This document shows positions 1 through 64,000 of a stretch of DNA of 64,000 bases, piece by piece. Numbering within the stretch: the stretch's first letter is position 1; every line of letters starts with the position of its first letter. The stretch comes from Methylobacter luteus IMV-B-3098 (lineage in GTDB: Bacteria; Pseudomonadota; Gammaproteobacteria; Methylococcales; Methylomonadaceae). The position numbers and the translations under genes were made by a program. The notes under the pieces are model-generated. The model was not told the DNA's origin. It did no database searches and was given only the letters and a program-made list of their open reading frames with translations. Location: the NCBI RefSeq assembly GCF_000427625.1, contig NZ_KE386569.1, positions 61,365 through 125,364 of the forward strand, in the 5' to 3' direction.

Positions 1-20
1 CAGGCTAGAGCAATTATCTA

Positions 21-683
21 TTACGTAGAAACATAGCCTGAATGCCTGAAGAGATTGAGGCACTCATCCGCTTGAAACTCATCCAACAGCTTACCAATGA
101 GTTGCCAGAGCTTGTCGTAAGTGCGCTCGGCGGCCTTGCGCAGCAACGCCTTCAGTTTGGCGAAGACTTGCTCGATCGGATTCAGCTCAGGACTATAGGG
201 CGGCAGATATTGGATCGTCGCCCCGTGCGCTTCAACAATGGACTGGACTTCCGCCACCTTATGGGCGGACAGATTGTCACAGATGACGATGTCGCCGGGC
301 TTCAAGGTCGGTCCCAGTTGCGAGCGCAGATATTCCTTGAAGGCTTCGCCCGTCATGGCCTGGTCCAGACACCAGGGCGCGGTGAGCCGGTCGGCACGCA
401 AGCCGGCAATGAAGGTCAGGGTTTGCCAATGGCCTGCCGGTGCCGCATCCCGACAGCGGGCGCCACCCAAGGCCCGGCCATAGCGACGGATCATGTTCGT
501 GGAGACGCCCGTTTCATCCAGAAACACCAACTTCGACAGATCGCAGGTTTGCTGCCAGGCTTGCCATTGCTCTCGGGCCATCGCGACATCTGCGCGTTGC
601 TGCTCACTGGCGACCAGCGTTTTTTTTATAGCGATAGCCCAGCTTGCGCCTAATAAACTTATCAATGGCCGAGATCGAAACAC
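21..683 (-). CDS. IS630 transposase, catalytic DDE frame
   Basis: This frame carries the RNase H-like catalytic domain. The three acidic residues are visible in FLDETGVST (first Asp), VICDNLSAHK (second Asp) and YSPELNPIEQVFAKLK (Glu). It ends SGYVST close to the left terminal repeat. The first residues of the open frame precede the A8 slippage run and are probably not translated separately; the product is expected as a fusion with the upstream helix-turn-helix frame. The frame is intact with no internal stops. Confidence 0.88.
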   Translation of the reverse strand: MFRSRPLISLLGASWAIAIKKTLVASEQQRADVAMAREQWQAWQQTCDLSKLVFLDETGVSTNMIRRYGRALGGARCRDAAPAGHWQTLTFIAGLRADRLTAPWCLDQAMTGEAFKEYLRSQLGPTLKPGDIVICDNLSAHKVAEVQSIVEAHGATIQYLPPYSPELNPIEQVFAKLKALLRKAAERTYDKLWQLIGKLLDEFQADECLNLFRHSGYVST

Positions 684-969
684 TTAGGCTGTGTTCGCGT
701 CCCAGCCAAGCCTGCAGTTCCTGCAAGGTCATCGACGGACTACTCGCTAACTGTTCCTTGATGGCGGCTTCATAAGGTTCCAGCCGCGAGCGTCTGTAGC
801 CGCCAAAGGGCTTGCCTTGAACGGCTCCGGTTTCACGCCACAAGGCGTGCATTCGGCAGACAAAGGCCGGACTGACTTTGTATTGTAAAGCCACGGCCCG
901 CACGGTGTGGCCTGCGGCAACCGCTTCAGCCACCCGGCTGCGTAAATCTTCGGAATAAGGCTTGGGCAT
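604..969 (-). CDS. IS630 transposase, N-terminal helix-turn-helix frame
   Basis: This 121-residue frame starts MPKPYSEDLRSRV and carries a helix-turn-helix of the kind that binds the element's ends (motifs VRAVALQYKVSPAFVCR and LQELQAWLGREH). It ends just after a run of eight A on the coding strand (plus-strand T run at 620-627). The catalytic half continues in another frame that overlaps by 80 bases. Reading past the A run with a shift of one base joins the two into a normal-length IS630 transposase of about 340 residues. Ribosomal or transcriptional slippage on the A run is the likely mechanism, which is inferred. Confidence 0.85.
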   Translation of the reverse strand: MPKPYSEDLRSRVAEAVAAGHTVRAVALQYKVSPAFVCRMHALWRETGAVQGKPFGGYRRSRLEPYEAAIKEQLASSPSMTLQELQAWLGREHSLSVSISAIDKFIRRKLGYRYKKNAGRQ

Positions 970-1058
970 GATAAAAATGGCTCATTTCGTTTAACAAGAG
1001 GTTAGTTTATATCATGTTTTTATCTAAAAGATAATTGCTCTAGTGGAGCCGATTAAGG

Positions 1059-2732
1059 TTAAAACAAGCCGGTAATTTTGCCGTTGTCATCAATATCAAT
1101 CCGTTCCGCGGCCGGCACCTTAGGCAGGCCCGGCATGGTCATCATGTCGCCGGCAATGGCGACGATGAAGCCGGCACCGTTGGCCAGCCTGACATCCCTG
1201 ATTTCGACCGTGTGGCCGCTAGGCGCGCCTTTAGCGTTCGGATTGGTCGAGAATGACATCTGGGTCTTCGCCATGCAGACCGGGAATTTGCCATAGTCGG
1301 CTTCCCAGGCCGCCAATTGTCCCTTGACTTTGGCATTGGCCGTAACGCCTGCCGCACCGTACAGCTTGGTGGCGATGGTTTCGATTTTTTCCCACAGGCT
1401 CAGGTTCTCGTCATAAACATAGCTGAAGCCCGGTTCGCGGTTATCCACGATGTTGACGATTTCCCGAGCCAGTTCTTCGGCGCCGGCGCTGCCTTGAGCC
1501 CAATGTTTGGAAACAACGCATTTTGCACCCAAGGCTTCGCATTTTGCTTTCAGCAATGCGATTTCGGCATCGGTATCGAATGTGAAATGATTGATGCAGA
1601 CCACGCAGGGCAGGCCGTAATGGTTGTTGATATTGCTCAGGTGCCGTTCCAGGTTTTCAAAGCCTTTTTCCAGAGCCGCCAGATTTTCGACATTCAGTTC
1701 TTCCCTGGCTACGCCGCCATGAAATTTCAGTGCCCTGACAGTGGCGACCAGCACGACGGCCGACGGTTTCAGGTCAGACATGCGGCATTTGATGTCGATG
1801 AATTTTTCAGCGCCCAGATCGGCGCCGAAGCCGGCTTCGGTGACGACATAGTCGGCCAGTTTCAGGGCGGTTTTGGTCGCCGTGACCGTGTTGCAGCCGT
1901 GCGCGATATTGGCGAACGGGCCTCCGTGGATGATCGCGATGTTGTTTTCCAGTGTTTGCACGAGGTTCGGCTTGATCGCGTCCTTTAACAAGGCCGCCAT
2001 CGCGCCGTGCGCTTTCAGGTTGCGGGCATAAACCGGCGTCACTTTGTCGGATTTGTAGCCGATCACGATGCGGCCGAGGCGTTCTTTCAGGTCGGCGCGG
2101 CTTGTCGCCAAGCACAGAATCGCCATGATTTCGGAGGCGACGACGATGTCATAGCCGTCTTCACGCAGATAACCGTTGGCGGGACCGCCCATGCCGACGA
2201 CAATATTGCGCAGGGCGCGGTCGTTCATGTCGACGACGCGCTTCCACTGGATGCGCCGGGGGTCTATGTCCAGCTCGTTGCCGTGGTTGATGTGGTTGTC
2301 TATCAAGGCTGACAGCAGGTTGTGCGCTACACCGATCGCATGGAAATCACCGGTAAAATGCAGGTTGATGTCTTCCATCGGCACGACTTGCGAGTATCCG
2401 CCGCCAGCTGCTCCTCCTTTGACACCGAAGCAAGGGCCCAGGGATGGCTCACGCAGGCACATCATGGCTTTTTTGCCGATGCGGTTCAAGGCATCGCCAA
2501 GCCCCACCGTTGTGGTGGTTTTGCCTTCACCGGCCGGAGTCGGGCTGATCGCCGTCACCAGAATCAGCTTGCCGTCTTTCTTGTCGCTCAGGCTATTGAC
2601 GTATTCCAGCGACATTTTCGCTTTGTAATGGCCGATAGGGTCCAGATACTCGGCATCAATGCCGTATTGCTCTTTAACCAATCCGATGATGGGTTTCATG
2701 TTCGCCTTCTGGGCGATTTCAATATCAGACAT
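1059..2732 (-). CDS. ftfL: Formate--tetrahydrofolate ligase
   Basis: ATP-dependent ligation of formate to tetrahydrofolate gives 10-formyl-H4F, the entry of C1 units into the serine cycle. The P-loop-like motif [18 protein letters not shown] is present, and the protein is collinear with FtfL/Fhs enzymes. I place the start at MSDIEIAQ (2732), preceded by GGGAGG five bases upstream. That gives 557 residues, the usual family length; a longer in-frame start 45 bases upstream lacks this support. It is last in the leftward mtdA-gck-glyA-ftfL run, separated from glyA by 107 bp containing a hairpin, so it may also have its own promoter. An IS630 element follows immediately. Confidence 0.97.
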
Positions 2733-2776
2733 AGTACCTCCCGATCTGATGTGATTTTTCAATTCAGTAAACGTCA

Positions 2777-2809
2777 AAAGCCTGCTTCATTCAGATTAAT
2801 GAAGCAGGC
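2777..2809 (-). terminator. Hairpin between glyA and ftfL, possible terminator or attenuator
   Basis: A perfect 12-bp stem (2780-2791 with 2798-2809, loop of 6) is followed on the minus strand by TTTT. It lies between the glyA stop and the ftfL start, so it could end part of the glyA transcript before ftfL. A TTGACG box directly after it could be the -35 of an ftfL promoter, but no convincing -10 is visible. Confidence 0.55.
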
Positions 2810-2839
2810 CATGTAAGGGCTTAATCTGTTTTTTACAGC

Positions 2840-4096
2840 TTATTCACTGTAAACAGGGAAGCGAGCGCACAGCAGGCTGACTTTTTCGCGCACTGCGGCG
2901 ATGACGTTTTCGTCATCCATGTTTTCCATGACATCGCACATCAGGTTGGCGATTTCAATCATTTGTGGCTCTTTAAAGCCGCGCGACGTCGGTGCCGGCG
3001 TGCCGACGCGAATGCCGCTGGTGACAAAAGGCGATTCAGGGTCGTTAGGCACGGCATTTTTATTAACGGTAATATGCGCTTTGCCTAAGGCGGCGTCAGC
3101 GGCTTTACCGGTGATGCCTTTAGGAATCAGCGAAACCAGCATCAGGTGGTTGTCAGTGCCGCCCGAAACGACGTCAAAGCCGCGATTCATGAATACTTCG
3201 GCCATGGCTTTGGCATTCTTGATCACTTGCTGTTGATAAGTGCGGAATTCAGGCTGCATGGCTTCCTTGAAAGCCACGGCTTTTGCCGCGATGACATGCA
3301 TTAAAGGGCCGCCCTGAATGCCCGGGAAAATATTGGAGTCGAGCTTTTTCTCCAGGTCCGGGTTGCTTTTGCACAGGATGAGGCCGCCGCGAGGGCCGCG
3401 CAGGCTTTTGTGCGTGGTGCTGGTAACGACATCGGCATAAGGCATGGGGTTGGGATACAGTCCGGCGGCAATGAGGCCTGCAACATGCGCGATATCGACA
3501 AACAGATAAGCGCCGACTTCATCGGCGATTTCTCTGAAGCGCGCCCAGTCCATGACGCGTGAATAGGCGGAAAAACCGGCCACGATCATTTTAGGGCGGT
3601 GTTCCAGCGCCAGGCGTCTGACTTCGTCGTAATCAACCAGGCCGGTCTTCGGATCCAGATGATATTGTATGGCATTGTAGATCTTGCCGGAAAAGTTCGG
3701 TTTGGCGCCGTGCGTCAAATGGCCGCCATCGGACAGCGCCAGACCTAAAATGGTGTCGCCGGGCTGAATCAGAGCCATGAACACGGCCATGTTGGCCTGA
3801 GAGCCGGAGTGGGGCTGGACGTTGGCGTAGTCGGCGCCGAACAGTTCCTTGGCGCGGTTAATCGCCAGTTGCTCGGCCTTGTCGACAAATTCACAACCAC
3901 CGTAATAACGTCTGCCCGGGTAGCCTTCGGCATATTTGTTGGTCAGCAGGGAACCCTGTGCTTCCATCACGCGCGGGCTGGCGTAGTTTTCAGAGGCAAT
4001 CAGCTCGATATGATCTTCCTGACGATGACGCTCTTCTTCCATCGCCTGGAACAATTCGTCATCAAAACCGGCGATTGTCATGGATTTTTTAAACAT
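2840..4096 (-). CDS. glyA: Serine hydroxymethyltransferase
   Basis: A PLP enzyme that converts glycine and methylene-H4F to serine, the C1-assimilating step of the serine cycle. The PLP lysine lies in [14 protein letters not shown], and the N-terminal [14 protein letters not shown] motif is typical. The length of 418 residues is normal. The start [11 protein letters not shown] has GGGAG six bases upstream. It follows gck with a 29-bp gap and shares its direction, indicating an operon. A second housekeeping glyA may exist elsewhere in the genome; this copy's context assigns it to the serine cycle. Confidence 0.97.
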
Positions 4097-4125
4097 TTAT
4101 GTCTCCCGATATAGAGTTTTTGTAT

Positions 4126-5508
4126 TCAAGATTGTGGATGGATCAGCAATACCTGCAGGTCGGCAACATTGGTCCCGGTTGCGCCCGTATCAAGTAAGTC
4201 TCCGGCGTTTTTTAAGGCGCTGTAGGCGTCATTGTTATTCAGCAGCGTTTGCGGATCAATGCCGGTCTGCCGCATGCGCTGGATCGTGTCCGGGTCAACC
4301 AGGCCTCCGGCTGCATCGGTCGGTCCGTCCCGTCCGTCGGTGCCGCCGCTTAAAAAGGTCCAGTTGCCGGTTAAGCCGTGTTTCTCGGCGGCACAAGCGA
4401 AGGCCAGCGCCATCTCCTGGTTGCGGCCGCCGCGTCCGGTGCCTTTCAGGGTGACTGTCGTTTCACCGCCTGCCAACAAGGCAACCGGTTTTGTGATGCC
4501 GTTATCGATGAGCCGCTTGGCATGGAGGACCAGCTTTTCAGCTTCGTCTCTGGCTTCGCCGCACAGGTGATCGTTATAGAGTGTTGCTTCGTAACCGAGG
4601 TCTTCGGATGCTTTTATGATCGCGCCGACGCTGATGGCATTACTGCCGATCAGCGTGTGAGTGCTATGCTTAAACGCTTTGTCGCCCGATTTAGGCGTTT
4701 CGGATACGTTGCCTTGCAGCCCTTGTTCCAGATGATGCCGGACATTGGCGGGTACTTTGTCCCAGACGCCTTTGGATTTGAAAACATCGATGGCATCGGC
4801 GAATGTGGTATCGTCAGGCACGGTAGGCCCGCTGGCGATGGCGCTTAAATCGTCTCCCAAAACATCGGATAAAATCAGTGCATGCAGATCGGCCGGTACC
4901 GCCATTTTAGCCAGGCCGCCGCCCTTGATTAGCGATAAATGCTTGCGTACGCAGTTGATCTGATTGATGTTGGCGCCGCAGGCCAGTAACAGATCCGTCG
5001 TGGCAATTTTCTCCTCCAACCTAATTGAAGGCACCGGGTAGGGGATCAGTGCCGAGCCGCCGCCGCTGACCAGCACCAGCACGAGCTCATCCTTTTGTGC
5101 GCCGCGCACCTGATCGGCAATCAATCGAGCGCCTTTAAGCCCGGCCGCATCGGGCAGCGGATGCGATGCGCCGATGACCTCGAAGTTATCGATGGCGGTT
5201 GCATTTTCATAGTTAGTCACGGCAATGCCCCGGCCTGCCAGCAGATGCGCCGGGATGATTTCCTGGGCGGCCCTGGCCATGGCGCAGGCTGCCTTTCCGA
5301 AGGCAATCATATGAACTTTTGACCACCTGCCCAGGAGTTTCTGATTGCTGTCATTTAAATTTAACCGGATTTCGATATGATGATCGCCAGCAGTAAGGCA
5401 GCGTTTAACGGCTTTATAAGGGTTGGAGGCCTCAATGCCGGCTTGAAAAATGTTGAGTGCATTTTTTCTGATGGCATCGATTGAGGCGGGATTGGCGGAA
5501 TTGCTCAT
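4126..5508 (-). CDS. gck: Glycerate 2-kinase (MOFRL family)
   Basis: ATP-dependent phosphorylation of D-glycerate to 2-phosphoglycerate, linking hydroxypyruvate reduction to the PEP pool. The MOFRL-type sequence is recognisable by LVLVSGGGSALIP and the C-terminal FLSGGTDGRDGPTDAAGG. I start at MSNSANPAS (5508; 460 residues), 19 bp after the mtdA stop and with AGAAG upstream; a longer frame would overlap mtdA and adds nothing family-like. It lies in the operon mtdA-gck-glyA. Confidence 0.95.
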   Translation of the reverse strand: MSNSANPASIDAIRKNALNIFQAGIEASNPYKAVKRCLTAGDHHIEIRLNLNDSNQKLLGRWSKVHMIAFGKAACAMARAAQEIIPAHLLAGRGIAVTNYENATAIDNFEVIGASHPLPDAAGLKGARLIADQVRGAQKDELVLVLVSGGGSALIPYPVPSIRLEEKIATTDLLLACGANINQINCVRKHLSLIKGGGLAKMAVPADLHALILSDVLGDDLSAIASGPTVPDDTTFADAIDVFKSKGVWDKVPANVRHHLEQGLQGNVSETPKSGDKAFKHSTHTLIGSNAISVGAIIKASEDLGYEATLYNDHLCGEARDEAEKLVLHAKRLIDNGITKPVALLAGGETTVTLKGTGRGGRNQEMALAFACAAEKHGLTGNWTFLSGGTDGRDGPTDAAGGLVDPDTIQRMRQTGIDPQTLLNNNDAYSALKNAGDLLDTGATGTNVADLQVLLIHPQS

Positions 5509-5527
5509 ATCAACTTCTGTCAGGCGA

Positions 5528-6385
5528 TCAAGCCATTTCCATAGCGAGAGCAAAGATGTTTTCGGCATCAAAAACCTGTCTGTTATCTTCAAACAGTTTG
5601 GCTATGCAGGCACGGTGTAAAGCCAGCTTCAACGTGCCAAAGCCGATAGCTCCCCAGATGATTTTGCCGTGGCGTTCGATGCCTTTGTCCATCATATCTG
5701 TGCCGCCGATGCCGATCGGGGGCGTTGCATTGGCGTCGGCCATCATTTCGATATGGCTGTTGTTTTGCCATTGGTCGGCTGTGAGCAGTTCGACGCCCGC
5801 CTTGCCGGTCGCAAAAACGATGTTCGCGTATTCGATGGCTTTGGCTCTGGCCTCGTTATCAGTCGCTTCAACAGGGATCAAGTCAACCCCGAAGCGTGCT
5901 TTCATGGCATTGCAGGCTTGTACGGCGCGCTCCATCGTGCGGGACGTCAGCGAGACTTCGGCGCCTTCCTGTGCCAGCATGACGGCCGCGCGCTGGCCTA
6001 CCGGGCCTGTGCCGGCCAGTATCACGGCTTTTTTACCGGCTATGGTGCCGCTGGTAGCCAGTTTGGCCACGCCTGCGGCCGCGGTGGTGTTGCTGCCGTT
6101 GCTGTCCAGCATGATAGAGACCTGGAAGCCGGGGAAGAAATGCTTTTGTACGGCCGTAAAGAGCTCCTGGCCTGCGACCATGTCGCTGCCACCGACGAAA
6201 ATGGCTGTGTTTTTCTTTTCCTTAGGTGCGCGCGTGAAAATAGTGCCTTCCACTAGGGAAGTGATGTTGTCCGGTGTCAGTCCTCCGTACCCGACCACAT
6301 GATCCGCACCGCCATCATAGCCTACAACAGTATCGAAAACGGAGGGGTGAGCGTCTGTATCGAATTGGAATAGCAGTTTTTTCAT
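5528..6385 (-). CDS. mtdA: NADP-dependent methylene-H4F/methylene-H4MPT dehydrogenase
   Basis: Interconverts methylene- and methenyl-tetrahydrofolate (or the H4MPT form) with NADP, joining C1 oxidation to the serine cycle. At 285 residues it has the size of MtdA. The N-terminal KKLLFQFDTDAHPSVFDTVVG and the Rossmann segment KAVILAGTGPVGQRAAVMLA are characteristic. The start has AGGTAA four bases upstream. It is first in the leftward operon with gck and glyA; a perfect TATAAT on the minus strand (6444-6449) lies upstream. Confidence 0.95.
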   Translation of the reverse strand: MKKLLFQFDTDAHPSVFDTVVGYDGGADHVVGYGGLTPDNITSLVEGTIFTRAPKEKKNTAIFVGGSDMVAGQELFTAVQKHFFPGFQVSIMLDSNGSNTTAAAGVAKLATSGTIAGKKAVILAGTGPVGQRAAVMLAQEGAEVSLTSRTMERAVQACNAMKARFGVDLIPVEATDNEARAKAIEYANIVFATGKAGVELLTADQWQNNSHIEMMADANATPPIGIGGTDMMDKGIERHGKIIWGAIGFGTLKLALHRACIAKLFEDNRQVFDAENIFALAMEMA

Positions 6386-6736
6386 TAACTTACCTGAGAG
6401 TGGTTTAGAAAATTACCCAGAAATACGATTCGTAAATCGCGGCATTATACTCGATAAACCCTTTAGTGCTCCATTTAAGCATTACTTTATGCGGCATTGA
6501 GAGGTAGTGCTCATTATTTGACATGTTTTGAGGGGTGAGGGCTTATTAGGTTGCGTGGAACGTGGGCTTTTCGTTATTATTTATTTAAATTGTGCTGTAG
6601 TTATGTAGTATGGATAGTTGGGTATTAAATAGATATGTGGTGTCGGGAATATAAAAGAGTTGGATGTTATATGATTTCCGATCATTTGGAACTTAACCAT
6701 AAGTTCTGAAAAACATTATAGAAACTAGGAAAACAG
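6386..6736. promoter_or_regulatory. Divergent mtdA/mdh intergenic control region
   Basis: This 351-bp AT-rich gap lies between the diverging mtdA and mdh genes and holds no plausible gene. On the minus strand TATAAT (6449-6444) is a good -10 for mtdA, with only a weak -35. Close to mdh there is an inverted repeat GAACTT...AAGTTC (6689-6694 and 6701-6706) that could be an operator. No clear -35/-10 pair for mdh could be settled by eye. Confidence 0.4.
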
Positions 6737-7717
6737 ATGAAAACACCCGTTCATATCGCGGTTACAGGTGCGGCAGGGCAAATCAGTTATTCATTGCTAT
6801 TTCGCTTGGCGGCGGGTTCACTGCTTGGTTCTGAGCAACCGATCGTTCTGCATTTGCTGGAAATTCCGCCGGCTATGGATGCTTTACAGGGCGTGGTCAT
6901 GGAATTGAAGGATTGCGCTTATCCGCTGCTGCATCGCATTGAAGTCACGGCCGATCCTAAAGTGGCGTTCAGGGACGTCGATTACGCTTTTTTGATTGGT
7001 GCGCGTCCGCGCGGGCCCGGCATGGAGCGTAAAGACTTGCTGGAGGTCAATGCGGAGATTTTCGCGATTCAAGGCAAGGCCTTGAATGAAGTGGCCAACC
7101 GGAATATAAAAATACTGATAACAGGCAATCCAGCCAACACCAATGCCTTGATCGCTTTAAATAATGCGCCGGATTTAAAGCCGGAGAATTTTTCCGCCAT
7201 GAGTCGGCTGGACCATAACCGGGCAATAAGTCAATTGGCTGAAAAGTGCGGCGTATTGCCATCCGATGTAAAAAACATGACTATCTGGGGCAATCATTCC
7301 ACTACCCAGTATCCTGATCTGCATCATGCCAGGGTCAAAGGTCAGGAAGCCTTGTCGCTGGTTGATCATAACTGGTTTGTAAAAGAATTTATACCTACCG
7401 TTCAACAACGCGGGGCGGCGATCATAAAAGCCAGAGGCGGACAGTCCAGTGCCGCATCGGCGGCCAATGCCGCGATCAATCAGATGGGCAACTGGGCCTT
7501 GGGCACCAAGGAAGGCGATTGGGTCAGTATGTCGGTGCCATCGGATGGCAGTTACGGCATCGAGCCGGGCTTGGTTTATTCCTACCCTGTCACGGTCGTT
7601 GATGGCCAGATCAATATAGTCAAAGGGCTTGATATCAACGAGTTCAGTATGCAAAGAATGCGGGCTACGGAGGCCGAATTAAAAGAGGAAAGGGATTCTA
7701 TCAGGCATTTACTTTGA
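6737..7717 (+). CDS. mdh: Malate dehydrogenase (NAD-dependent)
   Basis: Reversibly reduces oxaloacetate to malate, serving both the TCA and serine cycles. The Rossmann motif [15 protein letters not shown] opens the protein, and the catalytic histidine lies in [13 protein letters not shown]. The arginine-rich mobile loop is [15 protein letters not shown]. Its 326 residues are typical of the cytosolic-type group. AGGA precedes the ATG. It stands alone, diverging from mtdA and converging on hpr, with a shared terminator at its end. Confidence 0.96.
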
Positions 7718-7740
7718 AAATCTTTTTCAGTAAAAACAAA

Positions 7741-7767
7741 AAAGGGCGGTTTAACCGCCCTTTCTTT
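7741..7767. terminator. Bidirectional terminator between mdh and hpr
   Basis: An almost perfect inverted repeat AAAGGGCGGTT / AACCGCCCTTT (7741-7751 and 7753-7763) is flanked by A runs on one side and T on the other. It lies between the convergent mdh and hpr stop codons, as expected of a shared intrinsic terminator. Confidence 0.9.
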
Positions 7768-7769
7768 AA

Positions 7770-8741
7770 TTAAACGACCCGATCGGGTGGTTCCTGTCCA
7801 GCAAAAAAGGCCGCCAGATTTTTCAGTACTTTTTCTCCCATGGCCGTACGCGTAGCAATAGTGGCGCTGCCTAAGTGAGGCAATAGCGATACGTTGTCCA
7901 ATGTTAGAAAACCTTCGTCAATGTTGGGCTCGCCTTCATAAACATCCAGGCCGGCGCCAGCGATTCTTTTTTCTCTCAGGGCTTTGATTAACGCTTTGCT
8001 GTCGACGACATCGCCGCGCGCAGTGTTGATCAAATGAGCCGTCGGTTTCATTTGGTTAAGCCGCTCTTCATTGATTAAATGCCGCGTTTCGGCGCCTCCC
8101 GGACAGTGCAGCGAAACGAAGTCGGAGACCTGCATAAGCTCTTCAATTGAATCACAGCGCGTCGCATCGAGCTCATTAACGACTTGCTGATCTGCGGCAC
8201 GGGGACTGAAATAAAAGATTTTCATATTGAAACCATGATGGGCTTTTCGCGCCATGGCCTGAGCAATGCGGCCAAAACCGATCAGGCCTAATGTGGCGTC
8301 CGTGACATCGGAACTCATCATATGAGTCGGGCACCAGCCGGTCCATTGTCTGGCGCGAACCAAACGGTCGCCTTCGGCGCCGCGCCGCGCCGACATCAGT
8401 AACAGGGTCATGGCGATATCGGCGGTGCTTTCGGTTAATACGCCGGGTGTATTGGTGACAACCAGGCCCTGTTCCTTGGCGGCATGGATGTCGATATGAT
8501 TGAAACCGACACCGAAGTTGCCCAGGATCTTGCAGCGCTTGTTCGGGACATTAATGACATCCGCCGGGAATGAGTCGCAAACGGTCGGGCATACGGCATC
8601 GTAGCTTTGCAGCGCGTCTTTGAAATGAGCGGCAGACAGCGGGCGGTCGTATTCATTTAAAGTAACGTCATAAAGCTCTTTCAGTTTGGCTTCAACGGAT
8701 TCGGGCCACTTGCGCGTGACGAAGACTTTAGGTTTGCTCAT
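7770..8741 (-). CDS. hpr: Hydroxypyruvate reductase / D-glycerate dehydrogenase
   Basis: Reduces hydroxypyruvate to D-glycerate, supplying Gck. It is a D-isomer-specific 2-hydroxyacid dehydrogenase. The nucleotide-binding GLIGFGRIAQAMARKA, the substrate arginine in INTARGDVVD, the glutamate in VYEGEPNIDEG and the catalytic histidine in LLPHLGSAT are all present. The length of 323 residues is normal. GGAGG stands six bases before the ATG. Read alone it could be called glyoxylate reductase; the neighbouring sga and gck favour hydroxypyruvate reductase. Confidence 0.94.
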   Translation of the reverse strand: MSKPKVFVTRKWPESVEAKLKELYDVTLNEYDRPLSAAHFKDALQSYDAVCPTVCDSFPADVINVPNKRCKILGNFGVGFNHIDIHAAKEQGLVVTNTPGVLTESTADIAMTLLLMSARRGAEGDRLVRARQWTGWCPTHMMSSDVTDATLGLIGFGRIAQAMARKAHHGFNMKIFYFSPRAADQQVVNELDATRCDSIEELMQVSDFVSLHCPGGAETRHLINEERLNQMKPTAHLINTARGDVVDSKALIKALREKRIAGAGLDVYEGEPNIDEGFLTLDNVSLLPHLGSATIATRTAMGEKVLKNLAAFFAGQEPPDRVV

Positions 8742-8801
8742 TAATATCCTCCAAGTAAGAAACTTGTATTTTGGGATTTGAAAAAAGTAACGCTATAAAG
8801 C

Positions 8802-8837
8802 ACAAAGGCATCACCGTTAATAACGGGATGCCTTTGT
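8802..8837 (-). terminator. Terminator after sga
   Basis: The repeat ACAAAGGCATC / GATGCCTTTGT (8802-8812 and 8827-8837) with an inner CCGTTA/TAACGG stem lies just beyond the sga stop on the minus strand. The transcript would be a long hairpin; the trailing U tract is poor. Confidence 0.7.
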
Positions 8838-8867
8838 TTGGGTTTCTATGCTGATTATGCAGTCGCG

Positions 8868-10034
8868 TTATTTTGCCGTGGACCGGTAATATTCAATCGC
8901 GGCAGCAACGCCTGAGCCAGGCTTGATATCGAAGCCGTTATCCAGCATCGCCATTTCAACGCCGGCGATCGCGCCCAGCATGGACACGTCATTCATGTCG
9001 CCGACATGACCAATACGGAAAACCTTGCCAGCGACTTCTGACAGACCCGCACCCAATGAGATATTGTACTTATTGAATGCTGTGCTGATTACATCACGAG
9101 CATCTTTGTCTTCAGGTACAACAATCGCGGATACCGTATCCGACTCAAAACCGGGTTGTGCGCATAACTTCAATCCCCATGCGGCAACGGCGTTACGCGT
9201 GCCTTCGGCCAGGCGATAGTGGCGGGCGTAAACATTTTCCAGCCCTTCTTCCAATAACAAGTCCAGCGACTTGCGCAGGCCGTAGAGGATAGGCAGTGCA
9301 GGCGTATACGGTGTATAGCCGTCTTTATTCGCCGTCATCTGGTCTCTTAAATCCAGGAAGCAACGCGGATAGGTGGATGCTTCAGTTGCGTGCAATGCCT
9401 TCTGGCTGAAAGCCAAAAATGCGCCGCCGGCCGGCAGCATAAAGCCTTTTTGCGAGCCACTGATAGCGCCGTCAACACCCCATTCATCCATACGGAAATC
9501 CAGGCTGGCAATCGAGCTGACGCCGTCAACGAATAACAGGGCAGGGTGGTTGGCCGCGTCCATGGCTTTGCGCACGCCGCCGATATCGCTGGTAACGCCA
9601 GTTGCCGTTTCATTGTGGGTCGCCAAAACAGCTTTGATTTCGTGTTTTGTATCTTCTTTTAAACGGGCTTCCAATTTGTCCAGAGGAATGCCTTTGCCCC
9701 AGGTTTCCTGGTGAATTTCAACATTGAAGCCCAGGCGTTTTGCCATTTCAGCCCATAAGTGGCTAAATTGGCCGAAACGATAGATCAATACCTTATCGCC
9801 CGGGTTTAAGGTATTGGTTAAGGCAATTTCCCAGCCTGCAGTACCGGTGGCGGGGAAAATAAATGCCTGCCCGGTTTCTGTTTTAAATACTTTTTTAAGG
9901 TCCTGTAAAAGAGGCTTCAGCAGCTTGGGGAAGATAGGTGAGCGATGATCTTCCATGTTGACATGCATAGCATTCAGAACTTCACTTGGCACGTTGGTAG
10001 GGCCAGGAATATATAGGTGGTTACGACCAGCCAT
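8868..10034 (-). CDS. sga: Serine--glyoxylate aminotransferase
   Basis: A PLP enzyme that moves the amino group from serine to glyoxylate, giving hydroxypyruvate and glycine and so closing the serine cycle. The class V aminotransferase sequence is clear: YIPGPTNVP at the start and the PLP lysine in AISGSQKGFMLPAG. It has 388 residues. GAGG lies upstream of the ATG. It is followed by a strong hairpin, so it is probably transcribed alone, separately from hpr. Confidence 0.95.
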   Translation of the reverse strand: MAGRNHLYIPGPTNVPSEVLNAMHVNMEDHRSPIFPKLLKPLLQDLKKVFKTETGQAFIFPATGTAGWEIALTNTLNPGDKVLIYRFGQFSHLWAEMAKRLGFNVEIHQETWGKGIPLDKLEARLKEDTKHEIKAVLATHNETATGVTSDIGGVRKAMDAANHPALLFVDGVSSIASLDFRMDEWGVDGAISGSQKGFMLPAGGAFLAFSQKALHATEASTYPRCFLDLRDQMTANKDGYTPYTPALPILYGLRKSLDLLLEEGLENVYARHYRLAEGTRNAVAAWGLKLCAQPGFESDTVSAIVVPEDKDARDVISTAFNKYNISLGAGLSEVAGKVFRIGHVGDMNDVSMLGAIAGVEMAMLDNGFDIKPGSGVAAAIEYYRSTAK

Positions 10035-10175
10035 TGTATCGCCTCTTTAAAAATAATTAGTAGAATATCAAATTAAAACAAGGTTGAGCATTAGATAAAA
10101 GCTCAAAAAAACGCCCAATAATGACATAGCCGCTATAAATCGGCAAGAACTGATTGGTAACATGCGCTTTAAAAA

Positions 10176-10203
10176 TTGACTTTGACGACTCTGAAAGTAA
10201 AAT
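10176..10203 (+). promoter_or_regulatory. Sigma-70-type promoter for mcl-mtkA-mtkB
   Basis: TTGACT (10176-10181) and TAAAAT (10198-10203) are separated by 16 bp, pointing toward mcl. This is the best promoter match in the serine-cycle block. It predicts transcription from about 10210 with a leader of roughly 85 bases. Confidence 0.65.
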
Positions 10204-10219
10204 GGTCGGTTAATTTATG

Positions 10220-10235
10220 TCCGGCTTAAGCCGGA
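10220..10235. promoter_or_regulatory. Perfect 16-bp palindrome in the mcl leader
   Basis: TCCGGCTTAAGCCGGA is fully self-complementary and lies just downstream of the predicted mcl start of transcription. It could be an operator for a dimeric regulator or a small mRNA hairpin. It lacks a U tract, so it is unlikely to be a terminator. Confidence 0.5.
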
Positions 10236-10296
10236 GAAGGCCGTGCAAGCACTGAAAACAGGGTCCCTAGTTTAATTATAAAATTGGAAGGTATCA

Positions 10297-11247
10297 ATGA
10301 GTCACACATTATATGAAGCGTCAGTTCAACGGGTTCAACGCTGTGAACTAGCTGTTCCGGGCTCAAACCCCGGTATGTTCGAAAAAGCGATGAAGAGCGG
10401 CGTGGATTTCATCTTTCTTGATCTTGAAGATGCGGTTGCTCCCGATGATAAGTTGCAAGCACGTAAAAATGTCATCGAAGCGATCAACGATCTGGATTGG
10501 AAAGGTCATGGGGTTACCCTTTCAGTACGTATCAACGGTCTCGATACTCAATATATGGTGCGCGATGTGGTTGATCTGGTCGAGCAGGCCGGTAGCAAAA
10601 TTGACACCATCCTGATTCCGAAAGTCGGCGTTTATGGCGATGTCTATATGGTTGAGGCGATGCTCAATCAGCTGGAAATGCAGCAGGGACTAAAAAATAA
10701 AATCGGCATTGAGGCGCTGATCGAAACGGCGCTGGGCATGGCCAATGTTGAAGATATCGCGCGCAGTGGCGCTTCCGGTCGCCTGGAGGCCCTGCATTTT
10801 GGCGTGGCCGACTATGCGGCCAGCAACCGCGCCAGAACCACCAACATCGGCGGCCTGAACCCCGATTATCCGGGCGATCAGTGGCATGCCGCAATCAGCC
10901 GCATGACTGTCGCTTGTCGTGCATTCGGCCTGCGCCCTATTGACGGACCATTTGGCGACATTAAAGATCCCGAAGGTTATAAAATGGCCGCAAGACGCGC
11001 GGCAGCGCTCGGCTGCGAGGGTAAATGGGCGATTCATCCGTCTCAGGTGGAATTGGCCAATGAAGTGTTTACACCGCCTGCGGCTGAAGTCGAGAAAGCA
11101 CAACGCATACTAGCCGCTTTGAAGGAAGCGGCGGCACAGGGCAAAGGCGCGGCGGCGCTCGATGGCCGCTTGATCGACGCGGCATCGGAAAGAATGGCGA
11201 ACAATGTCGTGAGAGCTGCTGAAGCCATTGCTGCTAAAACCAGATAA
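10297..11247 (+). CDS. mcl: Malyl-CoA lyase
   Basis: Cleaves malyl-CoA to acetyl-CoA and glyoxylate, the final carbon-splitting step of the serine cycle. It belongs to the CitE/HpcH-aldolase family: FIFLDLEDAVAPDDK supplies metal-site acidic residues, and GIEALIETALGMANVE and HFGVADYAASN are typical of malyl-CoA lyases. It has 316 residues. GGAAGG lies five bases before the ATG. It is first in mcl-mtkA-mtkB. Confidence 0.94.
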   Translation: MSHTLYEASVQRVQRCELAVPGSNPGMFEKAMKSGVDFIFLDLEDAVAPDDKLQARKNVIEAINDLDWKGHGVTLSVRINGLDTQYMVRDVVDLVEQAGSKIDTILIPKVGVYGDVYMVEAMLNQLEMQQGLKNKIGIEALIETALGMANVEDIARSGASGRLEALHFGVADYAASNRARTTNIGGLNPDYPGDQWHAAISRMTVACRAFGLRPIDGPFGDIKDPEGYKMAARRAAALGCEGKWAIHPSQVELANEVFTPPAAEVEKAQRILAALKEAAAQGKGAAALDGRLIDAASERMANNVVRAAEAIAAKTR

Positions 11248-11331
11248 TAAATAACAACAGAGACGGGGCCACACTTATCAAACAGGCCTATTGCTGATAA
11301 TTTTTAAAATATTAATTTAGAGAGAGATGCT

Positions 11332-12513
11332 GTGGATATTCATGAGTATCAAGCGAAAGAAATTTTAAGCGGTTACGGAGTTAAAATCGCTGAAGGTGGA
11401 ATGGCTTACAGCCCGGAAGAAGCGGTGCAACGCTCCAGGGAAATCGGCGGCAATGTCTGGGCTGTAAAGGCACAGATTCATTCGGGAGCTCGTGGTAAAG
11501 CCGGCGGCATTAAAATCTGCAAAACAGACAGAGAAGTTGAGGCGGCCGCGGAAGCGCTGCTGGGCAAGAGACTGGTCACGCATCAAACAGGACCGGCCGG
11601 TAAAGTCTGCTCAAGACTGTATGTTGAAGCCGGAACCGATATCGCGAAAGAGCTTTATTTCTGCTTTTTGGTGGACCGCAGTTCCGAGCGTATCGTCATG
11701 GTCGGCTCGGCGCAGGGTGGTATGGAAATCGAGGAACTGGCTGAAACCAATCCTGAAGCGATTACTAAAATCTACATTGAGCCGGCGGTAGGTCTGCAGG
11801 ATTTTCAGGCGCGTGAAATGGCCTTCGCCTTGGGCATGGATGCGGCCATGCTGAGCCATGCCGTCAAGACAATTAAAGGCTGCTACCGTGCGCTGCGCGA
11901 TCTGGATGCCAACATGCTGGAAATTAACCCGCTGGTTGTTACCGGCAGCGGCGAGCTGATTGCCCTGGATGCGAAAATGGGCTTTGACGACAATGCCTTG
12001 TTCCGTCAGCCGAAAGTAGCCGAGCTGCGCGATAAGACCCAGGAAGATGCGCGCGAGATGGCTGCGGCAGACCGCGGTTTGAGCTATGTCGGCCTGGACG
12101 GCGATATCGGTTGCATGATTAACGGCGCCGGTCTGGCCATGGCGACGATGGACATGATCAAACTGGCCGGCGGTGAGCCTGCCAACTTCCTCGATGTTGG
12201 CGGTGGCGCTTCAGCCGAGCGTACCGAAAAAGCCTTCCGCCTGGTATTGGCCGATGAAAACGTCAAAGCGATGCTGGTCAACATCTTCGCCGGCATCAAC
12301 CGCTGTGACTGGATCGCTGAAGGCGTGGTCGAAGCGGTCAAGAAAATCGATATGAAAATTCCGTTGATCGTACGTTTGTCCGGCACGAACGTGGAAGAGG
12401 GACGTAGAATTATTGCTGAAAGTGGTTTGCCTATCATTACGGCAGAAACATTGGCAGAAGCTGCTGAAAAAGCCGTTCAAGCGCGTAATGAAGCTGTCGC
12501 AAAAGCTGGCTAA
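11332..12513 (+). CDS. mtkA: Malate--CoA ligase beta subunit (malate thiokinase)
   Basis: Together with MtkB it makes malyl-CoA from malate, CoA and ATP. It is a SucC-like ATP-grasp protein: N-terminal [31 protein letters not shown], and GPAGKV and [15 protein letters not shown] further on. The start is GTG with AGAGAG upstream. At 393 residues it matches serine-cycle MtkA. It is told apart from succinyl-CoA synthetase mainly by its neighbours mcl and mtkB, so the substrate is partly inferred. It lies 84 bp after mcl. Confidence 0.92.
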
Positions 12514-12526
12514 GGGGAAACTATAA

Positions 12527-13414
12527 ATGGCTATTTTAATTAACGAAAACACACGCATTATTGTTCAGGGCTTTACCGGCAAAATCGGTACTTTTCATGC
12601 CCAGGACATGATTAATTACGGTTCCAATGTTGTCGGCGGCATCACGCCGGGCAAGGGGGGGCAGACGCATCTGGGGCTGCCCGTCTTTAATACGGTCAAG
12701 GAATCCGTGCAGAAAGTCGGCGCCGAAGCCAGTATCATTTTTGTTCCTCCTGCTTACGCGGCCGACTCGATCATGGAAGCGGCCGATGCGGGCATCAAAT
12801 ACTGCGTAGCGATCACCGATGGTATTCCTACACAGGACATGATGAAAGTGAAAAACTTTCTGCGCCGATTCCCCAAAGAGAAAAGAATGGTGCTGACCGG
12901 CCCTAACTGCGCCGGTACGATCAGTCCCGGACGCGCCATGCTCGGCATTATGCCGGGACACATCTATATGAAGGGCAATGTCGGTATCGTCGGGCGTTCA
13001 GGCACCTTGGGCTATGAAGCCGCTGACCAGATGAAACGTTTGGGCATCGGTGTTTCCACTTCGGTCGGTATCGGCGGCGATCCCATCAACGGCAGCTCGC
13101 ACCGCGATATCCTGGAGAAATTCGAACAGGATTCGGAAACCAAGGTCGTGGTCATGATCGGCGAGATCGGCGGTCCGCAAGAAGTGGAAGCCGGCATCTT
13201 CGCCAAGCAAAACATGAGCAAGCCGGTCGTGGCTTATATCGCCGGTTTAACGGCGCCCGAAGGCCGTCGCATGGGACATGCCGGCGCGATTATTTCATCG
13301 GCGGGCGAAAGCGCGGCAGAGAAAGTCGCGATGCTGAAAGAGCTGGGCGTTACGATTTGTCCGACGCCGTCTTCGATGGGTGAAACGGTCGCAGCCGTAT
13401 TGGCTAAGCTGTAA
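12527..13414 (+). CDS. mtkB: Malate--CoA ligase alpha subunit
   Basis: The CoA-binding and phosphohistidine-carrying partner of MtkA, SucD-like. The N-terminal Rossmann region has VQGFTGKIGTFHAQ, and the expected active-site histidine lies in RRMGHAGAIISS. It has 295 residues. GGGGAAA precedes the ATG, 13 bp after mtkA, consistent with coupled expression of the two subunits. A strong terminator follows. Confidence 0.93.
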   Translation: MAILINENTRIIVQGFTGKIGTFHAQDMINYGSNVVGGITPGKGGQTHLGLPVFNTVKESVQKVGAEASIIFVPPAYAADSIMEAADAGIKYCVAITDGIPTQDMMKVKNFLRRFPKEKRMVLTGPNCAGTISPGRAMLGIMPGHIYMKGNVGIVGRSGTLGYEAADQMKRLGIGVSTSVGIGGDPINGSSHRDILEKFEQDSETKVVVMIGEIGGPQEVEAGIFAKQNMSKPVVAYIAGLTAPEGRRMGHAGAIISSAGESAAEKVAMLKELGVTICPTPSSMGETVAAVLAKL

Positions 13415-13435
13415 GCTGAGGCATTTATCGAAAGC

Positions 13436-13476
13436 AAAAGCCGCAGCCCGCTTAGAGCGGGCTGCGGCTTTTTTCG
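13436..13476 (+). terminator. Strong intrinsic terminator after mtkB
   Basis: A 17-bp perfect GC-rich stem (13436-13452 with 13456-13472, loop of 3) runs into a T tract. It closes the mcl-mtkA-mtkB operon. Confidence 0.95.
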
Positions 13477-13571
13477 TTTTAAGGGTCATGAAATTCATTA
13501 ATTTGAACTTTGCTTGACTGATGCGCTGAATATTTATACAAGGAATTTTTCAGCATTGAGAGGGTTCGCTC

Positions 13572-14084
13572 ATGAAAAAGCTATTTTTTGCATTATGGCC
13601 GGACGATGAAACCAGACAAGAACTCATGCGGTTACAGAAAACCATCGACGCTAAGGGGGTAAGGTGGGTGCCCGCACAAAATCTGCATGCGACGCTGGTT
13701 TTTTTAGGCAATGTTGATGAAGCGACTGAAGCTGCGATCAGGAAAAGCGTTGCAGGCATTTCCATCGAACCTTTTACATTGACGTTTGACCGGTTGAGTT
13801 ACTGGAGCAGGCCCAGGATTTTATGCCTGACCTGTCAGCAATTCGGGCAGGAGGTGGTGGCGTTGGCGGAAGCGCTGGATAAAGCGGCGGCGGACTGCGG
13901 TGTGCAAACCGATACGAGGCCGTATACGCCGCATATTACCCTGGCCAGACAAGCTCGGGCCATCGAACAGGATTTCACACCCATTACCTGGCATGCCGAA
14001 TCATTTTGTCTGATGGAATCGTGCAGTGTGCCGGAAGGTGTTTTTTATAAAGTATTACAGCAATGGTCCTTTACTAAACCGTAG
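13572..14084 (+). CDS. thpR: RNA 2',3'-cyclic phosphodiesterase (2H family)
   Basis: A LigT/ThpR-type 2H phosphoesterase that hydrolyses 2',3'-cyclic phosphate ends of RNA. Both HxTx catalytic motifs are present: LHATLVFLG (about residue 38) and HITLAR (about residue 119). It has 170 residues, a normal size. The family N-terminus KKLFFALWPDDETRQ is clear, and a GAGGG-like ribosome site precedes the ATG. It stands alone and converges with trkH, 25 bp away. Confidence 0.9.
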   Translation: MKKLFFALWPDDETRQELMRLQKTIDAKGVRWVPAQNLHATLVFLGNVDEATEAAIRKSVAGISIEPFTLTFDRLSYWSRPRILCLTCQQFGQEVVALAEALDKAAADCGVQTDTRPYTPHITLARQARAIEQDFTPITWHAESFCLMESCSVPEGVFYKVLQQWSFTKP

Positions 14085-14109
14085 TCTAAAGACAAAGGTA
14101 ATCATCGCC

Positions 14110-15567
14110 TTATTTTTTCCAGAACTCAGGCACAAACAAGATAATCATCGAAAAGATCTGCACGCGTCCCAGCAGCATGGCAATGATGCAAACACCGGTC
14201 TGGAAATCGGTCAGGCTGGCGTAATTAGTCGCAGGACCGACTTGATTGAGGCCGGGGCCCGTGTTGTTAAAGCTGGCAATAATGGCTGTGAATGCGCTGA
14301 GGAAGTCCATGCCGCTCAGCAGCAGCGTGAAAACCATGATAACGATACTGATAAAGTACAGAAAAATAAACCCGGTCACGGACGCAACAATATTGTGATT
14401 GATAATATTGTTGCCTATTTTCAAAGGCTTAATTGAAAAAGGATGGATAAATTTGTAGAGCTCCAGGCGTGATTGTTTCACCAGAATAATTGTGCGGATC
14501 ATGCGTATGCCGCCGCCGGTAGAGCCGGAAGATGCGGAAATACAGCTCAGGAATAACATCAGCATTGACACGAAAATAGGCCACTGGTTGAAATCCTGGC
14601 TGGAATAGCCGCTGGAGGTGGCGATAGTGACCAGGTTGAATGAAGCGTGACGTAATGCGGTTAAATAATCCGGATACGTACCCTGGTACCATAAGGCTGT
14701 AGTTGCTGCAATACAGCTGACAAACATCAATATCAGGAAGCTTCTCGCTTCCATATCCTTGGCATAAGGTTTCAGGGTCTGTTTTCGGATTGCAATGAAG
14801 TGGGTCGCGAAATTAATGGCTGCCAGTAATTGAAATGCAGTTAATACCATTTCAATAGCAGGCGAGTTAAAAAAGCCGATGCTGCTGTCATGCGTTGAAA
14901 ATCCGCCTAAACTCATAGCGGAAAACGCATGGCAGACTGCATCAAACCAGGTCATTCCGGCCAGTTTCAATGCGATGATGCAGATTACAGTATAGCCTGC
15001 GTAGACCAGCCACAGGGCTTTTGCCGTTTGCGCTATGCGCGGAGGCAACTCGGACTCCTTGACTGCGCCTGGCGCTTCGGCCTTATATAACTGCATGCCG
15101 CCGATACCGAGGATAGGCAGGATGGCTACCGCCAAAATGATGATGCCCATGCCACCGATCCAATTCAGTTCATGGCGCCAGAGGTTGAGCGACATCGGTA
15201 AATGATCCAGTCCGCTCAGTGTCGATGCGCCGGTAGTGGTCAGGCCGGAGACTGTCTCGAAATACGCATCGATAAAACTGATTTCCGGCATATAGATCAT
15301 GAATGGCAGCGTGCAAAACGCCGGAATCAGCGACCACGTCATAGACACCAAAAGAAAACTTGTTTGCCTGGATACTTTTTTAGATGTGCGTAGACTTGGA
15401 AAAAACATTAAAGCGCCCAGCAGCAAAGTAATCCCTGTGCCTTCAAAAAAAGCGATCGTGGCGCCGTCATGGCTGATCAATGATGTCATCAGGCAGGTAG
15501 CCATCAAGGCGCTAAAGCCTATCGTGACCAGGCCAAAAATATGGATAATAGTAAAAATGACATTCAT
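14110..15567 (-). CDS. trkH: Trk potassium uptake transmembrane protein TrkH
   Basis: The pore subunit of the Trk potassium uptake system in the inner membrane. Its 485 hydrophobic residues form multiple membrane segments and repeated pore loops, with filter-like segments such as TTTGASTL, AMSLGGFST and FNNTGPGLN. Downstream of trkA by 139 bp in the same direction, it probably forms a functional pair with that gene. Confidence 0.93.
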   Translation of the reverse strand: MNVIFTIIHIFGLVTIGFSALMATCLMTSLISHDGATIAFFEGTGITLLLGALMFFPSLRTSKKVSRQTSFLLVSMTWSLIPAFCTLPFMIYMPEISFIDAYFETVSGLTTTGASTLSGLDHLPMSLNLWRHELNWIGGMGIIILAVAILPILGIGGMQLYKAEAPGAVKESELPPRIAQTAKALWLVYAGYTVICIIALKLAGMTWFDAVCHAFSAMSLGGFSTHDSSIGFFNSPAIEMVLTAFQLLAAINFATHFIAIRKQTLKPYAKDMEARSFLILMFVSCIAATTALWYQGTYPDYLTALRHASFNLVTIATSSGYSSQDFNQWPIFVSMLMLFLSCISASSGSTGGGIRMIRTIILVKQSRLELYKFIHPFSIKPLKIGNNIINHNIVASVTGFIFLYFISIVIMVFTLLLSGMDFLSAFTAIIASFNNTGPGLNQVGPATNYASLTDFQTGVCIIAMLLGRVQIFSMIILFVPEFWKK

Positions 15568-15706
15568 GAAAATGCTGGAATTGTGTAATGGTTTAAAAGC
15601 ACAACTGCGATAAATGACGTATATATTCGAAATACGACAATTTAGTCATGTAGCGATGACAACACGGGCTTAGGCCAAACGACTTTATAGAGCATCGCCG
15701 AAAGGG

Positions 15707-17074
15707 TTATTTACTGAGGGGTTGAAATTTCTGCTCAATATAAGTGACTAGTTTTTTATCCAGTGCAAACATCACGACATGATCGCCTTCCTCGAAGACT
15801 GTGTCATGATGTATGGAAATAACCTGCCGGTCGCGGATCAAAGCACCCAGTACGATGCCTTCCGGCCACTGAATGGCGTCCACTTGCAGCCCTACTACCG
15901 AGTTCTCGCCATTGCCTTTGTGTGCGACGGCCTCGATTGCTTCGGCGGTGCCGCCGCATAAGGAACTGACGCGCGCCACATCGCCGCGTCTGACGTATTT
16001 CAGGATGCTGCCCAACGTTTCAACGTTGGGCTGGACAGCCACGTCGATGCCGGTGCCGGGCAGTAACTTTGTGTAAGATCGGTTGTTGAGCAGGCATATT
16101 GCCTTGCGAACGCCCAACTGTTTCGCCAGCGAAGCCGAGATAATGTTTTCGCCGTCATGGTCGGTAACCGCACAAAACAGGTCGGTTTTATCGATGGACT
16201 CATCGAGCAGGAGGGATTCATCGGTGCAATCGCCCTGCAGTACCACGGTGCGATTAAGATCATTGGCGATTTTTTGGGCGCGTTCCGGATTCCGTTCGAT
16301 GATTTTGACCTGATGGTTTTTTTCCAGGGCCAGCGCCAGACGCTTACCGATATGTCCGCCGCCGGCAATGATAATGCGTTTTAACGGAGCTTCCAGTTTC
16401 CGCAGGTCTTTCAATACTTGCTGCACTTCCTTGCGCGGGGCCACGATGAACACCTCGTCACCGGTGGCGATAAAGGCCTCGCCATTCGCGACCAAAGGTC
16501 GTCCTTGCCTGAAAATAGCCGCTATACGAATTTTGCCGCCTGACAGGCGACCTTTCAGTTCCTTGATTTTTTTGCCGGTTAAAAAGCCGTCCGGGCCCAC
16601 TTTCAACGAAAACAGCCGCACCAGTCCGTCGGCGAAATCGGTAATCTGCAAGACGCCCGGCAGTTCAATCAGGTTGCGTATCGATTCCATGACGATTTGC
16701 TCCGGGCTGATCACGATATCGACAGGAATGCCTCCGGGAGCGAACAGTTTGGGATTTTGCAGGTAATCGATGGCGCGGATGCGGGCGATCGTTTTCGGGC
16801 GGCTATAGAGCTTGTTGATGATCGTGCAGGCCAGCATATTGGTTTCATCGCGGTCGGTTACGGCAATGACCATATCGGTATTATATACGCCAGCTTGTTC
16901 CAGAACGCTGGGGTGGGCGGCATTGCCAACGACCGTGGCGATATCGAAGCGTTCCTTCAAGGCATCCAGCAGATGGGTTTTATAATCGATGACAACAATA
17001 TCGTTTTCTTCGCTCGCCAGTGCCTCGGCGACCGAAGCACCGGTCATGCCGGCGCCAAGAATCAGTATTCTCAT
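15707..17074 (-). CDS. trkA: Trk potassium transporter peripheral protein TrkA
   Basis: The cytoplasmic NAD(H)-binding regulator of Trk. Two RCK units are visible: Rossmann motifs LILGAGMTGASVAEAL at the start and IIIAGGGHIGKRLALAL near the middle, each followed by a TrkA-C domain. I place the start at MRILILGAG (17074), giving about 455 residues, the usual size; the open frame extends 22 codons further but that part is not family-like. Confidence 0.94.
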   Translation of the reverse strand: MRILILGAGMTGASVAEALASEENDIVVIDYKTHLLDALKERFDIATVVGNAAHPSVLEQAGVYNTDMVIAVTDRDETNMLACTIINKLYSRPKTIARIRAIDYLQNPKLFAPGGIPVDIVISPEQIVMESIRNLIELPGVLQITDFADGLVRLFSLKVGPDGFLTGKKIKELKGRLSGGKIRIAAIFRQGRPLVANGEAFIATGDEVFIVAPRKEVQQVLKDLRKLEAPLKRIIIAGGGHIGKRLALALEKNHQVKIIERNPERAQKIANDLNRTVVLQGDCTDESLLLDESIDKTDLFCAVTDHDGENIISASLAKQLGVRKAICLLNNRSYTKLLPGTGIDVAVQPNVETLGSILKYVRRGDVARVSSLCGGTAEAIEAVAHKGNGENSVVGLQVDAIQWPEGIVLGALIRDRQVISIHHDTVFEEGDHVVMFALDKKLVTYIEQKFQPLSK

Positions 17075-17207
17075 AATAGTATCAACAACCCAATAAGATT
17101 TTGGGTCTGTTTGGACCCGACACGCGATAAAATCGCGCAACTTTATAGGTGTTTTGGCTTTATCGCAACAAAAATAAAATGATTCGTATCAGAATGATCA
17201 GGATATT

Positions 17208-18560
17208 CTAATCAATGGTTTTGATTTGACTCGTGAATTGGCCCTGGGCGAGGCGAGTCCGGATCAAATCGCCTGCTTTGAGCTGGTCGGTGGACCTGAT
17301 AATTTGGCCGGACGGCAAATGGATGGCCATGGCATAGCCTCGGTTCAGCGTTGCCAGGGGGCTGACGGCGTTCAGGGTCTGACTGGCGTTCAATAAACGT
17401 TGGTCCAGTTGTTCCAGACGATATCGCATGGCGCTGGTCAAGCGTTTGTTGAGGTAGTGTTGCCGCTGTGTATGGCTGTTTATCGTAATGATGGGGCTGT
17501 GTTGCCACAATTTGGCCGTTCTGGCTTCCAGCAGGCTGGCATGCTGGCGCAGCCTGGCATGCATGGCTTGATGAAGCCTTGATTCCAGTTCATCCATGCG
17601 CTGCATGTTTCTTGCCAGTTTCTGCCCCGGGTGCTGCTGTTGCAGTCGTCTGCTGAGCCAGTCCAATGTCTGCTGGGTCTGGTTTAGCTTTCGCTGCAGT
17701 AGTTGATGCAACCGCGATTCCAGATAAACGAATTGCGCCAGCCAGGCTTGTTGATCGGGCACGGCATGTTCCGCCGCGGCTGAGGGCGTCGGCGCGCGCA
17801 GGTCGGCGACGAAGTCGGCAATGGTAAAGTCAGTCTCATGGCCTATGCCGGTAATGATCGGGATGTCGCTGGCAAAAATGGCGCGCGCCACGATTTCCTC
17901 ATTGAAAGCCCATAAATCTTCGAGTGAACCGCCGCCCCGGCCAAGAATAATCACATCGCACAGGGCTTGCCTGTTGGCTGTGGCTATGGCTTTGGCGATC
18001 TCATGTTTGGCATTGTCTCCCTGCACGGCTGCCGGATAGATCATGACCGGCACAGCCGCGAAACGCCTGCGCAGAACGGTCAGAATGTCCCGGATGGCAG
18101 CACCCGACGGCGAGGTGATAACGCCGATGGTTTTCGGCAGGACGGGCAGATTTTTCTTATTGGCGCTATCGAACAGACCTTCCGTCAGCAGTTTGAGCTT
18201 TAAGGCATCAAAAGCCCGGCGTAAGGCGCCGTCGCCGGCTTCTTCGATCTGTTCGACGATAAGCTGGTAATCGCCTCTGGGTTCATAAAGGCTGACTTGC
18301 GCCTTGACAATGACTTGCTTGCCGTTTTCGGGTTTGAATCCGAACTTGCGCTGCTGGTTTTTGAACAGGGCGCAACGGACCTGTGCATTGGTATCTTTCA
18401 ATGAAAAATAAAGATGGCCGGAGGAGGGCGTGCTTAAGTTGGATATTTCGCCTTCGACCAGAACGGTCAGAAAATGATCGCCAAGTAATTGGCTGGTTTC
18501 CCTGTTGAGCTGTGTAACCGTATATATTTTGCGCTGAGCGGATGGGAGAATAATGGTCAT
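17208..18560 (-). CDS. xseA: Exodeoxyribonuclease VII large subunit
   Basis: The large subunit of the single-strand-specific exonuclease that degrades DNA to short oligonucleotides. The N-terminal OB fold (VEGEISNLSTPSSGHLYFSLKD) is followed by the catalytic region with GVITSPSGAAIRDIL and ILGRGGGSLEDLWAFN, then a long coiled-coil C-terminus. It has 450 residues. The small subunit xseB is not nearby. Confidence 0.96.
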   Translation of the reverse strand: MTIILPSAQRKIYTVTQLNRETSQLLGDHFLTVLVEGEISNLSTPSSGHLYFSLKDTNAQVRCALFKNQQRKFGFKPENGKQVIVKAQVSLYEPRGDYQLIVEQIEEAGDGALRRAFDALKLKLLTEGLFDSANKKNLPVLPKTIGVITSPSGAAIRDILTVLRRRFAAVPVMIYPAAVQGDNAKHEIAKAIATANRQALCDVIILGRGGGSLEDLWAFNEEIVARAIFASDIPIITGIGHETDFTIADFVADLRAPTPSAAAEHAVPDQQAWLAQFVYLESRLHQLLQRKLNQTQQTLDWLSRRLQQQHPGQKLARNMQRMDELESRLHQAMHARLRQHASLLEARTAKLWQHSPIITINSHTQRQHYLNKRLTSAMRYRLEQLDQRLLNASQTLNAVSPLATLNRGYAMAIHLPSGQIIRSTDQLKAGDLIRTRLAQGQFTSQIKTID

Positions 18561-18649
18561 GTGGGGATTTTATCACTTCTTGCAGCGTTCAGTTTGCATT
18601 CATGCCGTGCTTCTTAATCTACAGTCAACCCTAACGATGGAGGTTTGCC

Positions 18650-19039
18650 ATGAAAAGTTTAAGAGTTATCGGTTTAATTGCAGGTTTGTTTTTTACATCT
18701 TTTGTGCAGGCTGATTTCAGAGGCCACTACTCACCTGATTATCATCATTATGACAGACAGGGCGACTGGATTGACGTTCGTCAGCAGAATCAGCGGCGGC
18801 AAATCGAGAAAGGCATTCATCGCGGGCAACTTTCGCCCAGAGAAGTACTCGCTCTCAGAAAACAGCAGCAAAAAATCGCCAGGGTCGAGAGCCGATTTAA
18901 AAGCGATGGCATGCTGACCAGGCCCGAACGCCGCATTTTAAACAACGGATTGAATCATGTTTCCGAGCGGATTTCCGATCTGAAGCGCAATGATCATTAT
19001 GGCTATTATGACAGGCACGGTTATGGAAGATATTATTAA
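18650..19039 (+). CDS. Small secreted protein of unknown function
   Basis: 129 residues with a clear signal peptide (MKSLRVIGLIAGLFFTSFVQA, cleavage after QA). The mature part is basic and helical with two similar segments: GIHRGQLSPREVLALRKQQ, and DGMLTRPERRILNNGL followed by another helix. This pattern of paired helices recurs in small periplasmic proteins, but no function can be assigned. The C-terminus is rich in Tyr, His and Gly. GGAGG precedes the ATG, and a terminator follows at 19114. Confidence 0.75.
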   Translation: MKSLRVIGLIAGLFFTSFVQADFRGHYSPDYHHYDRQGDWIDVRQQNQRRQIEKGIHRGQLSPREVLALRKQQQKIARVESRFKSDGMLTRPERRILNNGLNHVSERISDLKRNDHYGYYDRHGYGRYY

Positions 19040-19113
19040 TCTCAGGCTGACCGGTTTTTGCCCGTTAATGTCTGGTAATCATGGGTACTATTAAAATTCC
19101 TCATGCTATTGAG

Positions 19114-19143
19114 TCGCCTATTGTAAAATAGGCGATATTTTTT
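19114..19143 (+). terminator. Intrinsic terminator
   Basis: TCGCCTAT / ATAGGCGA (19114-19121 and 19128-19135) with a 6-base loop runs into TATTTTTTT. It ends the preceding small secreted gene, just before the SMR-tusB-dsrC operon. Confidence 0.85.
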
Positions 19144-19166
19144 ATGCATGAATTAAGAGGTGTGCG

Positions 19167-19487
19167 TTGGCGTGGTTGCTGTTGTTTTCTGCGGGTCTCG
19201 CAGAAATTGTGTTTGCTTTAAGCCTTAAATATAACGAAGGCTTTACCAAGCTCTGGCCCAGTATCATCACCATGATATCGGGGGGCTGCAGTTTTTATCT
19301 GCTGATGCTGGCCATTAAAACCCTGCCGCTTGGAACCGCTTATGCGGTCTGGACAGGCATGGGCGCAGTAGGCGTGGCGATAATCGGCATTTTTCTATTC
19401 AAGGAATCGACCGACCTGTACCGATTGCTGTCCATTACGCTGGTCATTGCCGGCATTATCGGGCTTAAATTAACGGATAACCATTAA
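19167..19487 (+). CDS. Small multidrug resistance family transporter (Gdx/SugE-like)
   Basis: 106 residues with four membrane helices and the membrane glutamate in SAGLAEIVFAL, the hallmark of SMR antiporters. GTAYAVWTGMGAVG resembles the guanidinium exporter (Gdx/SugE) group more than EmrE, so guanidinium export is plausible. The only well-placed start is TTG (19167), with AAGAGG six bases upstream. tusB follows one base after its stop, so it leads an operon. No guanidine riboswitch motif was found upstream. Confidence 0.85.
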   Translation: MAWLLLFSAGLAEIVFALSLKYNEGFTKLWPSIITMISGGCSFYLLMLAIKTLPLGTAYAVWTGMGAVGVAIIGIFLFKESTDLYRLLSITLVIAGIIGLKLTDNH

Positions 19488-19488
19488 C

Positions 19489-19779
19489 GTGTTGCACCTT
19501 GTTTTTCAGTCACCGATAGAGACAGCCGTTCTGGAACGCATTGAGGCCGGCGATGTCGTGGTGTTTCTTGAAAACGCGGTATTGCGGATTCTTCGGGATG
19601 GTCTGCTGAGCGCCTCATTGACGCAGCTGCTCGGCACGAACCGCCTGTGTGTCTTGTCGGAGGATGTGGCTGTGCGCGGCATTGCCGCTGATGAACTGGT
19701 CGAAGGCATTGACATCATTGATTATGCCGGGCTGGTCGAGCTGGCTGTCAACAATCACGTGATTCAGTCATGGTCTTGA
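19489..19779 (+). CDS. tusB: Sulfur relay protein TusB/DsrH
   Basis: A 96-residue protein starting at GTG. The pattern LHLVFQSPIET...GDVVVFLENAV...VLSEDVAVRGI...IIDYAGLVELAVNNHVIQSW matches TusB/DsrH, one subunit of the TusBCD sulfur-transfer hexamer. Its end overlaps the next gene by 10 bases. TusC and TusD partners are not adjacent, which is unusual; they could lie elsewhere, or this protein may act only with the DsrC-like neighbour. Confidence 0.82.
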   Translation: MLHLVFQSPIETAVLERIEAGDVVVFLENAVLRILRDGLLSASLTQLLGTNRLCVLSEDVAVRGIAADELVEGIDIIDYAGLVELAVNNHVIQSWS

Positions 19780-20102
19780 CCGTTCAGGGCCGGTCTTTGG
19801 ATGTCACCGATCAGGGCTTTCTGGTCAATGCTGCTGACTGGAATGAAGAGGTCGCAAGGCGATTGGCGGAATCAGATAATATTGAGCTGGATGAGCGCCA
19901 CTGGGAAATCATCCTGTTTATCCGCGATTACTATCGGCAGTTCAAGCACTTGCCGAACGCGCGGGTATTCACCAAAGCCGTTGCCAAGGCATTGGGCGAG
20001 GAAAAAGGCAACAGCCGGTATTTGCATAAGCTGTTTCCCGAAGGACCGTTAAAATACGCCTGCAAACTGGCCGGCTTGCCTAAGCCGCCAACCTGTTTGT
20101 AG
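19770..20102 (+). CDS. dsrC: DsrC/TusE family sulfur carrier with two C-terminal cysteines
   Basis: 110 residues of the DsrC/TusE/DsvC family, which carries sulfur on a mobile C-terminal arm. The arm reads ACKLAGLPKPPTCL. Both cysteines of true DsrC are present, separated by ten residues with the second penultimate, whereas TusE proteins normally keep only the last. The wHTH-like core DERHWEIILFIRDYY is clear. It is translationally coupled to tusB and ends directly against the convergent hslR gene. Confidence 0.9.
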   Translation: MVLTVQGRSLDVTDQGFLVNAADWNEEVARRLAESDNIELDERHWEIILFIRDYYRQFKHLPNARVFTKAVAKALGEEKGNSRYLHKLFPEGPLKYACKLAGLPKPPTCL

Positions 20103-20495
20103 TCACCCTTGCTTAAAGCGATGAATCAGGCGCCTTTCTTTCTTGTTCGGTTTGTGATCCCTATTGTTCAGGCCGAATAATTCCCGCTGTTCACGCTGCT
20201 GAATCATTTGCTGCTGGCGTTTTTCCTGGCTTTCGGCGGCTTCCTCATAGAGCAGGACTGCTTCTTTGGCCGGACGGCGCTGCTCGCTGATCGCGATGAC
20301 GGTAATGTCCCAGGTGTAGTGATCTTTGCTGATGGAAAGCTTTGCGCCGGGTTTGATTTCCTTGCTGGGTTTTGTGCGTTGGTCGTTCAGATGGACCTTG
20401 CCGCCGGAAACGGCATCAGAGGCCAGCTTGCGCGTTTTAAAAAAACGCGCAGCCCATAGCCATTTGTCCAGACGTACAGATTCGAGTTCTGTCAC
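20103..20495 (-). CDS. hslR: Heat shock protein 15, S4-domain ribosome-associated protein
   Basis: 130 residues with an N-terminal S4 RNA-binding domain (VRLDKWLWAARFFKTRKLA) and a basic C-terminal tail, as in Hsp15, which binds 50S subunits carrying nascent peptide. The start is GTG; its first four bases overlap the stop of the upstream rhodanese gene (GTGA), implying translational coupling. Confidence 0.92.
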   Translation of the reverse strand: MTELESVRLDKWLWAARFFKTRKLASDAVSGGKVHLNDQRTKPSKEIKPGAKLSISKDHYTWDITVIAISEQRRPAKEAVLLYEEAAESQEKRQQQMIQQREQRELFGLNNRDHKPNKKERRLIHRFKQG

Positions 20496-20854
20496 ACTTT
20501 CACTTCATTGCCGTTGTCTGACCAGGCTTTGAATCCGCCGGCCATGCTGACAGCATTGTTGTATCCGATCTTGTTCAACGCTTCAGCCGCCAATGCCGAG
20601 CGGCCGCCGGTCTGGCAGTAAACGATAATTTTCTCACCCTGCTTATCCTGAAAATCGGGGTGCGAGCCTATTTTGAATTCCAGTACCCCGCGTGGAATAT
20701 TGACAGCTTCGGGCAGGTGGCCTGCCGTGTATTCGGCCGGTTCCCTGACGTCCAGAATCATGCTCTTCCCGAGTTCGTTTTTGGCATCATCAATGTTTAT
20801 TTCAGTGATATGTTGCTTGGCTTGGGCAACAAGATCCATTGGGGTTAAGGTCAT
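20492..20854 (-). CDS. Single-domain rhodanese-like sulfurtransferase
   Basis: 120 residues from MTLTPMDL (20854), chosen because AGGAG lies seven bases upstream; 50 further open codons are not family-like. The rhodanese domain has MILDVREPAEYTAGHLPEAVNIP and the persulfide cysteine in IVYCQTGGRSALAAEAL. It probably moves sulfane sulfur in the cytoplasm and is coupled to hslR. The nearby tusB-dsrC pair makes a local sulfur-handling role plausible but unproven. Confidence 0.9.
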   Translation of the reverse strand: MTLTPMDLVAQAKQHITEINIDDAKNELGKSMILDVREPAEYTAGHLPEAVNIPRGVLEFKIGSHPDFQDKQGEKIIVYCQTGGRSALAAEALNKIGYNNAVSMAGGFKAWSDNGNEVKV

Positions 20855-21017
20855 GGTTGTCTCCTGAAAAAAATGAAAAAACATATTAGCAATAAATAAT
20901 ATTGCGTTGCCAGTCTTTTTTGCAGTTTGAGCATTCTGCTCGTGAAAACAATGACTTGGGCAGTCAGAAGGGAAATGCCTTTGGGTGACCGCCGGAACGG
21001 TCACCCGGAATGCACGG

Positions 21018-21965
21018 TCAGTTCATGTGTTTTTTTAATTCCTTGGGCAAAGAGAACACGACTTTTTCTTCTATGCCTTGGATCTCGGTAGTTGATTCAC
21101 CGCCCCATTGCTTGAGCTGATTGATGACTTCCTGAACCAGGACTTCCGGTGCCGAGGCGCCAGCCGTGACGCCGACTACATTAACGCCGTTGAACCAGTC
21201 CTGTTTCATGTCTTTCGCTGTATCGATCAGATAGGCCGGTTTGCCGAGCTGTTCGGCGATCTCGCGCAGGCGGTTGGAGTTGGAGCTGTTGGGCGAGCCG
21301 ACGACGAGGATAATGTCGGAAGTTTTGGCCAGTTCATAGACCGCATCCTGGCGGTTCTGGGTCGCGTAACAGATGTCGTCTTTTTTCTGCTCCTGAATGC
21401 CGGAGAAACGCGCTCTCAAGGCGTCGACCATGATCTTGGTGTCGGTCATCGACAAGGTTGTCTGCGTGACGTAAGCCAGGTTATCCGGATTATTGACTTT
21501 CAAATTTTTAACATCTTCCGGCGTTTCAACCAGGTAAATGCCTCCGTTTTCGGTGCATTTTTCATATTGTCCCATTGTGCCTTCCACTTCCGGGTGGCCG
21601 GCATGGCCGATCAGGATGACTTCGCGATCGGATTTGGCGTGTTTGGCGACCTGCAAATGTACTTTCGTGACCAGCGGACAAGTGGCATCGAAAACGGTTA
21701 AATTACGCTCTTCGGCTTCTTGTTGTACTTGCTTGGATACGCCGTGGGCGCTGAAAATCAGGTAGGAGCCGACCGGCACGTCGGATAAATCTTCAATGAA
21801 AATAGCGCCTTTTTGTTTAAGGCCTTCAACTACAGTACGGTTGTGAACCACTTCGTGGCGGACGTAGATTGGCGCTCCGAACGTTTCCAGGGCCTGGTCA
21901 ACAATTTCGATGGCCCGGTCTACACCGGCACAGAATCCGCGTGGGTTAGCGAGTACAATTTGCAT
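21018..21965 (-). CDS. ispH: 4-hydroxy-3-methylbut-2-enyl diphosphate reductase
   Basis: The last enzyme of the MEP isoprenoid pathway, a [4Fe-4S] protein forming IPP and DMAPP. The N-terminal [17 protein letters not shown] holds the first cluster cysteine; the others lie in [12 protein letters not shown] and [14 protein letters not shown]. The [10 protein letters not shown] substrate motif is also present. It has 315 residues. Monocistronic or loosely linked to rraA. Confidence 0.97.
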
Positions 21966-22001
21966 ATCTTGACTTCTTTACTTGGTTAATTTGATTTTAT
22001 T

Positions 22002-22487
22002 CTAACTCAACATTGTATCCGACACGATAATTCCATCGGTATCGGCGTATAAAAAATGATCTTTTTTGAAGTTGACCCCGGCAAAAGTGACGAGCATATC
22101 GCGATCCCCAATGCCTCTCTTATGGCTTTTCAATGGATGCGTATGCAGCGCGCGTATGCCGATAGGGAGCTGGTCAATAATGGCGGAATCGCGCAGGCAG
22201 CCATAAATGACGATGCCCTGCCAGCCGTTGTCGACGGCCAGCCTGGCCAGATTGCTGCCCAGTAGGGCGCAGCGGTGCGAGCCGCCGCCGTCGATGACCA
22301 AGACCCGGTCTTCGACTTTCTCTTCCAGCGTTCGCCTGACCAGCACATTATCTTCGAAAACTTTCAGCGTGGTGATCCGGCCATAGAAAGCCGGGTTGGC
22401 GCCATAGGATTTGAACAGGGGCTCGGCAATCTGGAAATGTTCTTCTTCCGAATGGGCATCGCAAAGATCGGCAGTCGTGAAATTCAT
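22002..22487 (-). CDS. rraA: RraA family protein (ribonuclease activity regulator)
   Basis: 161 residues from the ATG of MNFTTADLCD, matching the size of RraA. DRVLVIDGGGSHRCALLGSNLARLA and GIVIYGCLRDS are conserved. RraA inhibits RNase E, but related proteins act as HMG/oxaloacetate aldolases, so the assignment to RNase control is by family likeness. A TTG two codons upstream is an alternative start. It lies between ispH and trhP. Confidence 0.87.
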   Translation of the reverse strand: MNFTTADLCDAHSEEEHFQIAEPLFKSYGANPAFYGRITTLKVFEDNVLVRRTLEEKVEDRVLVIDGGGSHRCALLGSNLARLAVDNGWQGIVIYGCLRDSAIIDQLPIGIRALHTHPLKSHKRGIGDRDMLVTFAGVNFKKDHFLYADTDGIIVSDTMLS

Positions 22488-22539
22488 AGTCAAAATCCAG
22501 GGTATAGGGCGACCGGTTTGGCCACCTGTGATTAATTGA

Positions 22540-23883
22540 TCAAGCGAAGTAACGCGCGATCAGGCCGTGGTTACTGGTGGTTTCAGGCATCGGTATCTTG
22601 ACTTCATAACCCCCGCCCGGTGCTTCCTGCATATCGCGGCCATACATGTCCAGCATGCGTTCCACGGTAATGTCCCGGTTGCCTTCCGGCAGAATCACTT
22701 CGATTTTATCGCCGACCGCAAATTTGTTTTTGACATCGATCACGGCCAAGCCAGTTTCCTTGTCATAACTTCTGATTTCACCGCAAAACTGCTGCTGATG
22801 GCTTTTTGAATACCCGGTGATATAGTTCTGGTATTCATGCGTATGATGGCGCTGATAAAAGCCGTCCGTATAGCCCCGGTTGGCCAGGTTTTCCAGCACG
22901 CCGATCAGTTCGGGCCGGAAGGCTCGACCCGCCAGGGCATCGTCAATGGCCTGGCGGTAGGTCTGCGCCGTACGTGCAACATAGTAATGCGACTTGGTGC
23001 GGCCTTCGATTTTAAGGCTGTCCACGCCGATCTCAACCAGACGCTGCACGTGCTCGATGGCGCGCAGGTCTTTCGAATTCATGATGTAAGTGCCGTTTTC
23101 GTCCTCCATGACCGGCAGCAGTTCGCCCTTGCGGCCTTCCTCTTCGAGGAAATAAACCTTGTCCGCCAATGGATGCCGATCCGCGCCGCCGCAACTGGCC
23201 GTGCTGATGTCAGCCATGGACAGGGCTCCGCCATCGAGCACGTAGTCGCCTTCGGCATTTTCATGCGCGGGCAGCGTGTCGTATTTCCAGCGGCAGGAAT
23301 TCGTGCAGGTGCCCTGGTTCGGATCGCGGTGGTTGAAATAACCCGACAACAGGCAACGGCCGGAATAGGCGATACACAGCGCGCCGTGCACAAACACTTC
23401 CAGTTCCATGTCGGGGCAGCGCTGGCGGATTTCCTCGATCTCATCCAAAGACAGTTCGCGTGACAGAATGATGCGCTCAACACCCATGGTCTGCCAGAAT
23501 TTTACCGTGGCATAATTGACGGTGTTAGCCTGCACGGACAGATGGACAGGCATGTCGGGCCAGGTTTCGCGCACCATCATGATCAGCCCCGGATCGGCCA
23601 TGATCAAGGCATCCGGTTTCATGGCGATAATGGGTGCAATATCGGTCAGAAAGGTTTTGATTTTGGCATTGTGAGGAATCACATTCGTGGCCAGGAAAAA
23701 TTTTTTACCCAGCGCATGCGCCTCACTGATACCTTTGGCCAGATTGTCTTCAAGAAAATCATTATTGCGTACTCTGAGGCTGTAGCGAGGCTGTCCGGCA
23801 TAGACGGCATCGGCACCGAATGCAAAGGCATAGCGCATGTTTTTCAGGGTTCCGGCGGGAGAAAGCAGTTCAACTTGTTTCAT
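22540..23883 (-). CDS. trhP: tRNA U34 hydroxylation protein (U32 peptidase-like, YegQ/TrhP)
   Basis: 447 residues of the U32 family. VELLSPAGTLKNMRYAFAFGADAVYAG opens the protein. The cysteine pattern IAYSGRCLLSGYFN...NQGTCTNSCRWKY is that of YegQ/TrhP, which makes 5-hydroxyuridine at tRNA position 34. The C-terminal DxDIEGRT-type region appears as LKIEGRTKSHYYVA. The old peptidase label is not supported by any protease motif. Single gene. Confidence 0.88.
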   Translation of the reverse strand: MKQVELLSPAGTLKNMRYAFAFGADAVYAGQPRYSLRVRNNDFLEDNLAKGISEAHALGKKFFLATNVIPHNAKIKTFLTDIAPIIAMKPDALIMADPGLIMMVRETWPDMPVHLSVQANTVNYATVKFWQTMGVERIILSRELSLDEIEEIRQRCPDMELEVFVHGALCIAYSGRCLLSGYFNHRDPNQGTCTNSCRWKYDTLPAHENAEGDYVLDGGALSMADISTASCGGADRHPLADKVYFLEEEGRKGELLPVMEDENGTYIMNSKDLRAIEHVQRLVEIGVDSLKIEGRTKSHYYVARTAQTYRQAIDDALAGRAFRPELIGVLENLANRGYTDGFYQRHHTHEYQNYITGYSKSHQQQFCGEIRSYDKETGLAVIDVKNKFAVGDKIEVILPEGNRDITVERMLDMYGRDMQEAPGGGYEVKIPMPETTSNHGLIARYFA

Positions 23884-24046
23884 GAAATTTATATAAATGG
23901 TCTTGATTGACTATATTCTATCGTAATTTGCGTCGATTAAGGGATATAGCTTCGTGCCCGGCCGATCGGTTAAAGTTATTGCACGGGCGGCGCGCCTGAG
24001 CCGTCGCTGGTATCGGGCTGATTATCTGTCAATTCAGGAGTGTTCT

Positions 24047-24187
24047 ATGTGGATAATATTATTCATCATCGCTCTGCTTTTTGTTTTAGGCGGCGCGTTG
24101 ATCTTACTCAGAACGGCAAAAATGCCGAAAATTCCCAAAAATGTTAAATCTCAGCCTTATGAGGACGACAAAACGGATGATTGGTAG
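24047..24187 (+). CDS. Small inner-membrane protein (DUF2897-like)
   Basis: 46 residues starting MWIILFIIALLF, with CAGGAG eight bases upstream of the ATG. One N-terminal membrane helix is followed by a short polar tail ending PYEDDKTDDW. The layout resembles the DUF2897 family of tiny membrane proteins; no function is known. An open frame extends upstream but its start is not supported by a ribosome site. Confidence 0.6.
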   Translation: MWIILFIIALLFVLGGALILLRTAKMPKIPKNVKSQPYEDDKTDDW

Positions 24188-24410
24188 CGGGAGCTTAGCG
24201 TGCTGTCTGGGCAGAGCAGGGCTTTGGCCTGCAGTCGGATTTCGCCGAGACGCATGCAGTGCGAACATTTGGCAGGATAGGCTTAAGAGCTGCTGTGCTT
24301 GGCGCGGAAAATGACATAAAAAACGATCCGTGCGTAACATCAGTTATTATAAAAAAGTCAATATAGTTCAATTATCCCCGCTTGCTAGCAGCCAAGCTCA
24401 GTTATCGTGG

Positions 24411-24854
24411 TTAGCTTGTCGTTCTTAAGGTGAACGTCACCGGCCCGTCATTGATCAGCGCAACCTGCATGTCAGCGCCGAATTGGCCGAATTCGACATG
24501 CGGGTAAGTCGCGCTGGCTATCTGTTGCAGATAGCCGAACAGCTGCTGCCCCTTTTCCGGCGATGCGGCCGGAGTGAAGCTGGGGCGATTTCCGCTGTTG
24601 GTATCGGCGGCCAGGGTGAATTGCGGGACCAGCAACAGGCCGCCGTCGATATCGCGCAGACTCAAATTCATGCGATCATTGTCGTCGGCAAAAATGCGAT
24701 AGTTAAGTATGCGCTCCAGCAGCCGTTGCGCTTCTTTTTCACTGTCATCTCTTTCAACGGCGACTAGCGCCATGATGCCTTTGCCGATTTGGCCTATGAT
24801 TTCGTTATTGACGGTGACTTTGGCGGTGGTGACGCGTTGGATGATCGTGAGCAT
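24411..24854 (-). CDS. dtd: D-aminoacyl-tRNA deacylase
   Basis: Hydrolyses D-amino acids from tRNA. 147 residues from MLTIIQRVTTAKVTV, the family start; a GTG ten codons upstream adds non-conserved sequence. The substrate-binding motifs are LLVPQFTLAADT and the C-terminal NDGPVTFTL. The first motif has Pro where many homologues have Ser before QFTL; whether this is common in close relatives cannot be judged here. Confidence 0.92.
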   Translation of the reverse strand: MLTIIQRVTTAKVTVNNEIIGQIGKGIMALVAVERDDSEKEAQRLLERILNYRIFADDNDRMNLSLRDIDGGLLLVPQFTLAADTNSGNRPSFTPAASPEKGQQLFGYLQQIASATYPHVEFGQFGADMQVALINDGPVTFTLRTTS

Positions 24855-24919
24855 AAGGCGGTAGAGGTTGTCAGGTTGGGACACAGATTATTTTCAATCA
24901 TTATAATACAGGCAGGTTC

Positions 24920-25729
24920 ATGAAGTTTTTACTGATTTTACTGCTGGCGTGGCCGTCCTGGGCAGGCGCTGAAATCTATCAATGGCAGGACGGCCGTGGC
25001 AACCAGCATTTCTCTGACCGGTCATTTCCTGATGCGAAAGTCATCGATATCAAGCCGGGTTATTCCTTTTACCGCGTTAAAAAAGTATTCGACGGCGATA
25101 CGGTACTGCTGGAGGATGGTCGTAAGGTTCGGCTATTAGGTATCAATACGCCGGAAGTCCGGCACAGAAATGAAGACGCCCAGGCCGGAGGTGATGAGGC
25201 GAAACTCTGGCTGACCAATAAGCTACAGTACGACAAAGTCCGTCTGGAAACCGATATCGAGAAAACTGATAAATATAAGAGAACTCTGGCGCATCTGTTC
25301 ACCGAGGACAATGAGCATATCAATCTGCAGCTGGTCGCGGCAGGGCTTGCAGCCGTCAGTATTTATCCACCCAATCTGTTGCATGCCGAAACGTTGGTCA
25401 AAGCCCAGGATCAGGTCGAGCAGGCCGGACTGGGTATTTGGCAACGTGCTGAATATGCAGCCATGCCGGTCAGTAGTCTTGCCGGTCAGGGATATGCGGG
25501 ATGGACGCGGCTGGTGGGCAAGGTTTCTAATATCCGCAACAGCCGGAAATACAGTTATCTGGAGTTTTCCAACCGGTTTGAAGCGCGCATTGAGCGCAAG
25601 TGGTTGTCGCTGTTTCCGGACATGAACAGCTATTTGGGGCGGAATGTCGAAGTTCGCGGCTGGCTCAATAAAAACAAGAACGGCTTTTCGATGCTGATTC
25701 GCCATCCCAGTGCCATTAAGCGGCCGTAA
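24920..25729 (+). CDS. Secreted thermonuclease-like protein with N-terminal DUF4124 segment
   Basis: 269 residues. A signal peptide (cleavage near WAGA) is followed by a DUF4124-like segment (EIYQWQDGRGNQHFSDR) and a staphylococcal nuclease domain: VFDGDTVLLEDGRKVRLLGINTPEV, DKYKRTLAHLF and GLGIWQ. The catalytic Asp/Arg/Glu set appears conserved. A further OB-like C-terminal part (TRLVGKVSNIRNSRKYSYLEF) resembles nucleic-acid-binding folds. It probably degrades or scavenges extracellular nucleic acid in the periplasm, which is inferred. Confidence 0.85.
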   Translation: MKFLLILLLAWPSWAGAEIYQWQDGRGNQHFSDRSFPDAKVIDIKPGYSFYRVKKVFDGDTVLLEDGRKVRLLGINTPEVRHRNEDAQAGGDEAKLWLTNKLQYDKVRLETDIEKTDKYKRTLAHLFTEDNEHINLQLVAAGLAAVSIYPPNLLHAETLVKAQDQVEQAGLGIWQRAEYAAMPVSSLAGQGYAGWTRLVGKVSNIRNSRKYSYLEFSNRFEARIERKWLSLFPDMNSYLGRNVEVRGWLNKNKNGFSMLIRHPSAIKRP

Positions 25730-25762
25730 AGTTCGATTGATGTGTGGCTTTATACGGCGCGA

Positions 25763-26326
25763 CTACAAAACCGCTAGCGCGGCCGGCAGAAAGAACTCAC
25801 TGACCAGCATCTGCCGGCGCCGAATGGCATAGACGGTTCTTCTGCCCCATACCGGTCCGGTAATACCCGCTTCGGCAATCGCTGCCCGGGTCCAGATGGC
25901 CGGGCTGGTCAGGGCCACGTCCATTTCCAGGCGCGCAAGCTTGGGGTAGGAAAAAATCACTTCGCCCAGCGGGCGGCTACCCAGGTGCGCCAAACTGCGC
26001 TTGGCGACTTTGAGGGTTCGGGCCGGGATGATGGTTCTGGCCAGGATCAGCGGCTTGCCGTCGGCATGCAGCAGCACTTCACGAATCAGGCTGTAGCGGT
26101 TTTCGGGTAATTTCAGTAGCCTGCGCTCGCTTAAAAACGGCGTGCGCCATTGTTGCTGAAGCACTTTGACGGCGACGGCATCACCGTGATAATCGCGCAG
26201 GCGCTGTGTCAATGAGCCTGTCTCATAAGTCCAGGACTGAACGTCTTCGGGAAGGCAATGGCGGGTGCCCGGGCGGTTCTCGAACCAGCCGGGTTCTTGC
26301 GTGAATAAAAAGCTTTTGTTGGCCAA
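25763..26326 (-). CDS. ubiC: Chorismate--pyruvate lyase
   Basis: Converts chorismate to 4-hydroxybenzoate, the first step of ubiquinone synthesis. 187 residues with YSLIREVLLHADGKPLILARTIIP, LGSRPLGEVIF and the C-terminal LVSEFFLPA glutamate. The start is TTG, five bases after the recG stop, with GAGG in the recG tail. It is at the end of the spoT-ridA-recG-ubiC run. Confidence 0.9.
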   Translation of the reverse strand: MANKSFLFTQEPGWFENRPGTRHCLPEDVQSWTYETGSLTQRLRDYHGDAVAVKVLQQQWRTPFLSERRLLKLPENRYSLIREVLLHADGKPLILARTIIPARTLKVAKRSLAHLGSRPLGEVIFSYPKLARLEMDVALTSPAIWTRAAIAEAGITGPVWGRRTVYAIRRRQMLVSEFFLPAALAVL

Positions 26327-26331
26327 CGGGT

Positions 26332-28422
26332 CTAAACCTCTGCGTAGTCTGTTGCATCGCCCAGCCAGCGATCGATCAATGGCTGTACGGCTTCGGGGGA
26401 TTCATTGAAAAAAGTGTCAGCGATCTGCTGGATATTATCCAGTAAGTCCGAATCGCGGGATAAATCGGCAATTTTAAAATGCATGGCTCCTGTTTGCCGC
26501 GTGCCCATGACCTCACCCGGACCGCGCAGTTGCAGGTCTTTCTCGGCGATCACGAAACCGTCATTGCTGTCCCTTAAAATGCCGAGCCGCTGGCGGGCCG
26601 TATCGGATAGAGGCGACTGATACATGAGCAGGCAGAAACTATCACCTTCGCCGCGACCGACGCGGCCGCGCAACTGATGCAGCTGGGACAGGCCCAGCCT
26701 TTCCGGGTTTTCAATAATCATCAGGCCGGCATTGGGCACGTCGACACCGACCTCGATGACGGTAGTCGCAACCAGCAGATCGAGCCGATGCTGCTTGAAG
26801 GCCTGCATAACGGCCTCCTTTTCGGCTGCTTTCATGCGTCCGTGAACCAGACCAATGCGCACACTCGGCAAAGCCTGGGTCAGTCGTTCGGCGGTTTTCT
26901 CGGCTGCCTCGCACTGCAACACTTCCGATTCCTCGATCAGCGTGCAGACCCAGTAGGCCTGTCTTTTCCGGGCGACCCAATTGCCGATGCGCGCGATGAC
27001 GTCGTCGCGCCGCTCGGCGGGGATGACGCTCGTGACGATCGGTTTCCTGCCCGGCGGCAGTTCGTCGATGATCGAGATGTCGAGATCCGAATATTGCAGC
27101 ATGGCCAGCGTGCGTGGAATCGGGGTCGCGGTCATGACCAACTGATGCGGACGTAGCCCTGTCTGCTGACCTTTTTCCCTGAGCGCCAGCCGCTGGTGCA
27201 CGCCGAAGCGGTGCTGCTCATCGATAATAATCAGGCCCAGCCGGTGAAAGTTGACGCTTTCCTGGAACAGCGCATGTGTGCCGATGATGACGCCGGCGCT
27301 GCCGTCGGTCAGGGCTTGCAAGGTGTCTTTTCTTGAGCTGCCTTTCAGTTGACCGGTCAGAAACACCACTTGCGTCTGGAAATTCTCGAACCAGTTGCTG
27401 AAGCTGCGAAAGTGCTGTTCGGCCAGCAATTCGGTCGGCGCCATGATCGCAACCTGAAAGCCTGCCGACAGCGCCAGCAAGGCCGCATAGGCGGCCACGA
27501 CGGTCTTGCCGGAGCCGACATCGCCCTGAACCAGTCGCATCATCGGATGGCTCTGGCAGCAATCGGCCTCTATTTCGGCCATGACGCGCTGTTGCGCACG
27601 GGTCAGGCTGAAAGGCAGGACGCGGATGAAATGTTCACTGATGACCGGATTGCCAGGAAGCCGGGGCGCTTGCCAGACCTTGATTTTATTTCTCGATTGC
27701 CTGAGACTCAGGTGATGAGCCAGCAGTTCTTCGAAGGCCAGCCGTTTCAATGCTGGTACGCTGCCGTTCTGCAGGGCCGTCATCGAGATCGACTCATCCG
27801 GTGCATGCAGGGTTCGTATGGCCTCCAGCAGGGAAGGGTAATGGTAGCGCTTTAAGATCGACTCGGGGATCCAGTCCGGCAACAGCCGGTTTTCCTGGAC
27901 GCAGATAGACAGGGCCTGTTTGATGGCTTTTCTTAACGTCGCCTGCCTGAGGCCTTCGGTCAGCGGATAAACGGGCGTCAGGCAGGTTTCAGTCACGCAG
28001 CTGTCCGGGCTTGAGATGATTTTATACTCGGGGTGAACCATTTCGAACCCGGCAAAGCCGTGGCGCACTTCCGCGAAACAGCTGATCAGCGTGCCCGGCT
28101 GCAGCGCATTGTGCTGGCTGGCGCTGAAATGAAAGAATTTCAGGCTGATGAATCCGGTGCCGTCGCTGATGCGGCAGATCAGGCTTTTACGGCCTCGGGG
28201 CAGAATGTCCGTGAATTCAACCCGGCCGCAGATCAGCACGGTCATGCCCGGCATCAACGAGCCGACAGGATAGACGCGCGTGCGGTCTTCATAGCGGTGC
28301 GGCAGGTGAAAAATCAGGTCCTGGATCGTGCGGATGCCGAGTTTTTCCAGGCGCTGCGCAGTTTGGCCGCCTATGCCCGCCAATGAAGCGACCGATTGAT
28401 GCAGATAATCCGGGTTCTTCAT
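26332..28422 (-). CDS. recG: ATP-dependent DNA helicase RecG
   Basis: A branch-migration helicase acting on stalled forks and Holliday junctions. 696 residues: the N-terminal wedge/OB domain, Walker A in LVQGDVGSGKTVVA, the DExH-type box IIIDEQHRFGVHQR, the TATPIPRTLA motif, and the helicase C domain with ATTVIEVGVDVPNA and QLRGRVGRG. It lies between ridA and ubiC, 35 bp downstream of ridA. Confidence 0.97.
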   Translation of the reverse strand: MKNPDYLHQSVASLAGIGGQTAQRLEKLGIRTIQDLIFHLPHRYEDRTRVYPVGSLMPGMTVLICGRVEFTDILPRGRKSLICRISDGTGFISLKFFHFSASQHNALQPGTLISCFAEVRHGFAGFEMVHPEYKIISSPDSCVTETCLTPVYPLTEGLRQATLRKAIKQALSICVQENRLLPDWIPESILKRYHYPSLLEAIRTLHAPDESISMTALQNGSVPALKRLAFEELLAHHLSLRQSRNKIKVWQAPRLPGNPVISEHFIRVLPFSLTRAQQRVMAEIEADCCQSHPMMRLVQGDVGSGKTVVAAYAALLALSAGFQVAIMAPTELLAEQHFRSFSNWFENFQTQVVFLTGQLKGSSRKDTLQALTDGSAGVIIGTHALFQESVNFHRLGLIIIDEQHRFGVHQRLALREKGQQTGLRPHQLVMTATPIPRTLAMLQYSDLDISIIDELPPGRKPIVTSVIPAERRDDVIARIGNWVARKRQAYWVCTLIEESEVLQCEAAEKTAERLTQALPSVRIGLVHGRMKAAEKEAVMQAFKQHRLDLLVATTVIEVGVDVPNAGLMIIENPERLGLSQLHQLRGRVGRGEGDSFCLLMYQSPLSDTARQRLGILRDSNDGFVIAEKDLQLRGPGEVMGTRQTGAMHFKIADLSRDSDLLDNIQQIADTFFNESPEAVQPLIDRWLGDATDYAEV

Positions 28423-28457
28423 TGGCAGGTTTAAAGGATAAGCTTTGGCTGGATGGG

Positions 28458-28844
28458 TTACGCTTTCAGCTGCATGATACCATCCATTTCCACGCCGGCA
28501 TCTTTAGGCAATGCAGCCACGCCGATCGCGGCGCGTGCCGGATAAGGCGCCTGAAAATAGCGGCCCATGATCTCATTGACGATAGGGAAGTGGGACAGAT
28601 CGGTTAAAAACACGTTCAGTTTGACGATATCGGACAGATCGCCGCCGGCCGCTTCGGCCACCGCTTTCAGGTTTTCGAATACCTGTGTGATCTGCGCCGA
28701 GATGTCGCCGTCGATGATGGTCATCGTGGCCGGAACCAATGGAATCTGGCCTGAAAGATAAACGGTGTTGCCGACTTTAACCGCTTGCGAATAGGTGCCG
28801 ATGGCCTGAGGCGCTTTATCGGTCTGGATGATTTCTTTTGTCAT
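28458..28844 (-). CDS. ridA: RidA family enamine/imine deaminase
   Basis: Hydrolyses reactive 2-aminoacrylate-type intermediates of PLP enzymes. 128 residues with [31 protein letters not shown], and the active-site arginine in [14 protein letters not shown]. The position between spoT and recG is common in gammaproteobacteria. A TATAAT on the minus strand at 28916-28911 upstream may drive it separately from spoT, which is 290 bp away. Confidence 0.93.
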
Positions 28845-29134
28845 TGTTATTCCTGTGTATCTGTTAGCAAAGTAGTTAAATAGTTGGGCGAGAATCGCAC
28901 TTACATGCGCATTATAAGGAATCTGGCGGAAATTTTCTTGGGTCCAGCGTGGGCAAATGGCTAAGTTGGCTTAAAAATGCTGTGTTGTCTGCTTTCAAAG
29001 GACGAATAAACTCGCCCTGCAAACTGGGGCGGTGTTTATAGCGGATAGATGAAGATTGATTTTAGGTAGATGACCGGAAAAGCTAATGCTTAAGAACCGG
29101 CTTGCTCACGATAGCGACAGATGCCTTACTATTT

Positions 29135-31306
29135 CTAAGCTTTGACCCGGTTGATTTTCAGCACAATCGATAATTCCTTCAGCTTGCGCATGATCTGGGC
29201 CAGATGCACACGGTCTTTGACCGTCAACGTGATCAAGTCAACTGAAACGCGGTCGTCCTGATCGACCACGGAGACATTCTCGATGTTGGAATTCAGCTCG
29301 GAGATCGTCGAAGCAATCGTCGCCAGGGAGCCGCGCTGATTCAGTATTTCTATGCGAATTTCGGCCGGAAAGTCGCCGACGGCGTCGGGACTCCATTCGA
29401 CATCCAGCCAGCTGGTCTGTTTTTTTCTGGCTTCGATGCGGTTACGGCATTCGTGGTGATGCACCACAATGCCGCGGCCGGGATTGAAAAAGCCGATGAT
29501 CGAATCGCCCGGAATGGGCCGGCAGCATTTGGCCAAGGTAATGACCATGCCTTCCGTGCCTTTGATGATCAGCGGATTTTTTACGCCGCTCTCGCTGTTA
29601 TCGAGTTTGACGGCTGCATGCACGTCATCCTGCGTGAGGCGCTTGGCAATCAGGAACGGCATTTTGTTGCCCAGTCCGATGTCTTCGAGCAATTCCTCCA
29701 GATTGTGCATGGACATCGCATCGAGCAGCGCCAGTATGCGGGCTTGCTCGATGCTTTCCAGATGCAGATGCATGGCTTGCAGCTCTTTTTCCAGCAAACG
29801 GCGGCCGAGATTGATGGCTTCCTGCTGTTTAAAGTGCTTCAGATACGTGCGTATGCTGGAGCGGGCCTTGGCGGTAATGACATAGTTGAGCCAAAGCGGA
29901 TTGGGCCGGGCCCAGGAAGCGGTGATGACTTCCACCGTGACGCCATTTTCCAGCGTCGATTGCAGCGGCACCAGTTGCTTGTCGATTCGGGCGGAAACAC
30001 AGGCATTGCCGATATCGGTATGGACGGCATAGGCGAAATCGATAATGGTCGCGCCGCGCGGCAGTTTGATAATGCCGCCCTGAGGCGTAAAGACAAACAC
30101 TTCCTGCGGGAACAGGTCGACTTTCAGGTTATCGATAAACTCCAGCGAATCGCCGGCCGACTTCTGGATTTCCAGCAGTTCACGCAGCCATTCGTTGGCG
30201 CCCGCCTGGAATTTCTCGGGTTTATCGTCGTCGGATTTATACAGCCAGTGCGCCGCGATGCCCGATTCCGACATGCGGTGCATTTCGTGCGTTCTGATCT
30301 GGATTTCGATCGGTACGCCGTAAGGGCCGATCAGTATCGTGTGCAGGGACTGATAGCCGTTGGCCTTGGGCAACGCGATATAGTCCTTGAACCGGCCCGG
30401 AATGGGTTTGTACAGATTGTGCACGATGCCCAGGACGCGGTAACAATTATCGACATCGTCGCAATAAATCCTGAAGGCATAGACGTCGAAAACATCCGAA
30501 AAAGAAATCTTCTTGTTCAGCATTTTCTGGTAGATGCTGAAAAGATTCTTTTCGCGCCCAGCTACCTCGCAGTGCAGGCCGGCCTGTTCCAGGCGGTTTT
30601 TTATCGCGTTTTCTATCGTATCGACAATCTTGCGGCGATTGCCGCGAGCTTTTCTGACAGCGTTTTTCAGAATGGCATGGCGCAGCGGGTACATTGCTTC
30701 AAAGCCCAACGACTCGAGCTTGTGCCGGATATTGTTCATGCCCAGCCGGTTGGCGATCGGGGCATAGATGTCGAGCGTTTCACGGGCAATGCGGCGCTTT
30801 TTTGCGGGCTTCATGGCGCCGAGCGTCTGCATGTTGTGTAGCCGGTCAGCCAGTTTGACCATAATGACGCGCAGGTCTTTGGCCATGGCCATAAACATTT
30901 TACGGACATTTTCGGCCTGCGCCTCGGCATGCGATTTGCTGTCGATTTTGGTGAGTTTGGTCACCCCGTCGACCAGTTCCGCCACTTCCTGGCCGAACTG
31001 TTTGGCTAACTCTTTCTTGCTGATCGGGGTGTCTTCAATGACATCGTGCAGGATGGCCGCCATGATGCCATGCGCGTCCATGCGCATTTCAGCCAGGCTG
31101 ATGGCAACGGAAATAGGGTGGCAAATATAGGCTTCGCCAGTTTTACGAAATTGGCCAGCGTGAGCGGTTGCGCCAAATTCATAAGCGCGGACAATTTCAT
31201 CGATCTGAGCCTGATCCAGATAGTCGCTCAAAATCTCGCATAAACGCCGGATCAGTTTGTCCTGAGGGCGTTCCAGTTCGATAGTGTCGGCGACTATATT
31301 CAACAT
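29135..31306 (-). CDS. spoT: Bifunctional (p)ppGpp synthetase/hydrolase
   Basis: 723 residues in the standard order: HD hydrolase (AILHDVIEDT), synthetase (RFKDYIALPKANGYQSLHT and EIQIRTHEMHRMSESGIAAHW), TGS (VFTPQGGIIKLPRGATIIDFAY), helical and ACT regions. The RFKD form of the RxKD motif fits a bifunctional rather than a RelA-only enzyme. It starts 11 bp after rpoZ. It sets alarmone levels in starvation. Confidence 0.96.
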   Translation of the reverse strand: MLNIVADTIELERPQDKLIRRLCEILSDYLDQAQIDEIVRAYEFGATAHAGQFRKTGEAYICHPISVAISLAEMRMDAHGIMAAILHDVIEDTPISKKELAKQFGQEVAELVDGVTKLTKIDSKSHAEAQAENVRKMFMAMAKDLRVIMVKLADRLHNMQTLGAMKPAKKRRIARETLDIYAPIANRLGMNNIRHKLESLGFEAMYPLRHAILKNAVRKARGNRRKIVDTIENAIKNRLEQAGLHCEVAGREKNLFSIYQKMLNKKISFSDVFDVYAFRIYCDDVDNCYRVLGIVHNLYKPIPGRFKDYIALPKANGYQSLHTILIGPYGVPIEIQIRTHEMHRMSESGIAAHWLYKSDDDKPEKFQAGANEWLRELLEIQKSAGDSLEFIDNLKVDLFPQEVFVFTPQGGIIKLPRGATIIDFAYAVHTDIGNACVSARIDKQLVPLQSTLENGVTVEVITASWARPNPLWLNYVITAKARSSIRTYLKHFKQQEAINLGRRLLEKELQAMHLHLESIEQARILALLDAMSMHNLEELLEDIGLGNKMPFLIAKRLTQDDVHAAVKLDNSESGVKNPLIIKGTEGMVITLAKCCRPIPGDSIIGFFNPGRGIVVHHHECRNRIEARKKQTSWLDVEWSPDAVGDFPAEIRIEILNQRGSLATIASTISELNSNIENVSVVDQDDRVSVDLITLTVKDRVHLAQIMRKLKELSIVLKINRVKA

Positions 31307-31317
31307 GGCTGAAGCGA

Positions 31318-31560
31318 TTAAAACATGGTGCTGGTCGTTTCCTGACTGTCGCCCGTACGATGCAGCAGGTTGACATTGTCTGGTGTGACATGGCCGGCCG
31401 CAATTTCGCGTAAAGCGACAACCGTATCCTTGTCTTTATTGCGCTGGACAAATTCATCCGCACCCTTACTGAGCTGACGCGCTCGGGTACTGGCTAATAA
31501 AACCAGTTTGAAACGGTTTTCTACATTTTCTAAACAATCTTCGATCGTGACTCTGGCCAT
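31318..31560 (-). CDS. rpoZ: RNA polymerase omega subunit
   Basis: 80 residues from [13 protein letters not shown] (31560), the conserved start; 22 further open codons upstream are not family-like. [15 protein letters not shown] and VALREIAAG are typical of omega, which helps assemble RNA polymerase and takes part in ppGpp binding. It is directly upstream of spoT. The usual gmk is absent; pgk lies upstream instead. Confidence 0.94.
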
Positions 31561-31656
31561 TTTTAAACCTGATAAATTAAAAGGGGGGTCAGTCCGTTCG
31601 ACCGGGCTGACGGGGATCGGTTTCATTGAGTCGTCTTTAACTGACTTAAATGAAAG

Positions 31657-31684
31657 GGCGGTGCATTATATAAAAAACACCGCC
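31657..31684 (-). promoter_or_regulatory. Inverted repeat after pgk with an embedded -10 for rpoZ
   Basis: GGCGGTG / CACCGCC (31657-31663 and 31678-31684) enclose a 14-base AT loop. On the minus strand the loop contains TATAAT (31670-31665), with a weak TTTAAG 17 bp upstream. The repeat may weakly terminate pgk while its loop supplies the rpoZ promoter. Confidence 0.4.
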
Positions 31685-31696
31685 GGACTTAAACCT

Positions 31697-32869
31697 CTAG
31701 GCTCGTGATTTTAAAATGGAAACGGCCGGAAGCTCTTTGCCTTCAAGAAATTCCAGGAACGCACCGCCGCCGGTAGAGGTATAGGACACTTTATCATTAA
31801 TGCCGTATTTGTCGATAGCCGCCAGCGTGTCGCCGCCACCAGCGATCGAGAAGGCGCTGCTTTCCGCGATAGCCGTAGCCAGCGATTTCGTGCCGTTACC
31901 GAACTGGTCGAATTCGAACACGCCGACAGGGCCGTTCCAGACGATAGTGCCGGCCGATTTCAGCAGCTGCGCATAGTGCTTTGCCGTTTCGGGACCGATG
32001 TCCATGATCATGTCGTCGGCCTCAACGTCCTCGACTTTCTTGACCGAGGCGATGGCGGTTTCCGAGAACTCCTTCGCGCAAACCACATCGACCGGGATAG
32101 GGATATCCGAGCCATTCTTTTTGGCCATTTCGATCAGTTGCTTGGCTTCTTCAATCAGGTCTTCTTCGTAAAGCGATTTGCCGACAGGAAAGCCTGCGGC
32201 CGCAATAAACGTATTGGCAATGCCGCCGCCGACGATCAGTTGATCGACTTTTTCAGACAATGATTTCAGGACCGTCAGTTTAGTGGACACCTTGGAGCCG
32301 CCGACAATCGCGATCAAAGGTTTGACCGGCGTTTCCAGCGCTTTGCCCAGCGCATCCAGTTCGCTGGCCAACAAAGGGCCGGCGCAGGCGACAGGCGCGT
32401 GCTTGGCGACGCTGTGCGTCGAGGCCTGCGCCCTGTGCGCGGTGCCAAAGGCGTCCATTACAAAGATATCGCAGAGCGCGGCCATTTTGCGGCCCAGCTC
32501 ATCGCTGTCCTTGCCCTCGCCGACATTGAAACGCACGTTCTCGCAGAGTACGACTTCGCCGCTCTTGATGTCAATGCCGTCCAGCCAGTCTTTCTCCAGT
32601 CTGACAGGCTGGCCGAGCAATTCCGACAAGCGCTCGGCTACCGGCTTTAGTGACGCGTCTTCCGCGTATTGCCCTTCCTCGGGCCTGCCCAGATGCGATA
32701 GCAATATGACGGCAGCGCCGCCTGCCAAGGCCTTTTGAATTGTCGGTACGCTGGCTTGAATACGGATATCGCTGGTGACTTTGCCGTTTTTCACAGGCAC
32801 ATTCAGATCCTGACGAATCAGTACGCGTTTGCCTGATAAATCCAGATCGGCCATTCTCTTAATCGACAT
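31697..32869 (-). CDS. pgk: Phosphoglycerate kinase
   Basis: Transfers phosphate between 1,3-bisphosphoglycerate and ADP in glycolysis/gluconeogenesis. 390 residues with [25 protein letters not shown], the ATP-site GGSKVSTKL and the C-terminal [12 protein letters not shown] and STGGGAFLE motifs. AGGAG precedes the ATG. It is isolated from the usual gap/fba neighbours and sits between ubiB and rpoZ with its own promoter. Confidence 0.97.
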
Positions 32870-32883
32870 AATAGACTCTCCTG

Positions 32884-32912
32884 TTTATGTTTTTATTGGT
32901 ATTTTTTGACAA
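32884..32912 (-). promoter_or_regulatory. Predicted pgk promoter
   Basis: On the minus strand TTGTCA (32912-32907) and CATAAA (32889-32884) are spaced 17 bp apart, 15 bp before the pgk start codon. The short leader leaves room only for the AGGAG ribosome site. Confidence 0.5.
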
Positions 32913-32922
32913 TTATTTCATA

Positions 32923-32951
32923 CAAAGCCTGATCATACTTTGGCTTTGTTC
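32923..32951 (-). terminator. Hairpin downstream of ubiB
   Basis: ACAAAGCC and GGCTTTGT form an 8-bp inverted repeat between the ubiB stop and the pgk promoter. There is no clear U tract, so termination would be weak. Confidence 0.4.
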
Positions 32952-32955
32952 CGGC

Positions 32956-34506
32956 TCATTGAAAGAAAACCGCCATGCTGATCATAACCGCACTGGCCAG
33001 GATGGCCCATACCGTCCGGCGGTGATTGCTCTCCATTTGCTGGCGCAACAGGGCGAGTTCGCGGTTGTGCGCTTCGGCATTGGGTCTTGCGTGTGCGGCA
33101 TTGTCCAGGGCCTTATAAATCAACGAGGGAATTTCCGGAAACTGCTCGGCCAATTCCGGGAATTGTTTGATGATTTTATCGATTTTGGCTTTAGGGCTCA
33201 TGCGTTCATGGAACCATTTTTCCAGGAAAGGCTTGGCCGTCTGCCATAAGTCCAGATCGGGATAGAGTTCACGCCCGAGCCCCTCGATATTGAGCAGGGT
33301 TTTCTGCAGCAATACCAGTTGCGGTTGCACACGCATGTCAAAACGCCGCGCGGTTTGAAACAGGCGCAGCAGCAATTGTCCGAAGGAAATGTCTTTGAGC
33401 GGTTTTTCGAAGATTGGTTCGCACACGCTGCGTATGGCTGATTCGAACTCTTCTATGCGTGTTGAACCGGGCACCCAGCCGGACTCGACGTGCATTTGTG
33501 CGACCCGGCGGTAATCGCGATTGAAGAAGGCCAGAAAATTCTCGGCCAGATAGCGTTGATCGGACAAGGACAGGGAGCCGACAATGCCGAAATCGACAGC
33601 GATGTATTTGGCCGGCAGATCGACGAAGATATTGCCGGGGTGCATGTCGGCATGAAAGAAGTTGTCGCGGAACACCTGTGTGAAAAAGATTTCCACGCCG
33701 CGTTCAGCCAGCAGTTTAAAATCGGCGCCGCCTTCCCGCAACGCTGCGATCTCGCCGACAGGAATGCCCTGAATGCGCTCCATAACCATGACTTTCTGGC
33801 GCGTCAGCGGCCAGTGGACTTCCGGTATGTAAATAATCTCGGAGTTCTCGAAGTTGCGGCGCAGTTTGGTCGCATTGGCGGCTTCGCGAATCAGGTCAAG
33901 TTCATCCAGCGTTGTTTTTTCAAATTCGGCAACGACTTCCAGCGCGCGCAATCGCCTTGCATCGGGCCAGAATTTTTCGGCGAAGCGGGCCAGTTCATAA
34001 AGCAGGCCTACGTCGGAGTGAATGCGTTCTTCGATATCGGGACGCAGAACCTTAACAACGACCTGTTCGCCGCTGTGTAATACGGCCGTGTGAACCTGGG
34101 CGACTGAGGCCGAAGCCAAAGGTTCAGGATTGAATTCGGCAAAGGCATCAGAGACGGGCATGCCGAGTTCTTTTTCAATGATGCCACGGGCGATTTCATT
34201 CGGAAACGGCGGAACCCGATCCTGTAGCTTGACCAGTTCATCGGCAATGTCATCAGGCAGCAGGTCTTTCCGGGTCGATAACGCCTGGCCGAATTTGACA
34301 TAAATGGGACCGAGATCTTCCAAAGCCCGACGAATGCGCACGGCACGCGAGGCGGTTTGTCGTTTGAGCCAGTAGTTGGGAGAGAAAACGGCTAAAAAAC
34401 GAACGGGGCGGAATAAATGGGTTTTTAAAACGATTTCGTCCAGGCCGTGAAAGACCAGGACCCAGTTAATATGGATCAGGCGCAATAATAATTTGGGGCG
34501 GATCAC
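32956..34506 (-). CDS. ubiB: Ubiquinone biosynthesis protein UbiB (atypical kinase family)
   Basis: 516 residues of the ABC1/ADCK/UbiB family that supports ubiquinone assembly. The KxGQ motif appears as [17 protein letters not shown], followed by kinase-like segments [30 protein letters not shown] and [11 protein letters not shown]. The extreme C-terminus is a membrane helix. The start is GTG with AAAGG upstream. It is last in the hslV-hslU-DUF971-ubiE-ubiJ-ubiB run. Confidence 0.95.
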
Positions 34507-34583
34507 GTATTTACCTTTAGTTTTTAGGGTGGGTGTGGCTTTTCATGCCCACCAGAGAGGGTATCAGTAGGGCAAGGCCGGAT

Positions 34584-35210
34584 TTATTTCTGCTTTAAAT
34601 TCGTTAACGCATCGTCCAGACGTTCAGCCCGGCTTAACAGGCGGTCAAAATCGGTGCGTAGCTCATCAACCTGGTGATAAAAAATATCCATTTCCGGCCC
34701 AGCCGGCAAATCGCGGGTTTCTTCCTGCAGAAATTCCGCTGCGTTCAGCCTGAAGGTCTCAATGGAATCCTTTCCCCAGCGCTGGCCGGCGCGGAAAAAA
34801 CGGCCGATCTGATGCGCGATAATATCACCGGTGTAATGCGACAGTTTTTCTTCCAGATCAATGTCCAGTTTATCGAACAGTTCCTGAAATTTGCGACCGG
34901 TGTGCATGTCGCCTTCAATTTTCACGTCGCCGGAAAAAACGGAACGCATCGGTTTCGAGCTGAGCCCCATCAGGCCCAGTGCCCAGACCGAGCCTGTCAA
35001 TCGAGTGTCGGGCTGATCGGGAAAATGATCCAGACACTGAATGGATTCCTTCGTCGGGCACAGATAAAGGGTTTCATTGAACGGCAAAATCGTAACGGCG
35101 ATGACTTTCCCGGCCAATGGCTCCAGAAAATAGCGGCTATCCGGGTCCAGCGCGAGGTACTGGTTAAGCGCGGCTTCCAATGCACCGGCCAGCAACGGTT
35201 TGATCGCCAT
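34584..35210 (-). CDS. ubiJ: Ubiquinone biosynthesis accessory factor UbiJ
   Basis: 208 residues with an N-terminal SCP2 lipid-binding domain (AALNQYLALDPDSRYFLEPLAGKV) and a helical C-terminus (PAGPEMDIFYHQVDELRTDF), matching UbiJ, which holds hydrophobic ubiquinone intermediates for the Ubi complex. Its ATG lies next to the ubiE stop. Position between ubiE and ubiB is diagnostic. Confidence 0.9.
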   Translation of the reverse strand: MAIKPLLAGALEAALNQYLALDPDSRYFLEPLAGKVIAVTILPFNETLYLCPTKESIQCLDHFPDQPDTRLTGSVWALGLMGLSSKPMRSVFSGDVKIEGDMHTGRKFQELFDKLDIDLEEKLSHYTGDIIAHQIGRFFRAGQRWGKDSIETFRLNAAEFLQEETRDLPAGPEMDIFYHQVDELRTDFDRLLSRAERLDDALTNLKQK

Positions 35211-35211
35211 G

Positions 35212-35967
35212 TCAGATTTTATAACCTCTGTGCACGGCCACGATGCCTTGCGTCATGTTGAAATATTCGCAACGCTCAAGACCGGCATTTTCCATCATTT
35301 TTTTCAGTTCATCCTGTTTCGGATGCATGCGGATGGATTCGGCCAGGTAACGGTAACTGTCTTCATCCTTGGCTACGATCTTGCCGATTTTGGGCAGCAG
35401 ATTAAACGAATAAAAATCGTAGACTTTTTCGGTGACCTTGTCGGTCGGATGTGAGAATTCCAGCACGATGACGCGGCCGCCGGGTTTCAGCACTCTGTAC
35501 ATGGAGCGCAAGGCTGCATCTTTGTCGGTTACATTGCGCAGGCCGAAGCCTATGCAGACGCAATCGAAGGTATTGTCTTCAAAGGGGAGGCATTCGGCAT
35601 TGACTTGCGCATAGCGGATATTGCCGACCAGTCCTTTATCAATCAGCCGGTCGCGGCCCGTGCGCAGCATTTCGGAATTGATGTCGGCCAAAACTATCTG
35701 GCCATCCTGGCCGACGCGTTTTTCGAACAGCATGGTCAAATCGCCGGTGCCGCCGGCCAGATCGAGCACCCGCTCGCCTTTGCGTACATTGCTCAGCTGC
35801 ACGGCAATGCGCTTCCAGATGCGATGGATGCCCATCGACATCAGGTCGTTCATGATGTCATATTGACCCGCCACGGAATCAAATACGCCGCGGACCAGCT
35901 TGACTTTGTCCTCTTTGGCTACCTGTTTAAAACCGAAATGGGTGGTGTTGTTATTTGTCATTGTCAT
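35212..35967 (-). CDS. ubiE: Ubiquinone/menaquinone C-methyltransferase
   Basis: SAM-dependent C-methylation of demethyl-quinol precursors. 251 residues: [24 protein letters not shown], the SAM motif [13 protein letters not shown], and the family signatures [20 protein letters not shown] and [13 protein letters not shown]. The second half of the conserved ubiE-ubiJ-ubiB operon. Confidence 0.96.
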
Positions 35968-35977
35968 GCTTGGTATT

Positions 35978-36376
35978 CTAATGTTCTGTAGGTAGTGGCG
36001 ATGTTTTGCGTTGATGCCCGGCCGCCTCCAGTCGCTGGAGATAGTCGGCCCATAAGGCCGGGTATTCGGCGCCTAGCTTGTACAGCAAATCCCATGTGTA
36101 AATGCCGGTGTTATGGCCATCACTATATACCGGGGCGATGCCGTAGTTGCCTACCGGTTTGATTTCTGCAATCGTGACGTCTTCCTTGCCGACCTGCAGC
36201 ACTTCCTGGCCCGGTGCATGACCGACCGCTTCAGCCGATGGCGTGTAGACGCGCAGGTATTCATACGGCAGCTTGAAAACGCTGCCGTCGTCAAAACTGA
36301 TTTCAAGCAGGCGGGACACCTGATGCAGCTTGATTTCAGTGGGAATGGTGTGACAGGGGGGTACGGTCAGTCGCAT
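35978..36376 (-). CDS. DUF971 family protein
   Basis: 132 residues dominated by the DUF971 (gamma-butyrobetaine hydroxylase N-terminal-like) fold: [22 protein letters not shown] and [21 protein letters not shown]. Such proteins are small Zn- or iron-sulfur-related units of unknown exact role. It lies five bases after hslU and before ubiE, a common arrangement in gammaproteobacteria. Confidence 0.85.
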
Positions 36377-36381
36377 GATAA

Positions 36382-37707
36382 TTACAGAATATAACGGCTC
36401 AGGTCTTCATCCTGCACGAACTCGGCAAGATGTCCGTCGACATAAGCGGCATCAATAACGATGGTTTTCTCGGTAAGGTCCGGTGCGTTATAGGAAATGT
36501 CTTCCAGCAGCCGTTCCAGGATCGTGTGCAGTCGTCTGGCGCCGATATTCTCGGTTTTTTCATTAACCTGGAAGCCCAGTTCGGCAATGCGCTGGATTCC
36601 GTCGGCGGCAAACGTCACTGAAACGCCTTCCGTTGCCAGCAGGGCCTGGTACTGTTCGGTCAATGACGCATTCGGTTCTGTCAGGATGCGCACGAAATCA
36701 TCGGCCGTCAGCGCATCGAGTTCAACGCGAATAGGGAACCGGCCCTGCAGTTCGGGAATCAGGTCAGAGGGTTTGGTCAAATGGAAGGCGCCGGATGCGA
36801 TAAACAGAACATGATCGGTTTTGATGGTGCCGTATTTGGTGCTGACGGTGCTGCCTTCAACCAATGGCAACAGATCGCGCTGCACGCCTTCGCGGGAGAC
36901 TTCGCCGCCACTGCCGCCGAGTTCGGAACGTTTGCAGATCTTGTCGATTTCGTCGAGAAAGACGATGCCGTTCTGTTCCACGGCTTCCACGGCGCGCGCT
37001 TTAATGTCTTCTTCATTGATCAGCTTGGCGGCTTCTTCTTCCTGAAGAACTTTCAAGGCTTTGCCGATTTTCATCTTGCGCGATTTTCTTTTACCCGTGC
37101 TCAGATTTTGGAACATGCCCTGCAGTTGGCTGGTCATTTCCTCCATGCCGGGAGGCGCCATGATCTCGACGCCTACGGGCGCGACGTGCACATCGACTTC
37201 TACTTCCTTGTCATCCAGATCGCCCTCGCGCAGTTTCTTGCGCATTTTCTGGCGGGTTGATTCCTCAGTATCGGACAGCATGCCGCTGCCGGCCCGCGGC
37301 AGCAGAATATCCAATATTTTTTCTTCGGCGGCATCGTAAGCGCGATTCTGAACCTTTTCCATTTCCGCCATGCGCGTTATTTTGACGGCTGTATCGGCCA
37401 GATCACGGATAATCGATTCAACATCGCGGCCGACATAGCCGACCTCGGTAAATTTGGTCGCTTCTATTTTAATGAAAGGCGCATTGGCCAGACGTGCCAG
37501 GCGGCGGGCGATTTCGGTTTTACCAACGCCGGTAGGACCGATCATCAAAATATTCTTCGGAGTGATTTCTTCGCGTAAAGCAGCATCAACCTGTTGGCGG
37601 CGCCAGCGGTTGCGCAGCGCGATAGCGACAGAGCGTTTAGCGCTGGCCTGGCCGATGATGTGCTTATCCAGTTCGCTTACAATTTCTTTAGGGGTCATTT
37701 GAGTCAT
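36382..37707 (-). CDS. hslU: ATP-dependent protease ATPase subunit HslU
   Basis: The AAA+ unfoldase of the HslUV protease. Walker [16 protein letters not shown], Walker [11 protein letters not shown] and sensor region [12 protein letters not shown] are clear. I start at [20 protein letters not shown] (37707; 441 residues); a GTG four codons upstream overlaps the end of hslV, and MTPKEIV is also possible. It follows hslV directly. Confidence 0.96.
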
Positions 37708-37711
37708 TCGT

Positions 37712-38260
37712 TTACTCACTAGGATCTGCGTCCAATTCTTCTATGGTCAAATTGTGATTGGTATAAATACAGATATCGCCGGCTATCCTTAACGATCTTT
37801 CGACAATTTCGCGAGCGCTTAAATCGGTATTTTCCAACAAGGCGCGTGCCGCTGCCTGCGCAAAAGCACCGCCGGAACCAATGGCCATCAAGTCATGCTC
37901 GGGTTCGATGACGTCGCCGGTACCGGAAAGAATCAGGGAGGTTTTGGCATCGGCAATCGTCAGCAGGGCTTCCAGTTTGCGCAGGGCGCGGTCTGTGCGC
38001 CAATCTTTGGCCATTTCCACGGCGGCGCGCGTCAGGTTGCCACGGTGCTTTTCCAGCTTGCCTTCAAAATGCTCGAACAAAGTGAACGCATCAGCCGTAG
38101 CGCCGGCAAAACCGGCAATAACCTTGTCATGATATAAACGGCGCACTTTACGGGCGTTGCCCTTCATGACTGTATTGCCTAAGGTGACTTGGCCATCACC
38201 GCCAATCACCACTTTGCCGCCGCGGCGAACAGAAAGTATGGTTGTACCTCTAAAACTCAC
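37712..38260 (-). CDS. hslV: ATP-dependent protease proteolytic subunit HslV
   Basis: 182 residues of the proteasome-like peptidase. The catalytic threonine follows a short propeptide in [36 protein letters not shown] and [14 protein letters not shown] are conserved. The start appears to be GTG. First gene of the hslVU-DUF971-ubiEJB run; no clear sigma-32 promoter was identified. Confidence 0.96.
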
Positions 38261-38378
38261 TTTAAAATCCCAAAGTTACGAAAATGATTGTGCCAATTCT
38301 ACATGGTCTCGATTTAAATGTGGTAAAAAATAAAGTGACTAAACATTGATGCAACAGTCATTAAGATTTTTGCGTTAA

Positions 38379-38410
38379 TTGGAAGTTCAGCAAAATAGAC
38401 TATGCTGAAC
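38379..38410 (+). promoter_or_regulatory. Promoter overlapped by an inverted repeat, upstream of the DUF4126 gene
   Basis: TTGGAA (38379-38384) and TATGCT (38401-38406) are 16 bp apart. An inverted repeat GTTCAGC / GCTGAAC (38385-38391 and 38404-38410) covers the spacer and the -10, an arrangement typical of a repressor site. A following T run means it could alternatively be a weak terminator. Confidence 0.35.
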
Positions 38411-38438
38411 GCAATTTTTTTAACAAAAAGGGCACTCT

Positions 38439-39077
38439 ATGGAAGCGCTGGATCAAATTTCAACGACGCTGGCATTGACAATGGGGCTGGCCTGGGCCAG
38501 CGGCATTAATCTTTATGCGACGCTGTTCACTCTGGGTTATCTTGCCAATACCGGTAATCTGAATTTGCCGCCGGATTTACAGATAGTCGCAAACCCGATG
38601 GTCATGGGGGCGGCCGGGGTCATGTATTTTATTGAGTTTTTCGCCGACAAAATGCCCGGCGTCGATACCGGCTGGGACACTATACACACGTTTATTCGCA
38701 TTCCCGCCGGAGCGATGCTGGCAGCCGGTACTGTCGGTGATTTAAATCCTGCGGTTGAATTGGCGGCGGCAATACTGGGCGGCGGTCTGGCGGCCGGCAC
38801 ACATGCAACCAAAGCCGGCACGCGCGTACTGATCAATACTTCGCCAGAACCTTTCACTAACTGGTTTGCATCTGTAGGCGAGGATGTGGCGGTTATTGGC
38901 GGAGTCTGGGCTTGTATCAATCATCCGGTGCTGTTTCTAATAGCGCTGGTATTGTTTGTCCTGCTGATGGTCTGGTTGTTGCCGCGGTTATGGATAGGCA
39001 TAAAAAAAGTATTTCGTTTTATTATCAGATTGTTCCGAAGGGAAGAAAGCCCGCTGAACGCAGGTTCTTCGGAATGA
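38439..39077 (+). CDS. DUF4126 membrane protein
   Basis: 212 residues with several hydrophobic segments and a Gly/Ala-rich core (GLAWASGINLYATLF, FADKMPGVDTGWDTIHTFIR, ILGGGLAAGTHATKAGTR), matching DUF4126 inner-membrane proteins of unknown function. The tail after the last helix is basic. It diverges from hslV and precedes the tRNA-Phe genes. Confidence 0.8.
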   Translation: MEALDQISTTLALTMGLAWASGINLYATLFTLGYLANTGNLNLPPDLQIVANPMVMGAAGVMYFIEFFADKMPGVDTGWDTIHTFIRIPAGAMLAAGTVGDLNPAVELAAAILGGGLAAGTHATKAGTRVLINTSPEPFTNWFASVGEDVAVIGGVWACINHPVLFLIALVLFVLLMVWLLPRLWIGIKKVFRFIIRLFRREESPLNAGSSE

Positions 39078-39090
39078 AATTATATTTTTA

Positions 39091-39119
39091 TTGACGGGGA
39101 TCAGATAATCGGGTTTAAT
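39091..39119 (+). promoter_or_regulatory. Promoter of the tRNA-Phe pair
   Basis: TTGACG (39091-39096) and TTTAAT (39114-39119) are spaced 17 bp apart and are followed by GGCGCTC, a GC-rich discriminator typical of stringently controlled stable RNA promoters. The first tRNA begins 20 bp later. Confidence 0.65.
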
Positions 39120-39138
39120 GGCGCTCTTTTGTAGTACC

Positions 39139-39214
<76 letters not shown>

Positions 39215-39256
39215 TTACAAAAAAATTAACAAGAAAAACAGCATCACCTCAAAAAA

Positions 39257-39332
<76 letters not shown>

Positions 39333-39340
39333 TGAATTCC

Positions 39341-39371
39341 AAAGGCTCCGATTTATCGGGGCCTTTTTTGT
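39341..39371 (+). terminator. Terminator of the tRNA-Phe operon
   Basis: AAAGGCTCCGAT / ATCGGGGCCTTT pair with one G-U and run into TTTTTTG, nine bases after the second tRNA. Confidence 0.85.
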
Positions 39372-39590
39372 TTTAGCCCTAGTCAAATTTGCGGCTATGA
39401 CATGACAAGCCTGCTTGCTTTCGCCATTAATAAATCTTGATAAAGCCGTGTCCCAGTAATTTTTTACAATGGAAATTATGTTCAGCTAGTGTTAAGAAAT
39501 AAGTCATAGAATTAAGCCAAAATAAATAAAACCGGAAGCTTAACGAATCTCCCGATTAGGCTTTATCGAATCACAAAGGAGAGGGATACA

Positions 39591-39977
39591 ATGAAAAAAT
39601 TATTCATCTTGACGCAATTGACTTTGGCAATAGCAGGATATTCTTCTTTTGCATCTGCTGATGGCCATCATCACCATCATCATCACGGGCATCATCACCA
39701 TCGCGGTTGGGATTATCAACCGCATACAGAGGTTTATCATTATTATCCTCAGCGTGAAATTGTTCACCATCACTACGCGCAGCCTGAGGTCCACCATTAC
39801 TACCCTCAGCCACAGGCTAACTACTATCCGGACAGGGGTTATTATGACCAGCGTACCGGGGCAGGGCTTGTTGGTGGTGTTTTAGGCAGCGCTCTGGGCT
39901 ATGAAGTAGGTCGAGGCGATCCTATCGCAGCCGGCCTCGGTGCAGCGGCAGGCTCTTACATAGGCAACCGGCATTAA
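39591..39977 (+). CDS. Secreted His-rich protein with glycine-zipper domain
   Basis: 128 residues. A signal peptide (cleavage after ASA) is followed by a polyhistidine block of 11 His in 12 positions, and a His/Tyr/Pro-rich stretch with repeats of HHYYPQP type. The C-terminus is a glycine-zipper segment (GAGLVGGVLGSALGYEVGRG). GGAGAGGG lies upstream of the ATG. It is likely an outer-membrane-associated metal-binding protein; copper or nickel binding is an inference from the histidines. Confidence 0.8.
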   Translation: MKKLFILTQLTLAIAGYSSFASADGHHHHHHHGHHHHRGWDYQPHTEVYHYYPQREIVHHHYAQPEVHHYYPQPQANYYPDRGYYDQRTGAGLVGGVLGSALGYEVGRGDPIAAGLGAAAGSYIGNRH

Positions 39978-40000
39978 TTTGACGAGATCGTGGTAAAGGG

Positions 40001-40025
40001 CTCCCGGCGCATACCGGGAGTTCTC
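40001..40025 (+). terminator. Probable terminator after the His-rich gene
   Basis: CTCCCGG / CCGGGAG (40001-40007 and 40014-40020) followed by TTCTCT. The stem is strong and the U tract weak. Confidence 0.55.
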
Positions 40026-40104
40026 TCAAACAAAATGACGAGATAAAGTCATTATTCTACTGTCACATATCAAATAAAACTTGATCAGATAGGTAATCCG
40101 CAAC

Positions 40105-40248
40105 CTATTTTTCATAATGCAGGACGTTGCTGGCAACAGCGGCGGATGCAAACAGTACGGTTGAAATGATAAATTCGCCTGAAATAAAACCTAAAATACC
40201 GGTGATGAAAATCAGGCCGATCAGAATATCTTTTTGAAAATTATTCAT
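40105..40248 (-). CDS. Tiny two-helix membrane protein
   Basis: 47 residues from MNNFQKDI (40248), with AGAGGATATT upstream as ribosome site. Two hydrophobic stretches (ILIGLIFITGILGFI and FIISTVLFASAAVAS) suggest a membrane hairpin. I do not recognise a family. An upstream in-frame start would add 14 polar residues but lacks a ribosome site. Confidence 0.55.
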   Translation of the reverse strand: MNNFQKDILIGLIFITGILGFISGEFIISTVLFASAAVASNVLHYEK

Positions 40249-40475
40249 ATCAATATCCTCTAGTTTTAAATCTGTCGTTAAGAACTCCAATTAAAACTAT
40301 ACGTAAATTTCCGCCATTAACAATGCTTAAAAAACTGGATAATTTGTTTCTTTAACTGAAATAATCGGAATCTTTAAATAAAGTATAAATCGTTGATATA
40401 GATTATATTTTATTGATGGGTGGATATGATTAAACGCAAAAAAAGAGACTCCATCCTGCCAAAAACTTTGCACTT

Positions 40476-40643
40476 ATGATCCGGAATCGCAGCCAAAAGC
40501 AATTGGCTCTGGAGGAGTTTGAAGCCCCCCTTGAGCGTGAAATGGATAAAAACATCCGTTGAGTGAAGCTCAGTGAGTGTATCCCTTAAGATGTGCTAGC
40601 GGTGGCTTGCTATCAAAACTTTACTGCCAAGATGGGGCGATAG
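40476..40643 (+). pseudogene. Decayed transposase N-terminal fragment
   Basis: Reading from ATG 40476 gives MIRNRSQKQLALEEFEAPLE, then R-stop-VKLSECIP-stop-DVLA...NFTAKMGR-stop. This resembles the N-terminus of IS5-like/IS1182-like transposases, with the tryptophans expected after R and after P replaced by TGA and TAA, and a frame loss after GR. Three stops within 56 codons show it is dead. Assignment by remembered family pattern, not a search. Confidence 0.5.
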
Positions 40644-40882
40644 ATGAATTCGGCAGCAAACTCAGCGTCAGTCGCACCGGCGGCGGTTTGGTCAGCGTCA
40701 ATCGAAGCAACAGAGTGGCCTCCAACGAAGGCGTCAATGACGCGCCCCGTCGCCACTTCACCAGGCGGGCGAATGTCAATCTGGCGATCATCTCATGCCG
40801 CATTTGATAAATCCAAAATTTGTGCACCGCCCGCGTAACCGGTAATTTCTTTTCGGTTTTGGCTAGCGACAGCCATTTTCAT
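40622..40882 (-). pseudogene. Broken gene with NifX/NifB-C-like N-terminus
   Basis: From ATG 40882 the frame reads MKMAVASQNRKEITGYAGG, like the start of dinitrogenase iron-molybdenum cofactor family proteins. Shifting one frame at about 40827 gives HKFWIYQM, the expected continuation, so a frameshift is likely. The original frame instead runs with a single TGA to about 40620 (segment DDRQIDIRPPGEVATGRVID), which I do not recognise. Not functional as it stands. Confidence 0.4.
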
Positions 40883-40939
40883 GGCAATTTTTATGGTTAT
40901 CACCTGAAATCCTCCTGATTTCAGGCTGATTTATAAGGA

Positions 40940-41446
40940 CTATTTATAAGACGGCGGTAAAAGCGGCTCAATACCTTCAAATTGAGCGCCAGGATGATGT
41001 TTAGTAATTAATTGACTAATTGCGTCGATGCGTTCCTTGTGGATATCGACCATGACCAGCAGTTCGCCGCGTTCAATAGCTTCCTCATATTTTTTGACTT
41101 TTGAATTTCCAACCTGGAGACCGGCCAAACCGCTCATCATGGCGCCGATGGTCGCCCCGTATAGCAAAACGCCAAGAACGGGGCCGCCGGCAATCACGAA
41201 TCCCGCGAGGCGTAAACCGATAAGTCCCACCAGCAAGCCTGTTGTGCCACCCAGCGCCGCGCCTCGCTCCACCGCCGGTATAAAATCGGTTTTCTGAAAT
41301 ACCGTTGCTTCAGGCAGATCCTCCAGGGGGGTGTCCCGTTTGGCTAATATGTGGATATAGCGATCTTCAATTCCCTCCGCATGTAATTCGTCAACAATTT
41401 TATGAGTCGTTTCAATGTTCGGCGACAAAAAATAAATTCTTCTCAC
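40940..41446 (-). CDS. Membrane stress-type protein (DUF1269-like)
   Basis: 168 residues starting at GTG (41446), with AGGAG six bases upstream. The N-terminal domain RRIYFLSPNIETTHKIVDELHAEGIEDRYIH looks ferredoxin-like. A central Gly/Ala-rich membrane hairpin (LGGTTGLLVGLIGLRLAGF, GVLLYGATIGAMMSG) and a C-terminal KERIDAISQLITKHHPGAQFEG follow. The layout matches DUF1269/general-stress-type proteins of unknown function. It is flanked by decayed mobile-element debris. Confidence 0.7.
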   Translation of the reverse strand: MRRIYFLSPNIETTHKIVDELHAEGIEDRYIHILAKRDTPLEDLPEATVFQKTDFIPAVERGAALGGTTGLLVGLIGLRLAGFVIAGGPVLGVLLYGATIGAMMSGLAGLQVGNSKVKKYEEAIERGELLVMVDIHKERIDAISQLITKHHPGAQFEGIEPLLPPSYK

Positions 41447-41979
41447 TGTCTTCTCCTGTTTGATTCTATAAACTTTCGACAGGGAATTTGCCATGCTGTT
41501 CCTGAATCACAGTGGCGCAACTGAATCAGACGGATCGGCGATATCGGCATCGTTTATATACAGGAAAGTTAATCCAATAGCCTCTAATGCGCATCGTGCG
41601 CTGTTGCAGCATAAAGTCGCTTAGCCTTGGAGATCGGACAGTGTTGACCGTCAATGGCGTGGAAAATTTTCCAGTAAAAAAACACCAAGATTGATTAGGG
41701 AATGCTATCCCATTTCATTGGCACGCCACAGGCAGGATCATTTTCATGTCGATGAAAGCCTGAATTTCTTCAAAAACTCAGGGTATGTTTCCAAGTAATG
41801 GATAGATGTTCTATAACTTGATAAGATCAGATAATCATATTTCCTCAAGCTCGTTCAGGTCCTTCTACGATTAAATTAAGCTGTAGCAAGAGCAGTATTG
41901 AGAATCTGCTTTACAGGCAAGACTTTATGTATTACAAAATTACCATAAACTTATTTTGCTCAATATCCGGAGTATGCAA
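41447..41979. other. Gene-poor gap before the multicopper oxidase
   Basis: 533 bp with no intact gene. It holds an IS630-like transposase tail at about 41712-41798, and is otherwise AT-rich with no clear promoter match. Only CCGGAG at the right edge, the ribosome site of the next gene, is certain. Confidence 0.5.
41712..41798 (+). pseudogene. Remnant of an IS630-type transposase C-terminus
   Basis: One frame ends HRQDHFHVDESLNFFKNSGYVSK then stop. This closely parallels the end of the intact IS630 transposase at the window's left edge (FQADECLNLFRHSGYVST). No upstream catalytic part remains, so it is a 3' fragment of a different, decayed copy. Confidence 0.45.
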
Positions 41980-43635
41980 ATGCCAAACACGATCAATATT
42001 CAACGCCGCAGATTGCTGAAATTTGCTGGGCTGACGGCCGCAATGGCTACTGTTTACCCGTTTTTGTCATATGCACAAGGCATGATAGGCATGGGCAATC
42101 AGGCATCCAGCGATTTTGAACCGGATGTGGAAATTGAATTAACGCAGGAAGTTGTCGATATACCTATTTTTAGAGGGCCTGAGACGCGGGTCTGGAAAGT
42201 TTTCGGCAAAGTTCTGAAAGGTCCTGAAACCGCTATAGTCAATCATGCTGAAAGTTATATCGCGCCCACCATACAGTTGCAAAAAGGGCAGAGGGTCAGA
42301 ATTATCCTGAAGAACAACTTGCCGGCACAATCCATTTTGCATTGGCACGGTATGCATGTTCCTTCCAAGATGGACGGCAATCCCATGTATGCGATTAATC
42401 AGGGGCAGACATTCGTTTATGAGTTCAAGGTTCTGAACCGTGCCGGATTCTATTGGTATCATGCGCATACGCACAGCGTCACTGCCAAGCAGGTTTATTC
42501 GGGTCTGGCAGGACTCTTTATCGTCAGTGATGAGGAAGAACGGGCTTTGGATCTGCCTAGGGGCGAATATGATGTGGCGCTGGCTATTCAGGATCGTACC
42601 TTCGATGACCAGAACCAGTTGCACTACAGCAATCACATGATGCAGCGCATGCAGGGGTTTCTGGGGAATCAGATCGTGGTCAATGGTCAACCCGATTATG
42701 TTCTGCCGGTTGCCAGCCGGGCCTACCGGCTGAGATTATTGAACGGTTCCAATTCGCGTATTTACAAATTGGCCTGGGATGACGGTACGCCTATGACGGT
42801 CATTGGTGTTGATGGCGGTTTGCTGGAACGTCCCGAACGACGTGCCTATGTCATGCTGGCTCCGGGAGAGCGGCGGGAGATCTGGGTGGACTTCAGCGGT
42901 AAAAATGTAGGGTCCGAGATGACTTTGCGCAGTCTTCCATTTGAGGCTTCCATGCATGGCGGGATGATGGGAGGCATGCGCGGAGGAATGATGGGGAGCC
43001 GAGGCGGAATGATGGGAGGCATGCGTGGCGGCATGATGGGCGGTCGTGGCATGATGATGGCCGGCAGCGACTTGCCTTTAGGCAGTGATTATGCCGTGCT
43101 GAAGGTCAAGGTTTCCAGGCAGGCGCAGGCGCAGGATAAACTGCCCGAATACTTGACCGCTATAAAACCACTACGCCTTCAGGATGCGGCTAATGCCGAC
43201 ACCCCCAGGAACATTCTGTTATCCATGCGCCATATGTCCGCCTTGCTGAATGGCCGCTCCTATGAAATGGACGATATCCGGGCTGATGAGATTATTCCGG
43301 TTAATACCCTGCAAGTCATCGCATTCGACAATGGTTTTAGTGGCGGCATGGGCATGGGCATGGGGGGGATGATGGCAATGCCCCATCCCATGCATATTCA
43401 TGGCGAGCAATTCCAGGTGCTGAAGCGTGAAATTGATCCGCGCTTTAAACCGGCGTATGAATCGGTAGAAGCGGGTTTTGTTGACAGTGGCTGGAAAGAT
43501 ACCGTGCTGGTCATGCCGGGAGAGAAGGTCACGATTCTGAAGCCATTTAATGATTATAAAGGTGTATTCATGTACCATTGCCATAATCTTGAGCATGAGG
43601 ATATGGGCATGATGCGGGACTTTCTTGTTAAATAG
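41980..43635 (+). CDS. Tat-exported multicopper oxidase with Met/Gly-rich insert
   Basis: 551 residues from MPNTINIQ (CCGGAG seven bases upstream). A twin-arginine signal (QRRRLLKFAG) is followed by three cupredoxin domains. The copper motifs are HWHG, YWYHAHTH, HPMHIHG and HCHNLEHEDMGMM, giving the T1, T2 and T3 sites. Between domains lies a Met/Gly-rich stretch (about residues 325-362) built of GGMMGGMRGGMMG units, as in copper-tolerance oxidases such as CueO and PcoA. Periplasmic Cu(I) or Mn(II) oxidation is likely; the substrate is unproven. It may share a transcript with the uspA-like gene 71 bp downstream. Confidence 0.9.
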   Translation: MPNTINIQRRRLLKFAGLTAAMATVYPFLSYAQGMIGMGNQASSDFEPDVEIELTQEVVDIPIFRGPETRVWKVFGKVLKGPETAIVNHAESYIAPTIQLQKGQRVRIILKNNLPAQSILHWHGMHVPSKMDGNPMYAINQGQTFVYEFKVLNRAGFYWYHAHTHSVTAKQVYSGLAGLFIVSDEEERALDLPRGEYDVALAIQDRTFDDQNQLHYSNHMMQRMQGFLGNQIVVNGQPDYVLPVASRAYRLRLLNGSNSRIYKLAWDDGTPMTVIGVDGGLLERPERRAYVMLAPGERREIWVDFSGKNVGSEMTLRSLPFEASMHGGMMGGMRGGMMGSRGGMMGGMRGGMMGGRGMMMAGSDLPLGSDYAVLKVKVSRQAQAQDKLPEYLTAIKPLRLQDAANADTPRNILLSMRHMSALLNGRSYEMDDIRADEIIPVNTLQVIAFDNGFSGGMGMGMGGMMAMPHPMHIHGEQFQVLKREIDPRFKPAYESVEAGFVDSGWKDTVLVMPGEKVTILKPFNDYKGVFMYHCHNLEHEDMGMMRDFLVK

Positions 43636-43706
43636 ATTAGTCGGCTAAATCCCTCTATATTGAGCTTTACGGGCTTAATTTAAGGCCGCTAAATCAGGTG
43701 AAAGTT

Positions 43707-44168
43707 ATGAACGATTATCAGCATATTTTACTGGCCGTGGATTATTCCGAACATGACGGGACGGTAGCCCGAAAAGCCAAGGCGCTGTCAAGAAAATATC
43801 AGGCCTGGTTGAGCATTATTCATGTGCTGGATAATATTCCCATGCCCGATACGGCTTACGGCACCGTGATCCCACTGGATCAGGATTCGGGCTATGGTTT
43901 GCTGGAAACGGAGAAAGCCCAGTTAATGCAAACAGCGGATGAGTTAGGTGTTGATTGCGCTCATAGATGGCTGGTCTGGGGCGTTCCTCACCAGGAGATT
44001 GTATCGATTGCCGAGCGTGAAAAAGTCGATCTTATCGTGCTGGGCTCGCATGGCCGGCATGGCCTTGCGTTGTTATTGGGTTCAACGGCGAATAGTGTCC
44101 TGCATGATGCAAAATGTGATGTCATGGCGGTCCGTTTGCAGGATGATGAGTCTAAGCGTTTTATTTAA
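43707..44168 (+). CDS. Universal stress protein (UspA family)
   Basis: 153 residues from MNDYQHILLAVDYSEHDG, with AGGTGAA upstream; a GTG three codons earlier is an alternative. The ATP-binding pattern GSHGRHGLALLLGSTANSVLH fits the nucleotide-binding UspA subgroup. It lies between the multicopper oxidase and dnaQ, 17 bp before the latter. Confidence 0.9.
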   Translation: MNDYQHILLAVDYSEHDGTVARKAKALSRKYQAWLSIIHVLDNIPMPDTAYGTVIPLDQDSGYGLLETEKAQLMQTADELGVDCAHRWLVWGVPHQEIVSIAEREKVDLIVLGSHGRHGLALLLGSTANSVLHDAKCDVMAVRLQDDESKRFI

Positions 44169-44185
44169 ATTTCAAGAGTAGACAG

Positions 44186-44908
44186 ATGGCAAAGCCGAAA
44201 GTCAGGCAGGTGGTGCTCGATACCGAAACCACAGGACTTAATCCTCAGGAAGGGCACCGAATCATTGAGATCGGTTGCGTGGAACTGGTTAATCGTCGTT
44301 TAACGCAGAACCGGTTTCATGTCTATATCAACCCTGACCGCACCATTGATCAGGGCGCTATCGAGGTGCATGGCATTACCAACGAGTTCTTGGAGGATAA
44401 GCCGCGCTTCGAGGATATTGCCGAGGATTTTATCGCGTTTATCCGTGGCGCCGAGTTAATCATTCATAATGCGCCGTTCGATGTCGGGTTTATCAATCAT
44501 GAATTTTCGCGGCTCAATAATGAGACCGGCAATGTCGCCGATTACAGCGGGGTATTCGATACTCTGACTTTTGCCCGCAAGAAGCATCCAGGGCAGAGAA
44601 ACAGTCTGGATGCGCTCTGTAAACGCTATGGCATCGATAACAGCCACCGTGATTTGCACGGCGCGTTGCTGGATGCCGAGATTCTGGCCGACGTATTCCT
44701 GGTCATGACCGGCGGTCAGTTTTCCTTGCTTGACGAAGATCTGGCGGAGCAGGAAGAGGTTGGCATGAACAGAGTGTATAGCGTTTTATCGACTGAACGA
44801 CCCGCGCTGAAAGTCATTCGCTGCAATGAAGAGGAACTACAGGCGCATCAACAGCGTCTGGAAGCTGTCGATAAAGCCAGCGGCGGCGCCTGCATTTGGA
44901 ATCAGTAA
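44186..44908 (+). CDS. dnaQ: DNA polymerase III epsilon subunit
   Basis: The 3'-5' proofreading exonuclease. Exo I VLDTETTGLNP, Exo II IIHNAPFDVGFIN and Exo III HRDLHGALLDAEIL supply the metal-binding acids. The segment GGQFSLLDED after the nuclease domain could be the beta-clamp contact. 240 residues with a C-terminal tail for the alpha subunit. Confidence 0.95.
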   Translation: MAKPKVRQVVLDTETTGLNPQEGHRIIEIGCVELVNRRLTQNRFHVYINPDRTIDQGAIEVHGITNEFLEDKPRFEDIAEDFIAFIRGAELIIHNAPFDVGFINHEFSRLNNETGNVADYSGVFDTLTFARKKHPGQRNSLDALCKRYGIDNSHRDLHGALLDAEILADVFLVMTGGQFSLLDEDLAEQEEVGMNRVYSVLSTERPALKVIRCNEEELQAHQQRLEAVDKASGGACIWNQ

Positions 44909-44957
44909 GTCTATGCTGTTGCAGGGCGACCGGCTGGTCGCCCTTTAATGTTTTTTA

Positions 44958-46727
44958 TCAATCAGCGGCTTTTGATTTGGCGCGCTTGGAGGTGGAACTC
45001 ATCCTTTTTTTGCTTTTTACCGCTTTTTTCGCGCCATCGTCCATTTTTCCGGCCCCTGGCTCAATTCTCGATATGTTGAGCGCTTGGCCGGCCACACGCA
45101 CTTTTTTCAGCTCCTGAAACAATGCCTTGGGCATGCCGGCGGGCAGTTCCACCATACTGTAGTCATCTTCAATTTTAATGCGCGCGATATGCTCGCCGTC
45201 AAGGCCGGTCTCGTTGGCTATGGCGCCGACGATATTGCCGGGTTTCACGCCATGCATGTGACCAACTTCGATGCGGAACAATTCCATTTCAATGTCTGCG
45301 CTGCCGCGTCTGGATTTGCGGTCTTTCGGCGCTCGCTCTTCCTTGTGTGATCGCTCTGATCTGGCCGGTTTGTCTTCTCTGCTTTCCTTGGTTTTTTTAG
45401 GCGGCTGCATCAACAGCGGCGTATCGCCTTGAACCATTTTCGCCAGGGCGGCGGCTATTTCGAGTGCCGAAACATTATGTTCCTGCTGGTACTGTTCCAG
45501 CAGTTGGCTGAAAAAGCTGAGTTCTTCCGCTGCCAGAGTGTCGGTAATACTCTGTTTGAAACGGGCGATACGCTTGTTGTTGATGATTTCGGTCGAAGGC
45601 AGACCCATTTCCTCAACTTTTTGCTTGGTCGCTTTTTCTATATTGCCGAGCAGCTTTTTTTCCCGTGGAGCAATAAACAGAATGGCGTCGCCGGTGCGGC
45701 CCGCGCGGCCGGTTCTGCCGATGCGGTGAACATAGGATTCGGTGTCGTAGGGGATGTCATAGTTGACGACATGCGTGATACGGTCTACGTCCAGGCCGCG
45801 AGCCGCCACGTCTGTAGCAATTAAAATGTCCAGTTTGCCGTTTTTCAGATTGGCAATCGTGCGTTCGCGCAGGGCCTGCGACATGTCGCCGTTGATGGCG
45901 GCGGCGGAAAAGCCGCGCGCTTCGAGTTTCTCGGCCAGTTCAACGGTGGCGGTTTTGGTTCTGACGAAGATAATCATGCCGTCGAACGTTTCGACTTCCA
46001 GGATGCGCGTCAACGCGTCCAGTTTGTGCACGCCGCTGACCATCCAATACCGTTGCCGTATGTTTTCGGCCGAGGTGGTCGTGACTTTGATCGTGACTTG
46101 GACCGGATCAACCAGATATTCCTGCGCGATTTTACGGATGGCCGTCGGCATGGTCGCTGAAAACAGCGCTATCTGCCGCTGTTCAGGAACCTGCTCAAGG
46201 ATCCATTCCACGTCATCGATAAAGCCCATGCGCAGCATTTCGTCGGCCTCGTCAAGTACCAGATAGCTCAGGCCGTCCAGTTTTAGCGTGCCTTTGCGCA
46301 TGTGGTCCATGACCCGTCCCGGCGTGCCGACCACGACATGAGCGCCGCGCTTGAGCTGGCGCAGTTGGGAGCTGTAATCCTGTCCGCCGTAAATGGGCAG
46401 CACATGGAAGCCTTTTAAATGCGCGGCATAACGTTGAAACGCTTCCGCCACCTGAATGGCCAGTTCGCGCGTTGGCGCCAGCACCAGAACCTGCGGGTCT
46501 TTTTGTTTGAGATCCAGGCGCGACAGGATAGGCAACGCGAAGGCTGCTGTTTTGCCGGTGCCTGTTTGCGCCTGCCCCAGGACGTCTTTGCCTGCCAGCA
46601 AATGCGGGATGGTTTGCGCCTGAATCGGCGAAGGTGTTTCATAACCGACATCATCCAATGCGCGTAGCACCGGTTCGCTCAGCGCTAAGTCACGGAAAGA
46701 GGGTAATGTTGAAACATCGTTGGACAT
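44958..46727 (-). CDS. deaD: DEAD-box RNA helicase DeaD/CsdA
   Basis: 589 residues from MSNDVSTLPSFRDLAL (46727). The Q motif, AQTGTGKT, VLDEADEM, SATMP and HRIGRTGRAGRTG are all present. A charged linker leads to the DbpA-type RNA-binding domain (RIEVGHMHGVKPGNIVGAIA) and a basic tail of the CsdA type. Functions in cold-adapted ribosome assembly and mRNA decay. 24 further open codons upstream are unsupported. Confidence 0.95.
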   Translation of the reverse strand: MSNDVSTLPSFRDLALSEPVLRALDDVGYETPSPIQAQTIPHLLAGKDVLGQAQTGTGKTAAFALPILSRLDLKQKDPQVLVLAPTRELAIQVAEAFQRYAAHLKGFHVLPIYGGQDYSSQLRQLKRGAHVVVGTPGRVMDHMRKGTLKLDGLSYLVLDEADEMLRMGFIDDVEWILEQVPEQRQIALFSATMPTAIRKIAQEYLVDPVQVTIKVTTTSAENIRQRYWMVSGVHKLDALTRILEVETFDGMIIFVRTKTATVELAEKLEARGFSAAAINGDMSQALRERTIANLKNGKLDILIATDVAARGLDVDRITHVVNYDIPYDTESYVHRIGRTGRAGRTGDAILFIAPREKKLLGNIEKATKQKVEEMGLPSTEIINNKRIARFKQSITDTLAAEELSFFSQLLEQYQQEHNVSALEIAAALAKMVQGDTPLLMQPPKKTKESREDKPARSERSHKEERAPKDRKSRRGSADIEMELFRIEVGHMHGVKPGNIVGAIANETGLDGEHIARIKIEDDYSMVELPAGMPKALFQELKKVRVAGQALNISRIEPGAGKMDDGAKKAVKSKKRMSSTSKRAKSKAAD

Positions 46728-46841
46728 GTATTTACCTGTAGGAAATGGAAGGCGCATGCGCGCAGAGGAGTGTTTGTATAACCGGGCATTGTACCGCATT
46801 ATATTAGTATTTGCATAAATTGATCAGGACTTGGAGCGGAT

Positions 46842-47285
46842 ATGAAGATTTGGGTGGATGCGGATGCGTGTCCTAATGTGATCAAGGATATTCTGTTTCG
46901 CGCGGCTGAACGCAAGCAACTTGCGCTTATTCTCGTCGCCAATCACTTTTTGGCCACGCCGCCATCGCGAGTGATTCGAGCCGTGCAGGTTCCGGGCGGC
47001 TTTGATGCGGCTGATCATTATATTGTCCGGCAATTACAGGAAAACGATCTGGTGATTACTGCCGATATTCCGCTGGCTGCCGAGGTCATAGCGAAAAATG
47101 CTCATGCCCTCAATCCGCGCGGCGAGCTTTATACCAGGGACAACATCAAAGAGCGGTTAGCCATGCGGGATCTCATGGACGAATTGCGCAGCGCCGGGCA
47201 GGTATCGGGCGGGCCATCGCCGCTCGGACAGCGGGACAGGCAGGATTTTGCCAATGCCCTGGACAGATTTCTGGCTAAATATTGA
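46842..47285 (+). CDS. yaiI: UPF0178 family protein (YaiI-like)
   Basis: 147 residues with a PIN-like fold: [37 protein letters not shown] and the C-terminal [20 protein letters not shown] signature. Function unknown; a nuclease role is suggested only by fold. GGAG lies six bases before the ATG. It diverges from deaD. Confidence 0.88.
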
Positions 47286-47388
47286 GGTTATAATGTAATT
47301 TGTACTTACAGGCTGGCTGAGTTTTGCTTATTTGCTTGTTATAATGGCGGCAGTTTTGTAACAGTTTTAATTCTGATCGAGAGATTTC

Positions 47389-48264
47389 ATGATTCAAGGT
47401 AGTATCGTAGCTTTAGTAACGCCGATGGAGGAAAGCGGTGCGGTGGACAGGAACAGTCTGAAAAAACTGGTGGAATATCATATTGAGCAGGGGACTGATG
47501 CGATCGTTGCGGTAGGCACGACAGGCGAGTCGGCGACACTGGACGAAGATGAACATTGTGGAGTCATCAAACTGGTTGTCGATTATGTCGGCGGCCGGAT
47601 CCCCGTCATTGCTGGAACCGGCGCCAACTCAACCACTGAAGCTATTAGCCTGACACGCCGGGCCAAGGAAGTCGGCGCCGATGCCTGTCTGATCGTGACA
47701 CCTTATTACAACAAGCCGACCCAGGAAGGCTTGTATCTGCATCATAAAGCCATCGCCGAGGCCGTCGATATTCCGCAGATTTTATACAACGTACCAGGCC
47801 GCACCGCCTGCGATATGCTGCCGGAAACGGTAGGCCGTCTGTCCCACGTCAGGAATATCGTCGGCGTTAAGGAAGCGACCGGCGATTTGTCCCGGGTTAA
47901 AAAAATCCGCGATTTAACGGGGGACGATTTTGCCATCTATACCGGTGACGATGCGACCAGCCGCGAATTCTGCTTGCTGGGCGGCAACGGCACGATCACC
48001 GTGACCGGCAACGTGGCACCCAAATTGGTCCATGAAATGATTATGGCGGCGATTAAGGGCGATAGAGAAACGGCTTCGGCAATTGACGCCAAACTGGCGG
48101 GCTTGCATAAAAACCTGTTCATCCAATCCAATCCGATTCCGGTCAAATGGGCCGTTGCCGAAATGGGCTTGATGGGCAAAGGCATACGCCTGCCGTTGAC
48201 CTGGCTGACCGAGGACTGCTTTGGTGCCGTGCGCGAGGCGATGCGTCAGGCTGAAGTTATATAA
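47389..48264 (+). CDS. dapA: 4-hydroxy-tetrahydrodipicolinate synthase
   Basis: Condenses pyruvate with aspartate semialdehyde in lysine/diaminopimelate synthesis. 291 residues; the Schiff-base lysine lies in [12 protein letters not shown], the catalytic tyrosine in [13 protein letters not shown] and the GTTGESATL motif near the start. It is followed after four bases by bamC, a conserved dapA-bamC pairing in gammaproteobacteria. Confidence 0.97.
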
Positions 48265-48268
48265 GCCC

Positions 48269-48931
48269 ATGATGAAATCCAGATTAGGCTCGCTTATCGC
48301 TGTTGCCGCTATGTTGAGTAATTTAACGGCCTGCGGCTACATTCAAAGTTACTTTCCGGATAAGGAAAAAGATTATCAGTTCACCACTGAAATTCCGCCG
48401 CTGAAACTGCCGCCCGATCTGGATAAGAACGCGGCGTTAAGCGCGTCGGATGCCGACTCGGCTGAGTCCATGCCTGCGCCCGAACAGGCACAGGCAGCGC
48501 CCGTTGAGCCTTCAGTGGAAGAAGAGGGCGAAACACCACGCGTCATTCCGGTTGAGTTGGTTAAATTCGACAGCGGAGAGACCCGCTTACGCATCGGTGC
48601 GCCGGTCTCAAGAGCCTGGCGCATGGTCGGCAAGGCGCTAAGCCGGAAATCGCTGGAAGTCACCGAGCGCAATCAGGAAGACGCGCTGTTTCATGTCCAG
48701 TATGACCCCGATGAGCAGACCATAGAAGACGGATCGGTATGGGATGAGGTCGTTTTTCTGTTCAAAGGTGTTCAGGCTAACGAGAAGGAATACATTCTCA
48801 AGCTGGTTGCCAATAACCAAAGTTCGGAAGTTGTTGTTCTGGATGAAGACCGGCAACCAATATCCGAAGGCCCCGGTTTAAAATTGCTGACCCTGCTAGA
48901 GGAAACAATGGCCGCTGATCAGTCTGACTAA
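48269..48931 (+). CDS. bamC: Outer membrane assembly lipoprotein BamC
   Basis: 220 residues from MMKSRLG; the signal peptide ends in the lipobox LTAC (Cys22). The following [17 protein letters not shown] corresponds to the unstructured BamC N-terminus that binds BamD. A single helix-grip domain follows ([33 protein letters not shown]). Position directly after dapA supports the call. A second ATG one codon later is equally possible. Confidence 0.88.
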
Positions 48932-49067
48932 GCTTCTTTTATGTTGTGCTGAGTACGCCCGCACAAAAAGTTTGTCTATACGAAAAAGTGCCCAAGCGCA
49001 CTTGCAACGCCGGGCGGCCGAAGTCGCCCTCAAAGATTATTTTTTTAATTCTTCATCATTATCTTCT

Positions 49068-52952
<3,885 letters not shown>

Positions 52953-53158
52953 ACAGTCTGTCAATCAGAGTGTAGAGGCCGCACAGGCTTAAAGATTTTA
53001 ACGCCCGTGGTGCGGCTTGAAAAATCGCCGAAGACGTAGGGCAGTTTCGCGCTAGCAAACTGCCATTGCCGAATTGATGATGGCGGATTGCTGAAGCGAA
53101 TCCGCCTTACGGGTTAGCCGTATTGGCGTATAGCGCGAGGATTGCGAGATTCATAAAA
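52953..53158. other. Boundary between purL and the cassette array
   Basis: A GGCCGCAC / GTGCGGC inverted repeat with a 25-base loop (52977-53016) may weakly terminate purL. A REPIN-like element follows at 53036-53110. A GGGTTAGCC at 53111-53119 resembles half of an attC end, but no partner is seen, so the last cassette lacks a recognisable attC on this side. Confidence 0.45.
53036..53110. repeat. REPIN-like paired palindrome 1
   Basis: Two hairpins in inverted order: GTAGGGCAGTTT...AAACTGCC and GGCGGATT...AATCCGCCTTAC. The reverse complement of the second resembles the first, with the GTAG-type head typical of REP sequences mobilised by RAYT transposases. Total 75 bp, the usual REPIN size. 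Confidence 0.6.
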
Positions 53159-53539
53159 TCACATTGCTTCGTCGCACTTTGTTAAAACATAATCAGTTGA
53201 CTTAAGCGCTTTTTTTATCTTGCCGAATTTAGCAGGCAGTTTCGAAACCAAGAAGCCATCGGTACAAATAGCTTCTCCAATATCGCCGCCTTCGAAATGG
53301 CCATGGCTGTGCGTAATGAATGCATAACGGCCTTGGCCTCCATATTCCTTGGCAAGGTAAGTACCATCTTTTAGCATGTAGGCTGGGTTGGAGCTTTGCG
53401 GAAACCCAGCTTTGGCGGCTTAGAAATGCTGGGTTTATCAACCCAGCCTACGAGCTACGAGCTCGAACAGGCTTAATGAATGCCCAGACAGCAGCAGGGA
53501 TGCATAGCATGCCGGTAAGTAATAGTTGTTTCAACATAC
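53159..53539 (-). pseudogene. Cassette gene split by a REPIN-like repeat
   Basis: The start MLKQLLLTGMLCIPAAVWAF is a signal peptide very like that of the HExxH cassette gene at 57793-58353. Translation hits a stop in the 74-bp repeat at 53378-53451. Beyond it one frame continues YLAKEYGGQGRYAFITH...DYVLTKCDEAM to a stop at 53159. The C-terminal part differs from the HExxH protein and I do not recognise it. Probably inactive as a secreted protein. Confidence 0.55.
53378..53451. repeat. REPIN-like paired palindrome 2, inside a cassette gene
   Basis: Perfect 13-bp outer ends GTAGGCTGGGTTG / CAACCCAGCCTAC enclose two smaller hairpins (each GCTGGGTT / AACCCAGC). 74 bp in all. The sequence differs from the element at 53036 but the architecture is the same. 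It interrupts the coding sequence of the last cassette. Confidence 0.65.
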
Positions 53540-53553
53540 GAGTCTCTCAAGAC

Positions 53554-53623
53554 GCATAACGTAAAAGTAACCGGCGCTGCGCGGCTTTATCGCGCAGCAT
53601 CCGTGTTGACTGCCGGGCTAGCG
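53554..53623 (-). repeat. attC site of the left cupin cassette
   Basis: 70 bp from GCATAAC to GCTAGCG, with an inner stem GCTGCGCG...CGCGCAGC. Near-identical to the site at 57122-57191, but the right-hand GTTAGCG core has become GCTAGCG, and one stem base differs. Confidence 0.8.
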
Positions 53624-53629
53624 CGGACT

Positions 53630-54109
53630 TCAATATGGCGTACCGTCTTTGTGTGCAAATTGCCATTTACCCTCGACAAAAACCGCCTGTATGTCATCGT
53701 CGGGGTACACGACGGAATCTCCTGCGCTGCGGTCACCAATTTCAAGGTAAATCACTTCTTCATTTGTGCGATTAAGCAACTGGTGCCCATTGCCTGTGCC
53801 AGCTTTGAATCCCGCGCACATGCCAGGCGAAAGTTGCGTTTCCCCTGTATCGGTAAGTAGCACGGGGCGACCATTCAATATGTAGATGAACTCATCTTGC
53901 TTAGCATGAGCATGACGCAAGGCTGAACCAGCACCGGGCAAAAGGCGCGTTAGATTTACCCCAAAGTTTGAAAGACCAAACACGTCGCCGAGAGGGCTCT
54001 TCTCTCGCCCCTTCATGCGTGAGGCGAAGGGTTCTGGATAGTTTGTGAGTTTCGAGCGTGGTGCAACCTCTGTTGCCACAACGGCTACAGGTGTGTCTTG
54101 ATCGTTCAT
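53630..54109 (-). CDS. Cupin-domain protein, cassette copy A
   Basis: 159 residues from MNDQDTPVAV. The single cupin barrel shows LRHAHAKQDEFIYILNGRPVLL and MCAGFKAGTGNGHQLLN; the metal-type histidines and glutamate are present. A small-molecule-binding or isomerase role is possible; the ligand is unknown. It differs from copy B by three bases and one residue (VATEVAP versus VATQVAP). A duplicate of the cassette at 57198. Confidence 0.85.
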   Translation of the reverse strand: MNDQDTPVAVVATEVAPRSKLTNYPEPFASRMKGREKSPLGDVFGLSNFGVNLTRLLPGAGSALRHAHAKQDEFIYILNGRPVLLTDTGETQLSPGMCAGFKAGTGNGHQLLNRTNEEVIYLEIGDRSAGDSVVYPDDDIQAVFVEGKWQFAHKDGTPY

Positions 54110-54130
54110 AGTGACTCCTGATGTATTGGG

Positions 54131-54217
54131 CGCTAACGTAGAGCTAACCGGCACTGCGCGGCTTTATCGCGCAGCGTCCAGCGACCGAAGGGAGCGAGGT
54201 TGAGCGCCGGGTTAGAC
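54131..54217 (-). repeat. attC site
   Basis: 87 bp from CGCTAAC to GTTAGAC. The long stem carries CTGCGCGGCTTTATCGCGCAG, a hairpin shared by several sites in the array. Confidence 0.88.
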
Positions 54218-54226
54218 GCGTGGTGC

Positions 54227-54646
54227 TTAGACATGAAACTGCCCGCTTTGCAGTACGAAGAGAGCAGGAAAAGCTGCGGTCTCACGGGCAAAGGAGAACG
54301 TAGCATAGGCACCAACGATTGTTTGGATAGTTGCGTGTTGCCCACCATTTACAAGCAACAGAATCAGAGCCAAGCCGGATAACCAAAGCAGAGCGACAGA
54401 TGCTTTGCCCGGAAACGATGAAACAAGTACGGCGCGAACTTGGAACGCAGAGCTTGCAGATTGGAACTGGCTGACATTGCGACGAAGGGCGATGTTTTGA
54501 AGTAGGCCGGCAAAGGCGCCCGCGACCATAAACACTGCCAGGATGGCCAATGACGGGCCGTTCCCAGTAAGAAAGCAAGCGAGCAATGCGGCAGCCATGA
54601 GGGCCATTAGAGCAGCGTTACCACGGGGAGTGAGTGTGTAGTGCAT
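54227..54646 (-). CDS. Cassette membrane protein, four predicted helices
   Basis: 139 residues with hydrophobic segments near residues 12-28, 32-50, 80-98 and 105-125. An arginine-rich loop (IALRRNVSQFQS) lies between the second and third. No family recognised. The ATG is four bases from the upstream attC end and has no ribosome site, so it is effectively leaderless within its cassette. Confidence 0.65.
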   Translation of the reverse strand: MHYTLTPRGNAALMALMAAALLACFLTGNGPSLAILAVFMVAGAFAGLLQNIALRRNVSQFQSASSAFQVRAVLVSSFPGKASVALLWLSGLALILLLVNGGQHATIQTIVGAYATFSFARETAAFPALFVLQSGQFHV

Positions 54647-54650
54647 AGCG

Positions 54651-54710
54651 ACCTAACGTTGGAATTAACGGGCGCGCGGTAGCGCGTCCCGGTTGAATGA
54701 CATGTTAGCT
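54651..54710 (-). repeat. attC site (short type)
   Basis: 60 bp from ACCTAAC to GTTAGCT with inner stem GGGCGCGC...GCGCGTCCC. The coding sequence of the 201-residue gene runs through most of it. Confidence 0.82.
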
Positions 54711-55270
54711 GTTGATTCTACCAAAGAGATTGACTCGCAGATGACAAAAGTATCATCAATTATTAAAGCCATATATTTTGAGTTTGGTGAATAGCTCTTT
54801 ACGATATTGACATGTAATTGTCCTTCAACTGAGGAGGCTAAAATTTCTATAAGTGAGCGAGGCCCTCTGGCTAACAAACCGTTTCCTCCAGTAAGAATGG
54901 TTGCACTTGCATGGATATGCATTGTGAAGGGACGCCAATCTGAAAAGAAAGATTGGTGGGCTGTGTATAGATGACCAATAACAGAGTACGGATCTTTCGG
55001 CGCAGATGAAAAGTAAAGATGAACATGCTCTTCGCTGTATTCAGAAAGCACTACATGCTCACCTTGCCACTTAACAAAACTAATAGGGCCAACATTAATG
55101 GTGCTTTCACGCACACCTTTACACAGAAGCTGAATATTGAGCTTACGTTCCTGGTTCGCCCAATCATCACATTCCATAGCTACTGTCATATATTCATTAT
55201 TAATGCTTATGGAATTAATGAACCCATTCAGGTCTTCGTAAAGCTGTTCGGATAATTCTTCAATGTTCAT
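54665..55270 (-). CDS. Cassette protein of unknown function, C-terminus encoded in attC
   Basis: 201 residues, acidic, mixed alpha/beta, with no signal peptide and no recognised motif; the segment YTAHQSFFSDWRPFTMHIHAS is distinctive. The general look (compact, acidic, cassette-borne) resembles immunity or sensor proteins but no family is claimed. The last 15 residues (NMSFNRDALPRAR) come from translated attC sequence. No ribosome site is obvious before the ATG. Confidence 0.6.
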   Translation of the reverse strand: MNIEELSEQLYEDLNGFINSISINNEYMTVAMECDDWANQERKLNIQLLCKGVRESTINVGPISFVKWQGEHVVLSEYSEEHVHLYFSSAPKDPYSVIGHLYTAHQSFFSDWRPFTMHIHASATILTGGNGLLARGPRSLIEILASSVEGQLHVNIVKSYSPNSKYMALIIDDTFVICESISLVESTANMSFNRDALPRAR

Positions 55271-55279
55271 AGTCTTTAC

Positions 55280-55360
55280 AGCTAACGCAGTGCATCACCG
55301 GCAGCAAAAGGCAGAGTGAAGTGGCGCTTTTTGCTGTCCGAGTGCATGCGATTGTTAGTC
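55280..55360 (-). repeat. attC site of the beta-lactamase cassette
   Basis: 81 bp from AGCTAAC to GTTAGTC. The stem GCAGCAAAAGGC...GCTTTTTGCTG differs from neighbouring sites, suggesting this cassette came from another array. Confidence 0.83.
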
Positions 55361-55373
55361 ATCTGTTTAGTTG

Positions 55374-56156
55374 TCACAGTATCCCCAACACTTTAAGGCT
55401 TGCTTTGCCCAGTTCTACACGTTTGTTGGCATCGGTTGCGTGCTGAATATCCATGTTCAATGCAAACGCATATACACGATCGCCTTTTTGTACCCACCCG
55501 ATCCACCAACCAATACCTCGGTTAGGAGCGTTTTCCCAACCCGTTTTACCATATAGCGCCCAATTTTCTCCCCGCTCCATTAGGACGATTTCGCGAACGC
55601 TTTTCTGAACCGACTGGGGGAACGGCAATGCCCCCTGAGCCAACTTAGCAAGAAAACGAGTTTGCTCCACAGCACTGATTTTGAGTGGGCCATTCAGCCA
55701 AAAGGTATCGATGGAAGTACCTATTTCTGCATTTCCGAAATCAAGCTTTGAAAGATTCTCGCTCATACGCGTTAAGCCGATACGTCGGGCCAAACTTTGG
55801 TAGATCGGGACATTGGACAGAGTAATCGCATCGCGCAATCCCATATCCTTCTCCCAAGTCTTGAACGGCTGTGGTTGGCCGCCATAAGGCAGAACCTCGT
55901 CAACACTTTCTACCGCACCAACTGAAAGTCCGATCAGCGAGTGGGGAATCTTGAACGTTGAAGCCGGAATATAGCGTGTTTCAGCGCGAGCTTTGTCGTA
56001 GCCAATTAGCCGTTGCTCGATGACATCATAGAGAACGAACGTGCCGTTCACGCCGGAGCCTTTAAATATGGCAGCTACTTTGTCGCTTTCTTCCCAACCA
56101 ACGGCATAGGCTCGAAATGTAAACAGTACAAATACCACAGCGAGTAGGTGCTTCAT
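55374..56156 (-). CDS. Class D (OXA-type) beta-lactamase
   Basis: 260 residues with a signal peptide (MKHLLAVVFVLFTFRAYA). All class D motifs are seen: the serine in PASTFKIPHS (STFK at 66-69), SNV at 114-116, FGN at 140-142, KTG at 204-206 and GWWIGWV. Periplasmic hydrolysis of beta-lactams by a carboxylated-lysine mechanism is expected. The spectrum cannot be predicted; no family number is assigned. AGAAGGAAA precedes the ATG. It sits in a cassette with an attC on each side. Confidence 0.93.
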   Translation of the reverse strand: MKHLLAVVFVLFTFRAYAVGWEESDKVAAIFKGSGVNGTFVLYDVIEQRLIGYDKARAETRYIPASTFKIPHSLIGLSVGAVESVDEVLPYGGQPQPFKTWEKDMGLRDAITLSNVPIYQSLARRIGLTRMSENLSKLDFGNAEIGTSIDTFWLNGPLKISAVEQTRFLAKLAQGALPFPQSVQKSVREIVLMERGENWALYGKTGWENAPNRGIGWWIGWVQKGDRVYAFALNMDIQHATDANKRVELGKASLKVLGIL

Positions 56157-56167
56157 AATTTCCTTCT

Positions 56168-56254
56168 GTCTAACGTAGAGCTGACCGGCGCTGCGCGGCT
56201 TTATCGCGCAGCGTCCAGCGACCGAAGGGAGCGAGGTCGAGCGCCATGTTAGAC
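56168..56254 (-). repeat. attC site
   Basis: 87 bp from GTCTAAC to GTTAGAC, matching the 54131 site over most of its length. The stop codon of the gene at 56249 lies in the GTTAGAC box. Confidence 0.88.
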
Positions 56255-56617
56255 CTCACGTTGCCTCCATGTGGCGATATACCCGGTTCGCGGCCAGAAG
56301 AAGGAACCGACGAGCGCTCCAACAAGAAACCACTGAGCCCCCCCGATGAGGCCGTGGATGAAAAGCGCCCGAAAATTCGGACCGCTGCCCCAGGTGTAAC
56401 CCCAGTCCATGAGGGCCACGACAGGAGGTGTTGTTGCCAAGAATTTCCATGCGAAGTTGCTTATCGGGTAGTCCAGCCACATGAACCAGAACCACGCGAA
56501 TTCGGCCTGTGCGCCGCCTCCGACGTGGATGGAAATGAACAATGCCAAAGCCAATGCGAGATGAACCGCAAACACGGCGGCTCCCACGATGATGGCGCAA
56601 CGAAGTGGGCTATTCAT
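56249..56617 (-). CDS. Cassette membrane protein rich in aromatic residues
   Basis: 122 residues with about three membrane helices (residues 8-30, 41-63, 88-112), and aromatic motifs FAWFWFMWLDYP and WGYTWGSG. No family recognised. The TAA stop lies inside the attC core. It is separated from the OXA gene by its own attC, as a distinct cassette. Confidence 0.65.
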   Translation of the reverse strand: MNSPLRCAIIVGAAVFAVHLALALALFISIHVGGGAQAEFAWFWFMWLDYPISNFAWKFLATTPPVVALMDWGYTWGSGPNFRALFIHGLIGGAQWFLVGALVGSFFWPRTGYIATWRQREV

Positions 56618-56622
56618 GTGAG

Positions 56623-56682
56623 GTCTAACGTGGAGCTAAGGGGCTGGCTGTAAGCCAGTCCCGGTTGAGCGCATGGTTAGAG
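56623..56682 (-). repeat. attC site (short type)
   Basis: 60 bp from GTCTAAC to GTTAGAG, with inner stem GGGGCTGGCT...AGCCAGTCCC. The phosphatase-like gene is translated through all of it. Confidence 0.85.
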
Positions 56683-57116
56683 TGCAACGCCGCTACGCAG
56701 TTTATGAATTCTTGCCAAGTTTCGTTTGGACTCCAGACCTCTCGCATGGGAAAAGATGCCTGCTCCTCGCTCTCGCCAAGTACGTGCTTGCGGTAGAGGT
56801 AGATAAAGGCCGATACGCGCATGTTCTTGGCGCAGTGTATCCAAATCTTGCGCTTAGCAAAGGCGTTGAGTACACCAATAAACTGGACGAACTGTTCAGG
56901 TTCAGGTCTCTCCCATCCCACGGGAATTTGGATATATGCCAGGCCTTGCTTGGTGATGAGTTCAGCTTCTCCGGGCAAAGCGTTGGAAGAAGTTGGAAGA
57001 GCAAGGTTTACGACGACCTCAATGCCCAGCGTGGGCAACCGGACAATATCACGTTCTGAAAGCTGTCCGGAAGACCACAGCCAGTCGAAAACTTGATGAG
57101 TATTCTCAGCGTCCAT
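56625..57116 (-). CDS. Protein tyrosine phosphatase-like protein with shortened P-loop
   Basis: 163 residues with the fold of the dual-specificity phosphatase superfamily: FDWLWSSGQLSERDIVRLPTLGI at the start and the P-loop region WIHCAKNMRVSAFIYLYR. The signature is C-x4-R (Cys95, Arg100) rather than C-x5-R, so classical phosphatase activity is doubtful. The TAG stop lies in the far end of the attC, so the C-terminal residues are attC-encoded. No strong ribosome site. Confidence 0.75.
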   Translation of the reverse strand: MDAENTHQVFDWLWSSGQLSERDIVRLPTLGIEVVVNLALPTSSNALPGEAELITKQGLAYIQIPVGWERPEPEQFVQFIGVLNAFAKRKIWIHCAKNMRVSAFIYLYRKHVLGESEEQASFPMREVWSPNETWQEFINCVAALHSNHALNRDWLTASPLAPR

Positions 57117-57121
57117 GTGCT

Positions 57122-57191
57122 CTTTAACGTAAAAGTAACCGGCGCTGCGCGGCTTTATCGCGCAGCGTCCGTGTTGACTGCCGGGTTAGCG
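57122..57191 (-). repeat. attC site of the right cupin cassette
   Basis: 70 bp from CTTTAAC to GTTAGCG; the intact counterpart of the 53554 site. Confidence 0.87.
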
Positions 57192-57197
57192 CGGACT

Positions 57198-57677
57198 TCA
57201 ATATGGCGTACCGTCTTTGTGTGCAAATTGCCATTTACCCTCGACAAAAACCGCCTGTATGTCATCGTCGGGGTACACGACGGAATCTCCTGCGCTGCGG
57301 TCACCAATTTCAAGGTAAATCACTTCTTCATTTGTGCGATTAAGCAACTGGTGCCCATTGCCTGTGCCAGCTTTGAATCCCGCGCACATGCCAGGCGAAA
57401 GTTGCGTTTCCCCTGTATCGGTAAGTAGCACGGGGCGACCATTCAATATGTAGATGAACTCATCTTGCTTAGCATGAGCATGACGTAAGGCTGAACCAGC
57501 ACCGGGCAAAAGGCGCGTTAGATTTACCCCAAAGTTTGAAAGACCAAACACGTCGCCGAGAGGGCTCTTCTCTCGCCCCTTCATGCGTGAGGCGAAGGGT
57601 TCTGGATAGTTTGTGAGTTTCGAACGTGGTGCAACCTGTGTTGCCACAACGGCTACAGGTGTGTCTTGATCGTTCAT
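57198..57677 (-). CDS. Cupin-domain protein, cassette copy B
   Basis: 159 residues, one residue different from copy A at 53630-54109 (Gln for Glu at residue 14). The cupin motifs LRHAHAKQDEFIYI and FKAGTGNGHQLLN are the same. The start MNDQDTP is preceded by AGGAGTCAC. Its cassette and flanking bases match copy A over about 570 bp, so one arose from the other by cassette duplication or homologous exchange. Confidence 0.86.
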   Translation of the reverse strand: MNDQDTPVAVVATQVAPRSKLTNYPEPFASRMKGREKSPLGDVFGLSNFGVNLTRLLPGAGSALRHAHAKQDEFIYILNGRPVLLTDTGETQLSPGMCAGFKAGTGNGHQLLNRTNEEVIYLEIGDRSAGDSVVYPDDDIQAVFVEGKWQFAHKDGTPY

Positions 57678-57698
57678 AGTGACTCCTGATGTATTGGG

Positions 57699-57788
57699 CG
57701 CTAACGTGGAGCTAACCGGGCGCGGTCCGGAAGACTGAAAAAATAAAACCGCATTGTAACCGCGCTCCGGTTGAGTGTAATGTTATGC
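57699..57788 (-). repeat. attC site (AT-loop type)
   Basis: 90 bp from CGCTAAC to GTTATGC; the stem CCGGGCGCGG...CCGCGCTCCGG encloses an A-rich loop GAAAAAATAAAACC. The same type as the sites at 59940 and 60736. Confidence 0.87.
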
Positions 57789-57792
57789 AATT

Positions 57793-58353
57793 TCATAAGT
57801 TATTGGCCTCTGTCCATAGCCGCTCTTTGCCTACCAGACTATACCAACCCTCAAATTGAGAGCGGTACTGCTCAAAAGGCTCGGATAGCTTTTGGCGGGG
57901 ATCTTCGCTGAGAGAGTACGCCATACCTTCCATAAACCATTTGGGTTCACGCCATGCTTGTATCATGCCAAGTTTCTCATTCTGAAGGTGGTGAATCATT
58001 TCATGGCGAACATAGTACGGTTTCCATGCGCGAGGGCTGATGACAATACCAAATGTGCCTACATTCACGCCCGCACGTTGCCCCATTTCAAAGAATTGAG
58101 AACAGGTGTCAGAACTGCAGAAAATGACGCGGGGTTTATTCTCAATCGATCCAACAGATAACTCGACAAAATGCAAAGCCTCATCGTACAGCTTGGCAGC
58201 TTCCTGATATCGGGACACATCATCTGTACACAATGTGTCATTGATGCAGGAAACCCCAGTCAGTTCAGGTGCAACCACTCGAACAGGCTTAAAGAATGCC
58301 CAGGCAGCGACAGGAGCGCAAAGTATGCCGACAAGCAATAGACGTTTCAACAT
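57793..58353 (-). CDS. Secreted protein with HExxH zinc-peptidase-like motif
   Basis: 186 residues. A signal peptide (MLKRLLLVGILCAPVAAWA) precedes a domain with VRHEMIHHLQNEK (HEMIH at 117-121) and a downstream glutamate in KWFMEGMAYSLSE, the layout of gluzincin metallopeptidases. Four cysteines (36, 42, 79, 84) could form disulfides. Export to the periplasm or outside is expected. It shares its signal peptide with the broken cassette gene at 53159. Confidence 0.75.
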   Translation of the reverse strand: MLKRLLLVGILCAPVAAWAFFKPVRVVAPELTGVSCINDTLCTDDVSRYQEAAKLYDEALHFVELSVGSIENKPRVIFCSSDTCSQFFEMGQRAGVNVGTFGIVISPRAWKPYYVRHEMIHHLQNEKLGMIQAWREPKWFMEGMAYSLSEDPRQKLSEPFEQYRSQFEGWYSLVGKERLWTEANNL

Positions 58354-58369
58354 ACGAACCTCCTAAGGT

Positions 58370-58456
58370 GCATAACGCTGCGCGTAACCGGCAGGCGGAA
58401 GCGGCAGAGCGCAGCGGCGCCGCTTTCGCCTGTCCGAGTTGACGAGCTTGTTAGGT
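58370..58456 (-). repeat. attC site
   Basis: 87 bp from GCATAAC to GTTAGGT, stem GGCAGGCGGAAGCGGC...GCCGCTTTCGCCTGTCC. Confidence 0.85.
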
Positions 58457-58469
58457 GCTATTCGGCCGC

Positions 58470-58892
58470 TCATTCAGATTTCGCGATGGTTTTGACGAGC
58501 ATACGAACGCGAGATTCAAAGTGCTTCTTTCCATAGGGGCGTGCTTCCTGCAGCAGTGCCAACCACTTGCGCAAGAATTCCCTATCACGAGCCAACACCC
58601 TACGATTGGCTTCCCAAGAATGCTCGTATTGAAGAATTGTTTCTTCAAGAACCTTCCATTCTTGGCTGCAAGTTGGACAGAGCGTAGGGAGCCAGCATGG
58701 ATATCTCTGTTCTACTTCAAAGGCTTGCTTTTGTGCTTCCGCTGAAAAGACGAACGACTTGCCACACTTCAAACAACGAGCGCGGAGCCCCTCGTAATGA
58801 GTTGCCTTTTCATCGTAGTGGCCAAGATACGACGGCTTGTGCCACTTTGAGCGATCTATCTCGATGCTTACTTCCGTGTTTCGCTCTTTCAT
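58470..58892 (-). CDS. Cassette protein with zinc-ribbon-type cysteine pairs
   Basis: 140 residues from MKERNTEVSIEIDRSKW (AAGGGG upstream). Two cysteine pairs, RARCLKCGKSFVFS and TLCPTCSQEW, suggest a split zinc ribbon; the C-terminal half is helical and basic. It resembles the probable-zinc-ribbon family. Nucleic-acid binding is possible but unproven. Confidence 0.7.
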   Translation of the reverse strand: MKERNTEVSIEIDRSKWHKPSYLGHYDEKATHYEGLRARCLKCGKSFVFSAEAQKQAFEVEQRYPCWLPTLCPTCSQEWKVLEETILQYEHSWEANRRVLARDREFLRKWLALLQEARPYGKKHFESRVRMLVKTIAKSE

Positions 58893-58910
58893 AGACGCGC
58901 CCCTTGTTGC

Positions 58911-59023
58911 ACCTAACGCCATGCTCAGCTGCCATTTGACGTGGGACTTTTTTGGGGGAAAATAGCGAAGCGGCCCCCAAAAAAGCCCCGCGGCAAATGG
59001 TCAGCTGCAGCTATTTGTTAGGC
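58911..59023 (-). repeat. attC site (long type)
   Basis: 113 bp from ACCTAAC to GTTAGGC, the longest in the array. The outer arms GCTCAGCTGCCATTTG and CAAATGGTCAGCTGC pair, enclosing a second hairpin TTTTTTGGGGG...CCCCCAAAAAA. Its sequence is unlike the other sites. Confidence 0.8.
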
Positions 59024-59437
59024 ACCTTTGGAAAAATCTTGGCTATTTGAAGTGGGCATACCATTTGGAAAGGATACCCACTCATGCTTTGATGCACACC
59101 AAGCAGCGGCTATAGGTTGAGGAAACTTGGGATCAGAAAAACAACCAACTGCTATGCCTACAGATTGTGGAACAAAACCAGCCTCCCAGAAAACAGTAGA
59201 ACCACAATTGGGACAAAAATGGCGCTCTAATTTACCACCGGAATCACCTGTGCTTGTAAAAGACTTAAACTTCCCATTTTTAGCTACCACCTGATCATTT
59301 GAAAAATAGGCGCTTACTCCAAAAACTGACCCAGTTCTTTTTTGACAGTTAGTGCAGGAACAGGCAACAACCATTTTTGGTTCGCCGTTTACTTCAACTT
59401 GAAGTTCTCCGCAGGAACAGCTAGCTTTTCTTGACAT
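59018..59437 (-). CDS. GFA/CENP-V family zinc protein
   Basis: 139 residues with the GFA fold's zinc cysteines: ASCSCGELQVEV, VACSCTNCQKRTGSVFG and HFCPNCGSTVFWE. Founding members bind the formaldehyde-glutathione adduct, but most family members have unproven roles. AAGGAT lies upstream of the ATG. The TAA stop lies in the attC core. Confidence 0.88.
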   Translation of the reverse strand: MSRKASCSCGELQVEVNGEPKMVVACSCTNCQKRTGSVFGVSAYFSNDQVVAKNGKFKSFTSTGDSGGKLERHFCPNCGSTVFWEAGFVPQSVGIAVGCFSDPKFPQPIAAAWCASKHEWVSFPNGMPTSNSQDFSKGA

Positions 59438-59478
59438 AATTTTATCCTTATCTTATTACGTATTTCGAAGATTTAAGT

Positions 59479-59541
59479 GCCTAACGTGAAGCTAAGGGGC
59501 GCGCAGCGAAGCGGAGCGTCCACTTGAGCGCAGGGTTAGCG
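59479..59541 (-). repeat. attC site (short type)
   Basis: 63 bp from GCCTAAC to GTTAGCG; inner stem GGGGCGCGCAGCG...GAGCGTCC. Confidence 0.82.
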
Positions 59542-59931
59542 GGCATTTTCTAGCACCTCTTCACCAGACTTAACCCAACTTTGCAAAAAGGTTTGATCAG
59601 CCGTAAACATACCGGAAAGCGTTGGTCCAAGACTGAAATTCTCGGGGCTAAATTTGTACACCACCTCTAACGCGCCGTTTTTGTGCAACGCAAAGTGGAA
59701 CTCAATATTTTCTTCCATGTTACCCCATGAAGCCTCGACATTTTCCCCAACCGATGCTTCGAGATGCCTTAGGGTTTGAATGAAACTACTCCATTCCTTC
59801 TTTTCAACCGTGCATGAAAAGTTGCCTTCAAACTTAGGCGCACGAATTTGAACAATGGTCTTCATCCACCCCTCACTGTCTGGGGAGGAGAAAGTAAAAA
59901 TTGATTCAAGACCGTGGCCGGAGATCTTCAT
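59536..59931 (-). CDS. Cassette protein of unknown function
   Basis: 131 residues, mostly beta with a central helix. KFEGNFSCTVEKKEWSSFIQ and SGMFTADQTFLQSW are notable; the second resembles segments in WapI-like immunity proteins, but the match is from memory and weak. No signal peptide. The ATG is nine bases from the upstream attC. Confidence 0.6.
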   Translation of the reverse strand: MKISGHGLESIFTFSSPDSEGWMKTIVQIRAPKFEGNFSCTVEKKEWSSFIQTLRHLEASVGENVEASWGNMEENIEFHFALHKNGALEVVYKFSPENFSLGPTLSGMFTADQTFLQSWVKSGEEVLENAR

Positions 59932-59939
59932 TCTTTGCT

Positions 59940-60029
59940 CGCTAACGTAGAGCTAACCGGGCGCGGCCCGGAAAGCTGAAAAAATAAAACCGCATTGTAA
60001 CCGCGCTCCGGTTGAGCGCCATGTTAGGC
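59940..60029 (-). repeat. attC site (AT-loop type)
   Basis: 90 bp from CGCTAAC to GTTAGGC, nearly the same as 57699-57788 and 60736-60824. Confidence 0.88.
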
Positions 60030-60719
60030 ATTTTTGAATCTCGGATATGTTATTGCCATTGCGATTATTCCTATTGTTGCAACAACAACCATTCCTTCAG
60101 GCATAAAAGATTGCATCATTTCTATCTCTCCCTCTCTTACAGGCAATCCTTGAACCTCTCTCCGCTTCAGCACCATTTGCTCCACTACAGGATCCCATAG
60201 TTTCCAGCTTAATACGTCAGAAACAAGGTTAAGCAGCGCAACCCCAATACCTACAATGATGCCTTTTACATCGAGTTTTAAGAACCAGTATCCTGCCAAA
60301 ATGAAAAACACCCCAAAAGCTAGATGTATTACAATCTGTGTTGTTTCATCAGGAAAAAAGCCAAACGCAGGTTGTGAAACAAACATTTGAGTCCATCTTA
60401 CAAGTTGCTTTGTTCCTTCGAGAACTAATAAGACACCGAGCAGTATAGTTAGCCAATTTTCTTTTATTAAAATATCGTTATTGACGGACATATCGTCTTT
60501 ATTGATACTCAGGAACGTATACCCGATCGAGCCAATAAATTTTGAAGTTATGAGGCGTATAACCACAAATACGACATAGGGCTCCCAGAACGGCATGCTT
60601 TCATCGAGGCCCAAAAAATAGGAAAGCAGAACCCATAGGGTCATAAAGAACAAGAAATCAAGATACCAGGATAGTAGCAGTCTTTTCTTTGATGCTTGGT
60701 TAATGCTTTGATTATCCAT
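60024..60719 (-). CDS. RDD-like membrane protein
   Basis: 231 residues with about five membrane helices. The first, with SKKRLLLSWYLDFLFFMTLW, has the RDD-family look (basic run then aromatic helix with Asp). The rest, including GYWFLKLDVKGIIVGIG, is hydrophobic and unassigned. Transport of a solute is possible. Its TAA stop lies in the attC core. Confidence 0.65.
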   Translation of the reverse strand: MDNQSINQASKKRLLLSWYLDFLFFMTLWVLLSYFLGLDESMPFWEPYVVFVVIRLITSKFIGSIGYTFLSINKDDMSVNNDILIKENWLTILLGVLLVLEGTKQLVRWTQMFVSQPAFGFFPDETTQIVIHLAFGVFFILAGYWFLKLDVKGIIVGIGVALLNLVSDVLSWKLWDPVVEQMVLKRREVQGLPVREGEIEMMQSFMPEGMVVVATIGIIAMAITYPRFKNA

Positions 60720-60735
60720 TGTTACTCCCTTTTAA

Positions 60736-60824
60736 GCCTAACGTAGAGCTAACCGGGCGCGGCACGGAAAGCTGAAAAATAAAACCGGATTATAACCGCG
60801 CTCCGGTTGAGCGCCATGTTAGCG
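60736..60824 (-). repeat. attC site (AT-loop type)
   Basis: 89 bp from GCCTAAC to GTTAGCG; same architecture as the 59940 site with minor changes. Confidence 0.88.
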
Positions 60825-61373
60825 CTATTCGGCATTAAGAATGAGCTCCGACATTCTTGCTGCTAGTTGCAAGTACCTATCAGCTTCGTCTTGATTGAGA
60901 CTGAAATCCGATAGGTGTGCTGCCTGATTACGTAGTCTACGCATGTGATCAAGCAGCTTGTCACTACCTGTTGGTAATTTACCAAGGCGCACAAGCTCTT
61001 CAACAAACAGATGTGGGTTTACACGAGGAATAGTTGCGCCTTGTACGAAGCCTGATTTGCCCGCCGCTTCCTCAACTAACACCCAAGCCTCCAGAATCGC
61101 GGCACGGGGTGAAACATCGGAAATGCGGCGTAGCTGCTCTAGTTTTGAAGTTAATTCCGGTCGAGGTGGTAATGATGGGGTGGATTTTTCAATTGCAATT
61201 GCTTTTGCTTCTGCCTCAGCGAGACCACCTTCAAACTTGGCTTCAACATCTTTGTATTTGAACTGGGACATGCGTTGGAGCAGCAAACGTAACTCTCCTT
61301 TGAAGAGGTACGCGATCCAGATCACGGCAATGGGCCATGCAATGCCAATTAGAAGCTGTACTAGTAATTCCAT
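60825..61373 (-). CDS. Membrane-anchored cassette protein with helical C-terminal domain
   Basis: 182 residues. An N-terminal membrane helix (LLIGIAWPIAVIWIAYLF) is followed by a charged helical linker and a domain with ILEAWVLVEEAAGKSGF and HMRRLRNQAAHLSDFSL. The RNQAAH motif recalls DUF4145/HEPN-like helical domains, some of which are RNases in defence systems. Function unknown. Confidence 0.65.
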   Translation of the reverse strand: MELLVQLLIGIAWPIAVIWIAYLFKGELRLLLQRMSQFKYKDVEAKFEGGLAEAEAKAIAIEKSTPSLPPRPELTSKLEQLRRISDVSPRAAILEAWVLVEEAAGKSGFVQGATIPRVNPHLFVEELVRLGKLPTGSDKLLDHMRRLRNQAAHLSDFSLNQDEADRYLQLAARMSELILNAE

Positions 61374-61389
61374 GGTTGTCCCTGTATGG

Positions 61390-61453
61390 CGCTAACGTGG
61401 AGCTAAGGGGCTGCGCCGCTTTTGCGCAGTCCCGCTTGAGCGCAGGGTTAGAG
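61390..61453 (-). repeat. attC site (short type)
   Basis: 64 bp from CGCTAAC to GTTAGAG; inner stem GGGGCTGCGC...GCGCAGTCCC. Confidence 0.85.
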
Positions 61454-61471
61454 TGCCGAACCTTAGATGAA

Positions 61472-61684
61472 TCATTTTTTATTCCTCTCTTGTAACGAAG
61501 AACCGCACCACGGACAAAACTTTATCTCAATAAAGGAAGAACCTCCATCGTGAACAATAATCCCATATTGGCGCGGGCGCGACTTGAAGAAAACGACGTT
61601 ATCTGGACACGCGAAAACGTCAGGGTGTTCTGAGCACTTGAAGTTTGCCCAGTAGTTCATAGTTTCGCAGCAATGGGTTGCCAT
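61472..61684 (-). CDS. Small cysteine-rich protein (DUF6980-like)
   Basis: 70 residues with the pattern HCCETM, CSEHPDVFACPDNV, YGIIVHDGGSSFIEIKFCPWCGSSL, which fits DUF6980-type small putative zinc-binding proteins found often in integrons. The ATG lies four bases from the attC end, so no separate ribosome site is possible. Confidence 0.75.
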   Translation of the reverse strand: MATHCCETMNYWANFKCSEHPDVFACPDNVVFFKSRPRQYGIIVHDGGSSFIEIKFCPWCGSSLQERNKK

Positions 61685-61688
61685 AGCA

Positions 61689-61751
61689 CTCTAACGTAGA
61701 GCTAACCGGCGCGAGCGGTAGCGAGCGTCCGAGTTGAGCGTAGTGTTAGAG
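61689..61751 (-). repeat. attC site (short type)
   Basis: 63 bp from CTCTAAC to GTTAGAG; stem CGGCGCGAGCG...GCGAGCGTCCG. Confidence 0.84.
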
Positions 61752-62099
61752 AGCATTTATTCGATACCAATGCGACAGTTCGTCAAATTTACGCTTTTCG
61801 TAGTCACCAAATTGATTCATATGTGCCTTTAATATTTCCCATTGCTCTTTTAGCTTAGGCGGAGCCTCCGTCGTTTCCGATTTTCTCACTATAGAAAGCA
61901 ATAGCTCAAAACCCTCCATACATACGAATTCATCGCTATTTTTTAAAATCACTTCGACGATGCTTGGTATTTGGTTAAATGCTTCTTCTTGATTCAGCGA
62001 ATTAACCAAGCGCTCTCTCAGTTTACAGAAATACCATTCATCATCTGAAAGCTTACCATCCCAGTCATTGAGCTCACTCACAAAATCGTCTGTTACCAT
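61746..62099 (-). CDS. Small acidic helical cassette protein
   Basis: 117 residues, almost all helical and acidic. VVEVILKNSDEFVC and FELLLSIVRKSE look like ARM/HEAT-type helix pairs, a form also used by immunity proteins. No cysteine pairs, signal or membrane segment. The TAA stop lies in the attC core. Confidence 0.6.
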   Translation of the reverse strand: MVTDDFVSELNDWDGKLSDDEWYFCKLRERLVNSLNQEEAFNQIPSIVEVILKNSDEFVCMEGFELLLSIVRKSETTEAPPKLKEQWEILKAHMNQFGDYEKRKFDELSHWYRINAL

Positions 62100-62114
62100 A
62101 TTTCTATGCTTGCT

Positions 62115-62195
62115 CTCTAACGTTTGCCATAACCGGCGCGCAAATGCAGAGCGCAGCGTAGCTTTTGCGCGTCCGAGTTGATGGCGTGGTTAGGC
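62115..62195 (-). repeat. attC site
   Basis: 81 bp from CTCTAAC to GTTAGGC; stem CGGCGCGCAAATGC...GCTTTTGCGCGTCCG. Confidence 0.85.
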
Positions 62196-62573
62196 ATTTG
62201 CTTCAAGGAGATCGTGACCATAGGAATTATCAATCGCGCACACCCACCGATTGTCGTTGCCTTTTTTGAAAACATAGGTAGCCTTCCGTTCTGTAGCCGG
62301 GAGATTCTTTGCTGAGACAACAGTCTTGGCCAGCACCAACACAGTATCTCCAGTTTCCAGGATTACCATCCCAGCTTGCTCAACATCCAGACTGTGTTCG
62401 AAGTGAGCCGCAATTGCTTCAAATGCTTTCTTGATCTGTTCTTTTCCCACAGCATTCATTCCCGGCTTAACCACAAGGACAGCATCATCGGAATAGATGT
62501 CGATCAAAGTCGAGAAATCTTCTTGGTTTATCGCGGTATCCGCCTTGTTGATCAGAAGTTCTATCGGGTGCAT
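62190..62573 (-). CDS. NTF2-like (SnoaL/DUF4440-type) protein
   Basis: 127 residues of the NTF2-like fold: MHPIELLINKADTAINQEDF, DIYSDDAVLVVKPGM, and a C-terminal WVCAIDNSYGHDLLE. Such proteins bind small hydrophobic ligands or act as isomerases, but no catalytic residues are certain. The TAA stop is within the attC core. Confidence 0.78.
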   Translation of the reverse strand: MHPIELLINKADTAINQEDFSTLIDIYSDDAVLVVKPGMNAVGKEQIKKAFEAIAAHFEHSLDVEQAGMVILETGDTVLVLAKTVVSAKNLPATERKATYVFKKGNDNRWVCAIDNSYGHDLLEANA

Positions 62574-62592
62574 TGCCGTTCCTTTTTTGAGT

Positions 62593-62679
62593 GCCTAACA
62601 CTTCCCATAACAGGCTGCCCAAAGATGCAGAGCGAAGCGGCGCAGCTTTGGGCAGTCCGAATTTACGCGATTGTTAGGC
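62593..62679 (-). repeat. attC site
   Basis: 87 bp from GCCTAAC to GTTAGGC; arms GGCTGCCCAAAG and CTTTGGGCAGTCC pair. Confidence 0.86.
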
Positions 62680-62697
62680 ATGTCTATGTGATGACTA

Positions 62698-63216
62698 TTA
62701 TTCAGACCGAATGCCATTTAGAAACTCCCTAATGGCGCGTGGCGACCTCAAGTGAAGAACTTTCTTTGATTTCATAGAGTCGGAAACAAGTTGTCGGTAT
62801 GCGGGAGTCAGTTTTCTATGGCACAGCCAAAGAACCCGGTAACTATTAAGTGTCCCCTTGAATATTGGGCTGTTATCAGGCCAACCTTCGGGATTTACAA
62901 ATAAACCTTTTAGCAGCCGCTTTGTCACCCACATGCCATGTGTTAATAACGGTAGATCAATAAAAATTAGCGTATCTGCAACAGAGAAACGTTCCCATGC
63001 TGATGAGATGCAACCAAATCCATCAATGATCCATTCCTCTTGCATTAAGAGACCAGAATGGATGTTGAGATATTCAGCATGTGGAACTTCTCCGCCCCCT
63101 GCCTGGTATTTTATTTTGTCCAGAGAGTATAGGGGAAGGCTAGTGGCTTCGGCCAACTGCTTAGCCAGCGTAGACTTGCCTCCTCCCGCATTACCAAATA
63201 TTGCTACTTTTTTCAT
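62698..63216 (-). CDS. P-loop kinase-like protein (adenylate-kinase-related)
   Basis: 172 residues from MKKVAIFGNAGGGKSTLAKQL (AGGAAG upstream); the frame is open 33 codons further but that covers a terminator. Walker A GNAGGGKST is followed by SLPLYSLDKIKYQ and WIIDGFGCISSAWERF, and FIDLPLLTHGMW, as in topology-modulation/FlaR-type AAA proteins. Phosphoryl transfer to a small substrate is likely; its identity is unknown. Confidence 0.8.
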   Translation of the reverse strand: MKKVAIFGNAGGGKSTLAKQLAEATSLPLYSLDKIKYQAGGGEVPHAEYLNIHSGLLMQEEWIIDGFGCISSAWERFSVADTLIFIDLPLLTHGMWVTKRLLKGLFVNPEGWPDNSPIFKGTLNSYRVLWLCHRKLTPAYRQLVSDSMKSKKVLHLRSPRAIREFLNGIRSE

Positions 63217-63416
63217 GTTGCTTCCTATGGCTTTAGCTAAAGCCCAAGAAGCTGACAATAAAAACCCGCCTCTTGGGCGGGTTTGAAAAACTACTGTCGC
63301 GTCAAAACCCACCATTCCTATGGAATGATGGAAATAATTCGAAAAGATTGGCGCGAACAGCTTGTATTCATAGTATGCATCGTTACAGATAAGTTTCTGG
63401 AAGTCAACTCCGAAAT
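63217..63416 (-). other. Noncoding leader of the P-loop cassette
   Basis: About 200 bp between the gene start and the next attC. It contains a minus-strand terminator (63255-63284), a small hairpin around CATTCC/GGAATG (63314-63329) and a possible TTGACT box on the minus strand near 63405. No plausible separate protein was seen. It could carry a promoter, a short RNA or an attenuator. Confidence 0.4.
63255..63284 (-). terminator. Intrinsic terminator inside a cassette leader
   Basis: AAACCCGCC / GGCGGGTTT (63262-63270 and 63276-63284) with a 5-base loop; on the minus strand it runs into TTTTTATT. It would stop transcription coming from the right about 40 bp before the P-loop gene starts. Confidence 0.75.
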
Positions 63417-63488
63417 GCCTAACGAAGAGCTAACCGGCGCTGCGCGGCTTTATCGCGCAGCGTCCAGCGACCGAAGGGAGCGAGGTCG
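63417..63488 (-). repeat. attC site truncated on its right side
   Basis: GCCTAAC and the stem with CTGCGCGGCTTTATCGCGCAG match the 56168 site base for base up to GAGGTCG, then the sequence changes. The right-hand GTTRRRY core is missing. The break coincides with the edge of the IS3-type element. Confidence 0.8.
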
Positions 63489-63493
63489 GTAAT

Positions 63494-64000
63494 TGTCAAA
63501 ATAACTGTCGCCTCAACAGTTAAATCAGGCCGCTTTTTTCAGCGCCTGCCGAATTATATTTTTGTCCTTCTGGTCAGGGTTCAAATAGACCTCAAGTACA
63601 GGCTCCCAATTTCGTGTTTTGCTCCGCCAGCGTTCCGGACGGCGCTTTTTGGCGGCTTGATAGGCCGCCTTTCGCTGTTTCAAAATCGCGAAGTCTTGTC
63701 CGCTATGCCGCTGATCTGGCGTGACAAACTGAATGGCGCTGTGCCGATGTTCATGGTTATACCAGTCCACAAAGCCAGCCACCCAGCGTCGGGCCTGATT
63801 CAAATCCGCAAAGGGGTGGACCGGATAGTCCGGCCGATATTTGAGGGTCTTGAACAAGGCTTCCGAATACGGATTATCATTGCTCACCGCCGGTCGCGAG
63901 AACGACGGCAGGATGCCCAAGGCCTGCAGGGTCGCCAGCATCGTGGCGCCCTTCATGGGGCCGCCGTTGTCAGAATGCAGGGTCACCTGCTGACGGGGGA
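63494..64000 (-). mobile_element. IS3-family insertion sequence, partial at window end
   Basis: The left end probably begins at TGTCAAAATAACTGTCGCC (63494), since IS3 elements start with TG and the attC sequence stops just before. The transposase OrfB continues out of the window, so the right end and the target duplication cannot be seen. Confidence 0.7.
63525..64000 (-). CDS. IS3-family transposase OrfB, C-terminal part
   Basis: The integrase-core domain with the second Asp in LHSDNGGPMKG and the Glu in NDNPYSEALFKTLKYR, then the usual DLNQARRWVAGFVDWYNHEHRHSA. The frame is open to the end of the window, and residues before LHSDNGG continue beyond it, so this is a fragment only because of the window edge. 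OrfA would lie outside. Confidence 0.93.
   Translation of the reverse strand, partial: PRQQVTLHSDNGGPMKGATMLATLQALGILPSFSRPAVSNDNPYSEALFKTLKYRPDYPVHPFADLNQARRWVAGFVDWYNHEHRHSAIQFVTPDQRHSGQDFAILKQRKAAYQAAKKRRPERWRSKTRNWEPVLEVYLNPDQKDKNIIRQALKKAA

Follow-up and report, generated by a model that had tools for sequence, protein, structure and literature searches.

The window, i.e. the whole 64,000-nucleotide stretch of Methylobacter luteus DNA analysed here, carries the 18-site array of what is very probably a complete chromosomal integron, whose chromosome also houses a second integron in which attI and the first 174 integrase codons match, the rest of the enzyme belonging to another clade, an arrangement most readily ascribed to conversion on the sequence comparisons below. 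By itself the window array is an ordinary integron. What is new is the second integron, whose hybrid integrase represents a naturally occurring exchange within a single enzyme; both parental types occur in the genus, and attI moved together with the N-terminal half of the integrase.

A hybrid integrase at the prfC locus

The second integron lies in the same contig, 1.74 Mb from the window integron, at the prfC locus. From attI through codon 171 of its integrase gene, intI2, 613 out of 634 nt are identical to the window integron (96.7%), against 295 out of 460 nt (64%) between the rest of intI2 and the window integron gene, intI1. The IntI2 and IntI1 proteins likewise share 97% identity in their N-terminal halves and 61% in their C-terminal halves. 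The clade switch falls within 8 bp, the best-fitting break being L009 13803/13811 (codons 174-176). Diagnostic sites (291 in total) comprise 163 clade A, 0 clade B and 2 other bases before the break, and 15 A, 97 B and 14 other after it in the second alignment (Fisher p 9e-59, uncorrected for choosing the break). The first alignment reports 22 A-base sites after the break and one B site before it (13301, beside a gap), and such off-pattern sites are taken as putative parallel change or alignment effects. In trees of 62 rows (30 of 80 clade A integrases, 30 of 106 clade B integrases, and the host's own two), the N-terminal half of IntI2 pairs with IntI1 (SH-aLRT 96), outside clade B (100), and the C-terminal half is placed inside clade B (SH-aLRT 100). 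An identity difference above 25 points between the N- and C-terminal halves is seen in 78 out of 67,896 pairs, every one involving IntI2. No other hybrid occurs among the 369 integrases compared, a non-random set in which 80 were picked for their similarity to IntI1 and 218 for their similarity to IntI2, with 69 as the best of 116 other places in the family. Judged from these comparisons, IntI2 is a recombinant integrase with halves from different clades and a sharp break. The nearest solved integrase is VchIntIA/IntI4 (PDB 2A3V; 307 bits, residues 11-323 of IntI2), relative to which IntI2 switches clade directly after the GKGxKDR hairpin.

An assembler confronted with two like platforms may join reads of both, and the analysis here covers the assembled sequence. 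Nevertheless, an artefactual intI2 is very improbable: with 21 differences to IntI1 in 634 nt, the shared part is not a copy of the IntI1 sequence, and the contig spans 4.5 Mb, its flanking prfC stretch matching that of the relative G029.

Origin of the hybrid

At the prfC locus, G029 carries a clade B integrase that has not recombined, and another relative, G053, possesses a broken clade B remnant with a clade B attI. With an unrecombined parent thus present at the same locus in a relative, gene conversion between platforms is the likely cause of the hybrid. In this scenario, a clade A platform typical of the genus, in the simplest case the one resident in this chromosome, would have been the homologous donor, replacing both attI and the 5' half of the clade B gene lying at prfC. 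The left edge of the conversion is not placeable because everything left of attI is cassette. Over a common stretch of 513 nt, IntI2 has the base of both relatives, and not that of IntI1, at 6 sites, and at 8 sites it has the IntI1 base where both relatives differ, a pattern suggesting that the donor may be another Methylobacter clade A platform. The private changes in IntI2 since the event, two synonymous and two non-synonymous codons, are too few to show selection.

The hybrid could also have been made elsewhere and have arrived whole from another species by lateral transfer: the N-terminal half of IntI2, near to IntI1 as it is, has some bases in common with the relatives only. This is unlikely, however, as G029 and G053 both have a clade B platform, whether intact or broken, at prfC, and as neither a second hybrid among the 369 integrases nor any other full-length protein match to IntI2 above 80% was retrieved (the best one in the protein search reaches 80%).

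The integrase would capture single-stranded folded cassettes at attI and shuffle them by attC recombination, and cassettes would move between both arrays. Since attI moved along with the N-terminal half, recognition of a matched attI is predicted to persist in the hybrid. A bolder reading, to which we give slightly less than an even chance, is that attI and the N-terminal half of IntI make up an exchangeable docking module that the window platform overwrote in the second integron; the result would be a working hybrid with a foreign catalytic half and with recruitment via the attI type of the window platform, two different integrases on one attI, and cassettes flowing between the arrays. A working hybrid would open two questions to direct test: which parts of IntI read attI and attC, respectively, the hybrid presumably offering a natural test of which half recognises which site, and whether integron platforms evolve by swapping pieces, beyond whole transfer.

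Comparison with known integrons

As in sedentary chromosomal integrons, intI, attI and a unidirectional attC array occupy a locus that is fixed across species of the genus; here, in contrast, one chromosome houses two platforms, one of them having a recombinant attI-intI. Multiple intI genes in a genome are already known, in 20% of bacteria according to the accessible text of PMC2426708. According to the accessible part of PMC8527097, the complete integron of Methylococcus sp. Mc7 is accompanied by a stand-alone integrase and a cluster of nine attC sites, and the integrons of Mc7 and M. geothermalis IM1 are methanotroph integrons like that of the window. With its 18 sites, the array of the window is longer and retains its platform, and a hybrid integrase is not reported in that part of the paper. 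For Vibrio, gene conversion has been proposed to act on cassettes and attC sites (PMC1382264, accessible part), likewise a non-reciprocal recombination acting on integron parts, although attI and intI would be struck here instead of cassettes and attC. No report of a natural hybrid integron integrase was found in the accessible portions of the open-access literature (including PMC1382264, PMC2426708, PMC8618304, PMC9229058 and PMC12444791).

The window integron and its platform

The sequence-only reading of the window had recognised an integron cassette array and placed its platform either to the right past the IS3 element or among lost features. The array and the first location are borne out: past the IS lie one more cassette, attI and an intact intI without stops, IntI1 (C1:127310), which matches TIGR02249 at 494 bits (cut-off 265). 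Absence or loss of the integrase is thereby contradicted. The attI was mapped as the point, a TAAC core upstream of intI, where the identity of both platforms starts. No intI occurs within the window and an IS interrupts the attC of the first cassette, as in a CALIN whose platform was lost and whose recombination ceased. Yet intact intI and attI lie ~2.4 kb past the last in-window attC base, and cassette copies diverge by ~1% or less, leaving that reading a negligible probability; an attC cluster without integrase is ruled out by the intact intI above the TIGR02249 cut-off.

Cassette genes on the - strand and intI on the + strand give a single orientation pointing away from intI. In the search for a Pc promoter at the platform, consensus scoring alone gives four sigma-70-like matches versus 1.2 expected, two of which lie on the cassette strand (the best at 10/12). 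No LexA box with two or fewer mismatches was found in the attI-intI promoter stretch (consensus as in the accessible part of PMC3108266), and the 20-kb locus as a whole contains 75 such matches, close to the chance mean of 68.8. The IS3-family element (1660 bp) splits the attC of the first cassette with a 4-bp duplication, AGGT. It has eight full copies in the genome, five with a 4-bp duplication and three unclear.

On sequence comparison, the window integron is complete and of the sedentary chromosomal kind, its purL-hsp20 locus being common to a relative. G053 shares purL (91%), the platform (93%) and hsp20 (91%), G074 shares the platform and hsp20, and G029 has a broken remnant beside hsp20. 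A mobile integron (classes 1-5), borne by a plasmid or transposon, was rejected: the locus is common to the genus and on the 4.5-Mb contig. A single IS sits within the first attC. That such arrays are little described in methanotrophs, as had been stated, is half right: Methylococcus integrons have been published (PMC8527097, accessible part), and intI is common, being present in 93 out of 201 sampled genomes of the host family.

The attC sites

The 18 attC sites span 53554-63486 in one orientation. All 17 palindromes previously called complete could be delimited; the 18th, called truncated, is real but is split by the IS with target duplication. The 18 small genes or remnants reported on the - strand resolve into 17 genes with attC and one remnant without its own. 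For every site the folding strand is the + strand, the bottom one of the cassettes. In the 17-site alignment, R/L stem pairing amounts to 92.4% of cells, against at most 42.9% with the 3' partners slid by 1-3 columns, and none of 500 shuffles pairs as highly; the five double-sided pair changes are less telling, 46 of 500 shuffles reaching five. Each of the 17 sites was folded singly, as had been proposed, and the z-scores are uneven, from -7.9 to 0.0, with three above -1.2 (54131, 59479, 53554), so that some sites rest on the common pattern and not on energy.

A covariance model was built from the 17 window sites, which match it by construction, the independent test being the second array and other genomes. 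In the same genome it recovers 16 sites from the second array (L010 stretch). Of 80 intI loci taken from other genomes, 39 were searched with it and 27 of these gave a total of 108 matches, all 108 oriented as expected relative to intI. Palindromes of this type at random positions outside the array had been named as evidence against the integron; the model returns no match in window positions 1-53500, even at E<=10. The Rfam scan gave no attC match at gathering scores. Genome-wide, there are at least 36 attC sites (150 of 1413 candidates scored).

Cassettes and their exchange

Features of the array and platform (window coordinates; those past 64000 lie beyond the right edge)
Feature	Position	Strand	Evidence
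Last-cassette remnant without own attC	53159-53553 (end approximate)	-	ORF
attC	53554-53623	+	fold, covariance model
Cupin gene, copy 1	53630-54112	-	Pfam PF07883
attC	54131-54217	+	fold, covariance model
Cassette gene without Pfam family	54227-54646	-	ORF, Pfam
attC	54651-54710	+	fold, covariance model
Cassette gene without Pfam family, 3' end overlapping own attC	54665-55270	-	ORF, Pfam
attC	55280-55360	+	fold, covariance model
Class D (OXA-type) beta-lactamase gene	55374-56156	-	NF012161, 295.9 bits (cut-off 250)
attC	56168-56254	+	fold, covariance model
Cassette gene without Pfam family	56249-56617	-	ORF, Pfam
attC	56623-56682	+	fold, covariance model
Dual-specificity-phosphatase-like gene	56625-57116	-	PF22741
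attC	57122-57191	+	fold, covariance model
Cupin gene, copy 2	57198-57677	-	ORF, identity to copy 1
attC	57699-57788	+	fold, covariance model
Cassette gene without Pfam family	57793-58353	-	ORF, Pfam
attC	58370-58456	+	fold, covariance model
Gene with weak treble-clef zinc finger match	58470-58892	-	PF13451, below cut-off
attC, longest	58911-59023	+	fold, covariance model
GFA family gene	59018-59437	-	PF04828
attC, 3' end of cassette common to second integron	59479-59541	+	fold, covariance model
WapI-like immunity family gene	59536-59931	-	PF24716
attC	59940-60029	+	fold, covariance model
DUF7144-like gene	60024-60719	-	match below cut-off
attC	60736-60824	+	fold, covariance model
DUF4145 gene	60825-61373	-	domain search
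attC	61390-61453	+	fold, covariance model
DUF6980 gene	61472-61684	-	domain search
attC	61689-61751	+	fold, covariance model
Cassette gene without Pfam family	61746-62099	-	Pfam
attC	62115-62195	+	fold, covariance model
SnoaL/DUF4440 gene	62190-62573	-	domain search
attC	62593-62679	+	fold, covariance model
P-loop gene (DNA topology modulation-like)	62698-63216	-	NF005994, below cut-off
P9 RNA (RF00624), leader of P-loop cassette	63261-63341	-	54.2 bits (gathering 43)
attC of first cassette, left part, IS-split	63417-63486	+	ends in target duplicate AGGT 63483-63486
IS3-family element, left part in window	63487-64000, on to 65146	-	
attC of first cassette, right part	65147-65167 (extrapolated)		
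First cassette gene, between IS and attI	65162-65782 (extrapolated)	-	
attI core, between intI and first cassette	~65797 (extrapolated)		
intI (IntI1)	65919-66890 (extrapolated)	+	TIGR02249

The cupin cassette occurs twice in the array (595 nt at 99.0% identity, copy 1 versus 57125-57719), and the WapI-like cassette has a near-identical counterpart (468 nt, 99.4% identity) in the second integron at a distance of 1.74 Mb, which suggests that the two integrons of this chromosome may draw on a common cassette pool. Homologous exchange evidently acted on the platforms, and might likewise have copied these near-identical cassettes, between arrays and within the array, without the integrase. Such copying is very improbable, given that both blocks begin and end at the attC TAAC core with unrelated sequence outside, save bases common to neighbouring attC sites, and that the P-loop cassette matches one other genus (L199, 93%) over its full length with the same edges.

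As for the cassette contents, the upper part of the last-cassette remnant resembles the start of the cassette at 57793-58353 (78-80% identity to 58278-58377). The models nearest to the beta-lactamase are OXA-50-like, but the OXA-50 models score below their own cut-offs. PADLOC analysis of 10 cassette proteins reports weak, partial matches only. Lastly, the P9 RNA, considered as a candidate regulator of cassettes, returns a match in 12 of 201 family genomes, nine of them above the cut-off, and in the 10 match loci inspected out of 16 it always lies beside a P-loop gene, or beside a SnoaL gene with a P-loop gene. The former arrangement is found in L199, L200 and L207, which also contain strong attC matches, and the latter in L192-L194, L196-L198 and L204, with at most one weak attC match.

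The attC array and its platform

The sequence-only reading described a cassette array with 18 attC recombination sites and no integrase in view. The array and the number of sites are borne out, with 17 complete attC and the start of an eighteenth (Table). All sites fold as the + strand and the cassette genes lie on the - strand; the + strand is thus the bottom strand of attC, on which integron integrases act. Alignment of the 17 sites reports a common stem pattern with 92.4% of cells paired and 22 cells with a change on both sides, neither value being reached in 500 shuffles, while the number of pairs showing both-side change (5) is equalled in 46 of the 500. Single-site folding energies are weaker evidence for attC (z > -1.2 in 3 of 17 sites). 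A covariance model made from the array sites returns no match at E≤10 in window positions 1-53500.

The assembly runs on to the right of the window. Across the window's right end, the attC of the first cassette is interrupted by an IS3-family element, of which the genome has eight full copies, this one being bordered by a 4-bp duplication (AGGT). Its transposase contains two ambiguous bases (N) a short way past the window, at positions 11366 and 11376 of sequence stretch L009. The element is followed by the right part of the split attC, the first cassette gene, the docking site attI, and the intact integrase gene intI, encoding IntI1. An integrase-less cluster is thus rejected, and the window array is part of a complete integron. 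Close to full and partial IS copies, the genome also has a piece of an integrase gene interrupted by two stop codons (G000:C1:2408283-2408495).

Table. Features of the window integron and of neighboring DNA, in window positions (those >64000 extrapolated)
Feature	Position	Strand	Remark
Two tRNA genes	39139-39211, 39257-39329	+	Equal Rfam scores; starts 118 bases apart
17 complete attC	53554-62679		
Environmental-integron cassette	55374-56156	-	Class D beta-lactamase; nearest models OXA-50-like
WapI-like cassette	about 59481-59948		
P-loop cassette with P9 leader	62596-63423		
P-loop gene with leader, without attC	62672-63424		
P9 RNA (RF00624)	63261-63341	-	Within leader of P-loop cassette
Eighteenth attC	from 63417		
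IS3-family element	63487-65146		Interrupts attC of first cassette
First cassette gene	65162-65782		
Intact integrase gene intI	65919-66890		TIGR02249, 494 bits (cut-off 265)

A chromosomal integron of the genus

The window integron is of the sedentary chromosomal type, an element of Methylobacter, the genus to which the relatives G053, G074, and G029 presumably belong. In the relative G053, purL (91%), the platform of attI and intI (93%), and hsp20 (91%) occur in the same order with attC matches between; in G074 the platform is retained and adjoins hsp20; and in G029 only a broken integrase remnant lies beside hsp20. An intI gene is present in all four genus genomes compared, M. luteus alone having two. 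At E≤1e-80, integrases are found in 93 of the 201 family genomes sampled (24 of 29 genera) and in none of 14 control genomes, so such elements are not rare among these relatives. Several family genomes have integrase matches within open frames of ~470-530 aa (e.g. G078:C1:4115762-4116700), longer than usual integron integrases. Integrons of Methylococcus are already in print (PMC8527097), as are genomes with more than one intI (PMC2426708).

The second integron and its hybrid integrase

The second integron, 1.74 Mb away on the same contig, adjoins prfC and has an intact integrase gene, intI2 (C1:1865160-1866131). Its surroundings (stretch L010) contain 16 attC matches, 11 in the 5.5 kb adjoining intI2 (L010 13207-18741) and five scattered up to 18 kb away. 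Between the two groups lie 11 kb occupied by larger genes, where the model matches just twice (L010 1798-13206). Elsewhere in the genome, the attC model matches groups of two or three sites (L093, L094, L096) and single sites (among L093-L098).

From attI to codon 171, the second and window integrons are identical at 613 of 634 nt, as against 295 of 460 nt over the remainder of intI2. IntI1 belongs to one integrase lineage, clade A, over its whole length. The C-terminal half of IntI2 is of another, clade B (≤88% identity among the matches listed), and its N-terminal half shares no more than 57-67% identity with those of 106 clade B relatives (those of at least 300 aa among 119 others listed, of 7968 matches). 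In trees of the separate halves, built on 62 rows (IntI1, IntI2, and 30 integrases from each clade, drawn from 80 of clade A and the 106 of clade B), IntI2 pairs with IntI1 for the N-half (SH-aLRT 96) and falls within clade B for the C-half (SH-aLRT 100). Of 291 diagnostic sites, defined with G053 and G074 for clade A and G029 for clade B, those up to L009 13803 are 163 A, 0 B, and 2 other, and those from 13811 are 15 A, 97 B, and 14 other; the best-fitting break, L009 13803/13811, was chosen from the same data that give its p of 9e-59. The switch falls at codons 174-176, 3' of the GKGAKDR hairpin. A set of 369 integrases was compared, of which 80 were chosen for resembling IntI1, 218 for resembling IntI2, and 69 from 116 other family places, the last two being IntI1 and IntI2 themselves. 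Of its 67,896 pairs, 78 show a gap of over 25 points between the halves, every one involving IntI2. In a protein database clustered at 90%, the best other full-length match to IntI2 has 80% identity, and the cluster of IntI2 itself has two members from one contig. Aligned with 2A3V, IntI2 shows the catalytic motifs.

Probable direction and mechanism of the replacement

At the same prfC locus (prfC 91%), the integrase of G029 is of clade B and unrecombined, and G053 has a broken integrase remnant whose two pieces and attI are all clade B; no integrase is found there in G074. Within the genus, the prfC platform was thus of clade B; in M. luteus, clade A sequence appears to have replaced its attI and the N-half of its integrase. 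The attI type tracks the N-half type in all seven genus platforms compared, being A for both M. luteus platforms, those of G053 and G074, and the remnant in G029, and B for the intact G029 platform and the G053 remnant. Each of G029 and G053 has its broken remnant where the other's integrase is intact (G029, L187, clade A beside hsp20; G053, L189, clade B beside prfC). Most simply, the donor would be the window's own platform, although bases common with G053 and G074 leave room for that of a close relative.

Homologous gene conversion, which would have put the clade A attI and N-half into the clade B platform, is the likely process: the break falls within a short stretch that is identical in both parental types (TGCCGGA). 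On its left side the exchange can be followed as far as attI, past which there are only cassettes. The hybrid is predicted to be functional and to recombine the A-type attI; its private codons since the event, two synonymous and two non-synonymous, are too few to show purifying selection. Earlier work on Vibrio proposed that cassettes and attC sites undergo gene conversion (PMC1382264). A search of the open-access literature gave no account of an integron integrase that is a natural hybrid; what is new is an integron pair in which such a hybrid carries the matching attI.

Traces of cassette movement

A cupin cassette is present twice within the array (595 nt, 99.0% identity), and the second integron also carries the WapI-like cassette (468 nt, 99.4% identity). 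For both blocks, identity is bounded on either side by the TAAC core, the cutting point of the integrase, save for a few bases common to neighboring attC, and the flanks are unrelated. The P-loop cassette with its leader has a full-length match in another genus (93.1%, L199), and the gene and leader without attC have one in a third (94.0%, L200). Array cassettes may still be mobile today, as these sequence likenesses suggest. P9 RNA matches occur in 12 of 201 family genomes, with three matches in the M. luteus genome, and in all 10 loci inspected, of 16 match loci, P9 adjoins a P-loop gene, in some of them together with a SnoaL gene.
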